A model generated the notes under the pieces. It saw only the letters and a program-made list of their open reading frames with translations, was not told the origin of the DNA and ran no database searches. A stretch of 64,000 nucleotides of DNA from Alloscardovia omnicolens DSM 21503 (GTDB lineage Bacteria; Actinomycetota; Actinomycetes; Actinomycetales; Bifidobacteriaceae). Within the stretch, counting starts at the first letter, position 1. Each line of letters opens with the position of its first letter. The DNA lies in contig NZ_ATVB01000001.1 of NCBI RefSeq assembly GCF_000420505.1, forward strand, positions 124,001 to 188,000, written 5' to 3'. Of this stretch, positions 1-64,000 are shown piece after piece. Position numbers and translations under genes: made by a program.

Positions 1-1
1 T

Positions 2-718
2 GACAGTTTTATTTTGGGTTTTGATACGGAAACAACAGGCACTATATCTGGTAAGGATTCTATTGTGTCTGCTTCACTTGTTTTGCGTTATCCTCATAAA
101 GATTTCACGAGCGACGTAACGCAATCATGGGTTATTAATCCTCGTATGCCTATGCATCCTGCTGCTAGCCGCGTGAATGGTTTTACTGATGAATTTTTAG
201 CTACTCACGGCGCTGATCAGGTGGACAGTATTCATGAGATAAGCGATATTATTATTGCTGCTCAGTTAAGAAATATTCCTGTGTTAGCCTATAACGCTCC
301 GTTTGATATTGCTATGCTTAACGGCGATATGCATAAGATTGGTTTAGCTGATGTCACTACTGAGCTGCGCGACCGTGATACCGAAAACTTTTTAACGCAT
401 ACTCAAAGAGAACTTCTTGTGCTCGATCCTTTGGTTATTGATCGTGCTGTAAGTCATCGACCAGGTCCTCGTAAGCTGATTGATACCACACAATATTATG
501 GTGTGTATCCTCATGGTGATTTTCATACTGCTTTGGCCGATACAGTGGCTACTGTTGATGTAATGCGTGAGATTATTCGTTTGCATGATGATATTGCTTC
601 TTTAGAGCTTACAGACCTTATGCCTCGGCAGCGTTTTTGGTATGAACAGTGGCAAACAAGTTTTAATGAGTATTTACGTTCGAAAAATCGTCCGCAGATT
701 AAAGGAAGTTGGTTATAA
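2..718 (+). CDS. DnaQ-like 3'-5' exonuclease (5' end outside window)
   Basis: This is an RNase T/DEDD-type exonuclease like the epsilon proofreading subunit of DNA polymerase III. The reading frame is open to the left edge, so the true start lies outside the window, and the TTG at base 14 is internal because motif I follows at once. Motif I is FDTETTG, with the metal-binding Asp and Glu. Motif II is NAPFDIAML, with its Asp. Motif III is HTALADTVAT, the HxAxxD form of DEDDh nucleases. The last ~40 residues hold no motif I recognise. The stop codon abuts the ATG of the MurE gene, so the two are probably co-transcribed. The family is clear, but whether this is the replicative epsilon subunit or a stand-alone nuclease cannot be told here. 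Confidence 0.85.
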   Translation, partial: DSFILGFDTETTGTISGKDSIVSASLVLRYPHKDFTSDVTQSWVINPRMPMHPAASRVNGFTDEFLATHGADQVDSIHEISDIIIAAQLRNIPVLAYNAPFDIAMLNGDMHKIGLADVTTELRDRDTENFLTHTQRELLVLDPLVIDRAVSHRPGPRKLIDTTQYYGVYPHGDFHTALADTVATVDVMREIIRLHDDIASLELTDLMPRQRFWYEQWQTSFNEYLRSKNRPQIKGSWL

Positions 719-2161
719 ATGGCTCAGATTACTCTGGCACGTGCTGCTGAGGTATTAGACGAGTATGGATTATTGCGTACTTCTGTCAGTTCAGATGTTC
801 GAACCTTTGATCATATGACCTATGCGAGCAATGAGGTTACCGACTCTACTCTGCTTGTTTGTAAAGGCGCTTTTAAGGATGATTATATGCGCGACGCTGT
901 TTCGCGCGGTGTACAATGGTATGTTTCTGACCACGAGTTTAGCGCTGATGTGGCAGGGTCAGCCCGCGGTTTGATTGTGTCAGATACTCGCAAAGCTTTA
1001 GCTGTTTTAGCGCAAGAGTTTTATGGTCATCCTGACCGTGAGCTTTTTACTGTAGGTATTACGGGTACGAAGGGCAAAAGCACCACTGTATATTTTGCGC
1101 ATGCCATTTTGAATGATTATTTTGCCCATAAAACTGCGTTGATTTCCTCTGTAGATAATTGCACAGATGGCGTGACCTATGTGGAGTCCGATTTAACAAC
1201 TCCTGAATCTTTAGACTTATATCGTATGCTGCGCGAAGCTGTAGATAATGGTTTAACACATGCTGTTATTGAGGTATCGTCTCAGGCATATAAAGTAGAC
1301 CGCGTTTTTAACCTGCATTTTAACGTGGGCGCGTTCTTAAATATTTTCCCTGATCATATTAGCCCTCTAGAGCATCCAAGTTTCGACGATTATTTCAAAT
1401 GCAAGCGTCAAATTATTCGTCATAGTGACGCTATGGTATTTGGTAGCGCTATTGAACATCGCGATGTGATTGATGCAGATCTTGCTCACGCCGGCATTCC
1501 AGCGTATTTCGTGGATGCAAGTATTCTTGACCGTTCGGGTATTCATTTAGATATGCCTGGCGAGTTTAATTATGATAATGCAGCAGTAGCGGTAAAAATC
1601 GCTGAACTTGCTGGCGTTCCATCTACCAGTTCAAGCGTCGAAGCAGTCAACCATGTGCGCATCTCTGGGCGTATGGAAGTTTTCCGGGGAACACACGAGA
1701 ATGATTCCAACGTCATTGCTGTGGTTGATTATGCTCATAACGGCATTAGCGTTACCACTCTTTTAGATTACGTAGATTCAGCTTATGGTCACGAACATCC
1801 ACATATTACTCTCGTTACAGGAAGCGCCGGCGATAAAGCAATTAACCGACGCATAGACATTGTGAAAGCAGCTGAAAACCGTATTAACCGTTTTATTTTC
1901 ACCACAGAAGATACGAATACGGAAAGTATTGAAGATATTTGCCGTCATATGAATGAAGCAGTAAGTAACGAGCACGTGCAACACGAGATTATTCTTGACC
2001 GCACGACCGCTCTTGAAACTGCTGTGCGCGATGCCTCTCTTCAACCAGGTTTAGCTATAGTTTTGGCTATTGGTAAGGGTGATGAACGCTGGATTAAAGT
2101 GCATAACAAGCACGTTCCTTTTGAAGGTGACGATAAGATTATTCAGCGTTTGCTCGGTTAA
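719..2161 (+). CDS. murE: UDP-MurNAc-tripeptide synthetase MurE, lysine-type
   Basis: This cytoplasmic Mur ligase adds the third stem-peptide residue to UDP-MurNAc-L-Ala-D-Glu using ATP. The 480 residues carry an N-terminal Mur domain, the P-loop GITGTKGKSTT (113-123), TTPESLDLYRML (160-171), the EVSSQAYKVDRV block (185-196), the YFKCKR segment with the lysine region usually carbamylated (225-230), and a C-terminal domain with DYAHN (337-341). Where DAP-adding enzymes have DNPR, this one has DTNT (398-401) with no arginine, which argues for Lys or Orn rather than meso-DAP, as expected for bifidobacterial peptidoglycan. The gene sits directly after the exonuclease and outside the dcw cluster, whose murE slot (47358-48329) holds a degenerate paralogue. 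This is therefore probably the working MurE. Confidence 0.88.
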   Translation: MAQITLARAAEVLDEYGLLRTSVSSDVRTFDHMTYASNEVTDSTLLVCKGAFKDDYMRDAVSRGVQWYVSDHEFSADVAGSARGLIVSDTRKALAVLAQEFYGHPDRELFTVGITGTKGKSTTVYFAHAILNDYFAHKTALISSVDNCTDGVTYVESDLTTPESLDLYRMLREAVDNGLTHAVIEVSSQAYKVDRVFNLHFNVGAFLNIFPDHISPLEHPSFDDYFKCKRQIIRHSDAMVFGSAIEHRDVIDADLAHAGIPAYFVDASILDRSGIHLDMPGEFNYDNAAVAVKIAELAGVPSTSSSVEAVNHVRISGRMEVFRGTHENDSNVIAVVDYAHNGISVTTLLDYVDSAYGHEHPHITLVTGSAGDKAINRRIDIVKAAENRINRFIFTTEDTNTESIEDICRHMNEAVSNEHVQHEIILDRTTALETAVRDASLQPGLAIVLAIGKGDERWIKVHNKHVPFEGDDKIIQRLLG

Positions 2162-2188
2162 GAGCTCAACGCATATTCAGCGGTAGAT

Positions 2189-2221
2189 AGTGGTTCTGGC
2201 ACACAGGTTGCCAGAACCACT
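2189..2221. terminator. Bidirectional hairpin between murE and smc
   Basis: A perfect 13-bp stem (2189-2201 with 2209-2221) closes a 7-nt loop between the convergent murE and smc genes. The smc stop codon begins inside the right arm. There is no long T run on either side, so it is a probable but not canonical terminator. Confidence 0.65.
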
Positions 2222-5200
2222 AATCATTGACAGCGCTACCCTGCGTCAGTTTTTGAGAAATAACCGCAGTCACCCCATCAGAACGCATGGTTACACCGTA
2301 CAACACATCGGCAATGCTCATCGTGCGCTGCTGGTGTGTAATCACAATAATCTGAGCATGCTCTCGCAAAGTGTTTATCACGTTCAGTAATCTCGTCAGG
2401 TTCACGTCATCCAAAGCAGCCTCTACCTCATCCATAATGTAGAATGGGCTAGGACGCGCAGTGAAAATCGCAAATAACAGTGCCAAAGCGGTTAAACTTC
2501 TCTCCCCACCTGAGAGTAAAGATAATTGCTTCACGCGCTTTCCTGCTGGGCTGGCTTCAACAACCACGCCCGTCGTCAAAATATCATCAGGATTATCTAA
2601 ACGTAAACGTCCTTTACCCCCAGGGAAAAGCTGAGCGAAAACTGTTTGAAACGCTGCAGCAGTATCCTCGTAGGCGCTACGGAACACCTCAATCATCGTC
2701 GTATCAAGTTCTTTAATCAAACCCAATAAATCATCGCGTGAGGTAACCACATCATGCCGCTGCTTAGACAAATAGCTATGACGAGCCTCTAAAGCATCAA
2801 ACTCTTCAGTAGCCAAAGGATTAACCTTTCCTAACGCCACCAAATCACGCCGTGCTTTATCGAGCTTCTTCTGCTCGCGTTCGCGATCATACTGCTGCGT
2901 CTTAAAGCCCTCGTCCTCATTATCAGGGTTGAGCAAAATCAGTTGACCAGCATCATCAAAAACTGGAACAGACACCTGCGGACCATAGTTTTCAATCAGC
3001 GAATCAACGGTTGACCCCACTTCATCCACAATACGTTGGGTCAGCTGCCCCCATTGAGTTGCAATGCGTTCTCGCACAACGTCGGCATCATGCTCCATCT
3101 GCGTCAGCTTAGCCACCACCGGCTCCTGCTCATTACGTAACTTGCGCAAAGCCGACAGTTCCTTATCATGCTCACTCGCCTGCTGCTGAATCTGCTCACG
3201 TTTCTTCACCGCACGCTGCACATGCGCATTCAGTTCCTCAGCTGCTGCCTGCGCCTTACCTTGAATACTCGCAGCAGCCTGCGCCTTAAGCTCCAGCTGA
3301 GCATTGCGCTGCTCAATTTTCTCACGCCGCTGTGCCGCCTGTTGCGCTTGAGACCGCAGCAAAGTAATTTGCCGTTCCAAAGATTGCGCATGCGAGGTCG
3401 CATTATTCCATTCCACACGAGCGGTTACTTCGTCATTGCGAGCGGTGTTCAGCGAGGAATCGAGTTCGTGTTCGCGCTGCACAGTAGATTCCATATCCGC
3501 ATGCGCATCGTCCGCATGTTCAACAGCCTCCAACTGTTTGCGAAGATCAAACAATGTGGCCGTATGCGACTGTTTTTCAGCACTAATATCAGCTATCTGA
3601 TTGTCAATTTGCGCAATACGGCGCGTTAAACTCTCCACACTATTACGTGCCGCCGTAATATCGTTCTCACGCTGCTGCATACGCACACGATTCTCAGTAA
3701 TCTGCGTATTCGCCACCTGCAGATGCGCACGCGCGGCATCAAAACGCTCATCAATCTGAATCTTATCTGCACATAACTGTTGCTTTTTGAGCGCATCGCT
3801 CTCCACCTGCGCTAAAGCTTTATCTCGGCGAGCAGTCAAACTTAAATCGCTTGGCGTGCGCGACGTGCCTCCCACAGCACCCACAGCACTAAAAGTCTCG
3901 CCGTGTTCAGTCATAACTGTTACAAAACGACCAGATTCAACGAGTTTTTCTGCCTCATCAACATCATGCGCTAAACCAACATCGTTTAACAGCATCTGCA
4001 CAGAACGAACCACTCCCTGAGCAATATCTTCACGCTCAGTTCCGCGCAGTGAAGGATTAATACCAACAGCATGAGCAGCACTTGCTTCGTCTCCAGCCAC
4101 CCCATTAGCTCCAGCCGCACCCTCGACCCTAGACGCAGTCTTAGACGCGTACTCAGACGCTGCGAGCGGATTCATTACCACTGCCCGACCCATTTTTTCC
4201 TCGCGCGCTACACGCAGTAAAACAGAACGTTCAGAAGCATCAGGAATAATCACCGCATTAGCAAATGGTCCCAACGCTTTCGCAATGGCTTCTTCCCACC
4301 CCTCACGAAGAGAAATATAGTCGGCCAAATTGCCTGCAGTTGTTACGCTACTGCGTTCCACATCACCAGAAGAACTGCGAGCTTCTAAAGTATCGTTGAG
4401 CGCATCTGCCTTCGCTTGCAAAGAAATAATGGCATTATCTACGTCACGAATCTGAGAGTCAATCTTCTCATGCTCTGAGCGTGCAAGTTCGAGAGCGTTC
4501 TGAGCCTGAGCTTTTATGTCCTCAAGATTATCCTGCTGATTATCTGCATCTTGCTGTAGCTCATCTAAACGTGCACGCGCTTGCTGAGCAGAAGCAGTAT
4601 ATTCGTTTTTCTGGTGCTCTAAATCCTCAACACGCTGCGACATACCTTGGATATGCGCTTCTTGACGCGCTATAGTTTCGCGCAGTTTCGCTTTATGCGC
4701 CTCTTGTTCCTGAGCAGACGCACGAAGCTGCGTAATAATCTGACGCAGAGCAGCTAATTCCTGCTCAATTCCTGCGCGATGTTGCGTTTTATTATCGAAA
4801 GATAAACGCGCTTCATCAGCCTGTTTTTTTGCCGACTGTAACTGAGATGACAGTTCGTCGGCACGAGCCGTCAGCAGCTGCGGATCGTCACCTCCAATAG
4901 AGGAGATCTGCGAGCGCCATGATTTTTCTCTCTCGCCTGCTAAAGCTGCCAGTGAGCGTAAACGTTCTTGCAGACCGGCAAGAGAATGATATGTTTGATT
5001 GATTGCGTTAATAGCAGGACTTGTTTTACTGCTATCTGCTTCAAGACGCTCGATGTTCAGCTTGGTCGAGGTGAGTTTGTGTTGAGCAGTCAGTAGTTTT
5101 TCGCGCGTTGTAGCTAATTCATGACGCACGTTATCTCGTTGCTGCATAAGTGATTGAGCCTCATCCGCTAACAGTCTGCTGGTAGCATCGCGAATAATGA

Positions 5201-5858
5201 CTTGAATACTGTCTGCACGACGGCTTACACGCGCTTGACGGCGAAGAGGACCTAACTGACGCTGAATTTCAGTGAGTAAATCGTCTAAACGGTTTACGTT
5301 CTCTTGTGTTGATTGAAGTTTGCGTAAAGCACGCTCTTTCCTTTTGCGATGTTTGAGAATGCCCGCAGCTTCTTCAATAAAAGCGCGGTTATCTGCAGGA
5401 GTGGCTTTAAGGATGGAATCTAATCTCCCCTGCCCTACAACTACATGCATATGAGCGCCTAATCCTGTATCTGATAAGAGCTCTTGCACGTCTAGCAGAC
5501 GCACTGGGGAACCATTAATAGCATATTCTGAGCCGCCGTTGCGGAAAATAGTGCGGCTAATTGTTACCTCAGAATAATCAATATCGAGTGTTTTGTCGGT
5601 ATTATCAATGGTTAAACTCACTTGAGCACGCCCCAAAGGAGCGCGCGTGGAGGTTCCGGCAAAGATAACATCTTCCATGGAACTTCCTCGCAGGCTTTTA
5701 GCTCCCTGCTCACCCATAACCCACGACAAAGCATCCACCACATTAGATTTTCCTGAACCATTCGGCCCGACAATAGCGGTAACGCCTGGTTGGAATCTCA
5801 ATGTGGTGGCATTAGCAAAAGACTTAAAGCCGCGGATGGTGAGTTCTTTAACATACAT
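2220..5858 (-). CDS. smc: Chromosome segregation ATPase SMC
   Basis: SMC is the ATPase core of condensin; it dimerises through a hinge and organises and segregates the chromosome with ScpA/ScpB. At 1212 residues the length is normal. The N-terminal head has the Walker A motif GPNGSGKSNVVDALSW (about 32-47). Two long Gln/Glu/Ala/Arg-rich coiled coils follow (about 170-500 and 690-1000), separated by the hinge (about 510-680). The C-terminal head has the signature LSGGERSLTALALL (about 1115) and Walker B FYIMDEVEAALDD (about 1140). The hinge contains an Ala/Gly-rich stretch (roughly 570-610) that looks like a loop insertion. The gene starts 11 bp after the folC stop and is probably co-transcribed with it. 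Confidence 0.96.
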   Translation of the reverse strand: MYVKELTIRGFKSFANATTLRFQPGVTAIVGPNGSGKSNVVDALSWVMGEQGAKSLRGSSMEDVIFAGTSTRAPLGRAQVSLTIDNTDKTLDIDYSEVTISRTIFRNGGSEYAINGSPVRLLDVQELLSDTGLGAHMHVVVGQGRLDSILKATPADNRAFIEEAAGILKHRKRKERALRKLQSTQENVNRLDDLLTEIQRQLGPLRRQARVSRRADSIQVIIRDATSRLLADEAQSLMQQRDNVRHELATTREKLLTAQHKLTSTKLNIERLEADSSKTSPAINAINQTYHSLAGLQERLRSLAALAGEREKSWRSQISSIGGDDPQLLTARADELSSQLQSAKKQADEARLSFDNKTQHRAGIEQELAALRQIITQLRASAQEQEAHKAKLRETIARQEAHIQGMSQRVEDLEHQKNEYTASAQQARARLDELQQDADNQQDNLEDIKAQAQNALELARSEHEKIDSQIRDVDNAIISLQAKADALNDTLEARSSSGDVERSSVTTAGNLADYISLREGWEEAIAKALGPFANAVIIPDASERSVLLRVAREEKMGRAVVMNPLAASEYASKTASRVEGAAGANGVAGDEASAAHAVGINPSLRGTEREDIAQGVVRSVQMLLNDVGLAHDVDEAEKLVESGRFVTVMTEHGETFSAVGAVGGTSRTPSDLSLTARRDKALAQVESDALKKQQLCADKIQIDERFDAARAHLQVANTQITENRVRMQQRENDITAARNSVESLTRRIAQIDNQIADISAEKQSHTATLFDLRKQLEAVEHADDAHADMESTVQREHELDSSLNTARNDEVTARVEWNNATSHAQSLERQITLLRSQAQQAAQRREKIEQRNAQLELKAQAAASIQGKAQAAAEELNAHVQRAVKKREQIQQQASEHDKELSALRKLRNEQEPVVAKLTQMEHDADVVRERIATQWGQLTQRIVDEVGSTVDSLIENYGPQVSVPVFDDAGQLILLNPDNEDEGFKTQQYDREREQKKLDKARRDLVALGKVNPLATEEFDALEARHSYLSKQRHDVVTSRDDLLGLIKELDTTMIEVFRSAYEDTAAAFQTVFAQLFPGGKGRLRLDNPDDILTTGVVVEASPAGKRVKQLSLLSGGERSLTALALLFAIFTARPSPFYIMDEVEAALDDVNLTRLLNVINTLREHAQIIVITHQQRTMSIADVLYGVTMRSDGVTAVISQKLTQGSAVND

Positions 5859-5869
5859 AAGGAATCGAA

Positions 5870-7336
5870 CTAATCCTGCTCATCGTCATGAGAAAAGTCG
5901 GTATCTACGCCTGCTGCACGATCTTCTTTCGTATTTTTCAGCTCGGCATTGTGACGCTCTTTTAGCAGAATGCGCGCATCACCAGCTGTAACAAAACTAC
6001 CGAAAATAACCACGCCGTGTCCTAAACCAATACCAAGTTCATCGTTAGCATCCACCTCATCAACAGCGGTTTGAATGGCATCTGGCATAGTATCTGCACG
6101 CAGCACACGGTCTTCACCAAACACAGACACAGCAATCTTTTCAAGCTCATCCACAGGCATAACACGGTTAGTCCACGAATTCTGGGTAACCACAACTTTC
6201 GATAAAATCGGCTCCATAATGCCCAGAACTGTTTCAACTTCCTTATCTTTCATCATGGAAACGACGCCCACTAAATCAGTAAAAGAGAAGTTTTCTTCTA
6301 AAGCCGCACGCAAAGCGTTTACTGCGTTCTCGTTATGACCGCCGTCAATAATAATAGTTGGAGAATGACGGATTACTTCAATACGTCCAGGAACTTTTAC
6401 CGCAGATAAAGCCTGAGCAACAACATCGGCATCTAATTGACCAGCTACAGGAATAACTACTTCCGCCGCACACAATGCCGCCAACGCATTATGAGCCTGA
6501 TGCTCACCAAACATCGAAACTGGAATGTGCTCATACACTCCCTGCGGAGTACGCAACGTAACCATCTGACCGCCCACTGCAGCCGCACGCGAACTCACCT
6601 CAGCTTCCACACCGTCGCGCACGAATGCCTGCACGCCAACCTCACGCGCGTAATCTTCTAACAAAGCGGGAATCTGTTCATGCGGTTGTGGCCCAATAAT
6701 AACCGTAGAAGTTGGCTTCATAATACCCGCTTTTTCGCCGGCAATCTGTTCAATGGTGTCACCCAGCCATTGCATATGATCCATATCTACAGGACCAATA
6801 ATCGAGGCATCACCATCGAGAACGTTTGTGGCATCCCAGCGGCCACCCATACCAACTTCCACAATTGCAACATCCACAGGAGAATCTGCGAAAGTCCAGA
6901 TAGCCATAGTGGTGAGAACTTCAAAGAAGCTCATGCAAGGACCACCCTGCTCAAGACTTTCGCAATCTACCATCTCCACGAAATCCTTGACCTGCAGCCA
7001 CATATCAATAAAACGCTCATCAGAAATCGGCTGACCGTCCACGCAAATACGCTCGGTTACCTTCTCCACATGAGGTGATGTATACAAGCCTGTACGCAGA
7101 CCATAAGCGCGGCAAATCGCCTCTGCCATGCGCGCTGTAGAGCCTTTACCATTCGTACCCGTAACATGAATAACTTTGAAGGATTGCGCAGGCTGGCCAA
7201 GATAATCCATCACCTTTTGCATGCGCTCAAGACTAGGATCGAAATCATGCTCTGGTGCGCGCATCATGATTTCACGATAGACATCCGCTAAACTTAAGTT
7301 TTCTACTTCAGGTACTTCATACGACATAGGCCACAT
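5870..7336 (-). CDS. folC: Folylpolyglutamate synthase / dihydrofolate synthase FolC
   Basis: FolC is a Mur-ligase-fold enzyme that adds glutamate to dihydropteroate and/or folates with ATP. The 488 residues contain the P-loop HVTGTNGKGSTARM (about 56-69), the family block GLYTSPHVEKVTERI, the VGMGGRWDATNVL segment and the central GPVDMDHMQWLG, all typical of FolC. The C-terminal glutamate-ligase domain contains DGGHNENA. The C-terminal tail is charged and carries no motif. An in-frame ATG three codons downstream is an equally possible start, as neither has a convincing ribosome-binding site. It lies upstream of smc in the same direction. Confidence 0.93.
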   Translation of the reverse strand: MWPMSYEVPEVENLSLADVYREIMMRAPEHDFDPSLERMQKVMDYLGQPAQSFKVIHVTGTNGKGSTARMAEAICRAYGLRTGLYTSPHVEKVTERICVDGQPISDERFIDMWLQVKDFVEMVDCESLEQGGPCMSFFEVLTTMAIWTFADSPVDVAIVEVGMGGRWDATNVLDGDASIIGPVDMDHMQWLGDTIEQIAGEKAGIMKPTSTVIIGPQPHEQIPALLEDYAREVGVQAFVRDGVEAEVSSRAAAVGGQMVTLRTPQGVYEHIPVSMFGEHQAHNALAALCAAEVVIPVAGQLDADVVAQALSAVKVPGRIEVIRHSPTIIIDGGHNENAVNALRAALEENFSFTDLVGVVSMMKDKEVETVLGIMEPILSKVVVTQNSWTNRVMPVDELEKIAVSVFGEDRVLRADTMPDAIQTAVDEVDANDELGIGLGHGVVIFGSFVTAGDARILLKERHNAELKNTKEDRAAGVDTDFSHDDEQD

Positions 7337-7464
7337 TTTATGCGGTATTGCGGACGGTGAGTGCGTGGTTGGAGGCGCGATAGAGCGCAGCTGAGGCTTG
7401 CACGAAGATCTTGATTGGAGGTTTGGTAGTGCGGTTTGGTGTGTTCTTACCCCTTCGCCTCTCG

Positions 7465-7550
7465 CTTAACCGTTTCACGCACCTCTTATGCCAGTTTTAT
7501 GCACAAAAATGGCTTCACAAGTGGCATATTGGATGTATGAATCGGTTAAG
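7465..7550 (+). repeat. Dispersed ~85-bp palindromic element, copy 1
   Basis: It begins CTTAACCGTTTCACGCACC and ends GATGTATGAATCGGTTAAG. The two ~29-bp ends are imperfect inverted repeats of each other, and the core reads TATGCCAGTTTT, then AAAAATGGCTTCA, then TGGCATA. The same layout occurs at 12609-12691 (inverted), 28551-28633 and 63610-63696, always between genes. Confidence 0.8.
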
Positions 7551-7719
7551 CTGCAGGAGGACAGTTCGAGCAGCACCCAGAACTGCCTACGGACTCCCCA
7601 AGAACCGCCCATCCCCCTACACAACCCGCCTCCCCACTGATGCAATTAACCGCAACCCTCCATCCCATCTATGTGACCCCTGTCATATGAGCGCTCTAGA
7701 GTAGAGCTAAGCACATGAA

Positions 7720-7748
7720 TTGACCTCGGTTCTGCCGAGTCTCAATAT
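7720..7748 (+). promoter_or_regulatory. Possible promoter of the aminopeptidase gene
   Basis: TTGACC (7720-7725) and CAATAT (7743-7748) are separated by 17 bp, about 55 bp before the start codon. The -10 is weak, so this is only a candidate. Confidence 0.35.
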
Positions 7749-7804
7749 GTACTAGTTCTCAACATGTAACAGAGTTTTCCATACTTCGCTAAGGAGCATA
7801 CTTT

Positions 7805-9385
7805 ATGGTGTCTGTAAATGATCAAGCGCCTGAAACTCGCGCTGAAGCTGATGCTGCGGATTCTATGGCAGATCGCAAGCATAATCGCACTTTGCGCCCT
7901 GAATCCACGACATTTTCTGACTTTATGCTGTCCGGATGGGGCGATGAAAATGCGAATGTACAGCCTTTAGAGTCAAGTAAGTATATTCAGTCACGTTTAA
8001 CTGCCCTCGGTGAGCGTTTCCCTGGTGAGCGTTTGGTGATTCCTGCTGGTCAGGCAAAAGTTCGTAACGATGATTGCGATTACGCTTTCCGCCCAGATAG
8101 TGCTTTTGCTTACTACACTGGTTTAGGTCAAGATTATGAGGCAGGCGCGGTCCTCGTTCTCAATCCTGTGGCTGAAGGTAGCGCTGATGCTGTTCGTGGC
8201 AAAACTCATAACGCTGTGCTCTATTTGCATCCTCGTAGCGATCAAAGCACGCAGGATTATTATCGTTCTGCAGCCTACGGTGAATATTGGGTGGGCGCTC
8301 GTCCAGGTTTGGACGGCATTAAGATAATGACTGGTTTAGATACTGCAGATATTGCAGGATTAAACGACGCTTTAGCCAAAGACGTAGGTACTGAGCAAGG
8401 CGCTATCCGTGTGCGTATTATTCGCAATATTGATGCTGAAGTCACTGCAACCGTTGACGCTATACGTCAAGCAGGCGGTTTTGATAATCCTGATGCTACC
8501 GAGTCTGACGATAACACTTTCTACGAGTTCGCTTCTACTGCTCGTATGATTAAAGATGATTTTGAAGTGCGCGAAATGCGCAAAGCAATTGCTGCCACTC
8601 ATGACGGTTTTACTCGCATGTTAGAGGCTTTACCTGCGACGCGCGGTAAAGAACGCGGCGAGCGCATTTTGGAAGGTAAGTTTAACGCTAATGCACGCGA
8701 GCAAGGAAATGCCGAGGGTTATGGCACGATTGTTGCTTCAGGTGCTCATGCTCCAACCTTGCATTGGATGCGCAATACTGGAACTATCAGCAATGGAGAG
8801 CTGTTGCTTATTGATGCAGGTGTAGAAACAGATTCGCTCTATACCGCCGATATTACGCGCACCTTCCCTGTGAGCGGTACTTTTACTCCTCTCCAACGTG
8901 AGCTCTATTCTGTGGTTTTGAAAGCTCAAAAAGCTGGTTTTGAGGCTGCTCAAGTTAGTGCTACATATTCCGATATTCATCATGCTTGCATGCGTGTTCT
9001 GGCTGAAGCTCTCCATGATTGGGGTATTTTGCCGGTAAGTGTTGAAGAATCGCTCAGCCCTGAAGGTCAGCAGCATCGCCGCTGGCATGCATGCGGTGTG
9101 GCTCATCATTTAGGATTGGATGTGCACGACTGCTCGCAAGCACGCTATGAGTCTTATCAGGGAGCACAGATTACACCTGGCATGATTTTTACTATTGAGC
9201 CAGGATTGTATTTCCGTGAGAACGACATGCTTATTCCAGAAGAATTCCGCGGCATTGGTATTCGTATTGAAGACGATGTGCTGATGACCGAGAACGGTCC
9301 TGAATGGCTTTCTCACGATATTCCTAAGGAAATTGACGACGTAGAAGCTTGGATGGCTCAGGCCGCAGCATCTGCTCGCAACTAA
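7805..9385 (+). CDS. pepP: Xaa-Pro aminopeptidase (M24B, aminopeptidase P family)
   Basis: This cytoplasmic metallopeptidase removes an N-terminal residue that precedes proline. An aminopeptidase-P N-terminal domain (about 40-200) precedes the creatinase/pita-bread catalytic domain (about 250-500). The five metal ligands are visible: Asp in LLIDAGVE, Asp in TADITRTF, His in VAHHLGLDVHD, Glu in FTIEPGLYF and Glu in GIRIEDDVL. The first ~35 residues are acidic and variable. An AAGGAG site sits 7 bp before the ATG. The gene is monocistronic, and a hairpin separates it from the convergent ROK regulator. The family is certain; the exact substrate range is not. Confidence 0.93.
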   Translation: MVSVNDQAPETRAEADAADSMADRKHNRTLRPESTTFSDFMLSGWGDENANVQPLESSKYIQSRLTALGERFPGERLVIPAGQAKVRNDDCDYAFRPDSAFAYYTGLGQDYEAGAVLVLNPVAEGSADAVRGKTHNAVLYLHPRSDQSTQDYYRSAAYGEYWVGARPGLDGIKIMTGLDTADIAGLNDALAKDVGTEQGAIRVRIIRNIDAEVTATVDAIRQAGGFDNPDATESDDNTFYEFASTARMIKDDFEVREMRKAIAATHDGFTRMLEALPATRGKERGERILEGKFNANAREQGNAEGYGTIVASGAHAPTLHWMRNTGTISNGELLLIDAGVETDSLYTADITRTFPVSGTFTPLQRELYSVVLKAQKAGFEAAQVSATYSDIHHACMRVLAEALHDWGILPVSVEESLSPEGQQHRRWHACGVAHHLGLDVHDCSQARYESYQGAQITPGMIFTIEPGLYFRENDMLIPEEFRGIGIRIEDDVLMTENGPEWLSHDIPKEIDDVEAWMAQAAASARN

Positions 9386-9403
9386 AAACCGAAAAACCAA
9401 AAT

Positions 9404-9435
9404 GATGGGGAGAGTTCACAAGAGCTCTCCCCATC
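9404..9435. terminator. Bidirectional terminator between pepP and the ROK regulator
   Basis: A perfect 11-bp stem GATGGGGAGAG (9404-9414) pairs with 9425-9435 around a 10-nt loop, between two convergent genes. Confidence 0.75.
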
Positions 9436-9441
9436 CTCATA

Positions 9442-10680
9442 TTAGTCAGACAGCAGGTACTCGCCTGCTTCATCAATCAAATGGCGTAAACCTAACTGAG
9501 CTGATCCGCGTAAAGCAGCGCGATTATCAATAACAGGAAAAGTAATCGTCAACTTATTTTTATGTACCGTATTTAACTGCATACTGACGCTTGTATATAA
9601 CTGAGCCAGCCAGTTCGCGCCGAAGCGGGTCCAGAAGCCGCCAATAATAACGTTCGTAATATCAAGCATATTAATAGTCGATACAATAGCGGATGCCATA
9701 GCGCGCGTGGCTTCAACCATCACTTCATCAACCTTGGCATCTGAACCGACCAGTTTTTGACTAATCCAAGCAAAGCCCTCATCAGCATCCATATGAGAAG
9801 CTCGAGAGCATCCTGCAGCATTGAGCAGAGCTTTACGACCAGCGTACATTTCCATGCATCCGCGACGTCCGCAACGGCAGACCGGGCCTCCCATCGACAC
9901 CGATAAATGACCAATTTCTCCACTGACTCCATTATTGCCTGCAACTAATGTGCCGCGATCAACAAAAGCTCCACCCACACCTACATCAGTGGAAATATAA
10001 ATAAAGGAATCAGCCAACGAGGTTGTATTTTCAGCATTATTCATACTTGAAGCAGTTACCGCATAGCCAGGAATTTGAGCAATAGCAGCCACATTTGCTT
10101 CGTTCAGAGGGGTGAGATGAAAGCGTTGTACCAAAGAAGTTGCCATTAAATCAACATTTTTCCAACCTAAGTTGGGAGCATCAATGAGCACGCCATCACT
10201 GGTTACCATGCCTGGAACAGCTAATCCACCGCCCAAAATATGGCAACCTTGCACTTCATAATCGCGAACAACGGGAGCAATCATGCGTTCTAACTGATCT
10301 AAAACATCCGTACGCTCGCTCACGCTTTCGGCATTATCTATCCACTGCTTATGCACAACAGTTCCGTTAAAATCTTGCAAAATAAAACCGTAACCATCCG
10401 TATGCACCTGCACACCTAAGCCCAGCCATTTCTGTGGTACAAATTCCAATGGATTACTTGGTTTACCCGTGCTCGCAAGCTGCTGCGGCTCGCCTTCTTG
10501 CAAAACTTGATGCTCAATCAAGTCGGACACAATAATGGAGATGGCCGCTTTCGTCATACCCGTTGTGCGTGCAATATGCGCACGACTGACTGGCTCTCGA
10601 CTGCGTAAAATTGCACTGAGCACCACACCTATATTGTGCGCACGTAAATTTTCCTGATTTAATGCTTTTTGTCGTGCCAT
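9442..10680 (-). CDS. xylR: ROK-family transcriptional repressor, probably XylR
   Basis: This sugar-responsive repressor has an N-terminal winged helix-turn-helix (about 15-75, with REPVSRAHIARTTGMTKAA) and a C-terminal ROK domain. The ROK part shows the GVGGAFVDRGTLVAGNNG block and the zinc-binding motif CRCGRRGCME. Length (412 residues) fits XylR/NagC-type regulators. It is divergent from the xylulokinase gene, and a 19-bp near-palindrome in the shared spacer recurs in front of xylA, so a local xylose repressor is the natural reading. The ligand is inferred from context only. Confidence 0.82.
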   Translation of the reverse strand: MARQKALNQENLRAHNIGVVLSAILRSREPVSRAHIARTTGMTKAAISIIVSDLIEHQVLQEGEPQQLASTGKPSNPLEFVPQKWLGLGVQVHTDGYGFILQDFNGTVVHKQWIDNAESVSERTDVLDQLERMIAPVVRDYEVQGCHILGGGLAVPGMVTSDGVLIDAPNLGWKNVDLMATSLVQRFHLTPLNEANVAAIAQIPGYAVTASSMNNAENTTSLADSFIYISTDVGVGGAFVDRGTLVAGNNGVSGEIGHLSVSMGGPVCRCGRRGCMEMYAGRKALLNAAGCSRASHMDADEGFAWISQKLVGSDAKVDEVMVEATRAMASAIVSTINMLDITNVIIGGFWTRFGANWLAQLYTSVSMQLNTVHKNKLTITFPVIDNRAALRGSAQLGLRHLIDEAGEYLLSD

Positions 10681-10681
10681 C

Positions 10682-10737
10682 TTACACCTCCGTTCGCTAA
10701 TAATGATACTATGGAATAGTTAGTTAAGTCAATTAAC
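10682..10737 (+). promoter_or_regulatory. xylB promoter with ROK-regulator operator
   Basis: TTACAC (10682-10687) and GATACT (10705-10710) are 17 bp apart. A near-palindrome, GTTAGTTAAGTCAATTAAC (10719-10737), lies just downstream, over the expected transcription start. Its counterpart in front of xylA shares the nine-base half GTTAGTTAA and differs at only four of 19 positions. Binding at this position would block xylB transcription. Confidence 0.65.
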
Positions 10738-10817
10738 ATACTTCTGTGTATGGAGAACTAAATAGCTGCTCTTACTCTAGAAGGAAAGAGCCGAGAACGA
10801 GATTGCAAGGAGGCATA

Positions 10818-12368
10818 ATGACTCGAGTTCTTGTTGCAGGTGTCGATACCTCAACGCAGTCATGCAAAGTGCGCGTTACCGATGCACTCACCGGAGAACT
10901 AGTACGTTTTGGACAGGCTGCTCATCCAGATGGAACATCTGTAAATCCTCAAGCTTGGTGGGATGCTTTCCAAGAAGCAGCTGCTCAAGCCGGCGGATTA
11001 GATGATGTATCTGCCCTTGCCGTGGGCGGTCAGCAGCACGGCATGGTTTTGCTCGACAACCAAGGTCGCGTTATTCGAGATGCTTTGCTGTGGAACGATA
11101 CGCGAAGTAGCGTGCAGGCAGAAGCATTGATTAATGAATTGGGAGCCGCAGATAGCACTGATTCTGATTCGGGTTCTGGCTCTGGTTCTGACTCGGTTGG
11201 CAGACCTGATAACGCTGACGGTGCAAATAACGCCGACAGTGCTGATATTCAAGCGCGAGGCGTTGCGCGTTGGGTGCAGGCTGTTGGCTCATCTTTGGTC
11301 GCTTCGTTAACGATTACGAAAGTCGCTTGGGTAGCGCAGAACGAGCCAGAGAATGCCGAACGTATTGCTGCTATCTGTTTGCCTCACGACTGGCTGAGCT
11401 GGCGTATTGCCGGATATGGTCCGGTTGAGAGTGGAGACGCCCAGTTGGACGCTCTCTTTACTGACCGTTCAGACGCTTCTGGTACCGCGTATTTTGATTC
11501 GGTCACTAATGAGTATCGTCGCGATTTATTAGAGATGGCTTTGGGTCGCTCGAACGTTGTTCTTCCGCGCGTACTGAACCCTCATGAGGTAGGAGCTATT
11601 GCTGATCCCTATATTGCTGGAAAGAACATAGAAGGCGGTTGCGTTATTGCTCCGGGCGGCGGAGATAATGCTATGGCCGCTCTTGGCTTGGGCATGAAGG
11701 CTGGAGATGTATCCGTATCTTTGGGCACTTCAGGCGTTGCAGCTGCTGTGAGCAACTCCCCTGCTTATGATTTAACCGGTGCTATTGCAGGCTTTGCTGA
11801 TTGCACAGGACATTGGCTTCCTTTAGCGTGCACGATTAACGGTTCGCGTATTTTGGATGCGGGTCGTCGAGCTTTGGGCGTTGATTATGATGAGCTTGCC
11901 ACGTTAGCGCATGAAGCTCAGCCAGGCGCTGACGGCATTACTTTGATTCCATATTTTGATGGAGAACGCACTCCAAATCGTCCGAATGCTACCGCACAGT
12001 TCTATGGCTTGACTTTGGAAAACACAACACGTTCAAATATGGCGCGTGCGTTTATAGAAGCAGTATTGTGCTCACAACGCGACTGCTTAGAATATGTGAA
12101 AGCGCTAGGTGCTGATGTTCAACGCATTCTGCTTATTGGCGGCGGAGCGAAGTCTCCTGCGATTCGCGCTTATGCTCCAGGCATATGGGGCACTGATGTG
12201 ATTCTTCCTCACACCGATGAGTATGTTGCAATTGGTGCTGCACGTCAGGCGGCGTGGGTGGCACTGAGTACCGATGATATTCCTGCATGGGAATTAAATA
12301 TTGATGAAGTTCTCAGCAGCTCCCCAACTCCTGAGGTTTACGAACAGTACGCTCGTTATCGAGCATAA
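10818..12368 (+). CDS. xylB: Xylulokinase
   Basis: XylB phosphorylates D-xylulose to xylulose 5-phosphate, which bifidobacteria feed to the phosphoketolase shunt. The FGGY-kinase signatures are present: GVDTSTQSCKVRVTDA near the N-terminus, GGQQHGMVLLD, LLWNDTR, LPHDWLSWRI, the ATP-site segments GGGDNAMAALGLG and SLGTSGVAAAV, and ILLIGGGAKSPAIR near the C-terminus. I place the start at 10818, behind an AAGGAGG site 5 bp upstream; a longer frame from 10746 has no such site. Residues 112-144 are an unusual Ser/Asp/Gly then Asn/Ala/Asp-rich insertion between the substrate-binding segment and the QAVGSSLVASLTITK block. It is probably a surface loop, and the enzyme looks intact. Confidence 0.93.
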   Translation: MTRVLVAGVDTSTQSCKVRVTDALTGELVRFGQAAHPDGTSVNPQAWWDAFQEAAAQAGGLDDVSALAVGGQQHGMVLLDNQGRVIRDALLWNDTRSSVQAEALINELGAADSTDSDSGSGSGSDSVGRPDNADGANNADSADIQARGVARWVQAVGSSLVASLTITKVAWVAQNEPENAERIAAICLPHDWLSWRIAGYGPVESGDAQLDALFTDRSDASGTAYFDSVTNEYRRDLLEMALGRSNVVLPRVLNPHEVGAIADPYIAGKNIEGGCVIAPGGGDNAMAALGLGMKAGDVSVSLGTSGVAAAVSNSPAYDLTGAIAGFADCTGHWLPLACTINGSRILDAGRRALGVDYDELATLAHEAQPGADGITLIPYFDGERTPNRPNATAQFYGLTLENTTRSNMARAFIEAVLCSQRDCLEYVKALGADVQRILLIGGGAKSPAIRAYAPGIWGTDVILPHTDEYVAIGAARQAAWVALSTDDIPAWELNIDEVLSSSPTPEVYEQYARYRA

Positions 12369-12381
12369 AAACCGCAAGATT

Positions 12382-12425
12382 ATCCCTGCTTGTAGATAGA
12401 ACACTATCTCAGGCAGGGATTTTTA
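12382..12425 (+). terminator. xylB terminator
   Basis: ATCCCTGC (12382-12389) pairs with GCAGGGAT (12413-12420), and an inner AGATAG/CTATCT stem lies within. TTTTT follows. It lies ~15 bp after the xylB stop. Confidence 0.75.
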
Positions 12426-12608
12426 CTTCCTTCTCTTCTCACCACCCACTCACCAGCCCGAAAAACTAGGATTATATGGTAAAGCGACTCTTCGGACTTA
12501 GCGGGGGGTTGAGCAGAAGATGTTGTTTAGTAGGTTCCAGTTGATCCCTCAGAATGTCAGGTTTCAAGACATCGCCCCGATGCGAATGTGGTTATTTTTA
12601 TATGTGAA

Positions 12609-12691
12609 GTCGATGCGCGCAACCGATATGCCAGTTTTGAAGCCATTTTTGCCCATCAAAACTGGCATAACAGATGTATGAATCGGTTAAG
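12609..12691 (-). repeat. Dispersed palindromic element, copy 2 (inverted)
   Basis: This copy lies in reverse orientation to the other three. Its core has perfect 14-bp arms (12627-12640 with 12656-12669). Its outer left end, GTCGATGCGCGCAAC, matches the complement of the far end of copy 3, and its right end is GAATCGGTTAAG. Confidence 0.8.
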
Positions 12692-13061
12692 CAGAATGCG
12701 TTAGAACAATAGCCCTTCGAATTTAACGCAGTGTGAAGGGCTATATTGTACCGAACAGCCGCTAATCACACACCTGCAACCTAAAACCCCCGCTAAAAAC
12801 CGAAGAACCAGTAAAACCTTCCCCATAAACATTTCATCGAATTTTGTAGATTGAATCCGAGCGCAGCAACACAGGCATATATTTTCGGACTACCCCAAGC
12901 CCTCGTTGAGCAAAACGTAGAGCACTCTACTAAGTCACGTTCCACGAGCCGCCAGTCCACGCGCTCCTACCTACCTACATCAAGAATAATCAGTTAAAAC
13001 GAGCTGTACCAAGCCAAAGCCCCAGCTCAAATCCCAAGAACTCAAAACTACGCCATACAAC

Positions 13062-13093
13062 AAAGAAGTCAACACATCAGTGTTGACTTCTTT
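13062..13093 (-). terminator. xylA terminator
   Basis: A perfect 14-bp stem (13062-13075 with 13080-13093) closes a 4-nt loop ~28 bp after the xylA stop. TTT closes the stem on the minus strand. Confidence 0.8.
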
Positions 13094-13120
13094 AAACAGA
13101 AGGAAAGAGAGATAAATAGC

Positions 13121-14461
13121 TTACTTTAAGGCTTCAAACATATAGTTATTGATTGTTGCCTTAACAGACTCAAGATGATCCGACTGAGTTGCTGCAATAA
13201 GCTCAGACTGTGGCTTGTCGAGAGCGTATTCTTCCAAGGAAGCTAAGGTTGCAGTACCGTCTTCAATGGTTGCACCAATACCGGAATCATAAGAGCTATA
13301 GCGCTGTGCCTGCAAGTTCTCAATATACTTGTCTTCGTGCATCTTGTCTGCAATAAGCAGGCCAGCAGCAAAGGCATCCATACCTGCGATATGTGAGCGG
13401 AAGAGATCTTCTGCTACGAATGAGGTACGACGTGGCTTTGCATCGAAGTTCAAACCACCATGAGGACCAATCTGGCCTTCTGCAAGAACTTCCCACATAA
13501 CCGTGGTTGTTTCATACAAATCTGTTGGAAACTCATCCATATCCCACCCAATAAGCTTGTCACCCTGGTTGGCGTCGAGGGAACCGAGCACACCTGCTTC
13601 GCGAGCAGTACGGATTTCGTGCTGGTAGGTGTGACCAGCCAAGTTAGCGTGGTTGCCTTCGAGGTTGAGCTTCATTACATCCATCAGATCGTAGGTCTGC
13701 AAGAATGCGATAGCAGTTGCAGCATCGAAGTCGTACTGGTGCATGGTCGGTTCCTTAGCCTTTGGCTCAATGAGGAACTGTGCATCCAAGCCGATTTCCT
13801 TAGCATAGTCGTTGCACATATGGAAGAACTGAGCCATATGAGCCTGCTCACGCTTCATCTGAGTATTCCACAGGTTTTCGTAACCTTCGCGACCACCCCA
13901 GAATACGTAGTTTTCTGCACCCAAGCGCTTTGCAATCTCCAAAGAATGCTTCAGCTGACCTGCGGAGTATGCATAAATATCTGCAAATGGTGATGTAGAT
14001 GCACCAGAAACAAATCGTGGGTTAGTAAACAAGGACGAAGTGTTCCACAGAAGCTTGACTCCTGTAGCCTTCATATTCTCTTCAATCTTATCCACTACCT
14101 TATCGAGGTTTGCATTGGTTTCACGCAAGGTATCGCCCTCTGGAGCAATATCGCGATCATGGAAGCAGAAATACTCCGCGCCCAGCTTAGTGAAGAATTC
14201 GAAGGCGTAATCAACCTTAGCCAAGGCTTCATCCATTGAATCTGAATACTTGCCATACCAAGGACGATGTGAAGTACCAGTACCGAATGGATCAACCAAT
14301 TCCTGATCGAAGGTGTGCCACCAGGCCACACCGAAACGCAACCAATCCTTCATCTTCTTGCCCGCAACAACACGATCTGCATCGTAGTAACGGAAACCAA
14401 GACCCTGCTCAACATTGTCAGTGCCCACGAATGGAATCTTTTCAACATCCCACAAACCCAT
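13121..14461 (-). CDS. xylA: Xylose isomerase
   Basis: XylA interconverts D-xylose and D-xylulose in the cytoplasm with two divalent metals. The 446-residue length fits class II enzymes. The catalytic [12 protein letters not shown] segment carries the active-site His and Asp, FWGGREGYE follows, and [18 protein letters not shown] carries metal ligands. Further ligands lie in [18 protein letters not shown] and [10 protein letters not shown] strong AAAGGAG site precedes the ATG. It faces xylB across a non-coding spacer and shares an operator type with it, so both are probably induced by xylose. Confidence 0.96.
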
Positions 14462-14517
14462 TATGTAGCTCCTTTGCCAAACTATCTGTTTTCTTTCAGC
14501 CGTAGCTGCTGTTTATG

Positions 14518-14560
14518 AGAATACCAAACTTTACATAGTTTGTAAAGTCATTTAACTAAC
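14518..14560 (-). promoter_or_regulatory. xylA promoter and operator
   Basis: On the minus strand TTTACA (14541-14546) and TATTCT (14518-14523) are 17 bp apart. The reverse complement of 14542-14560 reads GTTAGTTAAATGACTTTAC and matches the xylB operator at 15 of 19 positions. A second inverted repeat, CTTTACA/TGTAAAG (14529-14547), overlaps it. A repressor bound here would cover the -35 region. Confidence 0.65.
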
Positions 14561-14586
14561 TCAGCGTTTCGCAAGTACTTCCAACG

Positions 14587-14621
14587 AAAAAGCCCCGCGA
14601 TGCATTCAGCACCGCAGGACT
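14587..14621 (-). terminator. Terminator of the ABC exporter operon
   Basis: A 13-bp stem with G-U pairs (14591-14603 with 14609-14621) has a 5-nt loop. It is followed on the minus strand by a run of T, a few bases beyond the permease stop. Confidence 0.8.
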
Positions 14622-14633
14622 TTTCTCGCAATT

Positions 14634-17288
14634 TTATTCTTCAGCCAATGCCTCTACAGGACTAACCTTTGCTGCTTGGCGTCCAGGCAACCATGCGGCC
14701 AGCATAGACGCAAGCACAATCACCACAAACAGTCCTCCAAGCTGATCATATGGAAGCGCAATCTTTACTCCCCCACTCAATCCATTAAATGGCAGAGTAT
14801 ACATGCCAATAATGCCGAAGGTAATACCCAGCCCAATACCCACTGCTGTAGAAACTGCAGAGGTGAGGAAGGATTCAAGCACAAGTAATCGGCGCATCTG
14901 ACCTCGGCTCAAACCCAAAGCACGCAGTAAGCCATTTTCATGCTTGCGTTCCGCAACACTCAATCCTAAGGTATTAGCCACACCAACAAGCGAAATGACC
15001 AAAGATACACCCAAGAGAACCATGAAGACCATGACGATAACATTAAGCATTTGCATATAAATAGCACGCATAATATATCCACCAGATACCGACACATCAG
15101 AGCTCTTCTTATTCATAAAGGAGATGATCTCGTCGAACTTAGTTCCATCTTCAACCCGCATAATAACGCTCACTGTTGGAGCATCAGGAACAGAGCTCTT
15201 CAAATCTTCAGCAGTTAAACGCGCCGATCCCATAGAAACGGTCTTATCCTTAACTACCGTATAATCCTTGCACGAGGCAGAAGTATTATCTCCAGTTGTA
15301 GGCATAAAGCACAAAGTCATTGGTTTAGCAGTATCATAGCCCTCGTCAGGATTAACGTGCACTGTTCCCGAAGCAATCTCAGGCATAGAAGAGCGTGCAA
15401 TATCCTTCATATCCGGATAACCAAGAACCTGCACAATATCATCAGCTTTATTGTTCACGGTAGCTTTAGCACCTGTAACCAGAGCAGTTTTGCGAGCATG
15501 CTTATAACTACTTAAGTCTTTAATCTCCTTACGAGTCAAAGTACCTTTCAAGCTCGTCGCAGTAATATCAATTGGATAGTCAATGCTGAGCATAGAATCA
15601 AGAGTGCTTTGTACAGACGCAACACCTACGGAAATTGTAGACATGAGCACCACACCAATAATTACTGCCACACCCGTAGATGCAGTACGGCCAGGATTGC
15701 GCACCACATTACCGCGCGCTAAACGTCCTACTGGAGTGCGTACAAGAGCACCCACTGCATGAATCAAGTATGGAAGAACAACCGAGAAAATCATCATAGC
15801 TGCAATCCAGCAGATAAAAGTAGCCAGTACTACTATGCCGAAGCGCATGTAGATTTCATTTTCTTCTTCATGAGGCATTCGCAAGCCATAAACAATACCT
15901 GCGATGCTAGCAGCCAAAATAACAGCACCAATAATCAGACGCACACGGTGGCTACGCTTTGTTTCTTGCACTGATTGCACAGGAGATAGAGCATCCAAAG
16001 GAGAGACCTTCGAAGCATCGCGAGCTGGAGCAATACCAATCAAAGTGGTCAAAACGCTGGCAACAATCCATGTAACAAGAATGCCCTTCCATGGCAAAAT
16101 AGTTAGACTTTCTGCATAGCTAGCAGCTACACCGAGCTGAACTTGCAGAACCAAGCCCACAAGAGAACCTACTGTTACACCAATGAGCGAAGATACCATA
16201 CCTGCAATAGAGGTTTCACGGAATAAGAGAGTGCGCACTTGCTTTGCCTGCGCACCCACAGCACGCAACAATGCCAGTTCGCGACGGCGTTGCAATGCAA
16301 TCACACGGAAGGTTGTGCCCACAATAATAGAAGCAACGAAGGCTGCCAAAAGAGGGAAAAGCAATGCCATAGACGTCATGTATGTTGCAGAATTGAGCTG
16401 AGCTTTCTTACCTGAGTCCACAAACTGCTGAGATTCGTAAGCCACATATTCTACGCCTGCTTTCTTCGCATCAGCATTAACAGATTTCAAAGCATTCTTC
16501 ACATTAGCAGTTAACTCTTTTTGCGCTTGAACACTCGATTGCGGAGACCGTAAGGCAGAGTCATCTGGCACAAGCTTGTAGCTGTCTGTCATAGAGTATC
16601 CACCGACTGCTTCAGCACCCTGCAGAGTAACAAAAACCGTATTGGTATCGAATTTCGAACTTACAGTAATACCTGAAACTTTGAGATCATGAGCGTCTTG
16701 AGTACCAGCTGAACGCACAGATACCGTATCGCCTACTTTTACATTAAAGTAGGATGCTGCTTCACTATCGATTGCAATTTCTTTATCCGAAGACGGAGCA
16801 TGTCCGGATGCATACTGTTCAGTTGCCAAAGGAGCCTGTTGGGTGTACGACATAGTACGCAAAACAGTTTTATCGCCATACGCAACTTCCGTATTTATGG
16901 AACCTTTCAAAAGCAGATAACTGCCCCTATCCTGCACGCTTGCAGTAGTAGGAACAACTTGTTTCACGCCCGATACTGAACGCAAAGCATCCAGAAGACG
17001 AGATTCATCATTGGTTGAAGCTTGATTAGCCAAGTTTTGCAGTGAAGAACTGTCAGACTCTTCGCTGCTTTCATCTTCTGTATCTATATACTCTTTGCCA
17101 ACAATTACTGCCGTTCCTCGAGTAGAGTTTTCATACGTTGCTGTATATTGATGAGACATTCCCCCCACCAAAGTAAGTGCCAGCACAACAAAAGTAGATG
17201 CAATAGTAACTGCAATAGCAGTAGAAATATATCGCGACGCATGACGACGCACGTTAGCGCCAATCAGTTTATTAATAGCTGAAGCCAT
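14634..17288 (-). CDS. ABC transporter permease, FtsX/MacB-like (duplicated FtsX)
   Basis: This is an 884-residue membrane permease with two FtsX-type domains in one chain. A first membrane segment (about 17-40) precedes a large extracytoplasmic domain (about 40-310) with Ser/Glu-rich stretches. A block of three or four helices follows (about 310-440), then a second helix pair, a second external domain (about 570-750) and a terminal helix block ending in WLPGRQAAKVSPVEALAEE. ARDASKVSPLDAL is the matching motif after the first block. Such proteins export lipids, peptides or drugs, or act in envelope-stress sensing, and the substrate is unknown. An AGGAGG site precedes the ATG. The ATPase gene lies 29 bp upstream. 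Confidence 0.88.
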   Translation of the reverse strand: MASAINKLIGANVRRHASRYISTAIAVTIASTFVVLALTLVGGMSHQYTATYENSTRGTAVIVGKEYIDTEDESSEESDSSSLQNLANQASTNDESRLLDALRSVSGVKQVVPTTASVQDRGSYLLLKGSINTEVAYGDKTVLRTMSYTQQAPLATEQYASGHAPSSDKEIAIDSEAASYFNVKVGDTVSVRSAGTQDAHDLKVSGITVSSKFDTNTVFVTLQGAEAVGGYSMTDSYKLVPDDSALRSPQSSVQAQKELTANVKNALKSVNADAKKAGVEYVAYESQQFVDSGKKAQLNSATYMTSMALLFPLLAAFVASIIVGTTFRVIALQRRRELALLRAVGAQAKQVRTLLFRETSIAGMVSSLIGVTVGSLVGLVLQVQLGVAASYAESLTILPWKGILVTWIVASVLTTLIGIAPARDASKVSPLDALSPVQSVQETKRSHRVRLIIGAVILAASIAGIVYGLRMPHEEENEIYMRFGIVVLATFICWIAAMMIFSVVLPYLIHAVGALVRTPVGRLARGNVVRNPGRTASTGVAVIIGVVLMSTISVGVASVQSTLDSMLSIDYPIDITATSLKGTLTRKEIKDLSSYKHARKTALVTGAKATVNNKADDIVQVLGYPDMKDIARSSMPEIASGTVHVNPDEGYDTAKPMTLCFMPTTGDNTSASCKDYTVVKDKTVSMGSARLTAEDLKSSVPDAPTVSVIMRVEDGTKFDEIISFMNKKSSDVSVSGGYIMRAIYMQMLNVIVMVFMVLLGVSLVISLVGVANTLGLSVAERKHENGLLRALGLSRGQMRRLLVLESFLTSAVSTAVGIGLGITFGIIGMYTLPFNGLSGGVKIALPYDQLGGLFVVIVLASMLAAWLPGRQAAKVSPVEALAEE

Positions 17289-17317
17289 CTTCTTCCCCTC
17301 CTATTTCCTCGTACCAC

Positions 17318-18067
17318 CTATAACAAGGAAACAACCTGATCCGGGGTTGCTCCTACCATATCGGCTTTAATGAAGCCATCTGATACGACAATAACGCGAT
17401 CAGACACGCTGGCTACCGCTGGATTATGCGTTACCATAATTACTGATTGTCCAAACTCATCTACTGCTTGGCGAAGGATAGATAGCACTTCATCGCTAGT
17501 TTTAGAGTCCAAGTTACCCGTTGGCTCATCAGCAACGATAATTGCCGGACGTGCTACTAAAGCACGAGCTACTGCCACACGCTGCTGCTGACCACCAGAC
17601 AGTTCGGATGGGCGATGCTTCAAACGATCACTCAGACCTAAGACCTGTACGACGCGAGACATCCATTCTTTGTCAATCTTTTGATTGGACAGCTGCATAG
17701 GCAGCAAAATATTGTCTTCCACGTTTAAGGTTGGCACCAGATTAAAGGACTGGAAAATAAAGCCAATGCGTGAGCGACGCAGCTCAGTAAGTTCCTTATC
17801 TTTCAGATGCGTAATATCAATGCCATCTACAGTTACCACACCCTTCGTTGGATTATCGAGACCGGCAATAACGTGAAGCATGGTTGATTTTCCAGATCCA
17901 GAAGGACCCATAATAGAAGTAAATTCACCCTTATTAATGACTAAGTCGATGCCTTTGAGTGCACGAACTCGCGTGTCACCTCGACCATAAATCTTAGTGA
18001 CGTCACTCAAAGAAACAACTGGCGACTTTACTTCAGGTACTGATTGATTTTGTAATGTAGTGTTCAT
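17318..18067 (-). CDS. ABC transporter ATP-binding protein, MacB/LolD type
   Basis: This 249-residue nucleotide-binding subunit energises the permease encoded just downstream. Walker A is GPSGSGKST, the Q-loop region is IGFIFQSFNLVPTLNVEDN, the signature is LSGGQQQRVAVARAL and Walker B is AIIVADEPTGNLDSKTSDEV. The NLDS form after Walker B and the FNLVPTL segment are typical of the MacB/LolD export group rather than of importers. There is no binding-protein gene nearby. Confidence 0.93.
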   Translation of the reverse strand: MNTTLQNQSVPEVKSPVVSLSDVTKIYGRGDTRVRALKGIDLVINKGEFTSIMGPSGSGKSTMLHVIAGLDNPTKGVVTVDGIDITHLKDKELTELRRSRIGFIFQSFNLVPTLNVEDNILLPMQLSNQKIDKEWMSRVVQVLGLSDRLKHRPSELSGGQQQRVAVARALVARPAIIVADEPTGNLDSKTSDEVLSILRQAVDEFGQSVIMVTHNPAVASVSDRVIVVSDGFIKADMVGATPDQVVSLL

Positions 18068-18207
18068 GGTTTCATTTAATCACGCGACATCTGTTCGCTA
18101 CACCCTCAAACACACCCACATTGTCCCTGAAAAGCACTCACCATCTTCAGGGTTTTCCCTGAATAGACATCAAACCTTCTGCATAGTACACTGAATAAGT
18201 AGGTAGC

Positions 18208-18221
18208 GTTAAACGTTTGAC
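18208..18221 (+). promoter_or_regulatory. LacI-type operator in front of fructokinase
   Basis: GTTAAACGTTTGAC is the exact reverse complement of one of two abutting sites in front of the fructan-transport operon (27147-27160). It contains TTGACG as a possible -35 box. It ties the fructokinase gene to the LacI regulator encoded at 21527-22582. Confidence 0.6.
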
Positions 18222-18320
18222 GTCTCTCTCGATACAAGTTAAGGCGTGTCGGACTCAACCGATTAAGTTGCATATTTTCTGCGGTTAGCGCTAGACTATC
18301 CAGAGGAAGAAAGGAACACC

Positions 18321-19220
18321 ATGACACAACCTATCGTGGTCAGCCTCGGCGAAATTCTGTGGGACATGCTCCCTGAAGGAAAGCGCGCAGGCGGCGCCCC
18401 AGTAAACTTTACTTATCATGCTTCTCACAATGGTTCCATTGGACGCTCCATCAGTGCTGTTGGAAACGACTCTTTGGGTGACGAGCTTGTAGCAGCTGTG
18501 AAGAATGCCGGCATTGATGCCATTATTCAACGCAATGACTTCCCTACTGGCACAGTTGGCGTAGTACTCAATGATGGTATTCCGACATATGAGATTGTTG
18601 AAGGCGTTGCATGGGATCATATTGCTTTGACTGATGAACTCATTGATGTTGTTGCACAGGCAGATGCTGTATGTTTCGGTTCTTTGGCTTGCCGTGAGGA
18701 AGAAAGCCGCAACACTTTGCTTGAACTGCTCAAGCACACCAAGCCAGGCGCTTTGAAGTACTATGATATTAATATTCGCGCTGATTACTTCTCTCAAGAA
18801 CTTATTGAAGAACAGCTTAAGGCTGCAACTGTATTCAAGATTAACGATGACGAGCTTGAGCTCTTGCGCCCTATGTTCAATGTTGAAGGTTCTGATGAAG
18901 AAGCATGCGCATGGTTCATTAAGAACTATGATTTAGACTACATGATTTTAACTGGCGGTTCACGCTTCTCCATTATTATGCACAAGGATGGCGAAGTCTC
19001 CCACGTAAAGACGCCTCGCGTAAAGGTGAACGATACTGTGGGCGCTGGAGATTCCTTCTCCGGTACTTTCACCAGCGAAATTTTGCGTGGAACTCCACTG
19101 CACGAAGCTCATGTTCGTGCATGCAATGTTGCCGCTTATGTGTGCACTCAGGCTGGAGCATGGCCAGAGTATCCAGAAAATATTCCTGATTATGTTCAGC
19201 AACAAGGTCTCGATAAGTAG
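18321..19220 (+). CDS. frk: Fructokinase (PfkB family)
   Basis: This enzyme phosphorylates fructose to fructose 6-phosphate, the entry point to the bifid shunt. The 299 residues show the PfkB N-terminal segment SLGEILWDMLP with GGAPVNFTYHAS, the mid-domain YYDINIRADYF and the C-terminal signature VNDTVGAGDSFSGTF, with its catalytic Asp. A GAAAGGA site precedes the ATG. It lies at the far end of the fructan island, facing the GH32 gene, and a matching LacI operator sits ~100 bp upstream. Other PfkB sugar kinases look similar; the context makes fructose the best guess. Confidence 0.87.
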   Translation: MTQPIVVSLGEILWDMLPEGKRAGGAPVNFTYHASHNGSIGRSISAVGNDSLGDELVAAVKNAGIDAIIQRNDFPTGTVGVVLNDGIPTYEIVEGVAWDHIALTDELIDVVAQADAVCFGSLACREEESRNTLLELLKHTKPGALKYYDINIRADYFSQELIEEQLKAATVFKINDDELELLRPMFNVEGSDEEACAWFIKNYDLDYMILTGGSRFSIIMHKDGEVSHVKTPRVKVNDTVGAGDSFSGTFTSEILRGTPLHEAHVRACNVAAYVCTQAGAWPEYPENIPDYVQQQGLDK

Positions 19221-19617
19221 ACTATTTTTATACAGATAAGTGGAAGTAACCATTGGTTACTTCCACTTTTTTATTTCTCGCATCTGCAGATACAGTGTTC
19301 CGCATTTTCATTATTATCAGGTCTTAACTCAACACAACATGTATGTTTAACTGGTTCTTGGGGTTGTGCCACGCTCACAACATCCACGCCGTCCCAGCCT
19401 ACAACCCCGCTAAGTCCGAAGAGCCGCTTTTCCGCGCTTTTTTGGATTGCGTTTTCTCTGATTCCCATTGCAGCAGATAGAGTTTGAGCTATGCCATTCT
19501 CTGTCCACATGAAAAAACATGTTGCTCTCGAGACCGTCCAGTTCTGCATTCCGTTCCAAAACTGAAACCCACTGCATAGCATTGATGGCGAGTACTTGTG
19601 TACCCGCCATCAGTTTC
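19221..19617. other. Spacer between fructokinase and GH32 genes
   Basis: It contains the fructokinase terminator and, inverted, the 19-bp sequence also found at 12488-12506. Minus-strand open frames here have no recognisable content and no clear ribosome site, and I do not count them as genes. It may be a remnant of inserted DNA. Confidence 0.5.
19238..19272 (+). terminator. Fructokinase terminator
   Basis: A perfect 14-bp stem (19238-19251 with 19255-19268) with a 3-nt loop is followed by TTTTTT, 18 bp after the stop codon. Confidence 0.85.
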
Positions 19618-21504
19618 TTAATGTACGTTTTTTAGCTCACGTATTGCAGCTAGTTTTATTCCTGCAGAGATCGTAAAATCGAAACTCTCTAAGAAGGTTA
19701 CAGACTGAGTCAGCTGTCCTGGAGCATCAAAGATAAAACTACCTGCATCTTCACCCTTATTAATAAAGACTTCGAGAACCGTTCCATCCATAAATATCTC
19801 CACTGTGTGCACGGAATCAACATGAGTGGAATAGAACAATGCGTCCATTCCTGTGCCACGAATAGATATACCAATAACTCCATCTCTACGTTCCAGATGA
19901 ACCGATGCATCGCCTTTTTCAGCAAGTATCACATCAAAGTCACTTTTAACTTCTTTGCTGTCAGCATCAAGTTCAATCCGAGCATAATATGGGCTATCCG
20001 CGTCTGCAGTGCTCAATTTATCTTTGACTGCATAGTCAAAAATTTCTTGAACTGGGTAGCTTCTTAAAGTACCATCCACAATATGAAGTTCGCGCGGGAA
20101 GGTCATGGCGCCATTGCTTGCACTCGTGCTTTTACGACGCTGACCATACCAGTCTACCAACCAACCCACAGCAATTCGACGTCCCCGCTCATCTTCGAAA
20201 GACTGCACAGCATAGAATGCACTACCAAAATCACACAGCCCACGCGATTGCACGTTGAGGCGTAGAAGAGGTGCATCTTGTGTGCCTTGCTGAACAATAT
20301 TTCCTACGTACCAGTTCACTGGTTGGAATGCTCCACGCGAATCGCGCACATGCATAAGAGCAGCAATTGATACCTTACGCCCGTCTAGTTCAAAAGTATC
20401 GGGACATTCACAAGTCTTTGCTACACCATATTCATACTCTGCTAATAAAGCTCCTGAATATGTCCACGACTCTGGTTTGCCCAAATCGGAACCTGGTGAA
20501 GCAATATAACCAGCAATAACTGGAACAATTTCAGTAGAAGCAGTCCATTTCTCGCAGTCTGCACTATCCCATGCAGACTCAGTAAACCAATGTCCAGCAG
20601 GAGTCATTGATTCCACATCGAAAGCGCGTACTCCTTGAGCTTCACTGAAATATCCGTTATCAAAACCTGCAGGCAGATTGGTAGCAATGGAAATAAAGCT
20701 CGAGCCTTCTTCCACACCTTCTACCCCACGCAAAGCAGTAACATCAATTTTAGAATCTCTAAAATCTACTCCAAAATCATCAGCTTCACGATCAATAATC
20801 ATCTGTGGCTTCGTAAAATGAATACCATCTGTACTAGAGCACATATATTGGCATTCAACTTCAGTCTCTGCTGCTATACGTGGAATCTCATGATGATATG
20901 TGAAGAAAATATTAATTGCTATGGCATTAGCACCATTGCATGGCTGACCGTCAGCATCAACAGGAAGAGCGGAACCAGAGAAAGCTCCTCCCACCCATTC
21001 ATCATCTGCATAAATAACATCATGCGCATCGAGTGCCACAGGCAGATGCGTCCAATGTACTAAATCATGGCTAACTGCATGTCCCCAATGCATTGGACCC
21101 CAATCCCATCCAAAAGGATCAAACTGGTAGAACATATGGTACACTCCATTGAACTGCACTAAACCGTTAGGATCATTCATCCAATTGACTGGTGGCTCGA
21201 AATGAGTTGAGCTCTGGGAAACCCGAGGCAATTCAGGTTCAGCACTATAATCGAGCATTTTAATACCTTGTTCATAGATATTTTCGCACTCACTCAAATA
21301 GCCGAACGTAATGCGAGCGCGCTCAGCAGTAATACTAATCTGAGTATCGTGTGGCACTGTAGCGCTGAGATGGAAGTATTTATCTGAGTTTTTAATTGTG
21401 AGATTGTGTGTGTCATTCTTATAGTCAAGGAGAATCTGAGCATCATTGCCTTCACGTACTCCATAAAGATCAATACGAGCGTAGTTAGAGGTGTTATAGC
21501 GCAT
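19618..21504 (-). CDS. GH32 beta-fructofuranosidase / fructan beta-fructosidase
   Basis: This hydrolase releases fructose from sucrose, fructooligosaccharides or longer fructans. The GH32 triad is present: the nucleophile Asp111 in WMNDPNG, Asp250 in DFRDSKI (usually RDPK) and the acid/base Glu367 in [10 protein letters not shown] beta-sandwich module follows the propeller. The first ~95 residues precede the catalytic domain and look like a small beta-rich domain. There is no signal peptide, so it is probably cytoplasmic and acts on imported oligosaccharide. It is the last gene of the transport operon, 22 bp after the LacI gene. Confidence 0.9.
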
Positions 21505-21526
21505 AATACTTATCTCTCTGTGTATT

Positions 21527-22582
21527 TTATTGTTTTTGATTGATTGTTACTACTGATTGTCTGCGTATCATTGCGCATTCAACTGCAGTAGCTGATGGTG
21601 TTAGTTGAGTTAGTTGTACTCCGCTGGTAAATGGCGTCATCTTCTGCATTATGATGGATGACTGGCTAATTTGCTCAACGAGTTTGTAGACTGCCCAATA
21701 CCCCATCTCGTAATGTGGTAGTTCAATTGATGTAAGACCTGGACGTAGAGAGTTGATAATCAGCGGCTGGTTATCAACGCTAACGACGCTTATATCTTGC
21801 CCAATATGTATTCCTCGACGTTCTGCTTCTGCATAGATAAAGCCTGCACGAATATCGTTAAAACACACTATGCCATCAGGTTGTATATCATCGAGAACAT
21901 GAGCTGCACCGTAGGAGAAGGCATCCTCGTCTGTGTAGCCTTCATCGATAGGTTCTAAACCAGCTTCGTACATTGCATGCTCATACCCCTTATAGCGTAG
22001 TTCTTGAGCAATAAGGTCAGGAAGAGCGTCAAAAAATACTATGCGAGTGCAGCCAGCATCGATAAGTTCACGAGTTGCCATGTACCCAATTTTTTCTTCA
22101 TCTGGACAAATAGAGCTGACTCGCCCATCCTCATCAGTGCCGTCAATAATAACCGTCTGCTCATGTGCAAGATTCTTAGGGATCTGCACACGTTGGTTAT
22201 ACATGCAGGCGTATAAGTAACCGTCTACTCCATAGTGTTTGAGCGCCTCAATTTCTTCGGCTTCAAGCTGTTTATTTCCTTGACTGTTCACGATAACAAG
22301 GAGGTAACCTAGCTCGCGTGCTGCTTGCTGCGCTCCTACCACAATGCGCCCAGCAAACGGAGTACTGGCAATATGATCGCTCAGGAATCCCAGGATGCGC
22401 GTGCTATTGGTTTTTAGGCTTCTAGCCATGAGATTTGGTTTATATCCTAATTCACGAGCTTTTTCTTGAACTTGCTCAATAATATGTGGCTTTACACGTT
22501 TCTCTGCTTTACCGTTGAGAACCATAGACACGGTAGCTGTTGATACATTGAGTTCTCGCGCAATATCTTTAATCGTTACCAC
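21527..22582 (-). CDS. LacI-family transcriptional regulator of the fructan island
   Basis: This 351-residue repressor has the LacI helix-turn-helix ([23 protein letters not shown], 3-25), the hinge [10 protein letters not shown] and a periplasmic-binding-like effector domain containing [16 protein letters not shown] and the [10 protein letters not shown] segment near the C-terminus. It lies inside the transport operon, between the DUF624 and GH32 genes. Matching 14-bp operators are found in front of the operon (27133-27160) and of fructokinase (18208-18221), so autoregulation together with the sugar genes is likely. The effector is inferred. Confidence 0.9.
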
Positions 22583-22638
22583 TGCTACCTCGCCTCTTTA
22601 CTATGAAAAGCTTCATACTTTTACTCTCTTCATCCATT

Positions 22639-23304
22639 CTAACCGAGGGTAACGGGAGCTAAATCTTCGTGTTCACGAGGGTCTAAACCAGGTAACTTGC
22701 CAAAGCAATACACAATAATTTCTGTAGCAAAAGCAAAAGCGGATGTTCCGAACCCAATAATAAGACCTGGCCACTGTACGTAGCACCACGCAATCATAAA
22801 AATTGCACAACCCAACAGAACAGAGCATAAAGGACGAGCAATCACCATGCTGAAGGCATAGCGCATAATCCACGTTGTTCTCTCACTAAAATGCGATTGC
22901 ACTGCCCAGCACATGGCACTCCATAGAATCATAATGGCGAGGAGAACAACGAAGAAGCCAGATAATACTACACCCAGCATTCCCGTGCGCACATTCCAGT
23001 TAACAATGAAATAATCATAGGCTAGAAGCAGACTTATACCGAATTGCAACCATCCAATAGCCTGTGCGCTGCGCATACTCGCCTTCCATTCACGATGGAA
23101 AACTAACCATGTTTCGCGCACACGCCATAAACGGTCATCGTTCAGAAGCCATACTCGGTAAGTATTATGTGCGGCTGCAATAGCGGGAAAAAATCCTACA
23201 ACTACAGCTCCCATGAGTGTATGCACAACAATAGCCACATGAACCGTAAAAATGATGACAATAGTGCGGCAGAATTTCTCGTAGAGAACAGCAAACTGAG
23301 CCAT
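22639..23304 (-). CDS. DUF624 (YesL-like) membrane protein
   Basis: This 221-residue integral membrane protein has five predicted hydrophobic segments, the GFFPAIAAAHNTYRVWL segment near the N-terminus, and a mid-region hydrophilic loop with a second Trp/Arg-rich amphipathic stretch. It resembles the YesL family, which is often encoded with carbohydrate ABC transporters of the LplB/YtcP type, and whose function is not established. Here too it follows two such permeases and may be an accessory subunit. It starts 41 bp after the permease stop. Confidence 0.75.
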   Translation of the reverse strand: MAQFAVLYEKFCRTIVIIFTVHVAIVVHTLMGAVVVGFFPAIAAAHNTYRVWLLNDDRLWRVRETWLVFHREWKASMRSAQAIGWLQFGISLLLAYDYFIVNWNVRTGMLGVVLSGFFVVLLAIMILWSAMCWAVQSHFSERTTWIMRYAFSMVIARPLCSVLLGCAIFMIAWCYVQWPGLIIGFGTSAFAFATEIIVYCFGKLPGLDPREHEDLAPVTLG

Positions 23305-23345
23305 GATTCCTTCGTCCTTTATATATTTTCGTTAATATCGTCGCG

Positions 23346-24317
23346 TTAGCCCTTAACTGCACCCAGCATAACGCCCTTGTTAAAGTAGCGCTGAAGGAAT
23401 GGATACAGTATGAACAGCGGCACAGTCGAGACAATAATAACCGCGAATTTAATCTGATCGGCAGCTCGAATCAAATCCAAAGAATTAATATTGGTTGTTA
23501 CATTCACTTGGTTAACGAGTAATAACTGTTGAAGAACGTTTTGCAACGGTTGTTTATCCCAGTCAGTCACAAAAATCAAACCGGTCATATAATCGTTCCA
23601 ATGTCCTACGAAATAATACAAACCAATCACAGCTAAAATAGCGCTCGACAGTGGTAATACAACGCGCATAAAGTAGCCGATATAGCTCATACCGTCAATC
23701 TTCGCAGCATCAAAAAGCTCCTCAGGAATGGATGTTTCAAAGAAGGAGCGAGCTACAATCACGTTGTACACACTTACAGCTCCTGGCAAAATAAATACCC
23801 ACATGGAATTCAAAATGCCCATGTTCTTATACAGAAGATAGCTTGGAATCAAGCCGCCGGAGAAGAACATCGTAACAGTAAAGAGAAACAGAATAATACG
23901 ACGTGGCTTAAACTCACTGCGAGACAAAGCAAAAGCACACGGAATAGTCACGACCATATTCACCAGAGTGCCCAGAACACAGTAAATAAGAGTGTTCTTA
24001 TAGCCCGTCCAGATCTGCGAGTTTTCAAAAACTTTCGCATAACCATTCCATGCTACGCCATGAGGAATAAGCTTCACAGCTCCATTAGCCACAGCAGATG
24101 GATCAGATACCGAAGAAATAGTCACAAACCATAGCGGATATATCATTGCTAAAACCGTGAAAATAAGCAGACCATAAATAATAACGAGAGCTACATAATC
24201 CGATGGCTTCTTCTTATAACGCACTTTTGGATTCCATGGAACATCCGCTGAACTCAACGCCACCTTAGCGACCTGTGGTAAAGCTGTAGAAGTCTGAGGC
24301 TGAGAAATAACAGTCAT
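23346..24317 (-). CDS. Carbohydrate ABC transporter permease (YtcP/MalG type)
   Basis: This 323-residue permease has six membrane segments and the cytoplasmic EAA loop DAAKIDGMSYIGYFMRVVLP, which docks the ATPase. The N-terminal helix follows a polar head rich in Lys around 33-40. It forms a pair with the permease encoded 9 bp upstream. No ATPase gene lies in the island, so a shared MsmK-type ATPase elsewhere is expected. The fructan or fructooligosaccharide substrate is inferred from the GH32 and fructokinase neighbours. Confidence 0.9.
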   Translation of the reverse strand: MTVISQPQTSTALPQVAKVALSSADVPWNPKVRYKKKPSDYVALVIIYGLLIFTVLAMIYPLWFVTISSVSDPSAVANGAVKLIPHGVAWNGYAKVFENSQIWTGYKNTLIYCVLGTLVNMVVTIPCAFALSRSEFKPRRIILFLFTVTMFFSGGLIPSYLLYKNMGILNSMWVFILPGAVSVYNVIVARSFFETSIPEELFDAAKIDGMSYIGYFMRVVLPLSSAILAVIGLYYFVGHWNDYMTGLIFVTDWDKQPLQNVLQQLLLVNQVNVTTNINSLDLIRAADQIKFAVIIVSTVPLFILYPFLQRYFNKGVMLGAVKG

Positions 24318-24326
24318 GATTCATCC

Positions 24327-25280
24327 TTAGAAAATGCTCGACTTAGTGGCCTTCTTAGAAATGAAGTTTGCCACAATCAGGAACAGGAAGTTAACCACAG
24401 TATTAAACAGACCGATAGCTGTGGAATAAGAGAATTGGCTATTTAGAATACCAATCTTGTAGGTATAGGTAGAAATAACTTCAGTAGCAGGCAGGTTCAG
24501 GGAGTTCTGCATCAGGAAGATCTTATCGAAACCTACACCAAGAATAGAGCCCATACTCATAATGAGCAGAACCGTCATTGTTGGCATAATTGCTGGAATA
24601 TCAACGTAACGGATGAGCTGGAAACGTCCAGCACCATCAATTTTTGCGGCTTCATACAAAGAGGTGTCCACAGATGAAAGAGCTGCCAAGTAAATAATGG
24701 AGTTCCATCCCACATGCTGCCAAATCTCTGAGATCCAATAGACAGCAGTAATAACATGTGTGTCACCCAAAATACTGGTATCGCCAAAGAACTGACCTAA
24801 AATACCAGTTTTTGGAGTCAGGAAAATATTAATCATGGACACAATAACCACAACAGAAATAAAGTGCGGCATATAGGTAATAGTCTGAACGAAACCTTTA
24901 ATTTTTGGAGAGGAAATCTGGTTAATCAGCAAAGCCAAAATAATTGGAGCAATAAAGCCCATAACCAATGTCCACAAGCTGATGCGAATGGTGTTTCCCA
25001 TAATCTCACCAAAAAGCGGACTGTTAAAGAACTTCTCAAAGTAGCTAAAGCCTACCCACTGCCCACCGGTTAATCCCTTATCTGGATCGAATTCGCGGAA
25101 AGCCAGCTGAATTCCCCACATAGGAATATAGGCAAAAACAAGAACAAAAATTAAAGCAGGAGCAGCTAGCAGCCATAACTGCCAATAAAGCTCAGTATGA
25201 CGTTTAAACGACGCCAAGGGTGAAAGTTTTTTCTTCTGATAAGCGGTGCTTTCTCCACCACTACGTAATGCACGTGTCAT
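24327..25280 (-). CDS. Carbohydrate ABC transporter permease (LplB type)
   Basis: This 317-residue permease with six membrane segments carries the EAA loop EAAKIDGAGRFQLIRYVDIP and the N-terminal WQLWLLAAPALIFVLVFAYIP helix. I place the start at 25280, preceded by AAGGAA, rather than at a longer in-frame start at 25340. It partners the second permease, which begins 9 bp downstream. Confidence 0.9.
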   Translation of the reverse strand: MTRALRSGGESTAYQKKKLSPLASFKRHTELYWQLWLLAAPALIFVLVFAYIPMWGIQLAFREFDPDKGLTGGQWVGFSYFEKFFNSPLFGEIMGNTIRISLWTLVMGFIAPIILALLINQISSPKIKGFVQTITYMPHFISVVVIVSMINIFLTPKTGILGQFFGDTSILGDTHVITAVYWISEIWQHVGWNSIIYLAALSSVDTSLYEAAKIDGAGRFQLIRYVDIPAIMPTMTVLLIMSMGSILGVGFDKIFLMQNSLNLPATEVISTYTYKIGILNSQFSYSTAIGLFNTVVNFLFLIVANFISKKATKSSIF

Positions 25281-25359
25281 GTGAATTCCTTCTATGAAAA
25301 CCATGAGAATAAAGCGAACGATAGCGTTGATGTATGCCATACAGCCAAGCTAAGGGGAA

Positions 25360-25408
25360 CCTAGGTGCTCGTTTACCAGAAACGAGAGAAGAGTAAAGAG
25401 CACCTAGG
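25360..25408 (-). promoter_or_regulatory. Intercistronic hairpin with alternative stems
   Basis: An 11-bp inverted repeat (25360-25370 with 25398-25408) encloses a second, competing stem (25368-25374 with 25380-25386). It lies between the solute-binding protein and permease genes. Such elements commonly stabilise or attenuate the mRNA so that the binding protein is made in excess; that role is inferred. Confidence 0.5.
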
Positions 25409-25439
25409 ACGTTGCACAGAGGTTTAGACGAGCACTGAT

Positions 25440-27047
25440 TTACTTCTCAGCTACGTCATAAGCCTTCTGCCAGATAGAAATATTCTGATCTAAGCCGAGG
25501 GATTTGTTATTTACTTGCTTCACATACTCATCCCACTGCTTATCGATACCACCCTTTTGGAACCATGTGGCCAACATATTGTCGGTGTAGTTAAAAATGG
25601 AGGTATTATTCGTTGACAAGGTATCAAGATCTTTAGCGCTTGGAGCAGCATAGATTGGCACCACATCAGTTTTTTCGTTCACATTATTGAGTGCTGGCTG
25701 AACGGCTTCATTATCCGCCGATACTGCGTCTGCATTGGTGTCGTTGAGAATAGTGTAATCATCTGGAATCCATCCTGCAAAACGATCTTGAGCGGCAATT
25801 TCGCGAGTATCCACGTACTTTTCGTATACCTTATCCGAGATAGTGTATGTGTTGTTATCGGACTTGGTTACATATTTATCGAGATCGCCATAATACTGCT
25901 GGATGGAAATTTCTGGATCATACATAGCATTAATAATCTTCCAGATTGCACCCTTATTAGGAGCTTTCTTGCTGACTGTTAATGCATTAGCAAGTTCTGT
26001 ATAGTCCTGACTATAGTCCCACTTTACCTGAGAATCAGATTGACCCGCGGTTTGCTTGAGCACAGGAACAGATGCATATTGATCAGCCAAAGTTCCATAC
26101 TCGTTTTGACGAGACCAACCGAAGGAGAAACCAGTTATTGCCGTTTTACCATCGCTAGTTGTTTGTGCAGCATACTTCGATCCGTCACGGGTTAAGGAAT
26201 CCTTAGGGATAAGACCTTCTGACTGCAGCTTATTGAGGAACTTGATTGTGTCTTTCAACGCATCGCTTGTCAAATAGCTTTTAACTTTGCCATCCTGCAC
26301 ATAGTAACCTTGAGATTCAGCAGAAGATCCCATAAAAGCAGTGGTTACTCCGGTTGAATTCATCAAAGTAAGAGCAGACCACAAACCAAAGTTGAGACCG
26401 CGAATATTCATTGGCACTTCATCTGCTTTACCATTACCGTTAGGATCTTGAGTTTTAAATGCTTTCAAAACATTTTCAAGCTCGTCCCATGTTGTTGGCA
26501 TAGACAGTCCTAACTTATCGAGCCATGCCTTATTAATAAACATATGTGTAGCAGATACGCGATACCCCTTACCGCGATCAGATGGGAGAATCTGAATCTT
26601 TCCTTCATCTTCTACCATCTTCTGAGCTACTGGTCGAGCCGTGAAGAATTTCTGAACATTCGGCATTTTCTTGAGATGAGGTGCTATATCTTCAAACTGG
26701 CTGGAGTACTTGGAAATATCGTTACGATCATACATAGACATACCAATATCCGGAAAATCGCCAGCAGCCATTTTTGCACTCTTCTGCTGACCCCATGCGT
26801 TATCAGTAATTTCAGTCCATTCAATCGAGCAATCGCAAGCTGCTTCCAACTTTTTCGTCCAACCCATTGACGAGAGCTTAACCGCTGTTGTGTTTCGACG
26901 CATAGAGATACGAACAATCGGTTTACCATCTTTGGTTGTTGTTGGCTTTGAGTTACCTGAGCATGCACCCAGAACAGATATTCCTAATGCAACTGAACAT
27001 GCTACAGCACATGCCTTCATTGTTCGAGATATAGCTGGACGGACCAT
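25440..27047 (-). CDS. Solute-binding lipoprotein of the carbohydrate ABC transporter
   Basis: This is a lipid-anchored substrate-binding protein. The signal peptide ends in the lipobox LGAC with Cys29, followed by the cluster 1/LplA-type binding fold (with GDFPDIGMSMYDRND and NPNGNGKADEVPMNIRG segments). I choose the ATG at 27047, placed about 8 bp after AAGGAAGGG; an ATG two codons upstream abuts that site. The length (535 residues) fits large LplA-type proteins. It is the first gene of the operon, behind tandem LacI-type operators. The sugar specificity is inferred from the neighbours. Confidence 0.9.
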   Translation of the reverse strand: MVRPAISRTMKACAVACSVALGISVLGACSGNSKPTTTKDGKPIVRISMRRNTTAVKLSSMGWTKKLEAACDCSIEWTEITDNAWGQQKSAKMAAGDFPDIGMSMYDRNDISKYSSQFEDIAPHLKKMPNVQKFFTARPVAQKMVEDEGKIQILPSDRGKGYRVSATHMFINKAWLDKLGLSMPTTWDELENVLKAFKTQDPNGNGKADEVPMNIRGLNFGLWSALTLMNSTGVTTAFMGSSAESQGYYVQDGKVKSYLTSDALKDTIKFLNKLQSEGLIPKDSLTRDGSKYAAQTTSDGKTAITGFSFGWSRQNEYGTLADQYASVPVLKQTAGQSDSQVKWDYSQDYTELANALTVSKKAPNKGAIWKIINAMYDPEISIQQYYGDLDKYVTKSDNNTYTISDKVYEKYVDTREIAAQDRFAGWIPDDYTILNDTNADAVSADNEAVQPALNNVNEKTDVVPIYAAPSAKDLDTLSTNNTSIFNYTDNMLATWFQKGGIDKQWDEYVKQVNNKSLGLDQNISIWQKAYDVAEK

Positions 27048-27122
27048 AACCATCCCTTCCTTCTGATTTTCACTGGGGAGTACCCTACCCCGTAAGACCA
27101 CCGTGGTCCTGCGATAGTTTTT

Positions 27123-27160
27123 ATTAAAATACGTTAATCGTTTAACGTCAAACGTTTAAC
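27123..27160 (-). promoter_or_regulatory. Promoter and tandem LacI-type operators of the fructan operon
   Basis: Two 14-bp sites abut exactly: GTTAATCGTTTAAC (27133-27146) and GTCAAACGTTTAAC (27147-27160). On the minus strand TTGACG (27146-27151) lies in the upstream site, with 17 bp to TTTAAT (27123-27128). The second site thus fills the spacer. This layout would allow tight repression. Confidence 0.65.
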
Positions 27161-27187
27161 ATTTTCGGCGTGTCGCAAGAGACAGCA

Positions 27188-27219
27188 TAAAAAATCGGCA
27201 CCCGCAAACGAGCACCGAT
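27188..27219 (-). terminator. Terminator of the diacylglycerol-kinase-like gene
   Basis: A 10-bp stem with several G-U pairs (27194-27203 with 27210-27219) is followed on the minus strand by TTTTT, just after the gene's stop. Confidence 0.65.
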
Positions 27220-27234
27220 ATATAAGTAAAACCT

Positions 27235-28224
27235 CTATAAACCGAGGAATTGCACAGCTTGAGGCAATAAGGAAATACTTATATCGTTCGATTTATAAGC
27301 TACTTCCCCATCTGTTTGAACCCATACAGGAACATTCATTGTAATGCGATATACTCGCCCACGCGCCATATGAACGCCGCGAGAGCTAGTATGATGTCCC
27401 TTCATTGCGCGCGGAATAAGATGCACAAGCTCAGTTTTCTTAATCCCCTGAGCAATACATGAATCAAGCTGTCCATCATACAGCGATGCTTGCGGACAGA
27501 ATTTAAATCCACCGCCCTCATACGGTTCATTCATAACCGCCACAAAAAGCGTATCGTCATATCTACAAACTTCTCCATCAATATCCACAGATACAGAAAA
27601 TCCTCGATGCTTAAAAAATCCCAGCAGTGCAGCGCATAAATAGGCAAGCTGAGAAAGATGTAATCGCGATAACCTATCGCTCACATCCGAATGCAAAACT
27701 TTTACACACACATCTGCATCAAAACCAATACCCGCAGCATTATTGAAATACCATTGCTTTGCGGCAATATCCGGCGCTCTGCCTTGATCATCAAACACAT
27801 ATTATAGGTGAGAACACCCATATCTAGTGAAAGCACTCGACTTACATCAGTAATGCGCTCAATAATATCTTCATACGTGCCAGAAATAGAATTCGAATGC
27901 ACAAAATTATTGCCACTTCCAGCAGGAATAAGACCAAGATATGTTTTATTAAAATTCATTATGCCATTCACAGCAACATTAAGCGTTCCATCACCCCCCC
28001 CCGATAATAATATAAACATTTTCAGCATCATCGCTAACATCGCTGAGATCTCGCACAATATCATGTACAACATACGTGCGCGTTGGAAAATGAACAGAAT
28101 GCTCTATTCCCTTTGCGCGCAAAATTGACTGCACTTCACGCCATGCTTTAAGCGCACAACCCCCCCCATAGGGATTAACTACGCAATGAAATCGCATACG
28201 AGAATCCTTCTTCTTCATTGGCAT
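27235..28224 (-). pseudogene. Diacylglycerol kinase-like lipid kinase, broken by two frameshifts
   Basis: The family is the DagK/YegS catalytic domain, which phosphorylates diacylglycerol or related lipids. Reading from 28224, NPYGGG with a following Trp and the segment ending YIIIGGG are in one frame. The continuation GGGDGTLNVAVNGI and LGLIPAGSGNNF is in a second frame, and NNAAGIGFDADV plus the C-terminal part is in a third. The first shift lies in a run of nine G (sense strand, 28000-28008), where eight would restore the frame. The second lies near 27799-27806. Another run of eight G (28160-28167) encodes the first glycine motif in frame. Full length would be ~330 residues. Sequencing error at the homopolymer could explain the first shift but not the second. 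Confidence 0.75.
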
Positions 28225-28324
28225 TGGTTCTATAGCACCCGAGCATCTTCTTTAACGCTCGACCTTCGCTGATATTCGATGCTCAACAGCAAACACCTGA
28301 GCAACACACGGGAAGAAAGAAGAC

Positions 28325-28353
28325 TTGCACATATGAAACTTTTACTATATAGT
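28325..28353 (+). promoter_or_regulatory. tRNA-Gly promoter
   Basis: TTGCAC (28325-28330) and TATAGT (28348-28353) are 17 bp apart. The tRNA starts 34 bp downstream. Confidence 0.6.
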
Positions 28354-28387
28354 GTTCTTTCGTGCTCAGTACTTTACCGAACACACT

Positions 28388-28460
28388 GCGGACATAGCTT
28401 AGTTGGTAAAGCGCGACCTTGCCAAGGTCGAGACCGCGGGTTCGAGTCCCGTTGTCCGCT
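28388..28460 (+). tRNA. tRNA-Gly (GCC)
   Basis: The 73-nt cloverleaf has acceptor arms GCGGACA and TGTCCGC, the D-arm GCTTAGTTGGTAAAGC, the anticodon loop CTTGCCAAG (anticodon GCC) and the T-arm GCGGGTTCGAGTCCCGT. The discriminator is T. CCA is not encoded. Confidence 0.95.
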
Positions 28461-28550
28461 CTTTTCTGTTTCTCATGATTTATGCTTGGTATTAAATATC
28501 TCTGGTTTGATTCGTTTAACCTACTTGATTCACTTACCGGCTTAACCACA

Positions 28551-28633
28551 CTTAACCGATTAACACACCTCTTATGCCAGTTTTGATGCAGAAAAATGGC
28601 TTCAAAAGTGGCACATCTGTTGCGCGTATCGAC
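28551..28633 (+). repeat. Dispersed palindromic element, copy 3
   Basis: It begins CTTAACCGATTAACACACC, has the core TATGCCAGTTTTGATGC and AAAAATGGCTTCA, and ends with GCGCGTATCGAC, which corresponds to the outer left end of copy 2. It lies between tRNA-Gly and the ArsR gene. Confidence 0.78.
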
Positions 28634-28694
28634 TGCTCACGCCCCCCACCTCAACCACTCGAATCCTCCGCCGCACCTCCCACAGCTTGCATAT

Positions 28695-28722
28695 AAAGAA
28701 TTTTTTATATAAAATATTCTTT
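28695..28722 (+). promoter_or_regulatory. ArsR-type operator abutting the start codon
   Basis: A 28-bp AT-only-centred palindrome with arms beginning AAAGAAT and ending ATTCTTT has only two mismatched pairs. It ends directly at the ATG of the ArsR gene, and there is no ribosome-binding site between. It resembles SmtB/ArsR 12-2-12 operators in form. The TATAAA/TATAAAAT boxes inside it could serve as -10 sequence, so the transcript may be leaderless. Confidence 0.65.
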
Positions 28723-29118
28723 ATGAGTACGGTGGATAACAACGCACCACGTGAGGCTTTGAACAATGCTACGAACAACGCTACAGACAGCGCATTAAAC
28801 GCTGCACATGAAGCCACCCCATCGCAAGCTAAGCCTTGGGAAATGCAATATGCAGCGTCAACGGAGCTCTTCTCAGCTTTATCGCATGCAGCACGTGTTG
28901 CAATCTGCCATTTTCTCATTGGACAACCACTTACTGTACGTGAGATTCAAGAAAAACTTGGTCTTTCCCAGCCACTTGTTTCTCACCACCTCATGATTTT
29001 GCGCAATGCTCATATTGTGTCTGCACAATCTCATGGTAGAACAACTCAATATTCCATTTCGGACATGCATATTCGCCATATTGTGGTGGATGTATATGCC
29101 CACACAAAGGAGATATAA
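28723..29118 (+). CDS. ArsR/SmtB-family metal-sensing repressor
   Basis: This 131-residue winged helix protein has an Asn/Ala/Thr-rich head (about 1-35), then the HTH core with SALSHAARVAICHFLIGQPLTVRE and IQEKLGLSQPLVSHHLMILRNA, and the wing SHGRTTQYSI. The last helix has HIRHIVVDVYAHTKE, whose His residues could form an alpha5 metal site as in SmtB/CzrA sensors. Cys94-type ELCVCDL sites are absent, which fits zinc or nickel better than arsenic. I place the start at the ATG directly after the palindrome; the longer frame from 28687 would run through the operator. It overlaps the ribosome site of the His/Cys-rich gene 2 bp downstream. Confidence 0.85.
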   Translation: MSTVDNNAPREALNNATNNATDSALNAAHEATPSQAKPWEMQYAASTELFSALSHAARVAICHFLIGQPLTVREIQEKLGLSQPLVSHHLMILRNAHIVSAQSHGRTTQYSISDMHIRHIVVDVYAHTKEI

Positions 29119-29120
29119 CA

Positions 29121-29453
29121 ATGACAGACCTTAAGCACACAATTGCAGAAGATCACGCACACACTCACGGACCTGCCTGCGGACACGAAGCTATTATCCA
29201 CTTAGATCATGTAGATTATCTGCATAACGGGCATGTTCATCACGAGCATGATGGTCATTACGATGAGTGTTCCCACTGCTCATGCGAGCATTGCACGGAT
29301 TCCTGTGCAACATGCACCTGCGCAGATTGCACATGTGAAAACTGCAATCACACCACGTGCTCTTGCGAGCATTGCTCCGATTCTTGCGCACATTGCACTT
29401 GCGAAGACTGCACCTGCGCAACATGCAAGCATCCTCATACCTTAGCTGCCTAA
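29121..29453 (+). CDS. His/Cys-rich metallothionein-like protein
   Basis: This 110-residue protein contains 20 Cys and 20 His. The N-terminal half (1-50) resembles a small actinobacterial His-rich family (GPACGHEAIIHLDHVDYLHNGHVHH). The C-terminal half is two 27-residue tandem repeats (53-79 and 80-106) with identical Cys spacing at offsets 0, 2, 5, 9, 12, 14, 17, 19 and 22, and 19 of 27 residues in common. CxC and CxxC spacing like this is a metallothionein trait. There are no membrane segments or signal peptide. AAGGAG, inside the end of the ArsR gene, precedes the ATG, so the pair is an operon. Zinc or copper storage or detoxification is inferred. The fusion of the two halves is not one I recognise. 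Confidence 0.85.
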   Translation: MTDLKHTIAEDHAHTHGPACGHEAIIHLDHVDYLHNGHVHHEHDGHYDECSHCSCEHCTDSCATCTCADCTCENCNHTTCSCEHCSDSCAHCTCEDCTCATCKHPHTLAA

Positions 29454-29574
29454 ACAGCTCAACTAGGTGCTCTCAGTAAGAAGTAAGAAGTGAAAGGTGG
29501 GAAGCGAGCGCGCGCATAACCTAGCTACCCCAGCAAACCCGCCTCTCGTCTCAAGCACCATATAAGCACCATAC

Positions 29575-29609
29575 GTTCCGCGTTGATAGTAAAAAACTCA
29601 GCGCGGAAC
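29575..29609. other. Inverted repeat in the spacer after the metal operon
   Basis: A 12-bp stem with one G-U pair (29575-29586 with 29598-29609) lies ~120 bp after the His/Cys-rich gene. No T run follows on the plus strand, so it is only a possible terminator. Just upstream, AAGCACCATA occurs twice within 22 bp. The rest of 29454-29726 shows nothing else. Confidence 0.5.
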
Positions 29610-29726
29610 ACGTGTATGTACAGCAAAATTATTGCGCTGATTTACTATAGGGATAGATAGAGATAGCAACGCAAATTACGTCAAGCGATGCAACGAGAAC
29701 GCTGTAAACCAAAAGAAGGAGAAGAC

Positions 29727-30647
29727 ATGAGCGATACTCATTCACGCACTGTGCAATCAGATACAGCACACAGCAAGTTTCGCATGATTTTAGTCGGTTT
29801 CGCTTTTCTTCTGTAGTTATCAGTAGCTATTCTTTTCGTTCTTCGTTTTCAAGAGCATATAGTGTGGGCAAGTGGCGTACTTCAACTGCTCGCACTTATT
29901 GTTACCTTCTTTATTGTTGGCTCAGATTCAAATTCGGCATTCAAAATCACATAGCTCGTTTTTATTGGTCTCACCCCTGTGGTTGGTTTAATCGTTTACC
30001 TTCTTTTAGGAAATCCTAATGCCACACGCATAAGCAAGAAAGCATTCAATAAGAATCATCGCACGCTTATGCAGTTCCTTCAGCGGTCAAACGCCACTCT
30101 CACACAACTCGATAAAACGGATAAAGGCATTGCTAATCAGTTCCGTTATCTGCAAAAACAAGCCTCCTACCCTACGTATACTCATACAGACGTGCAGTTT
30201 TACAGCGACGCAAGTGACGGTTTAGAAGCCCAGTTACGGGATTTAGATAAAGCAGAACATTTTATTTTTATGGATTATCATGCCATTGAGGACGGCGAGT
30301 CTTTCCAACGTAGTTCCCGTATTCTTGCACACAAAGCCCAGCAAGGCGTTGAAGTACGTCTTATGTATGACGATGTTGGATCAGCCAGTTTTATCAATCG
30401 CTCTTTCATAAAAAAGATGCGCTCGCTGGGCATTCAATGCAAAGTATTTAATCCTTTACTGCCTTTCTTAAATATTTTCGTTAATAACCGCGATCATCGC
30501 AAAATTACCGTTATCGATGGCCGTGTCGGTTTTACTGGCGGTTATAACCTCGCGAACGAATATTTTAATATTGATAGTCCGTACGGTCATTGGAAAGACA
30601 CAGGTCTTCGTCTTGAAGGAGATGCCGTTCAAAGCAAGTTCAGCTGA
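29727..30647 (+). pseudogene. Cardiolipin synthase, broken by two amber codons and 3' truncated
   Basis: The frame starts at an ATG with GAAGGAG upstream. It encodes two N-terminal membrane helices, interrupted by in-frame TAG codons at 29814-29816 and 29952-29954. The second lies where related enzymes have Trp, so TGG-to-TAG is likely. The soluble part carries SSRILAHKAQQGVEVRLMYDDVGS and one HKD motif in NRDHRKITVIDGRVGFTGGYN. The second phospholipase D domain is missing: sequence stops at GDAV and a stop follows where DUF1054 coding on the other strand begins. About 306 codons of an expected ~490 remain. A shorter translated product from 29979 has no obvious ribosome site. Confidence 0.8.
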
Positions 30648-31166
30648 ACCAGGTTGCGCTACCCGACCAATCATCCATTCTGCCTTCTTCACGCTTGCTA
30701 CCCGCTCAAAAAAGCCTTTGCAATCAACCTCGCTCAGCGCTTCGTACGACACGCGCGTATGATCAGCAATCAGCACATAATCAGAGGATAAATCATCAAA
30801 ATCAGAGGTTCGAGAAGAAAAATCTGCGGCAATCTCTTTCTCATGCAAGGGATTATCGATGCATGCGAGCATGATCGCCACATACTGTGCGTTTATAGCA
30901 ATCTGAAAATGCGGGTATTTCTTATATCCACGCTTATCGCCACCAATAGCTACCCACGTGCTCTCCGGCGCGTAAGCTGTGCGACGCAAATGCTTTGCCA
31001 CATGCACGAAAAGAGGCTGCTCGAGCTCTAAACGCGACTGCACATGCTCAGCAATACTGCGTCCATACTTGTTAAATAATGGCCACAGTTGCGCACGAAT
31101 TGCCTCCATACGCCCGTCTAAACCGGCAACATCAAAAACACTAAAAGCCGCTGCATCAAAAGTCAT
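30468..31166 (-). CDS. DUF1054 (UPF0637/YktB) family protein, C-terminus replaced
   Basis: The first ~177 residues match the DUF1054 family: FSVFDVAGLDGRMEAIRAQLWP, the PHFQIAINAQYVAIMLACID block and the SSDYVLIADHTR segment. Function of this family is unknown. I place the start at 31166. Homology ends near AQPGS (about 30645). The remaining codons to 30468 are the antisense of the cardiolipin synthase fragment, so the native C-terminal ~35 residues were lost and replaced. The product is probably not functional. The start is uncertain, as a GTG 22 codons upstream is also in frame. Confidence 0.6.
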   Translation of the reverse strand: MTFDAAAFSVFDVAGLDGRMEAIRAQLWPLFNKYGRSIAEHVQSRLELEQPLFVHVAKHLRRTAYAPESTWVAIGGDKRGYKKYPHFQIAINAQYVAIMLACIDNPLHEKEIAADFSSRTSDFDDLSSDYVLIADHTRVSYEALSEVDCKGFFERVASVKKAEWMIGRVAQPGSAELALNGISFKTKTCVFPMTVRTINIKIFVREVITASKTDTAIDNGNFAMIAVINENI

Positions 31167-31278
31167 ACTTCTGTTTGTATGCGAGCACGCACCGCACACA
31201 GAACACAGCAGCCTAGACATGGTGAAGCTCACATTTTTGAGTTTGGTGTGGTTCTACTGACTCTGTTAAGCTAATCGC

Positions 31279-31344
31279 GTTATGTAACTGACGGAAGTAG
31301 ATTAACCACAGGGAGTATAACCGTAGGAAGCCGACCGTCTGGGC
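31279..31344 (+). promoter_or_regulatory. ZTP (pfl) riboswitch aptamer
   Basis: GTTAT (31279-31283) pairs with ATAAC (31317-31321) as P1. The conserved CCACAGGGAG segment, and ACCGTCTGGGC at 31334-31344, match the pfl/ZTP motif. CCGTC (31335-31339) is complementary to GACGG (31290-31294), the pseudoknot expected in the motif. The known family senses ZMP/ZTP, signs of folate shortage. A terminator and an OFA-type transporter follow. Confidence 0.8.
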
Positions 31345-31345
31345 G

Positions 31346-31377
31346 AAAGAATCCCAGCACGTTTGGGCTTCTTTTTT
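31346..31377 (+). terminator. Riboswitch-associated terminator
   Basis: An 11-bp stem with one mismatch (31346-31356 with 31364-31374) and a run of T to 31377 lies two bases after the aptamer. CTGGG of the aptamer (31339-31343) can also pair with CCCAG (31353-31357) of this stem, a plausible switching interaction. Confidence 0.75.
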
Positions 31378-31404
31378 GTTGTCTATTTACGCGAGGCCAA
31401 CTCT

Positions 31405-32748
31405 GTGAAAAACAAATGGACAGTGGCTGCTATTCCAGCCCTTCTGATTCACGTAAGTATTGGTACCGTTTACTGCTGGTCTTCTTTTAGCGAAAGTTTA
31501 GCTGCCGAAGTGGGAGTTCCTACCGCTACCCTCGGCTGGGCATTTAGTTTAGCTATTTCCTTCCTTGGCATGTCTGCAGCTTTTGCTGGTTCTTTTGTGG
31601 AGCATAATATTCACAAGGCATCTCTTACCTCCTGTATTTGCTTTACTATCGGCATGATTGGTACGGGCGTTACCGCTCAGTTTACGCATCAGCTCGGTTC
31701 TACTTTAAGCTTGATTTTGATTTACCTCTTCTACGGTGCGATTATGGGCGTCGGTTTGGGTATTGGCTACATTACTCCTGTGAAAACCTTGATGCTGTGG
31801 TTCAAAGATAATAAGGGGTTGGGCACCGGTATTTCCATTATGGGTTTCGGTTTAGCAAAAGCTATTGCTAGCCCAGTGATGAACTATCTGCAGGATGCTG
31901 TGGGCTTGGCTACGATGTTCTACATTTTGAGTGTCGTGTATTTTGTAATGATGATGATTGGTCATTTCCTTCTTGAAAAGCCAGCTGGATGGACCGAAGA
32001 TCCGAATGCAAGCACTAAGCCAGACTTCTCTATCTTTAAGAACAAGCAATTCGTAGGTATTTGGATTATGTTCTATTTGAATATTACCTGCGGTTTAGCT
32101 TTGATTTCTTATGAGAAGTCCATCTTGAAGGTGATGGGCGTAGGTCTTGCGGTTATTTCCTTTGTGCAGATGCTTACTGCTGCCAGCAACGCTTTGGGTC
32201 GTTTGGGCTATTCAATGGTCAGCGATTATTTGAAGGATCGCAACACTGTTTACAAGATCATTTTCGCATCTTGCGTTCTGCTGTGCTTGGCAACCTTCAT
32301 GTTTAAGGGTGTAAACGCTGACCTTGTTGTGCTTGTTGTTGCTCTGCTTCTGGTTATTAACGCGGGCTATGGCGGCGGTTTCAGCACGCTTCCGGCATTA
32401 CTTTCCAGCCGCTTCGGTATGGATAAGATTTCCGGCATTCACGGCGTAGCTCTGTCTGCATGGGCTTTCGCAGGTTTGACCGGTAACCAGATTACTGCGG
32501 CTGTTTTGAGCGCAACTGGTTCCTATAACCTCGTCTTCCTTATTTTGGCAGCGCTCTATGGTGTAGCGTTAATTATCTCCTACACCATGGTTAAGCCTCA
32601 AAATAAGCTCTTTATGGCTCTTAAGCGTCGTTCTGGTTTGACTGGGACGGCGCTTCAAGTTTTATTTGAGACATCGCGTGGTGAGCCGCATGTGTGGGTG
32701 GCGTGCTCACATCATTGGAATCATCATCGTCGCTCTCGTTCAAAATAA
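31405..32748 (+). CDS. OFA-family MFS transporter (oxalate/formate antiporter-like)
   Basis: This 447-residue major facilitator has 12 membrane segments. IHVSIGTVYCWSSFSESLA and LGWAFSLAISFLGMSAAFAG near the N-terminus, and GVGLGIGYITPVKTLMLWFKDNKGLGTG between helices 3 and 4, are typical of the OFA family. I place the start at a GTG at 31405 behind GCGAGG; a longer frame would start within the terminator. The substrate is unknown; the ZTP riboswitch suggests a one-carbon or related compound. The last ~40 residues lack membrane segments and are antisense to the K+ channel gene, so the native end may have been lost. Confidence 0.82.
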   Translation: MKNKWTVAAIPALLIHVSIGTVYCWSSFSESLAAEVGVPTATLGWAFSLAISFLGMSAAFAGSFVEHNIHKASLTSCICFTIGMIGTGVTAQFTHQLGSTLSLILIYLFYGAIMGVGLGIGYITPVKTLMLWFKDNKGLGTGISIMGFGLAKAIASPVMNYLQDAVGLATMFYILSVVYFVMMMIGHFLLEKPAGWTEDPNASTKPDFSIFKNKQFVGIWIMFYLNITCGLALISYEKSILKVMGVGLAVISFVQMLTAASNALGRLGYSMVSDYLKDRNTVYKIIFASCVLLCLATFMFKGVNADLVVLVVALLLVINAGYGGGFSTLPALLSSRFGMDKISGIHGVALSAWAFAGLTGNQITAAVLSATGSYNLVFLILAALYGVALIISYTMVKPQNKLFMALKRRSGLTGTALQVLFETSRGEPHVWVACSHHWNHHRRSRSK

Positions 32749-33454
32749 TCATTAAATCAGCAGTCAAAATAGACGATGGTAGAGCGATAACAGCAATACC
32801 TAAAATAGATGAGAGCATAGTAAAGGTTTTACCCACAACAGTTACAGGATATAAATCACCGTATCCCACTGTAGTAAGCGATACTGTTGCCCAATACAGA
32901 GCGTTAAAGAAGTTCTTAAAAGTATCTGGCTCTACGTTGTACACAATCAAAGCAGACACAAAAATATAGCCGACAGCAATGCAGAAAATAATAGTAAAAG
33001 GTTCACGCTGTTTTTTCAGTGCTGTCACGATTAAATCAACAGAACGACGACGACGTAAATTCTTAAACACCATCATGCCTCGCACAGTGCGCAGCAAACG
33101 AATTAATCGGAAAACACGCCATCCGTGGTTTATCGGGAAGAAACCTGGCAGAATCGAGAGTAAATCAATAATTGCCATAGGTCGTAAAGGGTACAGAAGA
33201 AAGCTCTTCCAACGTGCCCTGCCCTGGTGCTGTGGCGGTTCAGATAAATCAGCGCAAATCCAATGCAAAATATAGTCCACCACAAAAATAAACGTCGCAA
33301 TGCCGTCTAGCCACTGCATCCAAAGCGGAATATGAGTAACTATCATCAACGGTATAAGACTTACGGCAATAACCACCAACATGGTTTTATCGTAAGACGA
33401 CACATCTTCATTAGCGTCTGGTTCAATAAAGAACCATAATTCTCGTCGATTCAT
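32621..33454 (-). CDS. Voltage-gated-type potassium channel
   Basis: This 277-residue six-helix cation channel has the selectivity filter TTVGYGD between the last two helices and an S4-like helix with regularly spaced arginines (RVFRLIRLLRTVRG), followed by RRRR. The cytoplasmic tail is acidic, then His-rich and Pro-rich. No RCK or cyclic-nucleotide domain is present. The tail overlaps the OFA transporter frame by 128 bp on the opposite strand. A role in potassium flux or membrane-potential control is known for the family. Confidence 0.9.
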   Translation of the reverse strand: MNRRELWFFIEPDANEDVSSYDKTMLVVIAVSLIPLMIVTHIPLWMQWLDGIATFIFVVDYILHWICADLSEPPQHQGRARWKSFLLYPLRPMAIIDLLSILPGFFPINHGWRVFRLIRLLRTVRGMMVFKNLRRRRSVDLIVTALKKQREPFTIIFCIAVGYIFVSALIVYNVEPDTFKNFFNALYWATVSLTTVGYGDLYPVTVVGKTFTMLSSILGIAVIALPSSILTADLMIILNESDDDDSNDVSTPPTHAAHHAMSQIKLEAPSQSNQNDA

Positions 33455-33507
33455 ATGAATATTTTACGATATGCGATGGTTTCAGGCTCACGTTAAGCTT
33501 GAGTGTT

Positions 33508-34005
33508 ATGCGTATTGTTGTACAAAAAGTTTCTCAAGCATCTGTGATGATTGATGCTGACGAGAATCAACCTGAAACCCTAGAATTTAATAACTTAGCT
33601 GAAGATGAACGCAGTATTAATCACGGCTTTGTGCTCCTAGTGGGCGTTGAGGATGCCGATACCGATGCTGATGTAGCGTGGGCGGCGAAGAAAATTGCGC
33701 ATATGCGCATTTTTGAAGATGACCTAGGCAAAATGAATCGCAGTATTCTCGACGTTCATGGCAGCATTCTATCAATTTCTCAATTCACGGTGTACGCCAA
33801 TGTGAAACGAGGAAACCGCCCAAGTTTTACTGAAGCAGGATCGCCTGAACATGCCGAAAAACTGTGGAAACAATTCAATGCCACACTCACGAAGGAGTAT
33901 GGCATTGACGTGAAAACGGGGATTTTTGCTTCTCATATGCATGTATCGCTCAACAATGACGGTCCCGTAACCATTATTGTTGATTCAGCAATTATGCGCG
34001 GCTAG
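33508..34005 (+). CDS. dtd: D-aminoacyl-tRNA deacylase
   Basis: This enzyme removes D-amino acids from mischarged tRNA. The 165 residues carry SISQFTVYANVKRGNRPSF, with the conserved SQxT region, and NNDGPVTIIVDS near the C-terminus, the two signature regions of DTD. A loop near residue 20-40 (DENQPETLEFNNLAEDERSINH) is an insertion relative to short family members. I start at the ATG at 33508, not the TTG three codons upstream. The 3' end overlaps the convergent antiporter gene by 14 bp. Confidence 0.9.
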   Translation: MRIVVQKVSQASVMIDADENQPETLEFNNLAEDERSINHGFVLLVGVEDADTDADVAWAAKKIAHMRIFEDDLGKMNRSILDVHGSILSISQFTVYANVKRGNRPSFTEAGSPEHAEKLWKQFNATLTKEYGIDVKTGIFASHMHVSLNNDGPVTIIVDSAIMRG

Positions 34006-35323
34006 TTGCTTTGTGCGGCTTATGCTGCACAAGAATAGCAATAATCACGCATACAAAGAGCAAGAACTGATAGAACAAGAATGGCATAATAGCCACGGCA
34101 CTAATCTTAGCAATACTAGCTGCAATAAGAAGTTGTGCGCCGTAAGGAATAATACCCTGACCAATACAGGAGAATGTATCGAGCAAAGACGCGGTTTGTC
34201 GAGGCTCAATATCGAATTCTTTACTAATATCGCGCGCAATAGGAGCAGCCATAACAATAGCTACTGTATTATTTGCCGTGGCAATATCCATAAAGAGTGT
34301 GAGCAAACCGATACCGAAACTTCCGCCGCGACGACCGTTAAAATGTGTTTTGATTTTCTCAACAATCCAGGCAAAGCCGCCATTATTTTTAATCAAAGCG
34401 CCAATAGCTGCCACGAGAATAGCCACAATAATTGTTTCATTCATGCCGGCAGTACCCTCTTTAAAAGCAGTAAGCATGGTCATACCGTTTAAGGAACCTG
34501 TTGCTAGTCCTACAAGAGAGAAAAGAACAACTCCTGCGCATAGAACGCCGAACACATTAAACCGGCACAGCGATGCAATCAGCACAACAATGTATGGAAT
34601 CACTTGCCACACGTTGAAGTCATAGTGCAGATCAACGTTCATTGGAGTGCGAAAAGAGATAATTACTAAGATAGCGAAGGAGCCGATAGCTGCTGGCAGA
34701 GCAATCTTAAAGTTTGTAATGAACTTATCAATCATTGCCACGCCCTGAGTTTTTGTAGCAGCAATCGTGGTATCGGAAATAAAGGAGAGGTTATCGCCAA
34801 ACATAGCGCCACCCACAACCGTGGCAATGCTCAAAGGAACAGATAACGCAGTGCTTTGAGCAACGTTCAGCGCAATAGGAGCTAAAACTGTAATTGTTCC
34901 TACACTCGTTCCCATAGCCATGGAAATTAAGCAGGCAATAAGGAAAAGTCCTGGCAGAGCAAAACGTCCTGGTAAAATAGTGAGCAACATATTCGCTGTG
35001 GATTCAGCTCCACCTGCAGCCTGCGCTACCCCACTGAAACATCCTGCTACAATAAAAATAAAAATCATAATGGCAATGTTTTCATCGCCAATACCACGAG
35101 CGCATAACCGGATTTTCTCGTCGAAACTGCTGCCGCGCGTTTGTAAAAGCGCCACAATAAGCGCTACAAAGAAGGCTACAACAACGGACATGACGTAAAA
35201 GCCCTTTTGCCCATGTGTAGGGTTGATGTATTCAAAGTAAATGCCCGCGCCTAAGTAGATGACGAGGAAGACGATAATGGGTAGAAGAGCTAATCCGCTC
35301 GATTTTTGAGATGTGTCGTTCAC
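33992..35323 (-). CDS. NhaC-family Na+/H+ antiporter-like protein
   Basis: This 443-residue membrane protein has about 11 or 12 helices. The GTSVGTITVLAPIALNVAQ and GGAMFGDNLSFISDTTIAATKTQG segments match the NhaC/TenA-like ion-transporter superfamily, in which the GDNxSPxSDTT block is a hallmark. Substrates in the family include Na+/H+ and organic anions; this one is not determined. The gene is preceded by its own spacer (35324-35406), in which I see no clear promoter. Confidence 0.85.
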   Translation of the reverse strand: MNDTSQKSSGLALLPIIVFLVIYLGAGIYFEYINPTHGQKGFYVMSVVVAFFVALIVALLQTRGSSFDEKIRLCARGIGDENIAIMIFIFIVAGCFSGVAQAAGGAESTANMLLTILPGRFALPGLFLIACLISMAMGTSVGTITVLAPIALNVAQSTALSVPLSIATVVGGAMFGDNLSFISDTTIAATKTQGVAMIDKFITNFKIALPAAIGSFAILVIISFRTPMNVDLHYDFNVWQVIPYIVVLIASLCRFNVFGVLCAGVVLFSLVGLATGSLNGMTMLTAFKEGTAGMNETIIVAILVAAIGALIKNNGGFAWIVEKIKTHFNGRRGGSFGIGLLTLFMDIATANNTVAIVMAAPIARDISKEFDIEPRQTASLLDTFSCIGQGIIPYGAQLLIAASIAKISAVAIMPFLFYQFLLFVCVIIAILVQHKPHKATSRA

Positions 35324-35406
35324 GTAAAACTCCCTTATTTTCTTTCGCCACTCATGCTAGCACGGCAGCACACTATAAGTAGAAACTACGCAGATGACTA
35401 TATTAC

Positions 35407-36690
35407 TTATTCTTTGTTTGAGGGATTAGAGGGATTAGTGACGAGGTCTTGAAGATAAAAATTCGCTCCCAACTGCGCATTGCTCAAAATAGTTATATCG
35501 CGTATCGTGTGACCATTCTGTTTAGACAAACTCACTATATGCGGATTATGTAATGCGTAATCTGACTCATAGATAAGCACCCCAAGCGTTGCATCCGTGC
35601 CCGACACACAATAAAAGTACTTCTGGTTATGAGAATCGTATGTTCTATCTCGTATGGAATCAGAAAATATGGTGGTCTGCCCATCCGCAATACGTGTTTT
35701 CAGCACAGATCCGTTGTCTGCCACCCATATAAGCGAGCCGTCATCGGTTACGGAATGCGCATCATATTGCATGAGAAAATTACTGACCATATCTGCATCT
35801 AACGCTGCTCCCTGAGAATCAGTTACCGGATGTACAGCAATATCTCCCGTCACAGTATTCATTGTTACAAGAGCAAGAAAATATTCGCTTCCCCACTGAT
35901 CCGTGCGGATTAAAGAAGGATCTATATTTAAGTCGCTCTGTTTATTCAACACGTGCACAGAGAAATGAGCGAGCATGATAATAGATGACTTGTAGCACGG
36001 TAATACTGATTGTCCGAGAGAAGCTGCGTCAAACTGTGTGGATTGAGAGGCTATTCGTGAAGAATCGAACTGCTCTTCTTTAAGAACACGGTCAAAAGAT
36101 AGCTGCACATGAGAAGTAGCATCTGGGGCTTCTGCTGTTACAGCAAAAACATTGTTCCCACACTCGCTCATGGCATTGTAGCGCTGATCCGAACGAATAT
36201 TATGTGTGCTTATCTTGTGCGGATTCGCAATCATCAGCTGATAGTTGTTACCAGATGATTGGGAATAATTCTCGTAGAGAATTGCTTGACTTAGACCATC
36301 TGTTAAAGGCACAATGCCGAGCGGCGAAGCTGTTGCCTGCCTAACTCGCAGGGAATTACGTTGATTACTCAGCCAACGTTGAACATGGTTATCACTATAG
36401 AAAAAGCTCTGAGGAGACCACACGACATTACCGTTATAAGCATCTTCTATTTTTACGGAAGTCGAGCGACCATCTGCTGTCACAAAGAAAAGATATCCCT
36501 GTTCGTTTTCGGGAGCAATAGAGCCGCTCCGATATTTCTTGGACAGCAAAGCCCAGCGATAATCAGCAGGATTGATTCGCGTGAAATCAACATTTCGAGG
36601 CATAAAAATATGTGTGCACAGACACAGTAAGATAAACAGAACGGTTATCTTAAAAAATCTTTTCTTCGTGTGCGTTTGTGTGGTAGTCAT
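35407..36690 (-). CDS. Unrecognised single-anchor exported protein
   Basis: This 427-residue protein is not one I recognise. A basic N-terminus is followed by one hydrophobic helix (about 14-30), probably an uncleaved anchor or signal. The remainder is a soluble domain rich in Ser, Asp and Tyr, with repeated short beta-like segments such as SLIWVADNGSVLKTRIADG that recall a beta-propeller. I place the start at 36690 because GGAGGGGG lies 4 bp before it; a longer frame from 36768 lacks such a site. It stands alone between the antiporter and the tmRNA. Confidence 0.7.
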   Translation of the reverse strand: MTTTQTHTKKRFFKITVLFILLCLCTHIFMPRNVDFTRINPADYRWALLSKKYRSGSIAPENEQGYLFFVTADGRSTSVKIEDAYNGNVVWSPQSFFYSDNHVQRWLSNQRNSLRVRQATASPLGIVPLTDGLSQAILYENYSQSSGNNYQLMIANPHKISTHNIRSDQRYNAMSECGNNVFAVTAEAPDATSHVQLSFDRVLKEEQFDSSRIASQSTQFDAASLGQSVLPCYKSSIIMLAHFSVHVLNKQSDLNIDPSLIRTDQWGSEYFLALVTMNTVTGDIAVHPVTDSQGAALDADMVSNFLMQYDAHSVTDDGSLIWVADNGSVLKTRIADGQTTIFSDSIRDRTYDSHNQKYFYCVSGTDATLGVLIYESDYALHNPHIVSLSKQNGHTIRDITILSNAQLGANFYLQDLVTNPSNPSNKE

Positions 36691-36900
36691 ACGCCCCCTC
36701 CAGCGCTGAGAAAGCTTCACGAGAGCACCTTTGCTTCGCGCGAGAGCTTTTCTACTATTGTAGCGCACTCAGACACGGGATTTTTGCGCTGATACGTTAT
36801 TTATCGGCATTATTTTGCTCTGAGAGAGGAGATAACAGTTTTTCTGTGTATACTAGAGACTTGTATGCATCTACGTATACAAGGTTTTACAACTGAATAT

Positions 36901-37299
36901 GGGGTCGATTGGTTTCGACGGTGATCTGTTCGCTGTAGAGAAGCGTGCCGAGAACGCGGGGGTCCACTCGTTAACGTGCCACCCGTAAAAAAATAAGTGC
37001 TAAATCTAATCGCACTGAGTTTGCACTCGCTGCCTAAGCTTCGCGCTAGGGTTTAACCAGCTGAGTGTTCAACTCCGTTCACTCTCTCATGTCTTTGGGG
37101 AGATGCTGAGCGTCATGTAAAGACTTGCTTTATGTGCTGAGTTTCAGGGCATATAAAGGACTTTTACTGTAACTATTCCTGCAAACCGTGGTTTGCGACG
37201 ATGTTTGAGGAAGACAAATTGCCATATGGTCAGCAAACTACGCACGTAGAAGGCTAGAGGTACGGTCATCGGACCCGGGTTCAATTCCCGGCGGCTCCA
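36901..37299 (+). ncRNA. ssrA: Transfer-messenger RNA (tmRNA)
   Basis: tmRNA rescues stalled ribosomes and tags the unfinished protein. The 5' end GGGGTCGATTGGTTTCGACGG and the 3' end CCGGGTTCAATTCCCGG then CGGCTCC form the tRNA-like acceptor, with all seven acceptor pairs possible if G-U is allowed. The tag frame at 36999-37037 encodes AKSNRTEFALAA and stops at TAA. CCA is not encoded. A -10-like TATACT lies at 36849-36854. Confidence 0.96.
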
Positions 37300-37306
37300 C
37301 GAATTC

Positions 37307-37340
37307 AATGGGGACACATGTTTGTGTGTCCCCATTTTAT
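37307..37340 (+). terminator. tmRNA terminator
   Basis: A perfect 12-bp stem AATGGGGACACA (37307-37318) pairs with 37325-37336 around a 6-nt loop, and TTTT follows. Confidence 0.8.
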
Positions 37341-37347
37341 ATATAAA

Positions 37348-37401
37348 AACGGAATCGGGTGCATTGGCTGTATTATTACAACTGTTACACCCGATCCCGT
37401 T
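37348..37401. other. Long-loop inverted repeat after the tmRNA
   Basis: A 14-bp repeat with one mismatch (37348-37361 with 37388-37401) lies between the tmRNA terminator and the surface-protein remnant. It could be a terminator of that former gene on the minus strand. Confidence 0.45.
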
Positions 37402-37461
37402 AGATTTTGCCTTGAAAAGGGCTACTCCTGAACTACTTCTCGGAAAATTCAGTGAATTTTA

Positions 37462-37760
37462 TTATTCAATTTCTCTCTTATGAAGTAGCAAGAGCAATCC
37501 TGCAGCACTCATAACCAAGACGGATAATACAAGTGCTTCAACCCCCTGTAAATCCAGTTTTAGCAAGTGTATAGCGTACCATAACAGGACTCAGCTTAGG
37601 TGTTATCTTTTGTTTTACTGTTTGAGCCTTAGGTTGAGGCTCCGGCTTCGGTGTGAACGCCCATGTACCCGTGAACGTCACGTCCGCACCCTCAACAGTC
37701 TTCGAATCCTTATCCCAAGACCGCCACGACCACGTACCATCATCAACCACCACACTTCTT
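37462..37760 (-). pseudogene. C-terminal remnant of a sortase-anchored surface protein
   Basis: Reading from 37756, VVVDDGTWSWRSWDKDSKTVEG and ADVTFTGTWAFTPKPEPQPK resemble a SHIRT/stalk-type repeat domain. A Pro/Lys linker, the sorting signal LAKTG (an LPxTG variant), a hydrophobic helix GVEALVLSVLVMSAAGLLLL and the charged tail HKREIE follow. A shift in a run of five G (about 37544) separates the LAKTG frame from the helix frame; one G fewer restores it. The N-terminal part is missing, as nothing upstream to 37892 resembles it. No ribosome-binding site or promoter is left. Confidence 0.65.
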
Positions 37761-37892
37761 CGACAGCTTCCTATCTGAGCGTTTTGTCTTTCAACGATTA
37801 TCCTCAAACAGGCAATAAAATATAAGATTTCACAAGCATCGCACAATTGAGCACAGCTTTCGCCTGCTCTTTTTTCCTAGTAACTCTCATCC

Positions 37893-38783
37893 CTACTTCA
37901 CGATTGGTCGTGATGGAGCGGATACATCGATGGTTCCTGTAGCGGTTCCTTCGGCTTGTAGTTGCGCAATAATTGCCGTAACGATTTTCTGCTTTGTACT
38001 CATGGACGAAGCATTACCCCACACCACGGTATATCCTGAATCCAAAACGGTGGTAATAGAGTCTTGTGTTTTCGCTTCAGTAGAGGTTATACGTGAACGC
38101 AAATCTTTATCGAGAGCAGCCAAAACTTTAATGCTTTGCTGTACCGTTTCATTGCGTAAACCACTTTTTACTGTCGGCACATTAATAATCGGGATTCCTA
38201 CTTCAGCCTGCTTGACTGTTCGTAAACGTCTAGCTTGGGAATCAACCGGAACGTAGTTTTTCTTGTCTTCCGTATACAACAAAGCTGTAGGAGTTTCCTC
38301 GGTCAGCTTCACAATCAAACCATGCGGGTACTCTTTTGTAACTTTTGCTGCAGCAATACCTGGAATATTATCGAGTTGCTGCTCAAGCTGCGATTCCAAG
38401 ATAGTAATAAGAGAACGATCAATAAGCGGATTCGTATATTTCTCAATTGTTGTGACCGACACCCACTTATTTACGCCAGAGATACGAACTGCCTGCGACC
38501 GAATCTTAAACCATGGCGAAAAAATAAGAGCCCATAGAATAAAAGACACGAGTGAAAAGCTCACTATTCCTATGCCTATGCGAATAAACCAATAACGGCG
38601 ACGAGCTGCGCGTTGCTCTTTCTTACGCTCCTCAAAATCAATCTTTTTGGTACGTATGCGTAACTCATCTCGCGCATCGATACTCACATTCTCAGAAACC
38701 GCGCGATGTGCTGAAGAACTTAAGCTTGATGCACGAATAATACGCGGCTGACGTTTCGAATTCTTCGAGTTTTCAGAACTCAC
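37893..38783 (-). CDS. ftsQ: Cell division protein FtsQ/DivIB
   Basis: FtsQ is a single-pass septal protein that links early and late divisome parts. The 296 residues have a basic cytoplasmic head (about 1-65), a membrane helix (about 69-92), a POTRA domain that begins IRSQAVRISGVNKWVSVTTIEKY and an FtsQ C-terminal domain with AKVTKEYPHGLIVKLTEETPTALL. Its start overlaps the murC stop by 4 bp. It is the last gene of the cluster here; ftsA and ftsZ do not follow. Confidence 0.9.
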   Translation of the reverse strand: MSSENSKNSKRQPRIIRASSLSSSAHRAVSENVSIDARDELRIRTKKIDFEERKKEQRAARRRYWFIRIGIGIVSFSLVSFILWALIFSPWFKIRSQAVRISGVNKWVSVTTIEKYTNPLIDRSLITILESQLEQQLDNIPGIAAAKVTKEYPHGLIVKLTEETPTALLYTEDKKNYVPVDSQARRLRTVKQAEVGIPIINVPTVKSGLRNETVQQSIKVLAALDKDLRSRITSTEAKTQDSITTVLDSGYTVVWGNASSMSTKQKIVTAIIAQLQAEGTATGTIDVSAPSRPIVK

Positions 38784-40285
38784 TGTTCAACCTCGCGCTC
38801 AGATAAGCGTTCTGCAATACTATCCGCCATCGTGGTAATAGAGCCTGCACCAACAGTAAAAATAACATCTCCTGACTGCGCTGAATCAGCCAGATACCGT
38901 GCTGCCTCATTCATATCATCAATAGCACGAATCTGAGCGTGAAGACCAACAGCAGCATCAGGAATAGTCTGAGATGAAATATCTGGCCAATCTTTCTCAA
39001 GCTCTCGAGCAGGGAAAATACCAGTAACAATTGCTTCATCAGCCTTAGCTAAAGCATGAGCAAACTGATCGGCAAAAAAATGAGTACGCGAGAACAGATG
39101 CGGCTGGAAAAGAACACGAATACGCTCATGTGGATAACGCACACGAGCAGCATCCATCAAAGCATTCACTTCAGTTGGATGATGAGCATAATCATCAACA
39201 ACTGTTACACCCTGGATAACAGCCTTAATATCGAAACGGCGAGCCGCACCACGAAAATCATCAAGCGCACGCACCGCATCAAGAGGTTGCACTCCAGCCA
39301 CAAGCGCTGCAATCAAAGCTGCCGTAGCATTGCGCACATTATGCTCGCCAGGAACACGGATATGAGCGTGAAGCATCTCTTCACCATAACGTTCCAACCA
39401 TTGAATAGAAAAATCTTGTCCACCATCAAACGTGCTCTTATTATCCGTATGAATACGCACGACTTGCGCATACTGCAAACTCAGATTTGGATTAGTCGTG
39501 TAAACAATAGCACGCTTACGTTCCTGATCATTCAGAGAACGCACCACGTTAAGAGCACCCTCATCATCACCACAAGCAATAACATGCTGCTGAGCATGTT
39601 GCGCATGCTCAATAAAAGCATGAGCAAAAGCTTGAGCATCACCATAATGATCCAAATGGTCTGGTTCCACATTGGTAATAACAGCAAGACTTGGGCGATA
39701 TTTCAGGAAGCTGCCATCAGATTCATCTGCTTCTGCTACAAAAATTGAGCCATGCCCAGCATGACCACCATCACGCAACCCCTCAGGCGTATGAATAGAC
39801 CCACCAATCGCATAGCTCGGATCAGCTAAATCTGCGCGCCCGGCGCTAGCAAAAATCTGCGCAATCATGGCACTTGTCGTGGTTTTGCCATGCGCTCCCG
39901 CCACAGTAATAGAGGTCTTATGCGCCATCAAAGTAGCCAAAATATCAGACCTATGCATCACTAAGCTACCCTGTTCAAAAGCTCGCACAATCTCAGGATT
40001 GTTAGGCTTAATTGCAGACGAATACACTACGATTGACGCACCATCCACATTCTGCGCCTCTTGCCCTTCGTAAATCGTGGCACCCAAAGATTCGAGCTTA
40101 TCAGTTTTCGCATTGCGATGTGCATCGGAACCGCTCACAGATACACCCTCTTCGAGAAGCATTTCTGCCAGCACGCTCATGCCTGCTCCGCCTATGCCAA
40201 TAAAATGCACGTGCTCCCATTTCGTAATATCAACCTGGGAATAGTCAATTGGCTGATGGGTTGGGTCTAATACAATCTGTTCCAT
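38780..40285 (-). CDS. murC: UDP-N-acetylmuramate-L-alanine ligase MurC
   Basis: MurC adds the first L-Ala to UDP-MurNAc in the cytoplasm. The 501 residues show the N-terminal HFIGIGGAGMSVLAEMLLE nucleotide-binding region, the P-loop VAGAHGKTTTSAMIAQI, the VEADESDGSFLKY block, VTNVEPDHLDHYG and the C-terminal DDYAHHPTEVNAL. The start overlaps the murG stop by one base, and the 3' end overlaps ftsQ by four, so translation is probably coupled. Confidence 0.96.
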   Translation of the reverse strand: MEQIVLDPTHQPIDYSQVDITKWEHVHFIGIGGAGMSVLAEMLLEEGVSVSGSDAHRNAKTDKLESLGATIYEGQEAQNVDGASIVVYSSAIKPNNPEIVRAFEQGSLVMHRSDILATLMAHKTSITVAGAHGKTTTSAMIAQIFASAGRADLADPSYAIGGSIHTPEGLRDGGHAGHGSIFVAEADESDGSFLKYRPSLAVITNVEPDHLDHYGDAQAFAHAFIEHAQHAQQHVIACGDDEGALNVVRSLNDQERKRAIVYTTNPNLSLQYAQVVRIHTDNKSTFDGGQDFSIQWLERYGEEMLHAHIRVPGEHNVRNATAALIAALVAGVQPLDAVRALDDFRGAARRFDIKAVIQGVTVVDDYAHHPTEVNALMDAARVRYPHERIRVLFQPHLFSRTHFFADQFAHALAKADEAIVTGIFPARELEKDWPDISSQTIPDAAVGLHAQIRAIDDMNEAARYLADSAQSGDVIFTVGAGSITTMADSIAERLSEREVEQ

Positions 40286-41529
40286 TATTTCGCCTCTGCT
40301 GTTTTCGCCTCTGATACTTGTGATACTGCTGCTTGTGCTAAGTCAAGAATAATGCGTGCCATTCTTTCTGCCGCATCTCTCCTGCCATACTCCCACGCCA
40401 CAGCGCTCATCTCGGAAAGCTTTGTTTTATCCGTAATTAACGGCACTACGTGCTCTTTAATCCAGTCAGCAGTAAAATCATCATCATGAACAATCATGCC
40501 GCCGCCAGCATTAACAACAGGTTGAGCATTAAAAACTTGTTCTCCGTTGCCTATCGCAAGAGGCACATAGACTGCTGGCACGCCTAATGCAGTAAGCTCA
40601 GCTACTGTTCCAGCACCTGAACGGCATAAGACGAGATCTGCTGCTGCCATAACCGCATCCATATTTTCCCAATATTCAGCAATATGGTAACCGCCTGCTC
40701 CAGTATGCGCAGAATCTTCAGAAGTACCAAGACTGCTCAGAGCCTGCTCCCCTGCCAAGGTAGATACCACAGCACGCACAGAAGCACTCTTGCCTTTGCC
40801 CGTTAAATGAACAATCTGAGCGCAAGCTAAAAGCTCTCTACACGCATTAGCAACAGCTGTGTTGACGTTCACAGCTCCCAAAGAGCCACCTGTTATAGCA
40901 ATAATAGGAATATCTGGATCTAAACCAAGCTCAATAGCTGCCTGACGTTTAGCTTCTTCGCGATTTTTACGCAATGCTTCAGCACGCTTGGCAATAACTG
41001 TGCGTAATGGCAAACCCACGCGCTCCATACGAGCATCAGTACGTCGCACGGATAAACCGCACTCATCATATGTGGTTCCCACAAAACTTGCCCACCGTGC
41101 TCCCAATTTATTCGCCATGCCTGCACGAGCGTTTTGTTCATGAATTACAATAGGCACACGCATAGCATGCGCTTGCACATACGCAGGAGCAGCAGCATAA
41201 CCGCCCACGCCCACAACAACATCGGCATGACGGCGAGTAAAAATCTCTTTAACCATGCGCAATTGCTTCATAAAACGGGCAGGAAAAGCAAAAGTAGATG
41301 GCTTCACAGAGCGCGGGAAAGGAACTTTATCAATCGTATCGAGTTCGTAGCCTGCCTGCGGAACTAAGCGTGATTCCAATCCTTCTGCAGTTCCAATCAC
41401 AGAAACTTGAGCCTGTGGATTTAATTGTTCAATACTGCGAGCAATACTGAGCAAAGGATTAACGTGTCCAGCGGTTCCGCCACCTGCTAAAACAATATGA
41501 AGAGTTTCCGATTGATTCATAGATTCCAT
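40285..41529 (-). CDS. murG: Undecaprenyl-PP-MurNAc-pentapeptide GlcNAc transferase MurG
   Basis: MurG converts lipid I to lipid II at the inner face of the membrane. The 414 residues have the glycine-rich motifs VLAGGGTAGHVNPLLSIA and GVGGYAAAPAY, the HEQNARAGMANKLGAR block, and the donor-binding segments ITGGSLGAVNVNTAV and LCRSGAGTVAELTALGVPAVYVP. The gene sits between ftsW and murC in the usual order. Confidence 0.95.
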   Translation of the reverse strand: MESMNQSETLHIVLAGGGTAGHVNPLLSIARSIEQLNPQAQVSVIGTAEGLESRLVPQAGYELDTIDKVPFPRSVKPSTFAFPARFMKQLRMVKEIFTRRHADVVVGVGGYAAAPAYVQAHAMRVPIVIHEQNARAGMANKLGARWASFVGTTYDECGLSVRRTDARMERVGLPLRTVIAKRAEALRKNREEAKRQAAIELGLDPDIPIIAITGGSLGAVNVNTAVANACRELLACAQIVHLTGKGKSASVRAVVSTLAGEQALSSLGTSEDSAHTGAGGYHIAEYWENMDAVMAAADLVLCRSGAGTVAELTALGVPAVYVPLAIGNGEQVFNAQPVVNAGGGMIVHDDDFTADWIKEHVVPLITDKTKLSEMSAVAWEYGRRDAAERMARIILDLAQAAVSQVSEAKTAEAK

Positions 41530-41544
41530 TATGACGCGACCGCC

Positions 41545-42954
41545 CTACCCACGTCCTCGACTTGCACGCACATCTTCCTGTTCTCGCGCCATCTTGAAAC
41601 AAACACCTGCCCCAGCTAAACACATAATCAGCGCAGAACCGCCAGAAGATATAAACGGTAACGGCAAACCCATAACAGGCAAAACGCCGAGCACAACAAA
41701 AATATTAATAAATGATTGAGCAGCGAACCATACTCCAAAGCAGAGTAATACCATTTGCATATACATATCCTGGTGACGCATCGACAGATTAATCAAAGAC
41801 CAAGCCATCACCATAATGAGCACAATAACAACAAGCGCTCCAATAAAACCAATTTCTTCACCAATGATGGCAAAAATATAATCGTTATCTTGTGCAGGAA
41901 GATATGATTTTTCGCGCGAATTACCTAAGCCTACCCCTGTTATGCCACCGGTAGCTAAAGCGTAATCTCCATGCAATGCCTGGAAACAAATAGCTTTTGA
42001 TTGTGCAGCTTCACGCGTGGAACAGCCTCCATAAGTCGCTTGAATACGTGCCCAACGATTGGCGCTACCTCGAACGAAAATCATGAAAAATAGGAAGGCA
42101 AAAAACGACCCAGCTATTGCCATATAACGCACAGGAAAACCTGCAACAAAGAAAGCAGATACACCAATAATCACCACAATCATGGCGGTACCTACGTCTT
42201 TACCTAAAATAACCAGCCCCAAGGCTAAGACGAAAATAAGAGCAGGTCCCAGATACGGAATAACTTGTTTAATTCCTTTAAGAGGAGTCCTGTTTGCTTT
42301 TTTCATATTTAACAATGCAGCCGGTAGCCAAATGCACAAGGCGAACTTCAAGATTTCTGCTGGCTGAAAACGCAAAGAACCTACAACAATCCATCCTGCA
42401 TTTCCACCTGCACTCGATCCCAAACCTGAAAGAGTTAAAGCTTGCAGACCAATAGCAATCCCCAAGAAGTACCTGCTGTTTTTTTCAATAATGCTTGGCT
42501 TCACAACTTGCACAGCTATAAAAGCAGCGTAACCCAAAACAGCAAAAACACCTTGACGAGCAAGAGTTGCCCATATGGATTGATTAGTCCCCACGAGCTT
42601 GGCTGTGGAGCTAGAAAAAACCATCACTAAACCAATAACGGTCAAAAATACCGTCGAAGCGCCTAAAGCCCAGTAACTATATACTGGATTAAAAATCATG
42701 CGCCATCGGGCATACTGCGCCGGACTCGTATTATCTCCATGCTCTAAACGCGAGCCCACAGTAAAGAAACCAACAATACGGTCAATAATAGTATTCCATG
42801 CTCGAGTAGCTACTTGAACAGGATCGCGTTCAGCAGAAGGTTTACTTGAAGTTTGCCCTGAAGATTTCCTTGACGCTTGCCTTGCCCTCACCAATGTCGA
42901 AAACAGCGAAGACGAAGAAGAGGAGGAAGATGAAGACATACGCTTACTTGCCAT
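41545..42954 (-). CDS. ftsW: SEDS peptidoglycan glycosyltransferase FtsW
   Basis: FtsW polymerises lipid II at the septum with its partner PBP. After a cytoplasmic head that contains a run of ten serines (about 7-16), the 469 residues hold ten predicted membrane segments. The SEDS core includes LRFQPAEILKFALCIWLPA, GKDVGTAMIVVIIG, IIGEEIGFIGALVV and GLPLPFISSGGSALIMCL. Its 5' end overlaps murD by 11 bp. Confidence 0.93.
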   Translation of the reverse strand: MASKRMSSSSSSSSSSLFSTLVRARQASRKSSGQTSSKPSAERDPVQVATRAWNTIIDRIVGFFTVGSRLEHGDNTSPAQYARWRMIFNPVYSYWALGASTVFLTVIGLVMVFSSSTAKLVGTNQSIWATLARQGVFAVLGYAAFIAVQVVKPSIIEKNSRYFLGIAIGLQALTLSGLGSSAGGNAGWIVVGSLRFQPAEILKFALCIWLPAALLNMKKANRTPLKGIKQVIPYLGPALIFVLALGLVILGKDVGTAMIVVIIGVSAFFVAGFPVRYMAIAGSFFAFLFFMIFVRGSANRWARIQATYGGCSTREAAQSKAICFQALHGDYALATGGITGVGLGNSREKSYLPAQDNDYIFAIIGEEIGFIGALVVIVLIMVMAWSLINLSMRHQDMYMQMVLLCFGVWFAAQSFINIFVVLGVLPVMGLPLPFISSGGSALIMCLAGAGVCFKMAREQEDVRASRGRG

Positions 42955-44506
42955 AAGAGTTCACCCATTCATGAGCATAGTGAGCAAATTGGTCACCGCG
43001 ATCTGCATATGAAACGAACTGATCCATAGAAGCGCAGGCAGGAGCCATGAGAACAACCATGCTCTGCCCTACTTGTTGCTTCTCCTGCTGGACTTCTTGC
43101 TTCGTTTGCTGCTTCGCTTCGTGCGCTTCCTGCGTTTGCTTACCCTGCTTCACTTCTTGCTGAGTTTTTTCTTGCGCTTTTTCTTGAGCTCTTTCTTGCG
43201 CATAGCGCGCCGCTGCTTGCACTGCTTGTTGCATAATAGGCTCATTGTCCGATGAATCAGGATTGATAACAGCTAGTGGAATCTGTGGAGCATACTGTGC
43301 AAAAGCATCAAGCATAGGTTTTTGATCGCAACCAATAATAACCGCTGCAGCCATAACATGATGCTGATTGCGCACCAACTGACCAAACTCTGCGCCCTTT
43401 GCAAGACCTCCGGCAATCCATACTACGGATGCATCCCCATAACTGCTTAACGATGCAGCGGCTGCGTGAGCATTCGTTGCTTTAGAATCATCAACAAAAC
43501 GAATATCCCCATGTGGCGTATCTGCAACAGCAACGGTTTGAATTCTATGACCGCTAGGAGCAAAAGCTTGGAGAGCTTCGAGTGCGTGCTCAACATCTAC
43601 GCCCGCACCCACGCTTAAACATAGAGCGCATAAAGCGTCGGCAAGTAAGTGAGGATAAACACTGCCATCAGGTTCTGTTAAGTGTGTGAAAGAACTGACA
43701 GGAGCAAGTTTTTCTAGGCCTTGAGTAGGAAGACTGCTGCGGTTAACAATCCAGCCGTTTTCTATACCCACTTGACCTTCACGTGGCTGCTTAAGCGTAA
43801 AACCAACGAGAGCACAGCTATCAACCTGACGATTAGCCCACGCGCGTGTAGCTAATTGAGTAACGCGCTCATCATCTGCATTGTAGACCATGACTAAACG
43901 TGTTCCGTTATAGACCTTAGCTTTATCGGCAGCATAATTATCGAAACCGCCGTGCCAATCCAAATGATCGTCAGCTAAGTTGGTTATTGCCGCGCAATCT
44001 AAGGTCACAGAGTCTGTGTAGTGCAGTTGGAAAGAACTCAGCTCGGCAACGATAGTATCGAGCTGATTGCTCGCTACTGCAGGAACGATAGGATTTCCGA
44101 TATTTCCCACAGCCGCGCTTGCACGCCCTGCAGAGCGCATAATAGCTTCGGTCATTTCTGTGGTCGTTGTTTTACCGTTCGTTCCGGTAATGCCGATCCA
44201 CTGCTGACCAGAGCGTTGAGCCTGCTCGGCCTGCTCATGTAAGCGCCATGCCAGCTCCACATCACTGATAACAGGAACCGAAGCATCCGTTGCTCGTACA
44301 ATAAAATCAGTCGTAGGCTTAAATCCTGGCGAAGTAATTACGCAATCTATAGGCGTGTAATCAAAATCAGGGCTGCCAATCTGAGCTAAAGAATAATCTG
44401 CAGTTTTTTTATCGTCTGCAGTCAGTACTTTCTCTCCTTGTGCGCGCAGTACTTCTACAACACTGGCACCTGAAACTCCTAAACCTACTACTAAATACGT
44501 TTTCAT
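42944..44506 (-). CDS. murD: UDP-MurNAc-L-alanine:D-glutamate ligase MurD
   Basis: MurD adds D-Glu. The ~520 residues carry VVGLGVSGASVVEVLRAQG, the P-loop GITGTNGKTTTTEM, the AELSSFQLHYT region, NLADDHLDWHG and VDDSKATNAHAAAASL. I start at 44506, because AAGG lies 6 bp before it; a start four codons upstream has poorly placed AAGG. Residues about 437-483 are a Gln/Lys/Glu-rich low-complexity insertion, in the C-terminal domain just before the conserved VVLMAPACASMDQF block. This loop is absent from ordinary MurD. The catalytic parts are intact. Confidence 0.92.
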   Translation of the reverse strand: MKTYLVVGLGVSGASVVEVLRAQGEKVLTADDKKTADYSLAQIGSPDFDYTPIDCVITSPGFKPTTDFIVRATDASVPVISDVELAWRLHEQAEQAQRSGQQWIGITGTNGKTTTTEMTEAIMRSAGRASAAVGNIGNPIVPAVASNQLDTIVAELSSFQLHYTDSVTLDCAAITNLADDHLDWHGGFDNYAADKAKVYNGTRLVMVYNADDERVTQLATRAWANRQVDSCALVGFTLKQPREGQVGIENGWIVNRSSLPTQGLEKLAPVSSFTHLTEPDGSVYPHLLADALCALCLSVGAGVDVEHALEALQAFAPSGHRIQTVAVADTPHGDIRFVDDSKATNAHAAAASLSSYGDASVVWIAGGLAKGAEFGQLVRNQHHVMAAAVIIGCDQKPMLDAFAQYAPQIPLAVINPDSSDNEPIMQQAVQAAARYAQERAQEKAQEKTQQEVKQGKQTQEAHEAKQQTKQEVQQEKQQVGQSMVVLMAPACASMDQFVSYADRGDQFAHYAHEWVNSYGK

Positions 44507-44592
44507 ACTTACCTTCATGCCTTAGCTGTTACGAAGAAAATTAGAGAAGCTTTAACGATTATGCGCGCATATAGTTGCGTTAGCTGTGCTGA

Positions 44593-45687
44593 TTATATGC
44601 CTGAACGGATGACCCAATCCATATAGAAAATAACCAAAGCGATAATAACGCAGACCATTTCAATCATCCAGAAACGCACTACCACTTTATTCTCTGACCA
44701 GCCTTTAAGCTCGTAGTGATGATGGATAGGAGCCATCTTAAACACACGTTTATGGAAGACTTTGAAAGAGAAAATCTGAATAACATCGGATGCAGCTTCC
44801 CACACGAATAATCCGCCCAGAATAACTGCCAAAACCTCTGTATGCGTGGCAATAGACAGAGCAGCAAATAAACCGCCCAAAGCTAAAGAACCTGTATCTC
44901 CCATAAAAATCGTGGCTGGATTGGAATTAAACCATAAGAATCCAAAGCAGGCTGCTACTGCGCACAAAGCAATAATGGCAAGATCTTGCGGGTCCTGCAC
45001 AGTATAACTGTAGGATCTAGGAGCTGGAACGCGATGATAGCTTTGCCACATACTAATCAAAGCAAAACCAATAAAAGCAACCATAGAGCTACCTGAGGCA
45101 AGACCGTCTAAGCCGTCAGTCAAATTCGTAGCATTGGTCCATGCAGCAAGTAAGAAGTTTACCCACACAACGAACAAAATAGTGGAGAGAATAAAGCCCA
45201 AAGATTCAAAGTTAATAAAAGGTTTTTCAATAAAAGTAACACCTGAGTGGGCAGAAACCGTGCCATCAGGAGCTTTCAGAGTAAGAGAAAGAATGGCATA
45301 AGCTGTGGCAAAAATAATCTGACCCGTAAACTTTGCCGGAATGCTTAAGCCTTCATTCTGCTTTTTTGCGACCTTGGCAAAATCATCAATAAAACCAAGA
45401 GCTCCCATGGAGAGCATAACAAACAAAACGAGTAAAGCGTTAAGAGAGAACGGGGTTCCGAAAGAAAAATAGCGATAGGCTGCTGAAGCCAACCACCCCA
45501 GAACAATAGCTAAGTTAATAGCAATACCACCCATAGTTGGGGTTCCGCGCTTAACGAGATGAGACTGAGGACCATCTTGACGAATATACTGTCCGTAATG
45601 CAGTTTATGGATGACCTGAGTGACTATTGGCGTGCCCACAAAAGTGACAGCCAAAGAGACTATAAGACCAATGAGTACGGCAATCAT
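44593..45687 (-). CDS. mraY: Phospho-MurNAc-pentapeptide transferase MraY
   Basis: MraY links the UDP-MurNAc peptide to undecaprenyl phosphate, giving lipid I. The 364 residues have ten membrane segments, KRGTPTMGGIAINLAIV, GFIDDFAKV, NATNLTDGLDGLASG, the metal/catalytic segment MGDTGSLALGG and the terminal PIHHHYELKGWSE. It lies between murF and murD. Confidence 0.96.
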   Translation of the reverse strand: MIAVLIGLIVSLAVTFVGTPIVTQVIHKLHYGQYIRQDGPQSHLVKRGTPTMGGIAINLAIVLGWLASAAYRYFSFGTPFSLNALLVLFVMLSMGALGFIDDFAKVAKKQNEGLSIPAKFTGQIIFATAYAILSLTLKAPDGTVSAHSGVTFIEKPFINFESLGFILSTILFVVWVNFLLAAWTNATNLTDGLDGLASGSSMVAFIGFALISMWQSYHRVPAPRSYSYTVQDPQDLAIIALCAVAACFGFLWFNSNPATIFMGDTGSLALGGLFAALSIATHTEVLAVILGGLFVWEAASDVIQIFSFKVFHKRVFKMAPIHHHYELKGWSENKVVVRFWMIEMVCVIIALVIFYMDWVIRSGI

Positions 45688-45777
45688 GTCGAGTTAACTC
45701 CCCTAATTCTGAGTGTCTAGCTACTTTTTACGTACACACGTGTACGTGCAGAATATGTGATGTGCTGCTGGATCAAT

Positions 45778-47355
45778 TCATTTATTCGCATCTACGCAAG
45801 CGTGCTCTAACCATATATCAGCAAGCGTGCTTAAACCTGAAGCATGCGAACCTTTGAGCAAAACCACCGTATTCTCTGTATTGTTACCCTTCTCTGTGTT
45901 GTGACCCTCATGTGCAAGCTGAGAGACGCGTGCTTGAGCCTCTTGAGGACTGTTCACCACCATCACCTCAGCGGTGTGCTGTGTCTGATCAATCTCTTCC
46001 TGCGCTCCCTGAGCAATGCAGCTAGCTAAATGCATAAGCGTGCCATCGCTTTGAGAACCCACAGCAATTACCACATCACTGATCTGTGCAGCGTACGCAC
46101 CAATAGCACGGTGTTTCTCATCCTCACTACTACCCAGCTCTAACATGGAACCAAGCACAGCAATTCTGCGTGTATTCGGCACGTCTGCTTGGTAATGACT
46201 TAATGCAGTTAAACCAGCATGCATAGAATCTGGATTAGCATTAAAAGAATCATCAATAAGAGTAAAAGATTTATTATCTATATTCACAGGCACGATATGC
46301 ATGCGATGTGCACTAACTGTGGCTAATTGCGAAAGCACGCTTGCTGCAATATGTTCTGGAATATCCAGACTGTAAATAACGCTGAGTACTGCTAGAGCGT
46401 TGAAAACATTATGCTCACCGCTCATACCTAGACGCAGGTCAAAGCTTGTGCCATCAGGCAGATGCACAGTAAATTTAGGGCGATTCGTGGAATCTGCAAT
46501 CGTATCTGTTCCACGCAGAATAACGGAAGAAACCATACCCGATACGCTTGGTTTAGGCTGTTCATTCTCGCTGTGGCGGCTAAACCAAATAATGCTCGAT
46601 GCCTTCGTCATGGATGCCATAGTGCGCACATACTCGTCGTCTGCATTGAGAACTGCAACGCCAGAGCTGCTTAAGGCACGTACAATTTCAGATTTTGCAT
46701 CGCGAATTGCTTCTACGCTGCCAAATCCACCAAGATGAGCCACACCAACTTTAAGAACAATAGAAATATCTGGAGGTGCAATAGTGGTGAGGTATTCAAT
46801 TTCCCCCACTGCTGAAGCTCCCATTTCTGCCACAAAGAAACGTGTTTTTTCATTAACTTTCAAAGCGGTAAGAGGCAACCCAATATCGTTATTAAAAGAG
46901 CCTTGAGGAGCAACTGTTGGAGCTAAACGCGAAAGAACCGCATGAAGCATATCTTTGGTGGTGGTTTTTCCTACCGAACCAGTAATACCAATAATAGTAA
47001 ACTCGTTCAATCCTCGTGCAGCCAAAGCTTTACGCTTGCTAATATTCAAGCGAGCAATTTCTCCCAAAGCTTTAATCGTGTTCTGCACAATAATCTGAGC
47101 ACACTGTGCGCCTTCAATTGCTCGATCAACAACGGCTAAAGTGCTACTTGGCAAATCAGCAACAAAATCATGACCATCTACATGTTCGCCTGCGATAGCA
47201 ACGAAGATACTTGATTCTTGAACTTCACGTGAATCAGTTGTTACATGGTCAAACGCTTTATCGTCATTCTCTGGCACAATGTGAACTGTCTGACCATGGA
47301 GCACAAGCTGCCCCACATCATGAGCCAACAATTCGCTGATGCGTGTAGAAATCAT
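45778..47355 (-). CDS. murF: UDP-MurNAc-tripeptide-D-Ala-D-Ala ligase MurF
   Basis: MurF adds D-Ala-D-Ala, which completes the pentapeptide. The 525 residues contain VTTDSREVQESSIFVAIAG, the P-loop GITGSVGKTTTKDML, FVAEMGASAVGEIEYLTTI, NADDEYV and LIDDSFNANPDSMHAGL. An acidic/Gln-rich stretch lies near the C-terminus. It starts 2 bp after the murE-like stop. Confidence 0.94.
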   Translation of the reverse strand: MISTRISELLAHDVGQLVLHGQTVHIVPENDDKAFDHVTTDSREVQESSIFVAIAGEHVDGHDFVADLPSSTLAVVDRAIEGAQCAQIIVQNTIKALGEIARLNISKRKALAARGLNEFTIIGITGSVGKTTTKDMLHAVLSRLAPTVAPQGSFNNDIGLPLTALKVNEKTRFFVAEMGASAVGEIEYLTTIAPPDISIVLKVGVAHLGGFGSVEAIRDAKSEIVRALSSSGVAVLNADDEYVRTMASMTKASSIIWFSRHSENEQPKPSVSGMVSSVILRGTDTIADSTNRPKFTVHLPDGTSFDLRLGMSGEHNVFNALAVLSVIYSLDIPEHIAASVLSQLATVSAHRMHIVPVNIDNKSFTLIDDSFNANPDSMHAGLTALSHYQADVPNTRRIAVLGSMLELGSSEDEKHRAIGAYAAQISDVVIAVGSQSDGTLMHLASCIAQGAQEEIDQTQHTAEVMVVNSPQEAQARVSQLAHEGHNTEKGNNTENTVVLLKGSHASGLSTLADIWLEHACVDANK

Positions 47356-47357
47356 GC

Positions 47358-48329
47358 TTACTCTGCTTTCATTTCTTGAGATAAGCGCAAAGCGCTTTTA
47401 ATACTCGTCTTTTTTACACCTGCAGCCATAATCATAGTTACTGCAGTTGCAATGCTCTTATGCTGCTTTGCCACTTTTTCTCCCAGTGTTTCATTCACTA
47501 GAAGGCGTGCTTCTTCGGTGGTTTCTACGCACATCGTGGCATCGCTTATTTCAGCTCCATAAGTGTGCAAATTTTGCTCGGCTATTTTTTTGAGCTCAGT
47601 TTTCTTCTCCTCAGCTTGTTTGCGGTTAAGAAAAGCTCTGCGAGGTTCTATTTCAGGCACATTCAATGATTCATGAATGGTGTTGGTATATACATCAACG
47701 CCGACTTGTGTGAGAGCCAAAGATTCGAGCACTGCATCATCAACATGAATAATAACTGAGGTCGCTCCATCTTCAGCCATAATCGACAGCATGCGCTGAA
47801 CATCTAAAGGAGAAAAAGGAGTGTGCACCCCTATGTTGCGATCGAGACTTATTCCTCCGCGCCCATCAATAACGCCCATAGGATTTCCAAGATAATGCAA
47901 AATATCGTGCAACTGCTCAATAACCGCGCCATCTCGGTCTCCTTGCACAGCAAAAATAGCCATAGCAGAAGCCGGATGACCTGCCATATCTGAGGCAATG
48001 CGTGCACGAGCATCGTTATTCAGCTGAGCAAAAAGCACAGGTATTTCTGTATTTGTGGGCAAAGCATGAGTTTTTACAGTCTCAGAGAAATCAGAGACCA
48101 TAAAAACAATGGCGTATGCTCCACGTTTTGCAGCAGCATGTACGATGCGCTCATCATATTGTGAAGTTGCACTAATATACAATGCACCTGGCGTGATGTC
48201 TTCTAAAGCATCAGCCACGGAGGTTAAAGTAACAGCATCGTGACGCGACCCTGCGGTAGCTATACCGTATCGACGTCGAATATCACCAATAGTGATGTGC
48301 TCTGTTATTGATTCACTTACGCTAGACAT
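47358..48329 (-). CDS. Degenerate MurE-like protein in the murE slot
   Basis: The gene sits exactly where murE lies in dcw clusters, between ftsI and murF, but the 323-residue product is short. The N-terminal part (1-125) follows the MurE N-domain, including the TPGALYISATSQYDER and AAKRGAYAIVF segments. The P-loop position reads VQGDRDGAV (128-136), which lacks the Lys and Thr/Ser needed for ATP. HTPFSPLDVQRMLSIMAEDG and IIHVDDAVLESLALTQVGVDVY parallel the TTP and EVSSHAL blocks, with the key residues changed. The C-terminal glutamate-ligase domain is replaced by ~80 residues, Lys/Glu/Ala-rich and helical. It cannot be a ligase by this mechanism. The frame is intact, so a retained non-enzymatic role is possible. 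Confidence 0.75.
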   Translation of the reverse strand: MSSVSESITEHITIGDIRRRYGIATAGSRHDAVTLTSVADALEDITPGALYISATSQYDERIVHAAAKRGAYAIVFMVSDFSETVKTHALPTNTEIPVLFAQLNNDARARIASDMAGHPASAMAIFAVQGDRDGAVIEQLHDILHYLGNPMGVIDGRGGISLDRNIGVHTPFSPLDVQRMLSIMAEDGATSVIIHVDDAVLESLALTQVGVDVYTNTIHESLNVPEIEPRRAFLNRKQAEEKKTELKKIAEQNLHTYGAEISDATMCVETTEEARLLVNETLGEKVAKQHKSIATAVTMIMAAGVKKTSIKSALRLSQEMKAE

Positions 48330-48354
48330 ATCTATATCACATTACCACTGAGTA

Positions 48355-50217
48355 CTACCATGTAATAGGAATAGCATCGGTGCGCGGTGCGGATGGCGCA
48401 ATCTGGTACTTCTGAATAAGGAATTGTGCCACATTTTTAACCACGGGACCAGCAGTTGCAGCACCGTAGTACGCTCTAGCATCTTTAAGGAATACCGAAA
48501 TAACAAACTGAGGATTATCCGCAGGCAAAGCCACAATATAGTCACCCACAATACTGGTAAGTCTACCGTCTTCTCCTGGAACTTCTGCAGTACCCGATTT
48601 ACCAGCCATACGGTATCCATCAATCTCATAATCAGGAGATGCCTCAGCAACATTCTCCATCATATTAAGAACTGTGGCTGCTGTTTCACTCGATACCACA
48701 CGTTCAGATTTTGTTACAGTTGGTGTTGTATCTCTACCTTGTGCATCTGTAGATTGTTCAATAAGGCGCTGCCCCATATGCACTCCACCATTAGCAATGG
48801 CGGCAATAACGTTGGTCATCTGTAAAGCATTAACTGTATATCCCTGACCAAAAAGCACAGTCTGCTGAGTTCGAGTATCCCAATTCTTATAATTCGTGAG
48901 CAAACCATTGGACTCACCTGGGAAATTAATACCTGTGGGCTGACCTAAACCAAACTTTGTAATATAGTCATATCGCTTTTGCGCAGACAAATTATAAGCG
49001 GTCATAATAGTGCCGGTATTGTATGAGTGATACAAGATGCCTGCAAGAGTTAAATTCTCATCAGGATGAGGAAGAGCATTATGATACCTCTGTCCTTCAT
49101 ATTCCAAGGAATACGGCACAGTAAAATGATCTGTTGCCTTGTGCAGTCCTTCTTGAAGAACAGCGGAAGCAGTAATAATTTTTCCCGTAGAACCAGGGTC
49201 GAACGTGGATTCCATGGCTATGGATCCCTTTGTTAATGCATCGGTGGAATTGGCAGCATACTGATTTGAATCTGCGATGGCAAGAATCTTACCTGTTTTT
49301 ACTTCCTGAACCACACCAATACCCCATTGAGCCTTTTGGTCATCAACGCGGGCTTTGAGTACTTTATCGAGGTACCACTGTACATCTGCATCAATAGTGA
49401 GTTTTACCGTGCCACCAGGTGTTGCTACAGATTTCACTTCTTCGGTTCCGGGAATTTTTGCCGTACCATAGGCAGGATTTGTTTGCTGATAGTTTTCTAC
49501 ACCATCAACACCCTGCAAGGATGCATTTTGCATCGCTTCAACGCCGGTAACACCTTCATCTTGTTCGTTCACACCACCTAGGATTGATCCGATAAGCGTA
49601 GGATTCGTATATACCCTCTGGCTAATGAGTTCTGCACCAACCACACCAGATAAATGTAGCTTATCGATTCTACGTTTTACGCTCGGAGTTACGTTTTTTG
49701 CTACAACCACATAACGTGTATTTCCAGCAATTTTACCGCCGAGCTCCTGCACGTTCTGGTGCAAAACAGGACCTAAAATACGTGCAACAGCAGATGCGCC
49801 TTTACCCGGAACATCCTTACCATCTATGCTGTGACACGAATTTTTACGACTTGCAACTTTGGCTTTATACTCTTCATCCGTCATAGAACGTGTGCGCGTA
49901 ACAGTGCAGGATGTGGGAGTAAAATTTTTCGCCCCTACTTGATCCACATAAATCTTATATGCTTCCACGCTTTGAGCGAGAACTTCCCCATTCGTATCAA
50001 CGATTGCACCGCGCATCGCCTGCACACGTGCAGTAACAGTGCGAGAGTTCTGAGCTTCTTGAGCAATCTCTGCTGCATCAATTATTTGCAGTCTAGCTAG
50101 CTGAACAACGCATGTAGTCAGCAAAAATGCCCATAAGACGATAATTACAATGGTGCGACGACGAATAGCATGCGCCACAGCGGTAGCATAGCGATTCTGC
50201 GAAGCATTTTTGACCAT
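48355..50217 (-). CDS. ftsI: Septal penicillin-binding protein FtsI (class B PBP)
   Basis: This class B transpeptidase crosslinks septal peptidoglycan. One membrane anchor (about 22-45) precedes the N-terminal dimerisation domain, which begins RGAIVDTNGEVLAQS. The transpeptidase motifs are SxxK as STGK in FDPGSTGKIITAS, SxN as SYN in HSYNTGTIM, and KSGTAEVPGEDG. Two cysteines in TPTSC and RKNSCHSI (about 103 and 127) sit in a loop outside the membrane and could form a disulfide. The start overlaps the ftsL-like stop by one base. Confidence 0.94.
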   Translation of the reverse strand: MVKNASQNRYATAVAHAIRRRTIVIIVLWAFLLTTCVVQLARLQIIDAAEIAQEAQNSRTVTARVQAMRGAIVDTNGEVLAQSVEAYKIYVDQVGAKNFTPTSCTVTRTRSMTDEEYKAKVASRKNSCHSIDGKDVPGKGASAVARILGPVLHQNVQELGGKIAGNTRYVVVAKNVTPSVKRRIDKLHLSGVVGAELISQRVYTNPTLIGSILGGVNEQDEGVTGVEAMQNASLQGVDGVENYQQTNPAYGTAKIPGTEEVKSVATPGGTVKLTIDADVQWYLDKVLKARVDDQKAQWGIGVVQEVKTGKILAIADSNQYAANSTDALTKGSIAMESTFDPGSTGKIITASAVLQEGLHKATDHFTVPYSLEYEGQRYHNALPHPDENLTLAGILYHSYNTGTIMTAYNLSAQKRYDYITKFGLGQPTGINFPGESNGLLTNYKNWDTRTQQTVLFGQGYTVNALQMTNVIAAIANGGVHMGQRLIEQSTDAQGRDTTPTVTKSERVVSSETAATVLNMMENVAEASPDYEIDGYRMAGKSGTAEVPGEDGRLTSIVGDYIVALPADNPQFVISVFLKDARAYYGAATAGPVVKNVAQFLIQKYQIAPSAPRTDAIPITW

Positions 50218-50663
50218 TACTGTGCATTCCCTAAATCAATAGTCATGCTGCTCGAGCCCTGTTGCATTCCCATATCGGTTGCTCGTTGTGGCAGCTGTGA
50301 TTCTAGTTCATTTAGTTTAGCTCTATCTTGCTGTACATCTTGTGTGAGCTGCACCACAGTGTTTTGAGTTTCCGTAATACTATAAGCATTTTTAGTCATT
50401 TCTGTACGCAAAAATAGCGTTACTCCTAAGCTCATTACGAGAAAAACAATTGACGTCATCATCATAGCCATAGACCGTTGACGACTGTGATACACTGACT
50501 GCACTTGCTGCATAAAAGCAGATTGACGTAAGCGGTTCTCACGTGAACTCACACGCAGCTGTGGACGTTCTGGAGCTGCAGAGCGCGTGCCAGGACGGGT
50601 AGAACGCACCGTGGATTGACGTGATTGCGATGAACGAATGCTTCGTGCTTCAGCGGCTGCCAT
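50217..50663 (-). CDS. FtsL-like septum protein
   Basis: This small bitopic protein is in the ftsL position between rsmH and ftsI. A Ser/Arg/Gln-rich cytoplasmic head (about 1-80) precedes a membrane helix (MAMMMTSIVFLVMSLGVTLFL) and a predicted coiled coil, TENAQ-like (TQDVQQDRAKLNELESQLPQRA), outside. The start at 50663 (AGGAA, 5 bp upstream) gives 148 residues. A longer frame from 50780 would overlap rsmH by 131 bp. Assignment to FtsL rests on position and topology, as the sequence is poorly conserved. Confidence 0.75.
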   Translation of the reverse strand: MAAAEARSIRSSQSRQSTVRSTRPGTRSAAPERPQLRVSSRENRLRQSAFMQQVQSVYHSRQRSMAMMMTSIVFLVMSLGVTLFLRTEMTKNAYSITETQNTVVQLTQDVQQDRAKLNELESQLPQRATDMGMQQGSSSMTIDLGNAQ

Positions 50664-51807
50664 AGTGTTCCTTACTGTGAGAGTTACGACGGTTATTTGT
50701 GAAGTGTGATTGTTGCGCTGTTTTTGTTCCGCGCTTTGTCTGCTTTGAGCGATTGACGGCACGTAAAGGCTCTTGTTCAAAAGCCCAAGCAGGAGGATTA
50801 CGAGTTAGCTCTACTGCACGCAAACGCACTGAAGCGGATCGAGAATTACGTTCTACTTCTGCTTTGTCGGCTTTCATAGCACCATGCGTTAAATCACGAA
50901 GATATGGCTGAGCTTCTGGAGGAATAACGGGCATATGGGGAGGGACATGTGCTACCAGACCACGCATAAAGAATTTCTTCACGCACATGTCTTCTAATGA
51001 ATGGTAGGACTCCACTACTAATCGCCCTCCTACCGACAGAGCGCGTAAGGCTTGTGGTAGAGTGTGCGCAAGTTTCGTAAGCTCACCGTTGACTTCAATA
51101 CGCAAGGCTTGGAAAACACGCTTCGCTGGATTTCCTGCTGGACGTTTTGCCTTGGGTACCACGCGATCAACTAATTCTGAAAGTTCAAAAGAGGTCTCAA
51201 TTGCCTGCTGAGATTCACGCAATCTAATAATTTCTCGCACAATAGATCCGCTAAAGCGCTCTTGACCATACTCCTTAAAAATACGTACTAAATCAGCGTA
51301 ATCATAGGTCGCTAAAATATCGGCAGCTGTTAGCTCTTGGGATGTATCCATACGCATATCTAACGGAGCGTTATGCGAGTAGGAGAAACCACGATCTGTT
51401 TCATCTATCTGTAAACTCGATAAGCCAAGATCCATAAATACAGCATCAACATGCGTAACGCCTGCACGCTCAAGAACATCCGAAAAATCATCAAAAGCTG
51501 CATGCGCCGGAGTAAAACGATTACTTAGCCCCAGCTTAGTAATACGCTCAGTAGCCAAGCTCAAAGCTTGTTCATCTCTATCAATGCCAATAACGCGAAG
51601 ATTCGGAACTGCTTGCAGGAAGCCACTGGTATGACCTGCTAAGCCCAAAGTACAATCCACAACCACAGGAACATCACGTCCATCGGCGCGTGCCGAAGCC
51701 TCGGCATGTGCAGTAACAAGTTCAACACATTCGTCAAAAAGCACTGGCTTGTGAATAGCGCTCAGAGCACTTAAATTGTTCTGGCTAGAGTTGTGAGAAT
51801 CTACCAT
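50650..51807 (-). CDS. rsmH: 16S rRNA (cytosine1402-N4)-methyltransferase RsmH
   Basis: RsmH methylates C1402 of 16S rRNA with SAM. The 385 residues have HKPVLFDECVELV, the SAM-binding VVDCTLGLAGHTSGFL, GIDRDEQAL, FMDLGLSSLQID with the catalytic region, RGFSYSHNAPLDMRMD, and VVESYHSLEDMCVKKFF. The C-terminal tail is basic and poorly conserved. Its 5' end overlaps mraZ by 7 bp. Confidence 0.95.
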   Translation of the reverse strand: MVDSHNSSQNNLSALSAIHKPVLFDECVELVTAHAEASARADGRDVPVVVDCTLGLAGHTSGFLQAVPNLRVIGIDRDEQALSLATERITKLGLSNRFTPAHAAFDDFSDVLERAGVTHVDAVFMDLGLSSLQIDETDRGFSYSHNAPLDMRMDTSQELTAADILATYDYADLVRIFKEYGQERFSGSIVREIIRLRESQQAIETSFELSELVDRVVPKAKRPAGNPAKRVFQALRIEVNGELTKLAHTLPQALRALSVGGRLVVESYHSLEDMCVKKFFMRGLVAHVPPHMPVIPPEAQPYLRDLTHGAMKADKAEVERNSRSASVRLRAVELTRNPPAWAFEQEPLRAVNRSKQTKRGTKTAQQSHFTNNRRNSHSKEHYGSR

Positions 51808-52367
51808 GCAAAATCACCTACCGGAAGCACATCGTCAGCCATATTGCTGTAGTCATCTTCTTGATCAGCCAAATACTTCTCCCAATCTTCACGATTCCAT
51901 AGTTCTGCACGAGTTCCCACGCCAATAAGCACAACGTCATCGCCTAAATTGGCATAAGAACGCAGCATCTGTGGCACCATTACTCGCCCCTGTTTGTCTG
52001 GTTCTAAATCCACAGCACCAGAGAGAAAAACACGCAAATAGTTGCGTGCAGCCTTATTACTCAATGAAATATGTTGAATTTGTTGAGCAATGCGACGGAA
52101 TTCATCATTGGGAAGTATGTACACGCATCGTTCCTGACCTCGCGCCAACACGCAACCTTCTCCAAGCTGGCTGCGCATTTTAGCCGGAATAGCTACACGA
52201 CCCTTCGCATCGATTTTTGGAGTGTACGTACCGAGCAGCAAATCTGGTAGAGGGAGATTTTTCCCTTCATTTTGCGTGTTCTGTGCTCCATTACCCATAG
52301 GCTCGCCAAACTCGGCAGAGCCGCCATGAGTAGCAAAAACATCGCCAACACCAGTATTTTCAGGCAT
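51801..52367 (-). CDS. mraZ: Transcriptional regulator MraZ
   Basis: MraZ is the DNA-binding AbrB-type protein that regulates the dcw cluster. Two tandem SpoVT/AbrB-like domains are visible: GTYTPKIDAKGRVAIPAKM and GAVDLEPDKQGRVMVPQML. A ~40-residue N-terminal extension precedes the first and is absent from typical 150-residue MraZ. The start is supported by GAAAGGAGG at 8 bp. Four CCAC repeats lie in front (52430-52463). Confidence 0.95.
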   Translation of the reverse strand: MPENTGVGDVFATHGGSAEFGEPMGNGAQNTQNEGKNLPLPDLLLGTYTPKIDAKGRVAIPAKMRSQLGEGCVLARGQERCVYILPNDEFRRIAQQIQHISLSNKAARNYLRVFLSGAVDLEPDKQGRVMVPQMLRSYANLGDDVVLIGVGTRAELWNREDWEKYLADQEDDYSNMADDVLPVGDFAW

Positions 52368-52429
52368 TCTCCCCTCCTTTCAACCAGATAACCATCTTCA
52401 GGTATGCGAAAATACACTCACAATGTTCC

Positions 52430-52463
52430 CCACTTTACTCCACTTCTCTCCACTTTTCCCCAC
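52430..52463 (-). promoter_or_regulatory. Four MraZ boxes in front of mraZ
   Basis: CCAC begins at 52430, 52440, 52450 and 52460, so on the minus strand GTGG occurs four times with exact 10-bp spacing. Known MraZ sites are tandem TGGGN repeats with 5-bp spacers, i.e. a 10-bp period. The repeats lie ~65-100 bp upstream of the mraZ start. Confidence 0.75.
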
Positions 52464-52617
52464 AAAACACAAAATTTTTAAGAATTTAAGGATTAATGAG
52501 GCTGTGCTGAATAAAAACTGAGGAGCAATTGAAAAGAGTCGATAAATATCCGCCCGTGGATACTGCTTATGATTAACTCGCACAAAATGCAAGAAAGAGA
52601 AGGAATAGCGAGAGAGA

Positions 52618-55023
52618 ATGAGGTATTCGCTCGCTATGTATCATCTTGATGTAGAGCCTTTTGAGTATGCTTATAGGGCAGTTTTTGACTCTGTACACGA
52701 GTCAAGCCACTCGTACTCAACACAAGGAAATGCACGCGTGTCCGATTATTCAGAACAACTCCGCGAAGAACAATCCATGGTGGATGTAGCCTATGCCAGG
52801 CTCGATGAAATCCGCAAGCAAACTCAAAATCGATTAAGCGAGGTACGTTCACGAGGAGCGCATGGTTCACCTACACAGCGTTCTGAGCGTGACTCTTTTG
52901 CCACTATGTATGAAGATCGCTTATACCAGTTGCGTTTAGTGGAAGATAGGCTTGTTTTTGGGCGCATAGATACCGATGATGACACCCGTTTGCATATTGG
53001 TCGAATCGGTTTACAAAGCACTGATCATGAGGCCATTGTGGTGGACTGGCGCGCTGAAGCTGCACGTCCATTTTATGAGGCAACTCCTTTACACCGTGGC
53101 AATATTGCCATGCGTCGCCATATTACATTGAAGTTCCGTGATGTTATTGCTTTAGAAGACGAAGTCTTAAATATAGATTCAAGTCAAGTTTCACAAGCGT
53201 CTGCAAGCGGCACACTAACAGGTGAAGGTGCCTTGCTCGCTTCCCTTGCCACACGTCGCACAGGGAAAATGAGTGATATTGTAGCAACTATTCAAGGTGA
53301 GCAAGACCGCATTATCCGCAGTTCTGCCAAACACCCTCTTGTTGTTCAGGGAGGACCAGGAACAGGTAAAACAGCAGTTGCTCTTCATCGTGCTGCTTAT
53401 TTGCTATACACACATCGTTCTACTTTGCAACGTTCTGGTGTTTTAGTTGTTGGACCATCCCCTGCTTTTTTGCACTATATTGATCAGGTTTTACCATCAT
53501 TGGGTGAAACTGGCGTTATTTCGCGTACTTTAGGAAATCTTCTACCAGGTATATCTACTGATGTAACTGATAATCCTTTTGCCGCCAGGCTTAAAGGCGA
53601 TTGCCGCATGGCCGATGTTATTGCTCATGCAGTATCTATGCGCGTGCGTATTCCTTCACAGTTGCCAGTGTTGAAAATTAATGGTGTTCGTGTGCCAATT
53701 ACCCGTGCAGATATTGAAGAAGCTCAAGGCAATGCTCGTCGTTCGCACCAACCGCATAATCTTGCACGCAATACTTTTGTAAAATCCATGATTTCTTTGT
53801 TAACGAATCGTTTTAAGGAACAGTTGGATTATGAGCCCGAATATTCTGAGGTTGAAAATGCGCGTGAAACTATTCGCATGAGTGAAGACGTGAAGCGCAC
53901 GCTGAATACCGCATGGCTGCCAATGAACGCACAATGGCTGATTAATGATTTATTCTCCAAGTCTCACCGCCTTAAGCAGTGTGCTCCATGGCTGACCGAC
54001 ACCGATATTGCAGCTTTGATTCGGCCATCAGGTTCCGCTTTAACAGTATCGGATATTCCTTTACTTGATGAGGCCTACGAACTTTTGGGACCAGATCCAC
54101 TCGAACAGCAAAAGGCGAATGCGCGTTCTTCAGCGCAGAGTGCCGAAGAACGCTATGTGAATGAGATGATGGATTCTTTCGGCCTGAAGAATTCTGGCAT
54201 TTCAGCTCAAACAGTGCTTTCTCATATGAACAACTCTGATGATTCGAGTTTGGCAGAACGTGCTGGAGCAGACCGCGAATGGACGTATGGTCATATTGTG
54301 GTAGATGAAGCTCAAGAGCTTACTGCAATGGATTGGCGTATGCTGATGCGCCGCTGCCCTTCTCGTTCTTTTACGATTGTAGGCGATGTGGCACAAACCT
54401 CTGCTCTTGGTGGAACACACTCATGGAACCATATGCTCGACCGCATTTTCGGAGCTGATGGGTGGGATATGCATGAGCTTACCGTTGACTACCGTAATCC
54501 ACAAGAAGTCTCTGATATTGCGGGACGTTTTGCTGCTTCTGAAGGACTATATATTTCTACTGTGTCAGCTGTACGTGCGGTAGACGATAGTGTAGTTATT
54601 AAAAAGTTGAGCGATATGCCTGCTGTTATCAGCTCCTCTATTTTCCATACTGTTGATTTACTCACTCAATATGTATCTAGTGATGGATCTGGTCGCGTTG
54701 CCCTTATTTGTGACGAGAGTGTGCGCGATGCTGTAGATAAACAGTTGCGTTTATCTCTGAAAAATACTGATGCTATTTCTGAGAATGAGTTTGATCGATT
54801 AACATCACAGCCTCGTTGGGATGCTCAAATTGGTGTTTATACACCTACTGAAGTCAAGGGCTTAGAATTTGATGCTGTGGTTCTTATGGAGCCAGGTTTG
54901 ATTTCTGAAAATAGCCCATCGCGTTTAACTGCTGCTGCTGATTTATATGTGGCTATGACGCGACCAACTCAAAAATTAGTCATAGTTCAGACTCAAGAAG
55001 ACACTGAGCGTATTTCTTTGTAA
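52618..55023 (+). CDS. HelD-like UvrD/Rep-superfamily ATPase (RNA-polymerase associated)
   Basis: This 801-residue protein resembles HelD/HelR, which dissociates RNA polymerase from DNA. Walker A is VVQGGPGTGKTAVALHRAAYLLY, Walker B HIVVDEAQELTAMDWRML, then FTIVGDVAQTS and the motif LTVDYRNPQEVS. C-terminal blocks include VYTPTEVKGLEFDAVVLMEP and ADLYVAMTRPTQKLVIVQ. A coiled-coil head (about 40-110), containing a SERDSFATMYEDRLYQLRL-like segment, fits the HelD channel-reaching arm. The start is divergent from mraZ, ~250 bp apart. Helicase activity itself is not established for the family. Confidence 0.85.
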   Translation: MRYSLAMYHLDVEPFEYAYRAVFDSVHESSHSYSTQGNARVSDYSEQLREEQSMVDVAYARLDEIRKQTQNRLSEVRSRGAHGSPTQRSERDSFATMYEDRLYQLRLVEDRLVFGRIDTDDDTRLHIGRIGLQSTDHEAIVVDWRAEAARPFYEATPLHRGNIAMRRHITLKFRDVIALEDEVLNIDSSQVSQASASGTLTGEGALLASLATRRTGKMSDIVATIQGEQDRIIRSSAKHPLVVQGGPGTGKTAVALHRAAYLLYTHRSTLQRSGVLVVGPSPAFLHYIDQVLPSLGETGVISRTLGNLLPGISTDVTDNPFAARLKGDCRMADVIAHAVSMRVRIPSQLPVLKINGVRVPITRADIEEAQGNARRSHQPHNLARNTFVKSMISLLTNRFKEQLDYEPEYSEVENARETIRMSEDVKRTLNTAWLPMNAQWLINDLFSKSHRLKQCAPWLTDTDIAALIRPSGSALTVSDIPLLDEAYELLGPDPLEQQKANARSSAQSAEERYVNEMMDSFGLKNSGISAQTVLSHMNNSDDSSLAERAGADREWTYGHIVVDEAQELTAMDWRMLMRRCPSRSFTIVGDVAQTSALGGTHSWNHMLDRIFGADGWDMHELTVDYRNPQEVSDIAGRFAASEGLYISTVSAVRAVDDSVVIKKLSDMPAVISSSIFHTVDLLTQYVSSDGSGRVALICDESVRDAVDKQLRLSLKNTDAISENEFDRLTSQPRWDAQIGVYTPTEVKGLEFDAVVLMEPGLISENSPSRLTAAADLYVAMTRPTQKLVIVQTQEDTERISL

Positions 55024-55033
55024 GGTAGTAGAC

Positions 55034-56272
55034 ATGACCAAAGCATTATTGTTAGAGAATATTCATCCATGCGCTGCTGATTTTCTGCGCAGCAAAGGAA
55101 TTGACGTACAGACAGCTCAAGGAGCTTTAGACGAAGATGAACTTATTGCAGCTCTTGATGGTGTAGATTTACTTGGTATTCGTTCTAAAACGTCTGTTAC
55201 AGCTCGAGTATTAGAAGCGCATCCTCATCTTCGCGCAGTAGGTTGCTTCTCCATCGGCACAAACCAGGTTGATTTAAGCTATGCTGCACAGCATGGTATT
55301 GCCGTGTTCAACGCACCTTACTCGAATACACGTTCTGTGGTGGAACTTATTATTTCCGACATTATTGCGCTGATGCGTCGAGTTCCTGAGCATACTTTAT
55401 CTATTCGCGAGCATACCTGGGATAAAACTGCAAAGAAATCGCATGAAGTTCGTGGCAAGACTTTGGGCATTGTGGGTTACGGTAATATTGGATCTCAAGT
55501 ATCCATTCTGGCTGAGGCTTTAGGTATGAATGTGGTCTTCTACGATGTAGAAGAAAAACTAGCTTTGGGCAATGCCACACGCATGAATTCCATGGAAGAA
55601 TTGTTACGCATCTCTGATGCTGTAACAATTCATGTTGATGGACGTAAGGCTAATACAAACTTCTTTAATGAGCACTATTTTAGCTTAATGAAGCAAGATG
55701 CCGTGTTTATGAACCTCTCTCGCGGCTTTATTATTGATGTCAATGCATTGCATAACCATCTTAAGTCGGGACACTTGAGTGGAGCAGCTGTTGATGTATT
55801 CCCTACCGAGCCAAAAACGGTTGGCGATGAATTCTCTACTCCATTAACAGAGATTGCCAATGTTATTCTCACTCCTCATGTGGGTGGCTCTACATTGGAA
55901 GCTCAAGAAGCCATTGGCGAATTCGTTTCGCACAAACTCTATGACTACTATACCGAAGGCAATACCTCTCTGTCGGTAAATATGCCACAGCTTAATGTGG
56001 AGGCACGTAATTCACGCAAAACACGTGATGGTGAAGCCACAAGCACAAGTGAGAAGATTACACGTATTGCTCATCTGCACACCAATTTGCCAGGTATGCT
56101 CGCACAGCTTAACAATGCTTTGTCTGCTAAGAACCTCAATGTTGTTGCTCAATCTTTGGCAACTGAGGGCGATCTTGGTTACGTAGTAACAGATATTACT
56201 GGCACGCTGCATGACGAGGATATTGCTGCAGTGGAAGCAATTAACGGCACTGTGCGTGTACATATTATGTAA
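55034..56272 (+). CDS. serA: D-3-phosphoglycerate dehydrogenase
   Basis: SerA oxidises 3-phosphoglycerate, the first step of serine synthesis. The 412 residues contain the NAD site TLGIVGYGNIGSQVSILAEALGM, NLSRGFIIDVNAL with the family-typical catalytic Arg and ILTPHVGGSTLEAQEAIG with the His, and the C-terminal ACT domain (about 340-412) beginning ITRIAHLHTNLPGMLAQLN, which probably binds serine. The length fits E. coli-type enzymes. It lies 10 bp after the HelD stop. A 46-bp perfect palindrome follows. Confidence 0.93.
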   Translation: MTKALLLENIHPCAADFLRSKGIDVQTAQGALDEDELIAALDGVDLLGIRSKTSVTARVLEAHPHLRAVGCFSIGTNQVDLSYAAQHGIAVFNAPYSNTRSVVELIISDIIALMRRVPEHTLSIREHTWDKTAKKSHEVRGKTLGIVGYGNIGSQVSILAEALGMNVVFYDVEEKLALGNATRMNSMEELLRISDAVTIHVDGRKANTNFFNEHYFSLMKQDAVFMNLSRGFIIDVNALHNHLKSGHLSGAAVDVFPTEPKTVGDEFSTPLTEIANVILTPHVGGSTLEAQEAIGEFVSHKLYDYYTEGNTSLSVNMPQLNVEARNSRKTRDGEATSTSEKITRIAHLHTNLPGMLAQLNNALSAKNLNVVAQSLATEGDLGYVVTDITGTLHDEDIAAVEAINGTVRVHIM

Positions 56273-56312
56273 AATCTGTAGCACATTTCTCGCATCTTTG
56301 CGGTCTACATGC

Positions 56313-56358
56313 AATTGAGGTGTTTTGCTATCTACGTAGATAGCAAAACACCTCAATT
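56313..56358. terminator. 46-bp perfect palindrome between serA and nrdR
   Basis: Bases 56313-56335 are the exact reverse complement of 56336-56358 with no spacer. The ends read AATTGAGGTGTTTTGC and its complement. Two convergent genes end next to it, so it is probably a bidirectional terminator. Confidence 0.75.
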
Positions 56359-56372
56359 TAAGTTAAATGCTA

Positions 56373-56828
56373 CTATTCCTGCGAACGTGCTTTCTTTAAG
56401 GAATCTATAGCCTGCGAATAATCATCTAACGAGTTAAAATGCTGGTACACAGATGCAAATCGCATATAAGCAACCTCGTCAAGCTGACGCAGAGGTTCCA
56501 AAATAGCCAGACCAACTTCTTCAGCTTTTACTTCCGAAACTCCGCGCGAACGCAGGTCTCGTTCAACGCGAATTCCTAGGAGCTTGAGTTCCTCTTCATC
56601 AATAGGTCTTCCCTTGCAGGCTTTGCGTACACCCGATACTACTTTCTCTCGATTAAATGGTTCAGCATTCCCACCGCGCTTAACCACCATAAGCACCATT
56701 GATTCTTGGGTGGTAAAGCGTTTAGAACATACAATACATTCACGTCTGCGACGAATAGAATAACCATCCTCGCTTACACGCGTGTCTATAACTTTGGTCT
56801 CTTGACTTTGACAAAAAGGACAATGCAT
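56373..56828 (-). CDS. nrdR: Transcriptional repressor NrdR
   Basis: NrdR represses ribonucleotide reductase genes in response to ATP/dATP. The 151 residues have the zinc ribbon CPFCQSQETKVIDTRVSEDG with RRRECIVCSKRFTTQE (two CxxC pairs), followed by the ATP-cone VVKRGGNAEPFNREKVVSGVRKAC. Length is standard. It lies 19 bp after the LysM gene, in the same direction. Confidence 0.96.
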   Translation of the reverse strand: MHCPFCQSQETKVIDTRVSEDGYSIRRRRECIVCSKRFTTQESMVLMVVKRGGNAEPFNREKVVSGVRKACKGRPIDEEELKLLGIRVERDLRSRGVSEVKAEEVGLAILEPLRQLDEVAYMRFASVYQHFNSLDDYSQAIDSLKKARSQE

Positions 56829-56847
56829 GCCTTAACAATAACAGAGA

Positions 56848-57174
56848 CTAAGCCTCAGGTACAATAAGTGTTTGCCCAGCAGTCAATTGATCCGTATCTA
56901 AATGGTTTAATTTTTTAATATATTCCATTGTCTCATACACATCTCCTCCCTGTGGAGTGATATCTGCCGCGAAGTTCCACAAGGTATCGTGTGGTTGCAC
57001 AGTGTAACTGACTGTGTGCACTACTTCATCTTGAGCTGTTGCAAAAGGTATGGTTATGCCCGCAAAACCAACAGCAAGAGCAATACCTAAAGCCCACACA
57101 ACAATTTTTCCACGACGATTCAAACGTACGCTACCTAGCCCTATACCCTGACTACGTACTGATGTTGTATTCAT
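56848..57174 (-). CDS. LysM protein divergent from lexA, YneA-like
   Basis: This 108-residue protein has a membrane helix (about 25-46) and one LysM domain (about 57-106, VSYTVQPHDTLWNFAADI to TAGQTLIVPEA). The layout matches YneA-type SOS-induced division suppressors, which are encoded next to lexA. Here too it is divergent from lexA, with four LexA-type boxes between them. Function is inferred from arrangement. It is probably co-transcribed with nrdR. Confidence 0.8.
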   Translation of the reverse strand: MNTTSVRSQGIGLGSVRLNRRGKIVVWALGIALAVGFAGITIPFATAQDEVVHTVSYTVQPHDTLWNFAADITPQGGDVYETMEYIKKLNHLDTDQLTAGQTLIVPEA

Positions 57175-57186
57175 CTCAATCCCTTT

Positions 57187-57269
57187 CGAACATTTGTTCT
57201 ATCGAACGTATGTTCTAATAGTCGCACATATGTTCGACAAATTCAAGATGATTTTCGAACATCCGTTTG
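57187..57269. promoter_or_regulatory. Four LexA (SOS) boxes between the LysM gene and lexA
   Basis: CGAACATTTGTTCT (57187-57200), CGAACGTATGTTCT (57203-57216), CGCACATATGTTCG (57223-57236) and CGAACATCCGTTTG (57256-57269) fit the CGAACN4GTTCG pattern. The last overlaps a likely lexA -35 (TTGATT, 57267-57272) with TAGAGT at 57290-57295. Confidence 0.85.
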
Positions 57270-57320
57270 ATTTTACGGAATTTTCACGATAGAGTGGACA
57301 TTATATACGGAAGGACACTT

Positions 57321-58106
57321 ATGACTACCACTGCCCTGCATGCTTTTGCCAGTGATTCAGATGCACAACGCGCAGCCGACTTAGGCGTGAAATCTGCACG
57401 TCAATTTCAAGTCTATGAGGCTATTCGCGTTCATGTTGCAGAGCACGGTTTTGCGCCAACATTGCGAGAGATTGGTGAATTGGTTGGTCTTAAGAGTCCT
57501 TCATCGGTTAAGCATCAACTGCACAGTTTAGAAGAATTAGGACTTCTGCGCATTAACGCCGGTAAAGGGCGTGCAATAGAGCTTATTGAACCTGAGTCTT
57601 CTTCTACGTCCCCAGACGCTACTACCACTGAGCAGGAAGATCAGAAGAATAATGTACCGACTGCAAAAGCTACTGTTTATCCATTCTCACAGCGCATTGC
57701 ATCTAGTGAAGATATCAGCGATTCTATTGCTCAATCACACGATATTCCTTTAGTCGGTCGTATTGCAGCAGGCTCACCTATTACCGCCGAACAACATGTA
57801 GACGATGTTATGCGCTTACCGCAACGTCTTACCGGCGAAGGAAATCTTTTTATGCTGGAAGTTCACGGTGACTCAATGATAGACGCTGCTATTTGCGATG
57901 GTGACTTTGTTGTTGTGCGCGAACAATCCACAGCGAATAACGGAGATATTGTGGCTGCTTTGCTCGACGACGAAGCCACGGTTAAAACTTTCCGTAAAGA
58001 TAACGGTCACGTATGGCTTATGCCTCATAATCCCGCCTTCTCTCCTATTGATGGCACCCATGCCACCATTATGGGTAAAGTCGTAACGGTTTTGAGAAAA
58101 ATCTAG
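57321..58106 (+). CDS. lexA: SOS repressor LexA
   Basis: LexA represses SOS genes and self-cleaves with RecA filaments. I start at 57321, after GGAAGGA, giving 261 residues; a longer frame from 57267 would include the promoter. The winged helix holds FQVYEAIRVHVAEHGFAPTLRE and LVGLKSPSSVKHQLHSLEELGLL. A ~70-residue linker precedes the cleavage site RIAAGSPI (Ala-Gly bond) and the catalytic Ser in EVHGDSMIDAAI and Lys in DDEATVKTFR. Four LexA boxes precede the gene, so it is autoregulated. Confidence 0.96.
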   Translation: MTTTALHAFASDSDAQRAADLGVKSARQFQVYEAIRVHVAEHGFAPTLREIGELVGLKSPSSVKHQLHSLEELGLLRINAGKGRAIELIEPESSSTSPDATTTEQEDQKNNVPTAKATVYPFSQRIASSEDISDSIAQSHDIPLVGRIAAGSPITAEQHVDDVMRLPQRLTGEGNLFMLEVHGDSMIDAAICDGDFVVVREQSTANNGDIVAALLDDEATVKTFRKDNGHVWLMPHNPAFSPIDGTHATIMGKVVTVLRKI

Positions 58107-58138
58107 TCTTCTTCGTCGTTAACGTACAGCACGAAGAA

Positions 58139-58172
58139 TGCAAAATGCTCTCCCGAAGGAGAGCATTTTGCA
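58139..58172. terminator. Bidirectional terminator between lexA and ldh
   Basis: A perfect 15-bp stem (58139-58153 with 58158-58172) closes the tetraloop CGAA. Both convergent genes end beside it. Confidence 0.85.
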
Positions 58173-58191
58173 TATCTGAAAGTATCAGTTA

Positions 58192-59220
<1,029 letters not shown>

Positions 59221-59280
59221 TTAGATTAGCGATAGCTCTCTACGAAAAACAGTTTTCCTTTGCTCTTGTGACTGATATCA

Positions 59281-60783
59281 CTAAAGCTCAGAAATATCGT
59301 GTTGCGCATGTGCGGCAAGTAAAGCAGCAGCTAAAACGTTATCTACTTCGCACACGATATATGTTCCCTCATTGCGATACTCAATCTCGTGAACTATGCC
59401 ATTTTCTCGAGCTTGAAAGATTAATTGTCCCTGATTATACGGTATGACTGCTTCTACACGAACACTTGGGGTAGGAAGCAAAGACTCCACATAATTATTG
59501 AGTTCTTCGATGCCGTCACTGCTTGCAGCAGATACAAAGAAAGCTTCAGGAGCTAACTGACGTAAACGTTCTAAAGCAGCGTCATCAATTAAATCAATCT
59601 TATTAAAAACAATAACCGTAGGCATGCCTGCTATAGAATCAATATCTTCTAAAACATCATTGACGGCATCGATTTGCGAGAACGGATCAGGATGAGAAGC
59701 ATCAACAACATGCACAATAACATCCGACTGAGCAACCTCTTCAAGCGTTGATTTAAAAGCCTCAACAAGCTGAGTAGGTAATTTGCGCACGAAGCCAACA
59801 GTATCCACATACGTAAAGTTTCGCCCTTGAGCTGTTTGCGCACCGCGCACAGCAGTATCCAAAGTGGCAAACAGAGCGTTTTCTACGAGCTCGCTTGAAC
59901 CAGTTAAACGGTTAATCAGTGACGATTTACCTGCATTCGTATACCCCACAACTGCTACTGAAGGCAAACCAAAACGACGACGAGAGCCACGTTTGACTTC
60001 ACGAGCAGGAGCCATCTGTTCGATTTGTTTACGTAGCTTCGCCATTCGCGTGCGAATAACTCGACGATCCATTTCGATTTTTGTTTCACCAGGACCGCGC
60101 GAACCGATACCGCCAGCTTGTCCAGCAGCCTGACCACCAGCCTGACGAGACAGCGAGCCACCCCAACCGCGCAAACGTGGAAGCATGTATTCCATTTGAG
60201 CGAGTTCAACCTGAGCTTTTCCCTCACGACTGGTTGCGTGTTGAGCGAAAATATCGAGGATAACAGCGGTACGATCAACTACGTGCACTTTCGTTACATC
60301 TTCTAAAGCGCGACGTTGGCTTGGAGGAAGATCAGCATCCACAATTATCGTATCTGACTGTGTAGCAGCAACAATTCCAGCTACTTCGTTTGCTTTACCT
60401 GAACCGATGTATGTAGCTTTATCTGGACGTAAACGATGTTGCAGTACGCCATCAACGACGTCTGCACCTGCTGTTCGCGCTAGAGCAGCCAACTCGCGTA
60501 GTGATTCCTCAGCTTGTGCCAAGGTAGTTTCTCGGTTCGACCACACTCCCACGAGCACAACACGTTCCAAGCGAACCTTACGATATTCAACCTCAGTAAT
60601 ATCTTCTAGCTCACCGAGGCCTGTTACGTGACGAAGTTTGTTACGCCCTTCGCGTTCTTCCCAAATTTGTTCGCCTGACAGTCCTTGAACTTCACGCGCA
60701 GCTTCATCGCCACGATGTTGGTCGAGCAGAACTTCAGAGTGTTCCCCTAAGAAAGAAGTGGGTTCTAAGACCTTGTCTTCCAT
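59281..60783 (-). CDS. hflX: Ribosome-associated GTPase HflX
   Basis: HflX splits stalled or hibernating ribosomes. The 500 residues have an N-terminal subdomain with YIGSGKANEVAGIV, a Gly-rich linker (GGQAAGQAGGIGSRGPGETK), the G1 loop GYTNAGKSSLINRL, G3 DTVGFVRKLPTQLV, G4 NKIDLID and a C-terminal domain with QARENGIVHEIEY. It starts after an ~100-bp spacer from the MFS gene. Confidence 0.95.
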   Translation of the reverse strand: MEDKVLEPTSFLGEHSEVLLDQHRGDEAAREVQGLSGEQIWEEREGRNKLRHVTGLGELEDITEVEYRKVRLERVVLVGVWSNRETTLAQAEESLRELAALARTAGADVVDGVLQHRLRPDKATYIGSGKANEVAGIVAATQSDTIIVDADLPPSQRRALEDVTKVHVVDRTAVILDIFAQHATSREGKAQVELAQMEYMLPRLRGWGGSLSRQAGGQAAGQAGGIGSRGPGETKIEMDRRVIRTRMAKLRKQIEQMAPAREVKRGSRRRFGLPSVAVVGYTNAGKSSLINRLTGSSELVENALFATLDTAVRGAQTAQGRNFTYVDTVGFVRKLPTQLVEAFKSTLEEVAQSDVIVHVVDASHPDPFSQIDAVNDVLEDIDSIAGMPTVIVFNKIDLIDDAALERLRQLAPEAFFVSAASSDGIEELNNYVESLLPTPSVRVEAVIPYNQGQLIFQARENGIVHEIEYRNEGTYIVCEVDNVLAAALLAAHAQHDISEL

Positions 60784-60825
60784 AAATCCTTTCCGTTACA
60801 ACGCACATCTACTCCCTCTATAATA

Positions 60826-60858
60826 AAGCCACCCGTATCACAAGAATACGAGTGGCTT
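60826..60858 (-). terminator. Terminator after the MFS gene
   Basis: A 13-bp stem with one mismatch (60826-60838 with 60846-60858) is followed by TTTATTAT on the minus strand. It lies 24 bp after the MFS stop. Confidence 0.7.
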
Positions 60859-60881
60859 AGCTGAGGGAATAACGCAAGAAA

Positions 60882-62276
60882 CTATGCAGTAATTTTCTTA
60901 TGCGTACACATGTAAACAATGAAGCCAATAACGACTACTGCGCCAGCACATAAGAACAACGTTGACATATTTGCTGCTACAGAGCCGTTAGCGATCAAAC
61001 CTACATGAGACAAGGCATTCGACCCCATAAGAGTACCCAAAATCGCAATACCAATCGACGCTGTAGTGTTCATAAACAGATCGTTCATACCCACACCACG
61101 ACCGGATTCATCTTGCGTAAGAGTTCCCAAAACGAGGGAAACGACTGGAGAATACAGCATACCTGCGCCTCCGTAGTACAAGCAGGCAGAAGCAGTCAGA
61201 GCCAAAGGTCCCATCGCCAAAACAAAAGCGCCGATAATAAAGCCTGAAGCCATCAAAATGCATGCAGTAATCATCGTGGCATGACGTCCAATTTTTCCAA
61301 CAATCCAGCCGGAACTTGTGCCCACAATTGCAGCAACAATAAATGCCCACACAATGTAATGAGAGGCTGTGCTGGTATCCATCTTATATACTCCTGCTGC
61401 CACATTGTTGAACATTGGTGAGTAGAAGTAATTTGGGAAGTAGAACAGCAAAATATAGCCTGTAGCAATCAACCAATTTGTATTCTTAAAGAACTCTGGT
61501 GCAACAAAAGGATGGCTAGCCTTATTAATATACACAGCAAAAATAAGGAAAGCAGCAATAGCAGCGACCATATACCACCACTTCATATCAGAGAAGAAGA
61601 GAGCTAAGAAGGCTGCACCTAATCCGAAAATAACAAAGCCCCACGCATCAACTTTCTCTCCCGTGCTGGATGTGTCAGGAAGATTCTTCAGCAAAATTGG
61701 CAGGAGCAAGATGGTAACAGTTGGAATCAGGAAGAGATAGGACCAGTGAATGGAGCTAAAGAAACCGGCTGCAAAAACGCCGATAGCTGCAGAGAACTGA
61801 TAACCAGCAGTAAACAGACCAAAGAAAACAACCTTTAACGATGACTTGAGATATTTGGTTGCTACAACAAGGAATGCAGAACCCGCAACCTGTTCACCTG
61901 CGGTTTGCAAGACGCGAGCAAAAATAACAATCCACACATTAGGATGGAAGAAGTATCCAGCAACAAAGCCGAAAACCGAACCAATAAAAAGCGTAACAAT
62001 ACCAATAGTTACGAGCTTCCTCAAAGAAACAAAGTCACCCAAAGAACCATAGACGAAGCACACAATCCCCAGAACAATACCTGGAATTGCTGTAATCATA
62101 GATGCTTGACTTCCAGCACCCACAGCCTGACCAACCTGTTCGAAAACGAGGTTAAATCCCTGCAAGCACAAAGTTCCCAAAATAAAAGTAATCAACAGAG
62201 GAATCAAAGCAGTAACAGCCTGCTCGCTCGTCATAGCGGGAGATTTCTTCTCCACAAATGCATTCGAAAGTGCCAT
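60882..62276 (-). CDS. MFS transporter, probably nucleoside/nucleobase-linked
   Basis: This 464-residue major facilitator has 12 to 14 predicted membrane segments, with the loop GSLGDFVSLRKLVTIGIVTLF and a later GWIVGKIGRHATMITACILMA carrying the Gly/Arg/Asp-type motif. It shares sequence features with drug-exporter-type MFS (DHA2). It follows the nucleoside hydrolase gene by 18 bp and shares its promoter, so uptake or export of nucleosides is the most natural guess. The family assignment is not firm. Confidence 0.8.
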   Translation of the reverse strand: MALSNAFVEKKSPAMTSEQAVTALIPLLITFILGTLCLQGFNLVFEQVGQAVGAGSQASMITAIPGIVLGIVCFVYGSLGDFVSLRKLVTIGIVTLFIGSVFGFVAGYFFHPNVWIVIFARVLQTAGEQVAGSAFLVVATKYLKSSLKVVFFGLFTAGYQFSAAIGVFAAGFFSSIHWSYLFLIPTVTILLLPILLKNLPDTSSTGEKVDAWGFVIFGLGAAFLALFFSDMKWWYMVAAIAAFLIFAVYINKASHPFVAPEFFKNTNWLIATGYILLFYFPNYFYSPMFNNVAAGVYKMDTSTASHYIVWAFIVAAIVGTSSGWIVGKIGRHATMITACILMASGFIIGAFVLAMGPLALTASACLYYGGAGMLYSPVVSLVLGTLTQDESGRGVGMNDLFMNTTASIGIAILGTLMGSNALSHVGLIANGSVAANMSTLFLCAGAVVVIGFIVYMCTHKKITA

Positions 62277-62294
62277 AATCTTCTCTCCTACTCC

Positions 62295-63251
62295 TTAATG
62301 TTCTGCAACCAGAGTGCCAATTCGCGTCATCAGTTCATGAACGAAACGCTCAACATCCACACCCACAGCAACCTTCATGGTTTTAACTGGATCGTTCAAA
62401 CGCGTTTCATCACCAATAGTGCGACCGCGTGTAGCACCCTCAACATCTACCTTCATATTGATGTCGATCAAAGTAACCAAGCTCGGATCAATAGCAACAG
62501 CCACAGCCAAAGGATCATGCAAACCACAGCCACCCAAATGTGGAGATGTAGTTTCATAAGCTTTAATGTAATAATCAACCATATCCGCGTAGAATTTACC
62601 GGAATCTGTGCCGGTATCGCGCCACTTTTGCGTATCTTCATAACGCAGCAAGGTCTGAAGTGTCACATCCAAGCCAATCATCGTTACTGAAGCACCAGAG
62701 CGGAATAAAATATTGGCAGCTTCAGGATCTTGCGAAATATTTGCCTCAGTCCATGCATTCACATTGCCTGGAACAGTAAGAGCTCCACCCATAATCACGA
62801 TATTGCCAATTTCATCGATAATACTCGGGTCTTTTTCTATTGCCGCAGCAATATTCGTATCAGGCCCTGTTGGTACATAGACTAAATCTTTGCCATACTT
62901 GTGCACAGATTCAATAATGAATTCGACAGCATCTTGCTGCTCAACGTGACGTGGAGAATCTGGAATGTCAACATCTCCAATGCCATTCTTTCCGTGAATA
63001 AATGCCGAGATGTCGAGGACTTCGAAAGATTCTGTGGAGCGCGAGTGATCAATACCGCGGAATACAGGAACTTCTGGATGCCCTAAAATATCGGTGATAG
63101 CTAAAGCATTACGGGTTCCTTGATCCATAAGTACATTGCCATAGGTTCCGGTAATACCGATAAGTTCCACTTCTGGACTTGCCAATGCGTAGGCAATCGC
63201 CATAGCATCGTCCACACCGGTATCGAGATCCAAAATCATCTTCTGAGACAT
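62295..63251 (-). CDS. Inosine-uridine nucleoside hydrolase family protein
   Basis: This enzyme cleaves ribonucleosides into base and ribose with bound Ca2+. I start at 63251, after AAAGGCG. The N-terminal calcium motif DLDTGVDDAMAIAYAL gives the Asp cluster. Other family blocks are TGTYGNVLMDQGTRNALAI, VPTGPDTNIAAAI and the mid-motif VIMGGALTVPGNVN with EANISQDPEAANILF. The C-terminal Asp is in CGLHDPLAVAVA. A LacI-type operator lies 230 bp upstream, so the pair with the MFS gene is probably substrate-regulated. Confidence 0.9.
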   Translation of the reverse strand: MSQKMILDLDTGVDDAMAIAYALASPEVELIGITGTYGNVLMDQGTRNALAITDILGHPEVPVFRGIDHSRSTESFEVLDISAFIHGKNGIGDVDIPDSPRHVEQQDAVEFIIESVHKYGKDLVYVPTGPDTNIAAAIEKDPSIIDEIGNIVIMGGALTVPGNVNAWTEANISQDPEAANILFRSGASVTMIGLDVTLQTLLRYEDTQKWRDTGTDSGKFYADMVDYYIKAYETTSPHLGGCGLHDPLAVAVAIDPSLVTLIDINMKVDVEGATRGRTIGDETRLNDPVKTMKVAVGVDVERFVHELMTRIGTLVAEH

Positions 63252-63480
63252 AATATCGCCTTTCGGTTCTGCCGAGTATCCGATCAACGGCGAGTTTGCT
63301 GGCACTGCGAGATTTCATGGCGGGACTTTATATCCCCTTCATGTCGTTCTTTATGCGTCACGATAATTGTTCATCACCGTTCATCACCGCATACATGCCG
63401 AACGAGCTTCACGCGCATCTCGTATGTGTCGTTGTGCAGGCCCTCCATCGATAAACCTACTCGCAACGCTCCCCATCTTT

Positions 63481-63513
63481 GGTTAAGCGTTTAATCAATC
63501 GGATAAGTGTATA
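63481..63513 (-). promoter_or_regulatory. Nucleoside hydrolase promoter and LacI-type operator
   Basis: On the minus strand TGCTATACA (63508-63516) is an extended -10. Just downstream lies GGTTAAGCGTTTAATC (63481-63496), whose TTAAGCGTTTAA core resembles the fructan operators. No LacI gene for it is in the window. Confidence 0.55.
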
Positions 63514-63609
63514 GCATAGCACGTTTTTTGATAGGTGGGGACACGTGTCGGGATACAGGTGACGAATGCAGGTGGCCAATACAGAGCCAAATGCAGGAGC
63601 CACATTCTA

Positions 63610-63696
63610 CTTAAGCGATTAATACATCCGATATGCCAGTTTTGATGCACAAAAATGGCTTCATACGTGGCATAGCAGGTGCATTAATCACTTAAG
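63610..63696 (+). repeat. Dispersed palindromic element, copy 4
   Basis: It begins CTTAAGCGATTAATACATCC and ends GGTGCATTAATCACTTAAG, with the core TATGCCAGTTTTGATGC and AAAAATGGCTTCA. Both ends of this copy contain clear TTAA half-sites in mirror order. Confidence 0.8.
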
Positions 63697-64000
63697 TTGC
63701 CCCTGAGCACAAAAACTCAATCCAAACGCGAAATACGTGCTCCGCTTATCATCGCCTAAACCCTATTATGTTCTCTCACAGCTCTTCTCATAACGATATT
63801 TCGCCCGGATTTTGTACAATTTTCACAGAGAAATACTGCGGTTATCATATGCATCCGTGCGCTAAAGGGGCGCCACAAACGCAACACAGAGATTAGCGCA
63901 GAAAGCAGTCCGTAAAATGCGTAAAAAGCAAAAGCAGCGCATAGCAGTAGAAAACAGCAGAAAACAGCAGCAAGCAGCAGAATAGACAGGACATTCAGTG

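Follow-up and report, generated by a model that had tools for sequence, protein, structure and literature searches.

A putative zinc-excess operon encoding an ArsR/SmtB-type repressor and an unannotated metallothionein-like His/Cys-rich protein in Alloscardovia omnicolens

The window, i.e., the whole stretch of 64,000 nucleotides of Alloscardovia omnicolens DSM 21503 DNA that was analysed, contains a two-gene operon which is likely to be a self-contained zinc-excess response resembling cyanobacterial smtB-smtA, with a small His/Cys-rich protein acting as a zinc sponge. The pairing of an ArsR-type zinc sensor with a metallothionein-like protein is of a known kind; what is new here is that the protein matches no family, its architecture, and the unannotated module at its head. 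A 2020 study noted that, until then, work on biological function had covered just two bacterial metallothioneins (PMC7387436). If our reading is correct, another metallothionein family, unrelated in sequence, would be present in skin, oral and soil actinobacteria, encoded by a two-gene cassette that brings its own predicted zinc sensor and operator. Moreover, the head module would be tied to zinc ABC importers in about one-third of the sampled actinomycete genomes, and an unannotated protein family would gain a testable function through that link.

The His/Cys-rich protein and its relatives

The two genes are adjacent on the forward strand and separated by 2 nt, as seen in the sequence and in the list of open reading frames. 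The first (28723..29118, 131 aa) encodes an arsR/smtB-type metalloregulator, as indicated by NF033788, PF01022 and its ligand columns. The second (29121..29453) encodes a metallothionein-like protein of 110 aa, and is preceded by the Shine-Dalgarno sequence AAGGAG (29107..29112, forward strand), 8 nt 5' of its ATG. An earlier reading of the sequence alone had described an ArsR-type regulator in an operon with a 110-residue protein in which 40 residues are Cys or His. Both open reading frames are indeed present, the former matching NF033788 and PF01022, and we counted 20 Cys and 20 His in the product of the latter. Within the window, the sequence and the list of reading frames revealed no transporter near the operon.

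The His/Cys-rich protein starts with a His-rich N-module (residues 1-50; 29121..29270, forward strand; alignments A1 and A2) of the pattern ...HxHGPxCGHxAxxHxDHVDYxHxGHxHxxHxGHYDEC. It is followed by two Cys units encoded on the same strand, unit 1 (C53-H77; 29277..29351), with 9 Cys and 1 His, and unit 2 (C80-H104; 29358..29432), spaced as unit 1. The register of each unit is C-x-C-x2-C-x3-C-x2-C-x-C-x2-C-x-C-x2-C-x-H, and two copies of it appeared in 0 of 20,000 shuffles of the protein's tail. At the DNA level, the units correspond to a repeat of 2 x 74 nt, 77% identical and 81 nt, or 27 codons, apart. The description of the C-terminal half as two 27-residue repeats with exactly the same Cys spacing was thus confirmed by the identical register and the 81-nt period. 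Likeness of the two units at non-Cys positions is often higher within one protein than between the same unit of different species (e.g., 0.87 in L002 and L024 versus between-species means of 0.50-0.54). This pattern is suggestive of Cys units that were duplicated repeatedly or underwent gene conversion.

In alignments, full-length relatives are 63-74% identical to the His/Cys-rich protein, and all 20 Cys are kept in the fused relatives, with the exception of C. namnetense, which has a one-unit version. Judging from this identity and Cys conservation, the reading frame is that of a real protein. It has the sequence features of a metallothionein: it is small, carries conserved CXC/CXXC arrays, and is devoid of a long hydrophobic segment. 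Sequence searches of Pfam, NCBIfam, PHROGs and the PDB returned nothing meaningful for it; the sole weak PDB match, Synaptotagmin-like protein 4 (E 0.73), was rejected as a match of Cys composition. None of the 13 fused proteins matched Pfam at E values up to 1, including PF02069, which represents BmtA/SmtA metallothioneins. The AlphaFold model of the protein (pLDDT 48) shows no interpretable fold. The motif HVDYLH was not found in the open-access papers searched, and searches of the open-access literature on metallothionein or ArsR in the host genera yielded no description of the protein. The view that no described protein is known with this combination therefore agrees with the lack of a family match in Pfam and NCBIfam and with the open-access literature. 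However, the combination is not peculiar to this genome, being instead that of a small conserved fusion family.

We found the full-length fusion in Actinomyces, Cutibacterium, Acidipropionibacterium, Nocardioides and their relatives, with about 25 distinct loci in total. Its carriers include Actinomyces israelii, A. gerencseriae, Actinomyces sp. AC-20-1, Cutibacterium avidum, Cutibacterium sp., Acidipropionibacterium timonense, several Nocardioides, another member of Nocardioidaceae, and further genomes. In 19 of the 25 distinct fused loci, the gene immediately 5' of the fusion, on the same strand, is arsR; the remaining six (L021, L022, L023, L028, L043 and L085) have no adjacent arsR. The sequence-only reading had proposed that the two halves be searched for separately. 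Of 395 class genomes searched in this way, 118 had the His-rich N-module and 14 had the Cys unit, and in these genomes every Cys match abutted an N-module match, that is, the Cys unit was seen only as part of a fusion. The N-module aligns with its family over a motif of about 40 residues, HxHGxxCGHxxxxHxDHxDYxHxGHxHxxHxxHYDE (alignment A1), its own genome giving a match at 2.8e-19. The assignment of the N-terminal half to a small actinobacterial His-rich family was confirmed, although this widespread module is not confined to actinobacteria: Neisseria, Rappaport israeli and a planctomycete carry it too.

The regulator and its putative operator

The regulator is a member of the ArsR/SmtB family, scoring 74.2 bits with NF033788 (cut-off 55) and 44.8 with PF01022 (cut-off 22). 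Its closest solved structures, by both sequence and fold, are Mycobacterium smegmatis SmtB (8qkf, 39% identity), CzrA and cyanobacterial SmtB. The predicted alpha5 ligands D114, H116, H127 and E130 form the pattern D-x-H-x10-H-x2-E, which is kept in 19 of 19 regulators encoded beside fusions and equals the published alpha5 motif of SmtB proteins, DXHX10HXXE(H) (PMC9241078). Residues 115-130 form a helix in the predicted structure. The regulator also has an N-terminal extension of about 40 residues with NNAT-like repeats (window 28723-28840), which its relatives lack.

A putative promoter (28687..28715, forward strand) consists of TTGCAT (28687-28692) and TAAAAT (28710-28715), separated by 17 nt. 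TTGCAT matches the sigma-70 consensus at only 3 of 6 positions, and a generic promoter/terminator scan returned nothing at the operon. The same geometry is repeated upstream of arsR in L024, L025, L027, L029 and L058-L060, with TTGACA in many cases, as well as upstream of the arsR-less L028 gene. Two starts are conceivable for the arsR frame, TTG 28687, selected by the ORF finder, and ATG 28723, both leading to the end at 29118. The latter, with a 131-aa product translated from a leaderless mRNA, is more likely, because TTG 28687 lies within the promoter-like element and ATG 28723 follows TAAAAT by 7 nt, a spacing shared by relatives. The start of the locus at 28695 in the sequence-only reading falls inside the operator/promoter rather than inside a gene.

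The putative ArsR operator is a 32-bp palindrome (28693..28724, no strand assigned) in which the arms ATAAAGAATTTTTTAT and ATAAAATATTCTTTAT meet without a spacer and 15 of 16 arm positions pair. It is located between the -35 element and the start codon, covering the -10 box and the start; in silico, an inverted-repeat operator thus overlaps the regulator's own promoter. When the 160 bp around the palindrome were shuffled 1000 times (first-order Markov), a score as high was reached once. As no second copy with fewer than 3 mismatches was found genome-wide, the regulator probably controls only the arsR-His/Cys operon.

We also scanned for Zur boxes with the Streptomyces Zur motif tGaNNatSatNNtCa (PMC5472717). 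In Cutibacterium, Acidipropionibacterium and Nocardioides litoris (L024, L026, L029, L030 and L031), Zur-box-like sites with 1-2 mismatches precede arsR by 63-90 nt. Equally good sites occurred in 0-3 of 200 shuffles for most of these loci, and in 12 of 200 for C. namnetense. In L024 and L031, the site directly precedes the promoter, as in the zinc-induced Streptomyces zitB gene, which zinc-loaded Zur activates from a site just upstream of the promoter (PMC5472717). Dual Zur/SmtB control is possible at the five loci. The arsR-less genes of A. israelii and A. gerencseriae likewise have Zur-box-like sites in front of them. The same scan found no such site in the window.

Zinc as the probable metal

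Apart from the fusion, the N-module is encountered on its own and in tandem copies, and it also forms the C-terminal tail of ABC-3 permeases (PF00950), whose best NCBIfam matches include AztB and ZnuB, at scores under the equivalog cut-offs. At the Propionimicrobium lymphophilum locus L038, genes for a ZnuA-like binding protein, an ATPase, a permease with the module and a FUR-family regulator follow one another. The gene order is znuC, znuB, arsR, the His/Cys gene and a FUR-family gene in L049, and znuC, znuB, the His/Cys gene and a FUR-like frame, without an adjacent arsR, in L043. Two regulators, of Rhodococcus rhodnii (L037:4668-5267) and Kibdelosporangium aridum (L033:4281-4883), are ArsR proteins with two C-terminal His-rich modules; they do not align at the alpha5 ligands, as if the module tail might be their sensing part.

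The occurrence of the N-module as a tail of zinc-ABC permeases, the SmtB-type alpha5 pattern, and the Zur-box-like sites of some relatives point to zinc as the metal handled by the operon. A zinc or copper sponge under its own sensor had been suggested before, the link to metal being drawn from composition and from the regulator. With the evidence from other genomes, this link can be sharpened to zinc, as we infer, and copper becomes less likely. Tentatively, and with less confidence than we have in the zinc sponge, the 40-residue His-rich module could be a general mix-and-match unit with which actinobacteria, and some other bacteria, handle zinc, placed as a zinc-importer tail, as an ArsR tail, as a free single or tandem protein, and at the N-terminus of what would be a new metallothionein family. 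Within the fusion, it would catch labile or incoming zinc and pass it to the Cys clusters.

In the zinc-excess response that we propose, an SmtB-type repressor dimer bound to the palindrome at 28693-28724 would block the promoter of its own operon when metal is not in excess. A rise in cytosolic Zn(II) would fill the alpha5 site, with D114 and H116 coming from one subunit and H127 and E130 from the other. The zinc-loaded repressor would then leave the DNA, allowing for co-production of the repressor and the His/Cys-rich protein, which would act as a cytosolic zinc buffer. Each 27-residue unit, with its 9 Cys and 1 His, could hold a cluster of perhaps 3-4 metal ions, consistent with the Zn3Cys9His and Cd4Cys9His clusters of Pseudomonas metallothionein (PMC7387436), which match this ligand set. 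The His-rich head would provide weaker, faster-exchanging sites, and may make contact with incoming zinc.

The regulator is the only NF033788 (ArsR-type metalloregulator) match in its genome, in which neither Fur-family nor CDF (PF01545) matches were detected, while control genomes gave matches. In a host free of such matches, the operon may be a main zinc-excess response. The genome also encodes two P1B ATPases, a CopA-type copper ATPase (L106) and one of the Cd/Zn subfamily with a TPC motif (L105); given the presence of the latter, the sponge need not be the only zinc defence.

The genomic ties between the N-module and uptake permeases are compatible with zinc acquisition as well as with detoxification. 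Accordingly, the protein could be imagined as a cytosolic acceptor, chaperone or store for ABC-imported zinc, with a head that docks to the ZnuB tail or replaces it, so that scarce zinc is banked rather than detoxified. The many genomes in which zinc-type permeases end in the His-rich head, the placement of the His/Cys gene between znuB and a FUR-family frame in L043 and L049, and the Zur-box-like sites (1-2 mismatches) at the arsR-less Actinomyces loci L021 and L023 would all be in line with this. However, an alpha5-type ArsR, which is expected to derepress with metal excess, governs 19 of the 25 fused loci, and the operon in the window is not near a transporter and belongs to a genome without a Zur candidate. 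We regard acquisition or hand-off as the chief rival reading, but an unlikely one.

Somewhat less probable still is that the ArsR protein senses, and the metallothionein binds, a metal other than zinc (Cd, Ni/Co or Cu). Cd and Cu(I) are also ligated by Cys-rich units; the Ni sensor NmtR has the alpha5 motif as well (PMC9241078), so that the motif by itself does not fix the metal and Ni/Co sensing is conceivable; and the HxHDCHH tail that several relatives' regulators carry in addition could supply more ligands. In contrast, the regulator in the window stops right after the alpha5 motif, the genomic links of the N-module are to zinc-type ABC permeases and FUR genes, and copper is served by the CopA-type ATPase encoded elsewhere in the genome. 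A redox function, with the protein as a thiol buffer or oxidant sink and the ArsR protein as a sensor of redox or sulfur species, is very improbable: the family does include the sulfide sensors SqrR and BigR, which are also among the structural neighbours of the regulator, but the latter retains all four alpha5 metal ligands and has a single Cys, thiol-sensor families score far below their cut-offs with it, and CXC/CXXC arrays with conserved His are typical of metal clusters.

Relation to known systems

The probable zinc-excess operon is most similar to smtB-smtA of Synechococcus and azuR-nmtA of Anabaena, in which, as here, an ArsR/SmtB repressor with the alpha5 pattern is paired with a small protein rich in Cys and His, whose clusters comprise 9 Cys + His. 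AzuR and NmtA are an ArsR-type zinc sensor and the metallothionein tied to it (PMC8790569). The His/Cys-rich protein is unrelated in sequence to those of either system, matching neither PF02069 nor another Pfam family. Its two tandem 27-residue Cys units and separate His-rich head are unlike smtA and nmtA, and its repressor gene is upstream in the same orientation, whereas smtA and smtB are divergent (PMC7387436). Mycobacterial SmtB (Rv2358, BigR4; 8qkf), the closest solved relative of the regulator, has the same alpha5 pattern. Its gene forms a smtB-zur operon, i.e., it is encoded with zinc genes (PMC6103462); its partner is zur, in contrast to the His/Cys-rich protein here.

The His-rich PflQ2 metallothionein of Pseudomonas is bacterial and has a cluster of 9 Cys + 1 His (PMC7387436), the ligand set of each Cys unit of our protein, but its operon lacks a metal-responsive regulator (PMC7387436), and it has neither tandem units nor the N-module. 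To our knowledge, MymT of M. tuberculosis has no His-rich head. Like the proposed sponge described here, MymT is an actinobacterial cytosolic Cys-rich metal binder; it was reported as a copper metallothionein with its own sequence motif (PMC10612145). The His/Cys-rich protein matches no NCBIfam or Pfam entry. The His-rich tails of actinobacterial AztB/ZnuB-type permeases are homologous to the N-module, yet they are tails of membrane transporters and come without Cys units.

Origin of the cassette and its surroundings

Among 189 genomes of the family, the N-module was found in one, that of the source itself, and in the sister species G003, the tRNA and cardiolipin-synthase genes that flank the operon are about 0.67 kb apart with no related reading frame between them. 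The cassette was thus probably gained by horizontal transfer beside the tRNA gene, and other actinobacteria are its probable source. Its G+C content (47% versus 45% in the window) shows no sharp anomaly, and in a 13-row tree, the window sequence is on a long, unplaced branch that indicates no donor. A phage or plasmid origin was rejected, as tblastn searches gave no matches in the phage or plasmid collections.

The cardiolipin-synthase-like gene (window 29728-30647, forward strand) looks decayed: TAG codons interrupt the frame near 29815 and 29952, and it ends prematurely at 30647; the corresponding reading frames in the sister genomes G001 and G003 are intact (513-533 aa). On the other side, a diacylglycerol-kinase-like gene (window 27235-28224, reverse strand), which is a single reading frame of 323-339 aa in sister species, is in pieces around long poly-C runs near 27996 and 28160, reflecting either sequencing errors or slippage-type variation. 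Additionally, a ZMP/ZTP riboswitch (RF01750, 43.6 bits, cut-off 39) was detected at window 31274-31351 on the forward strand, directly upstream of an MFS-type transporter reading frame (31363-32748).
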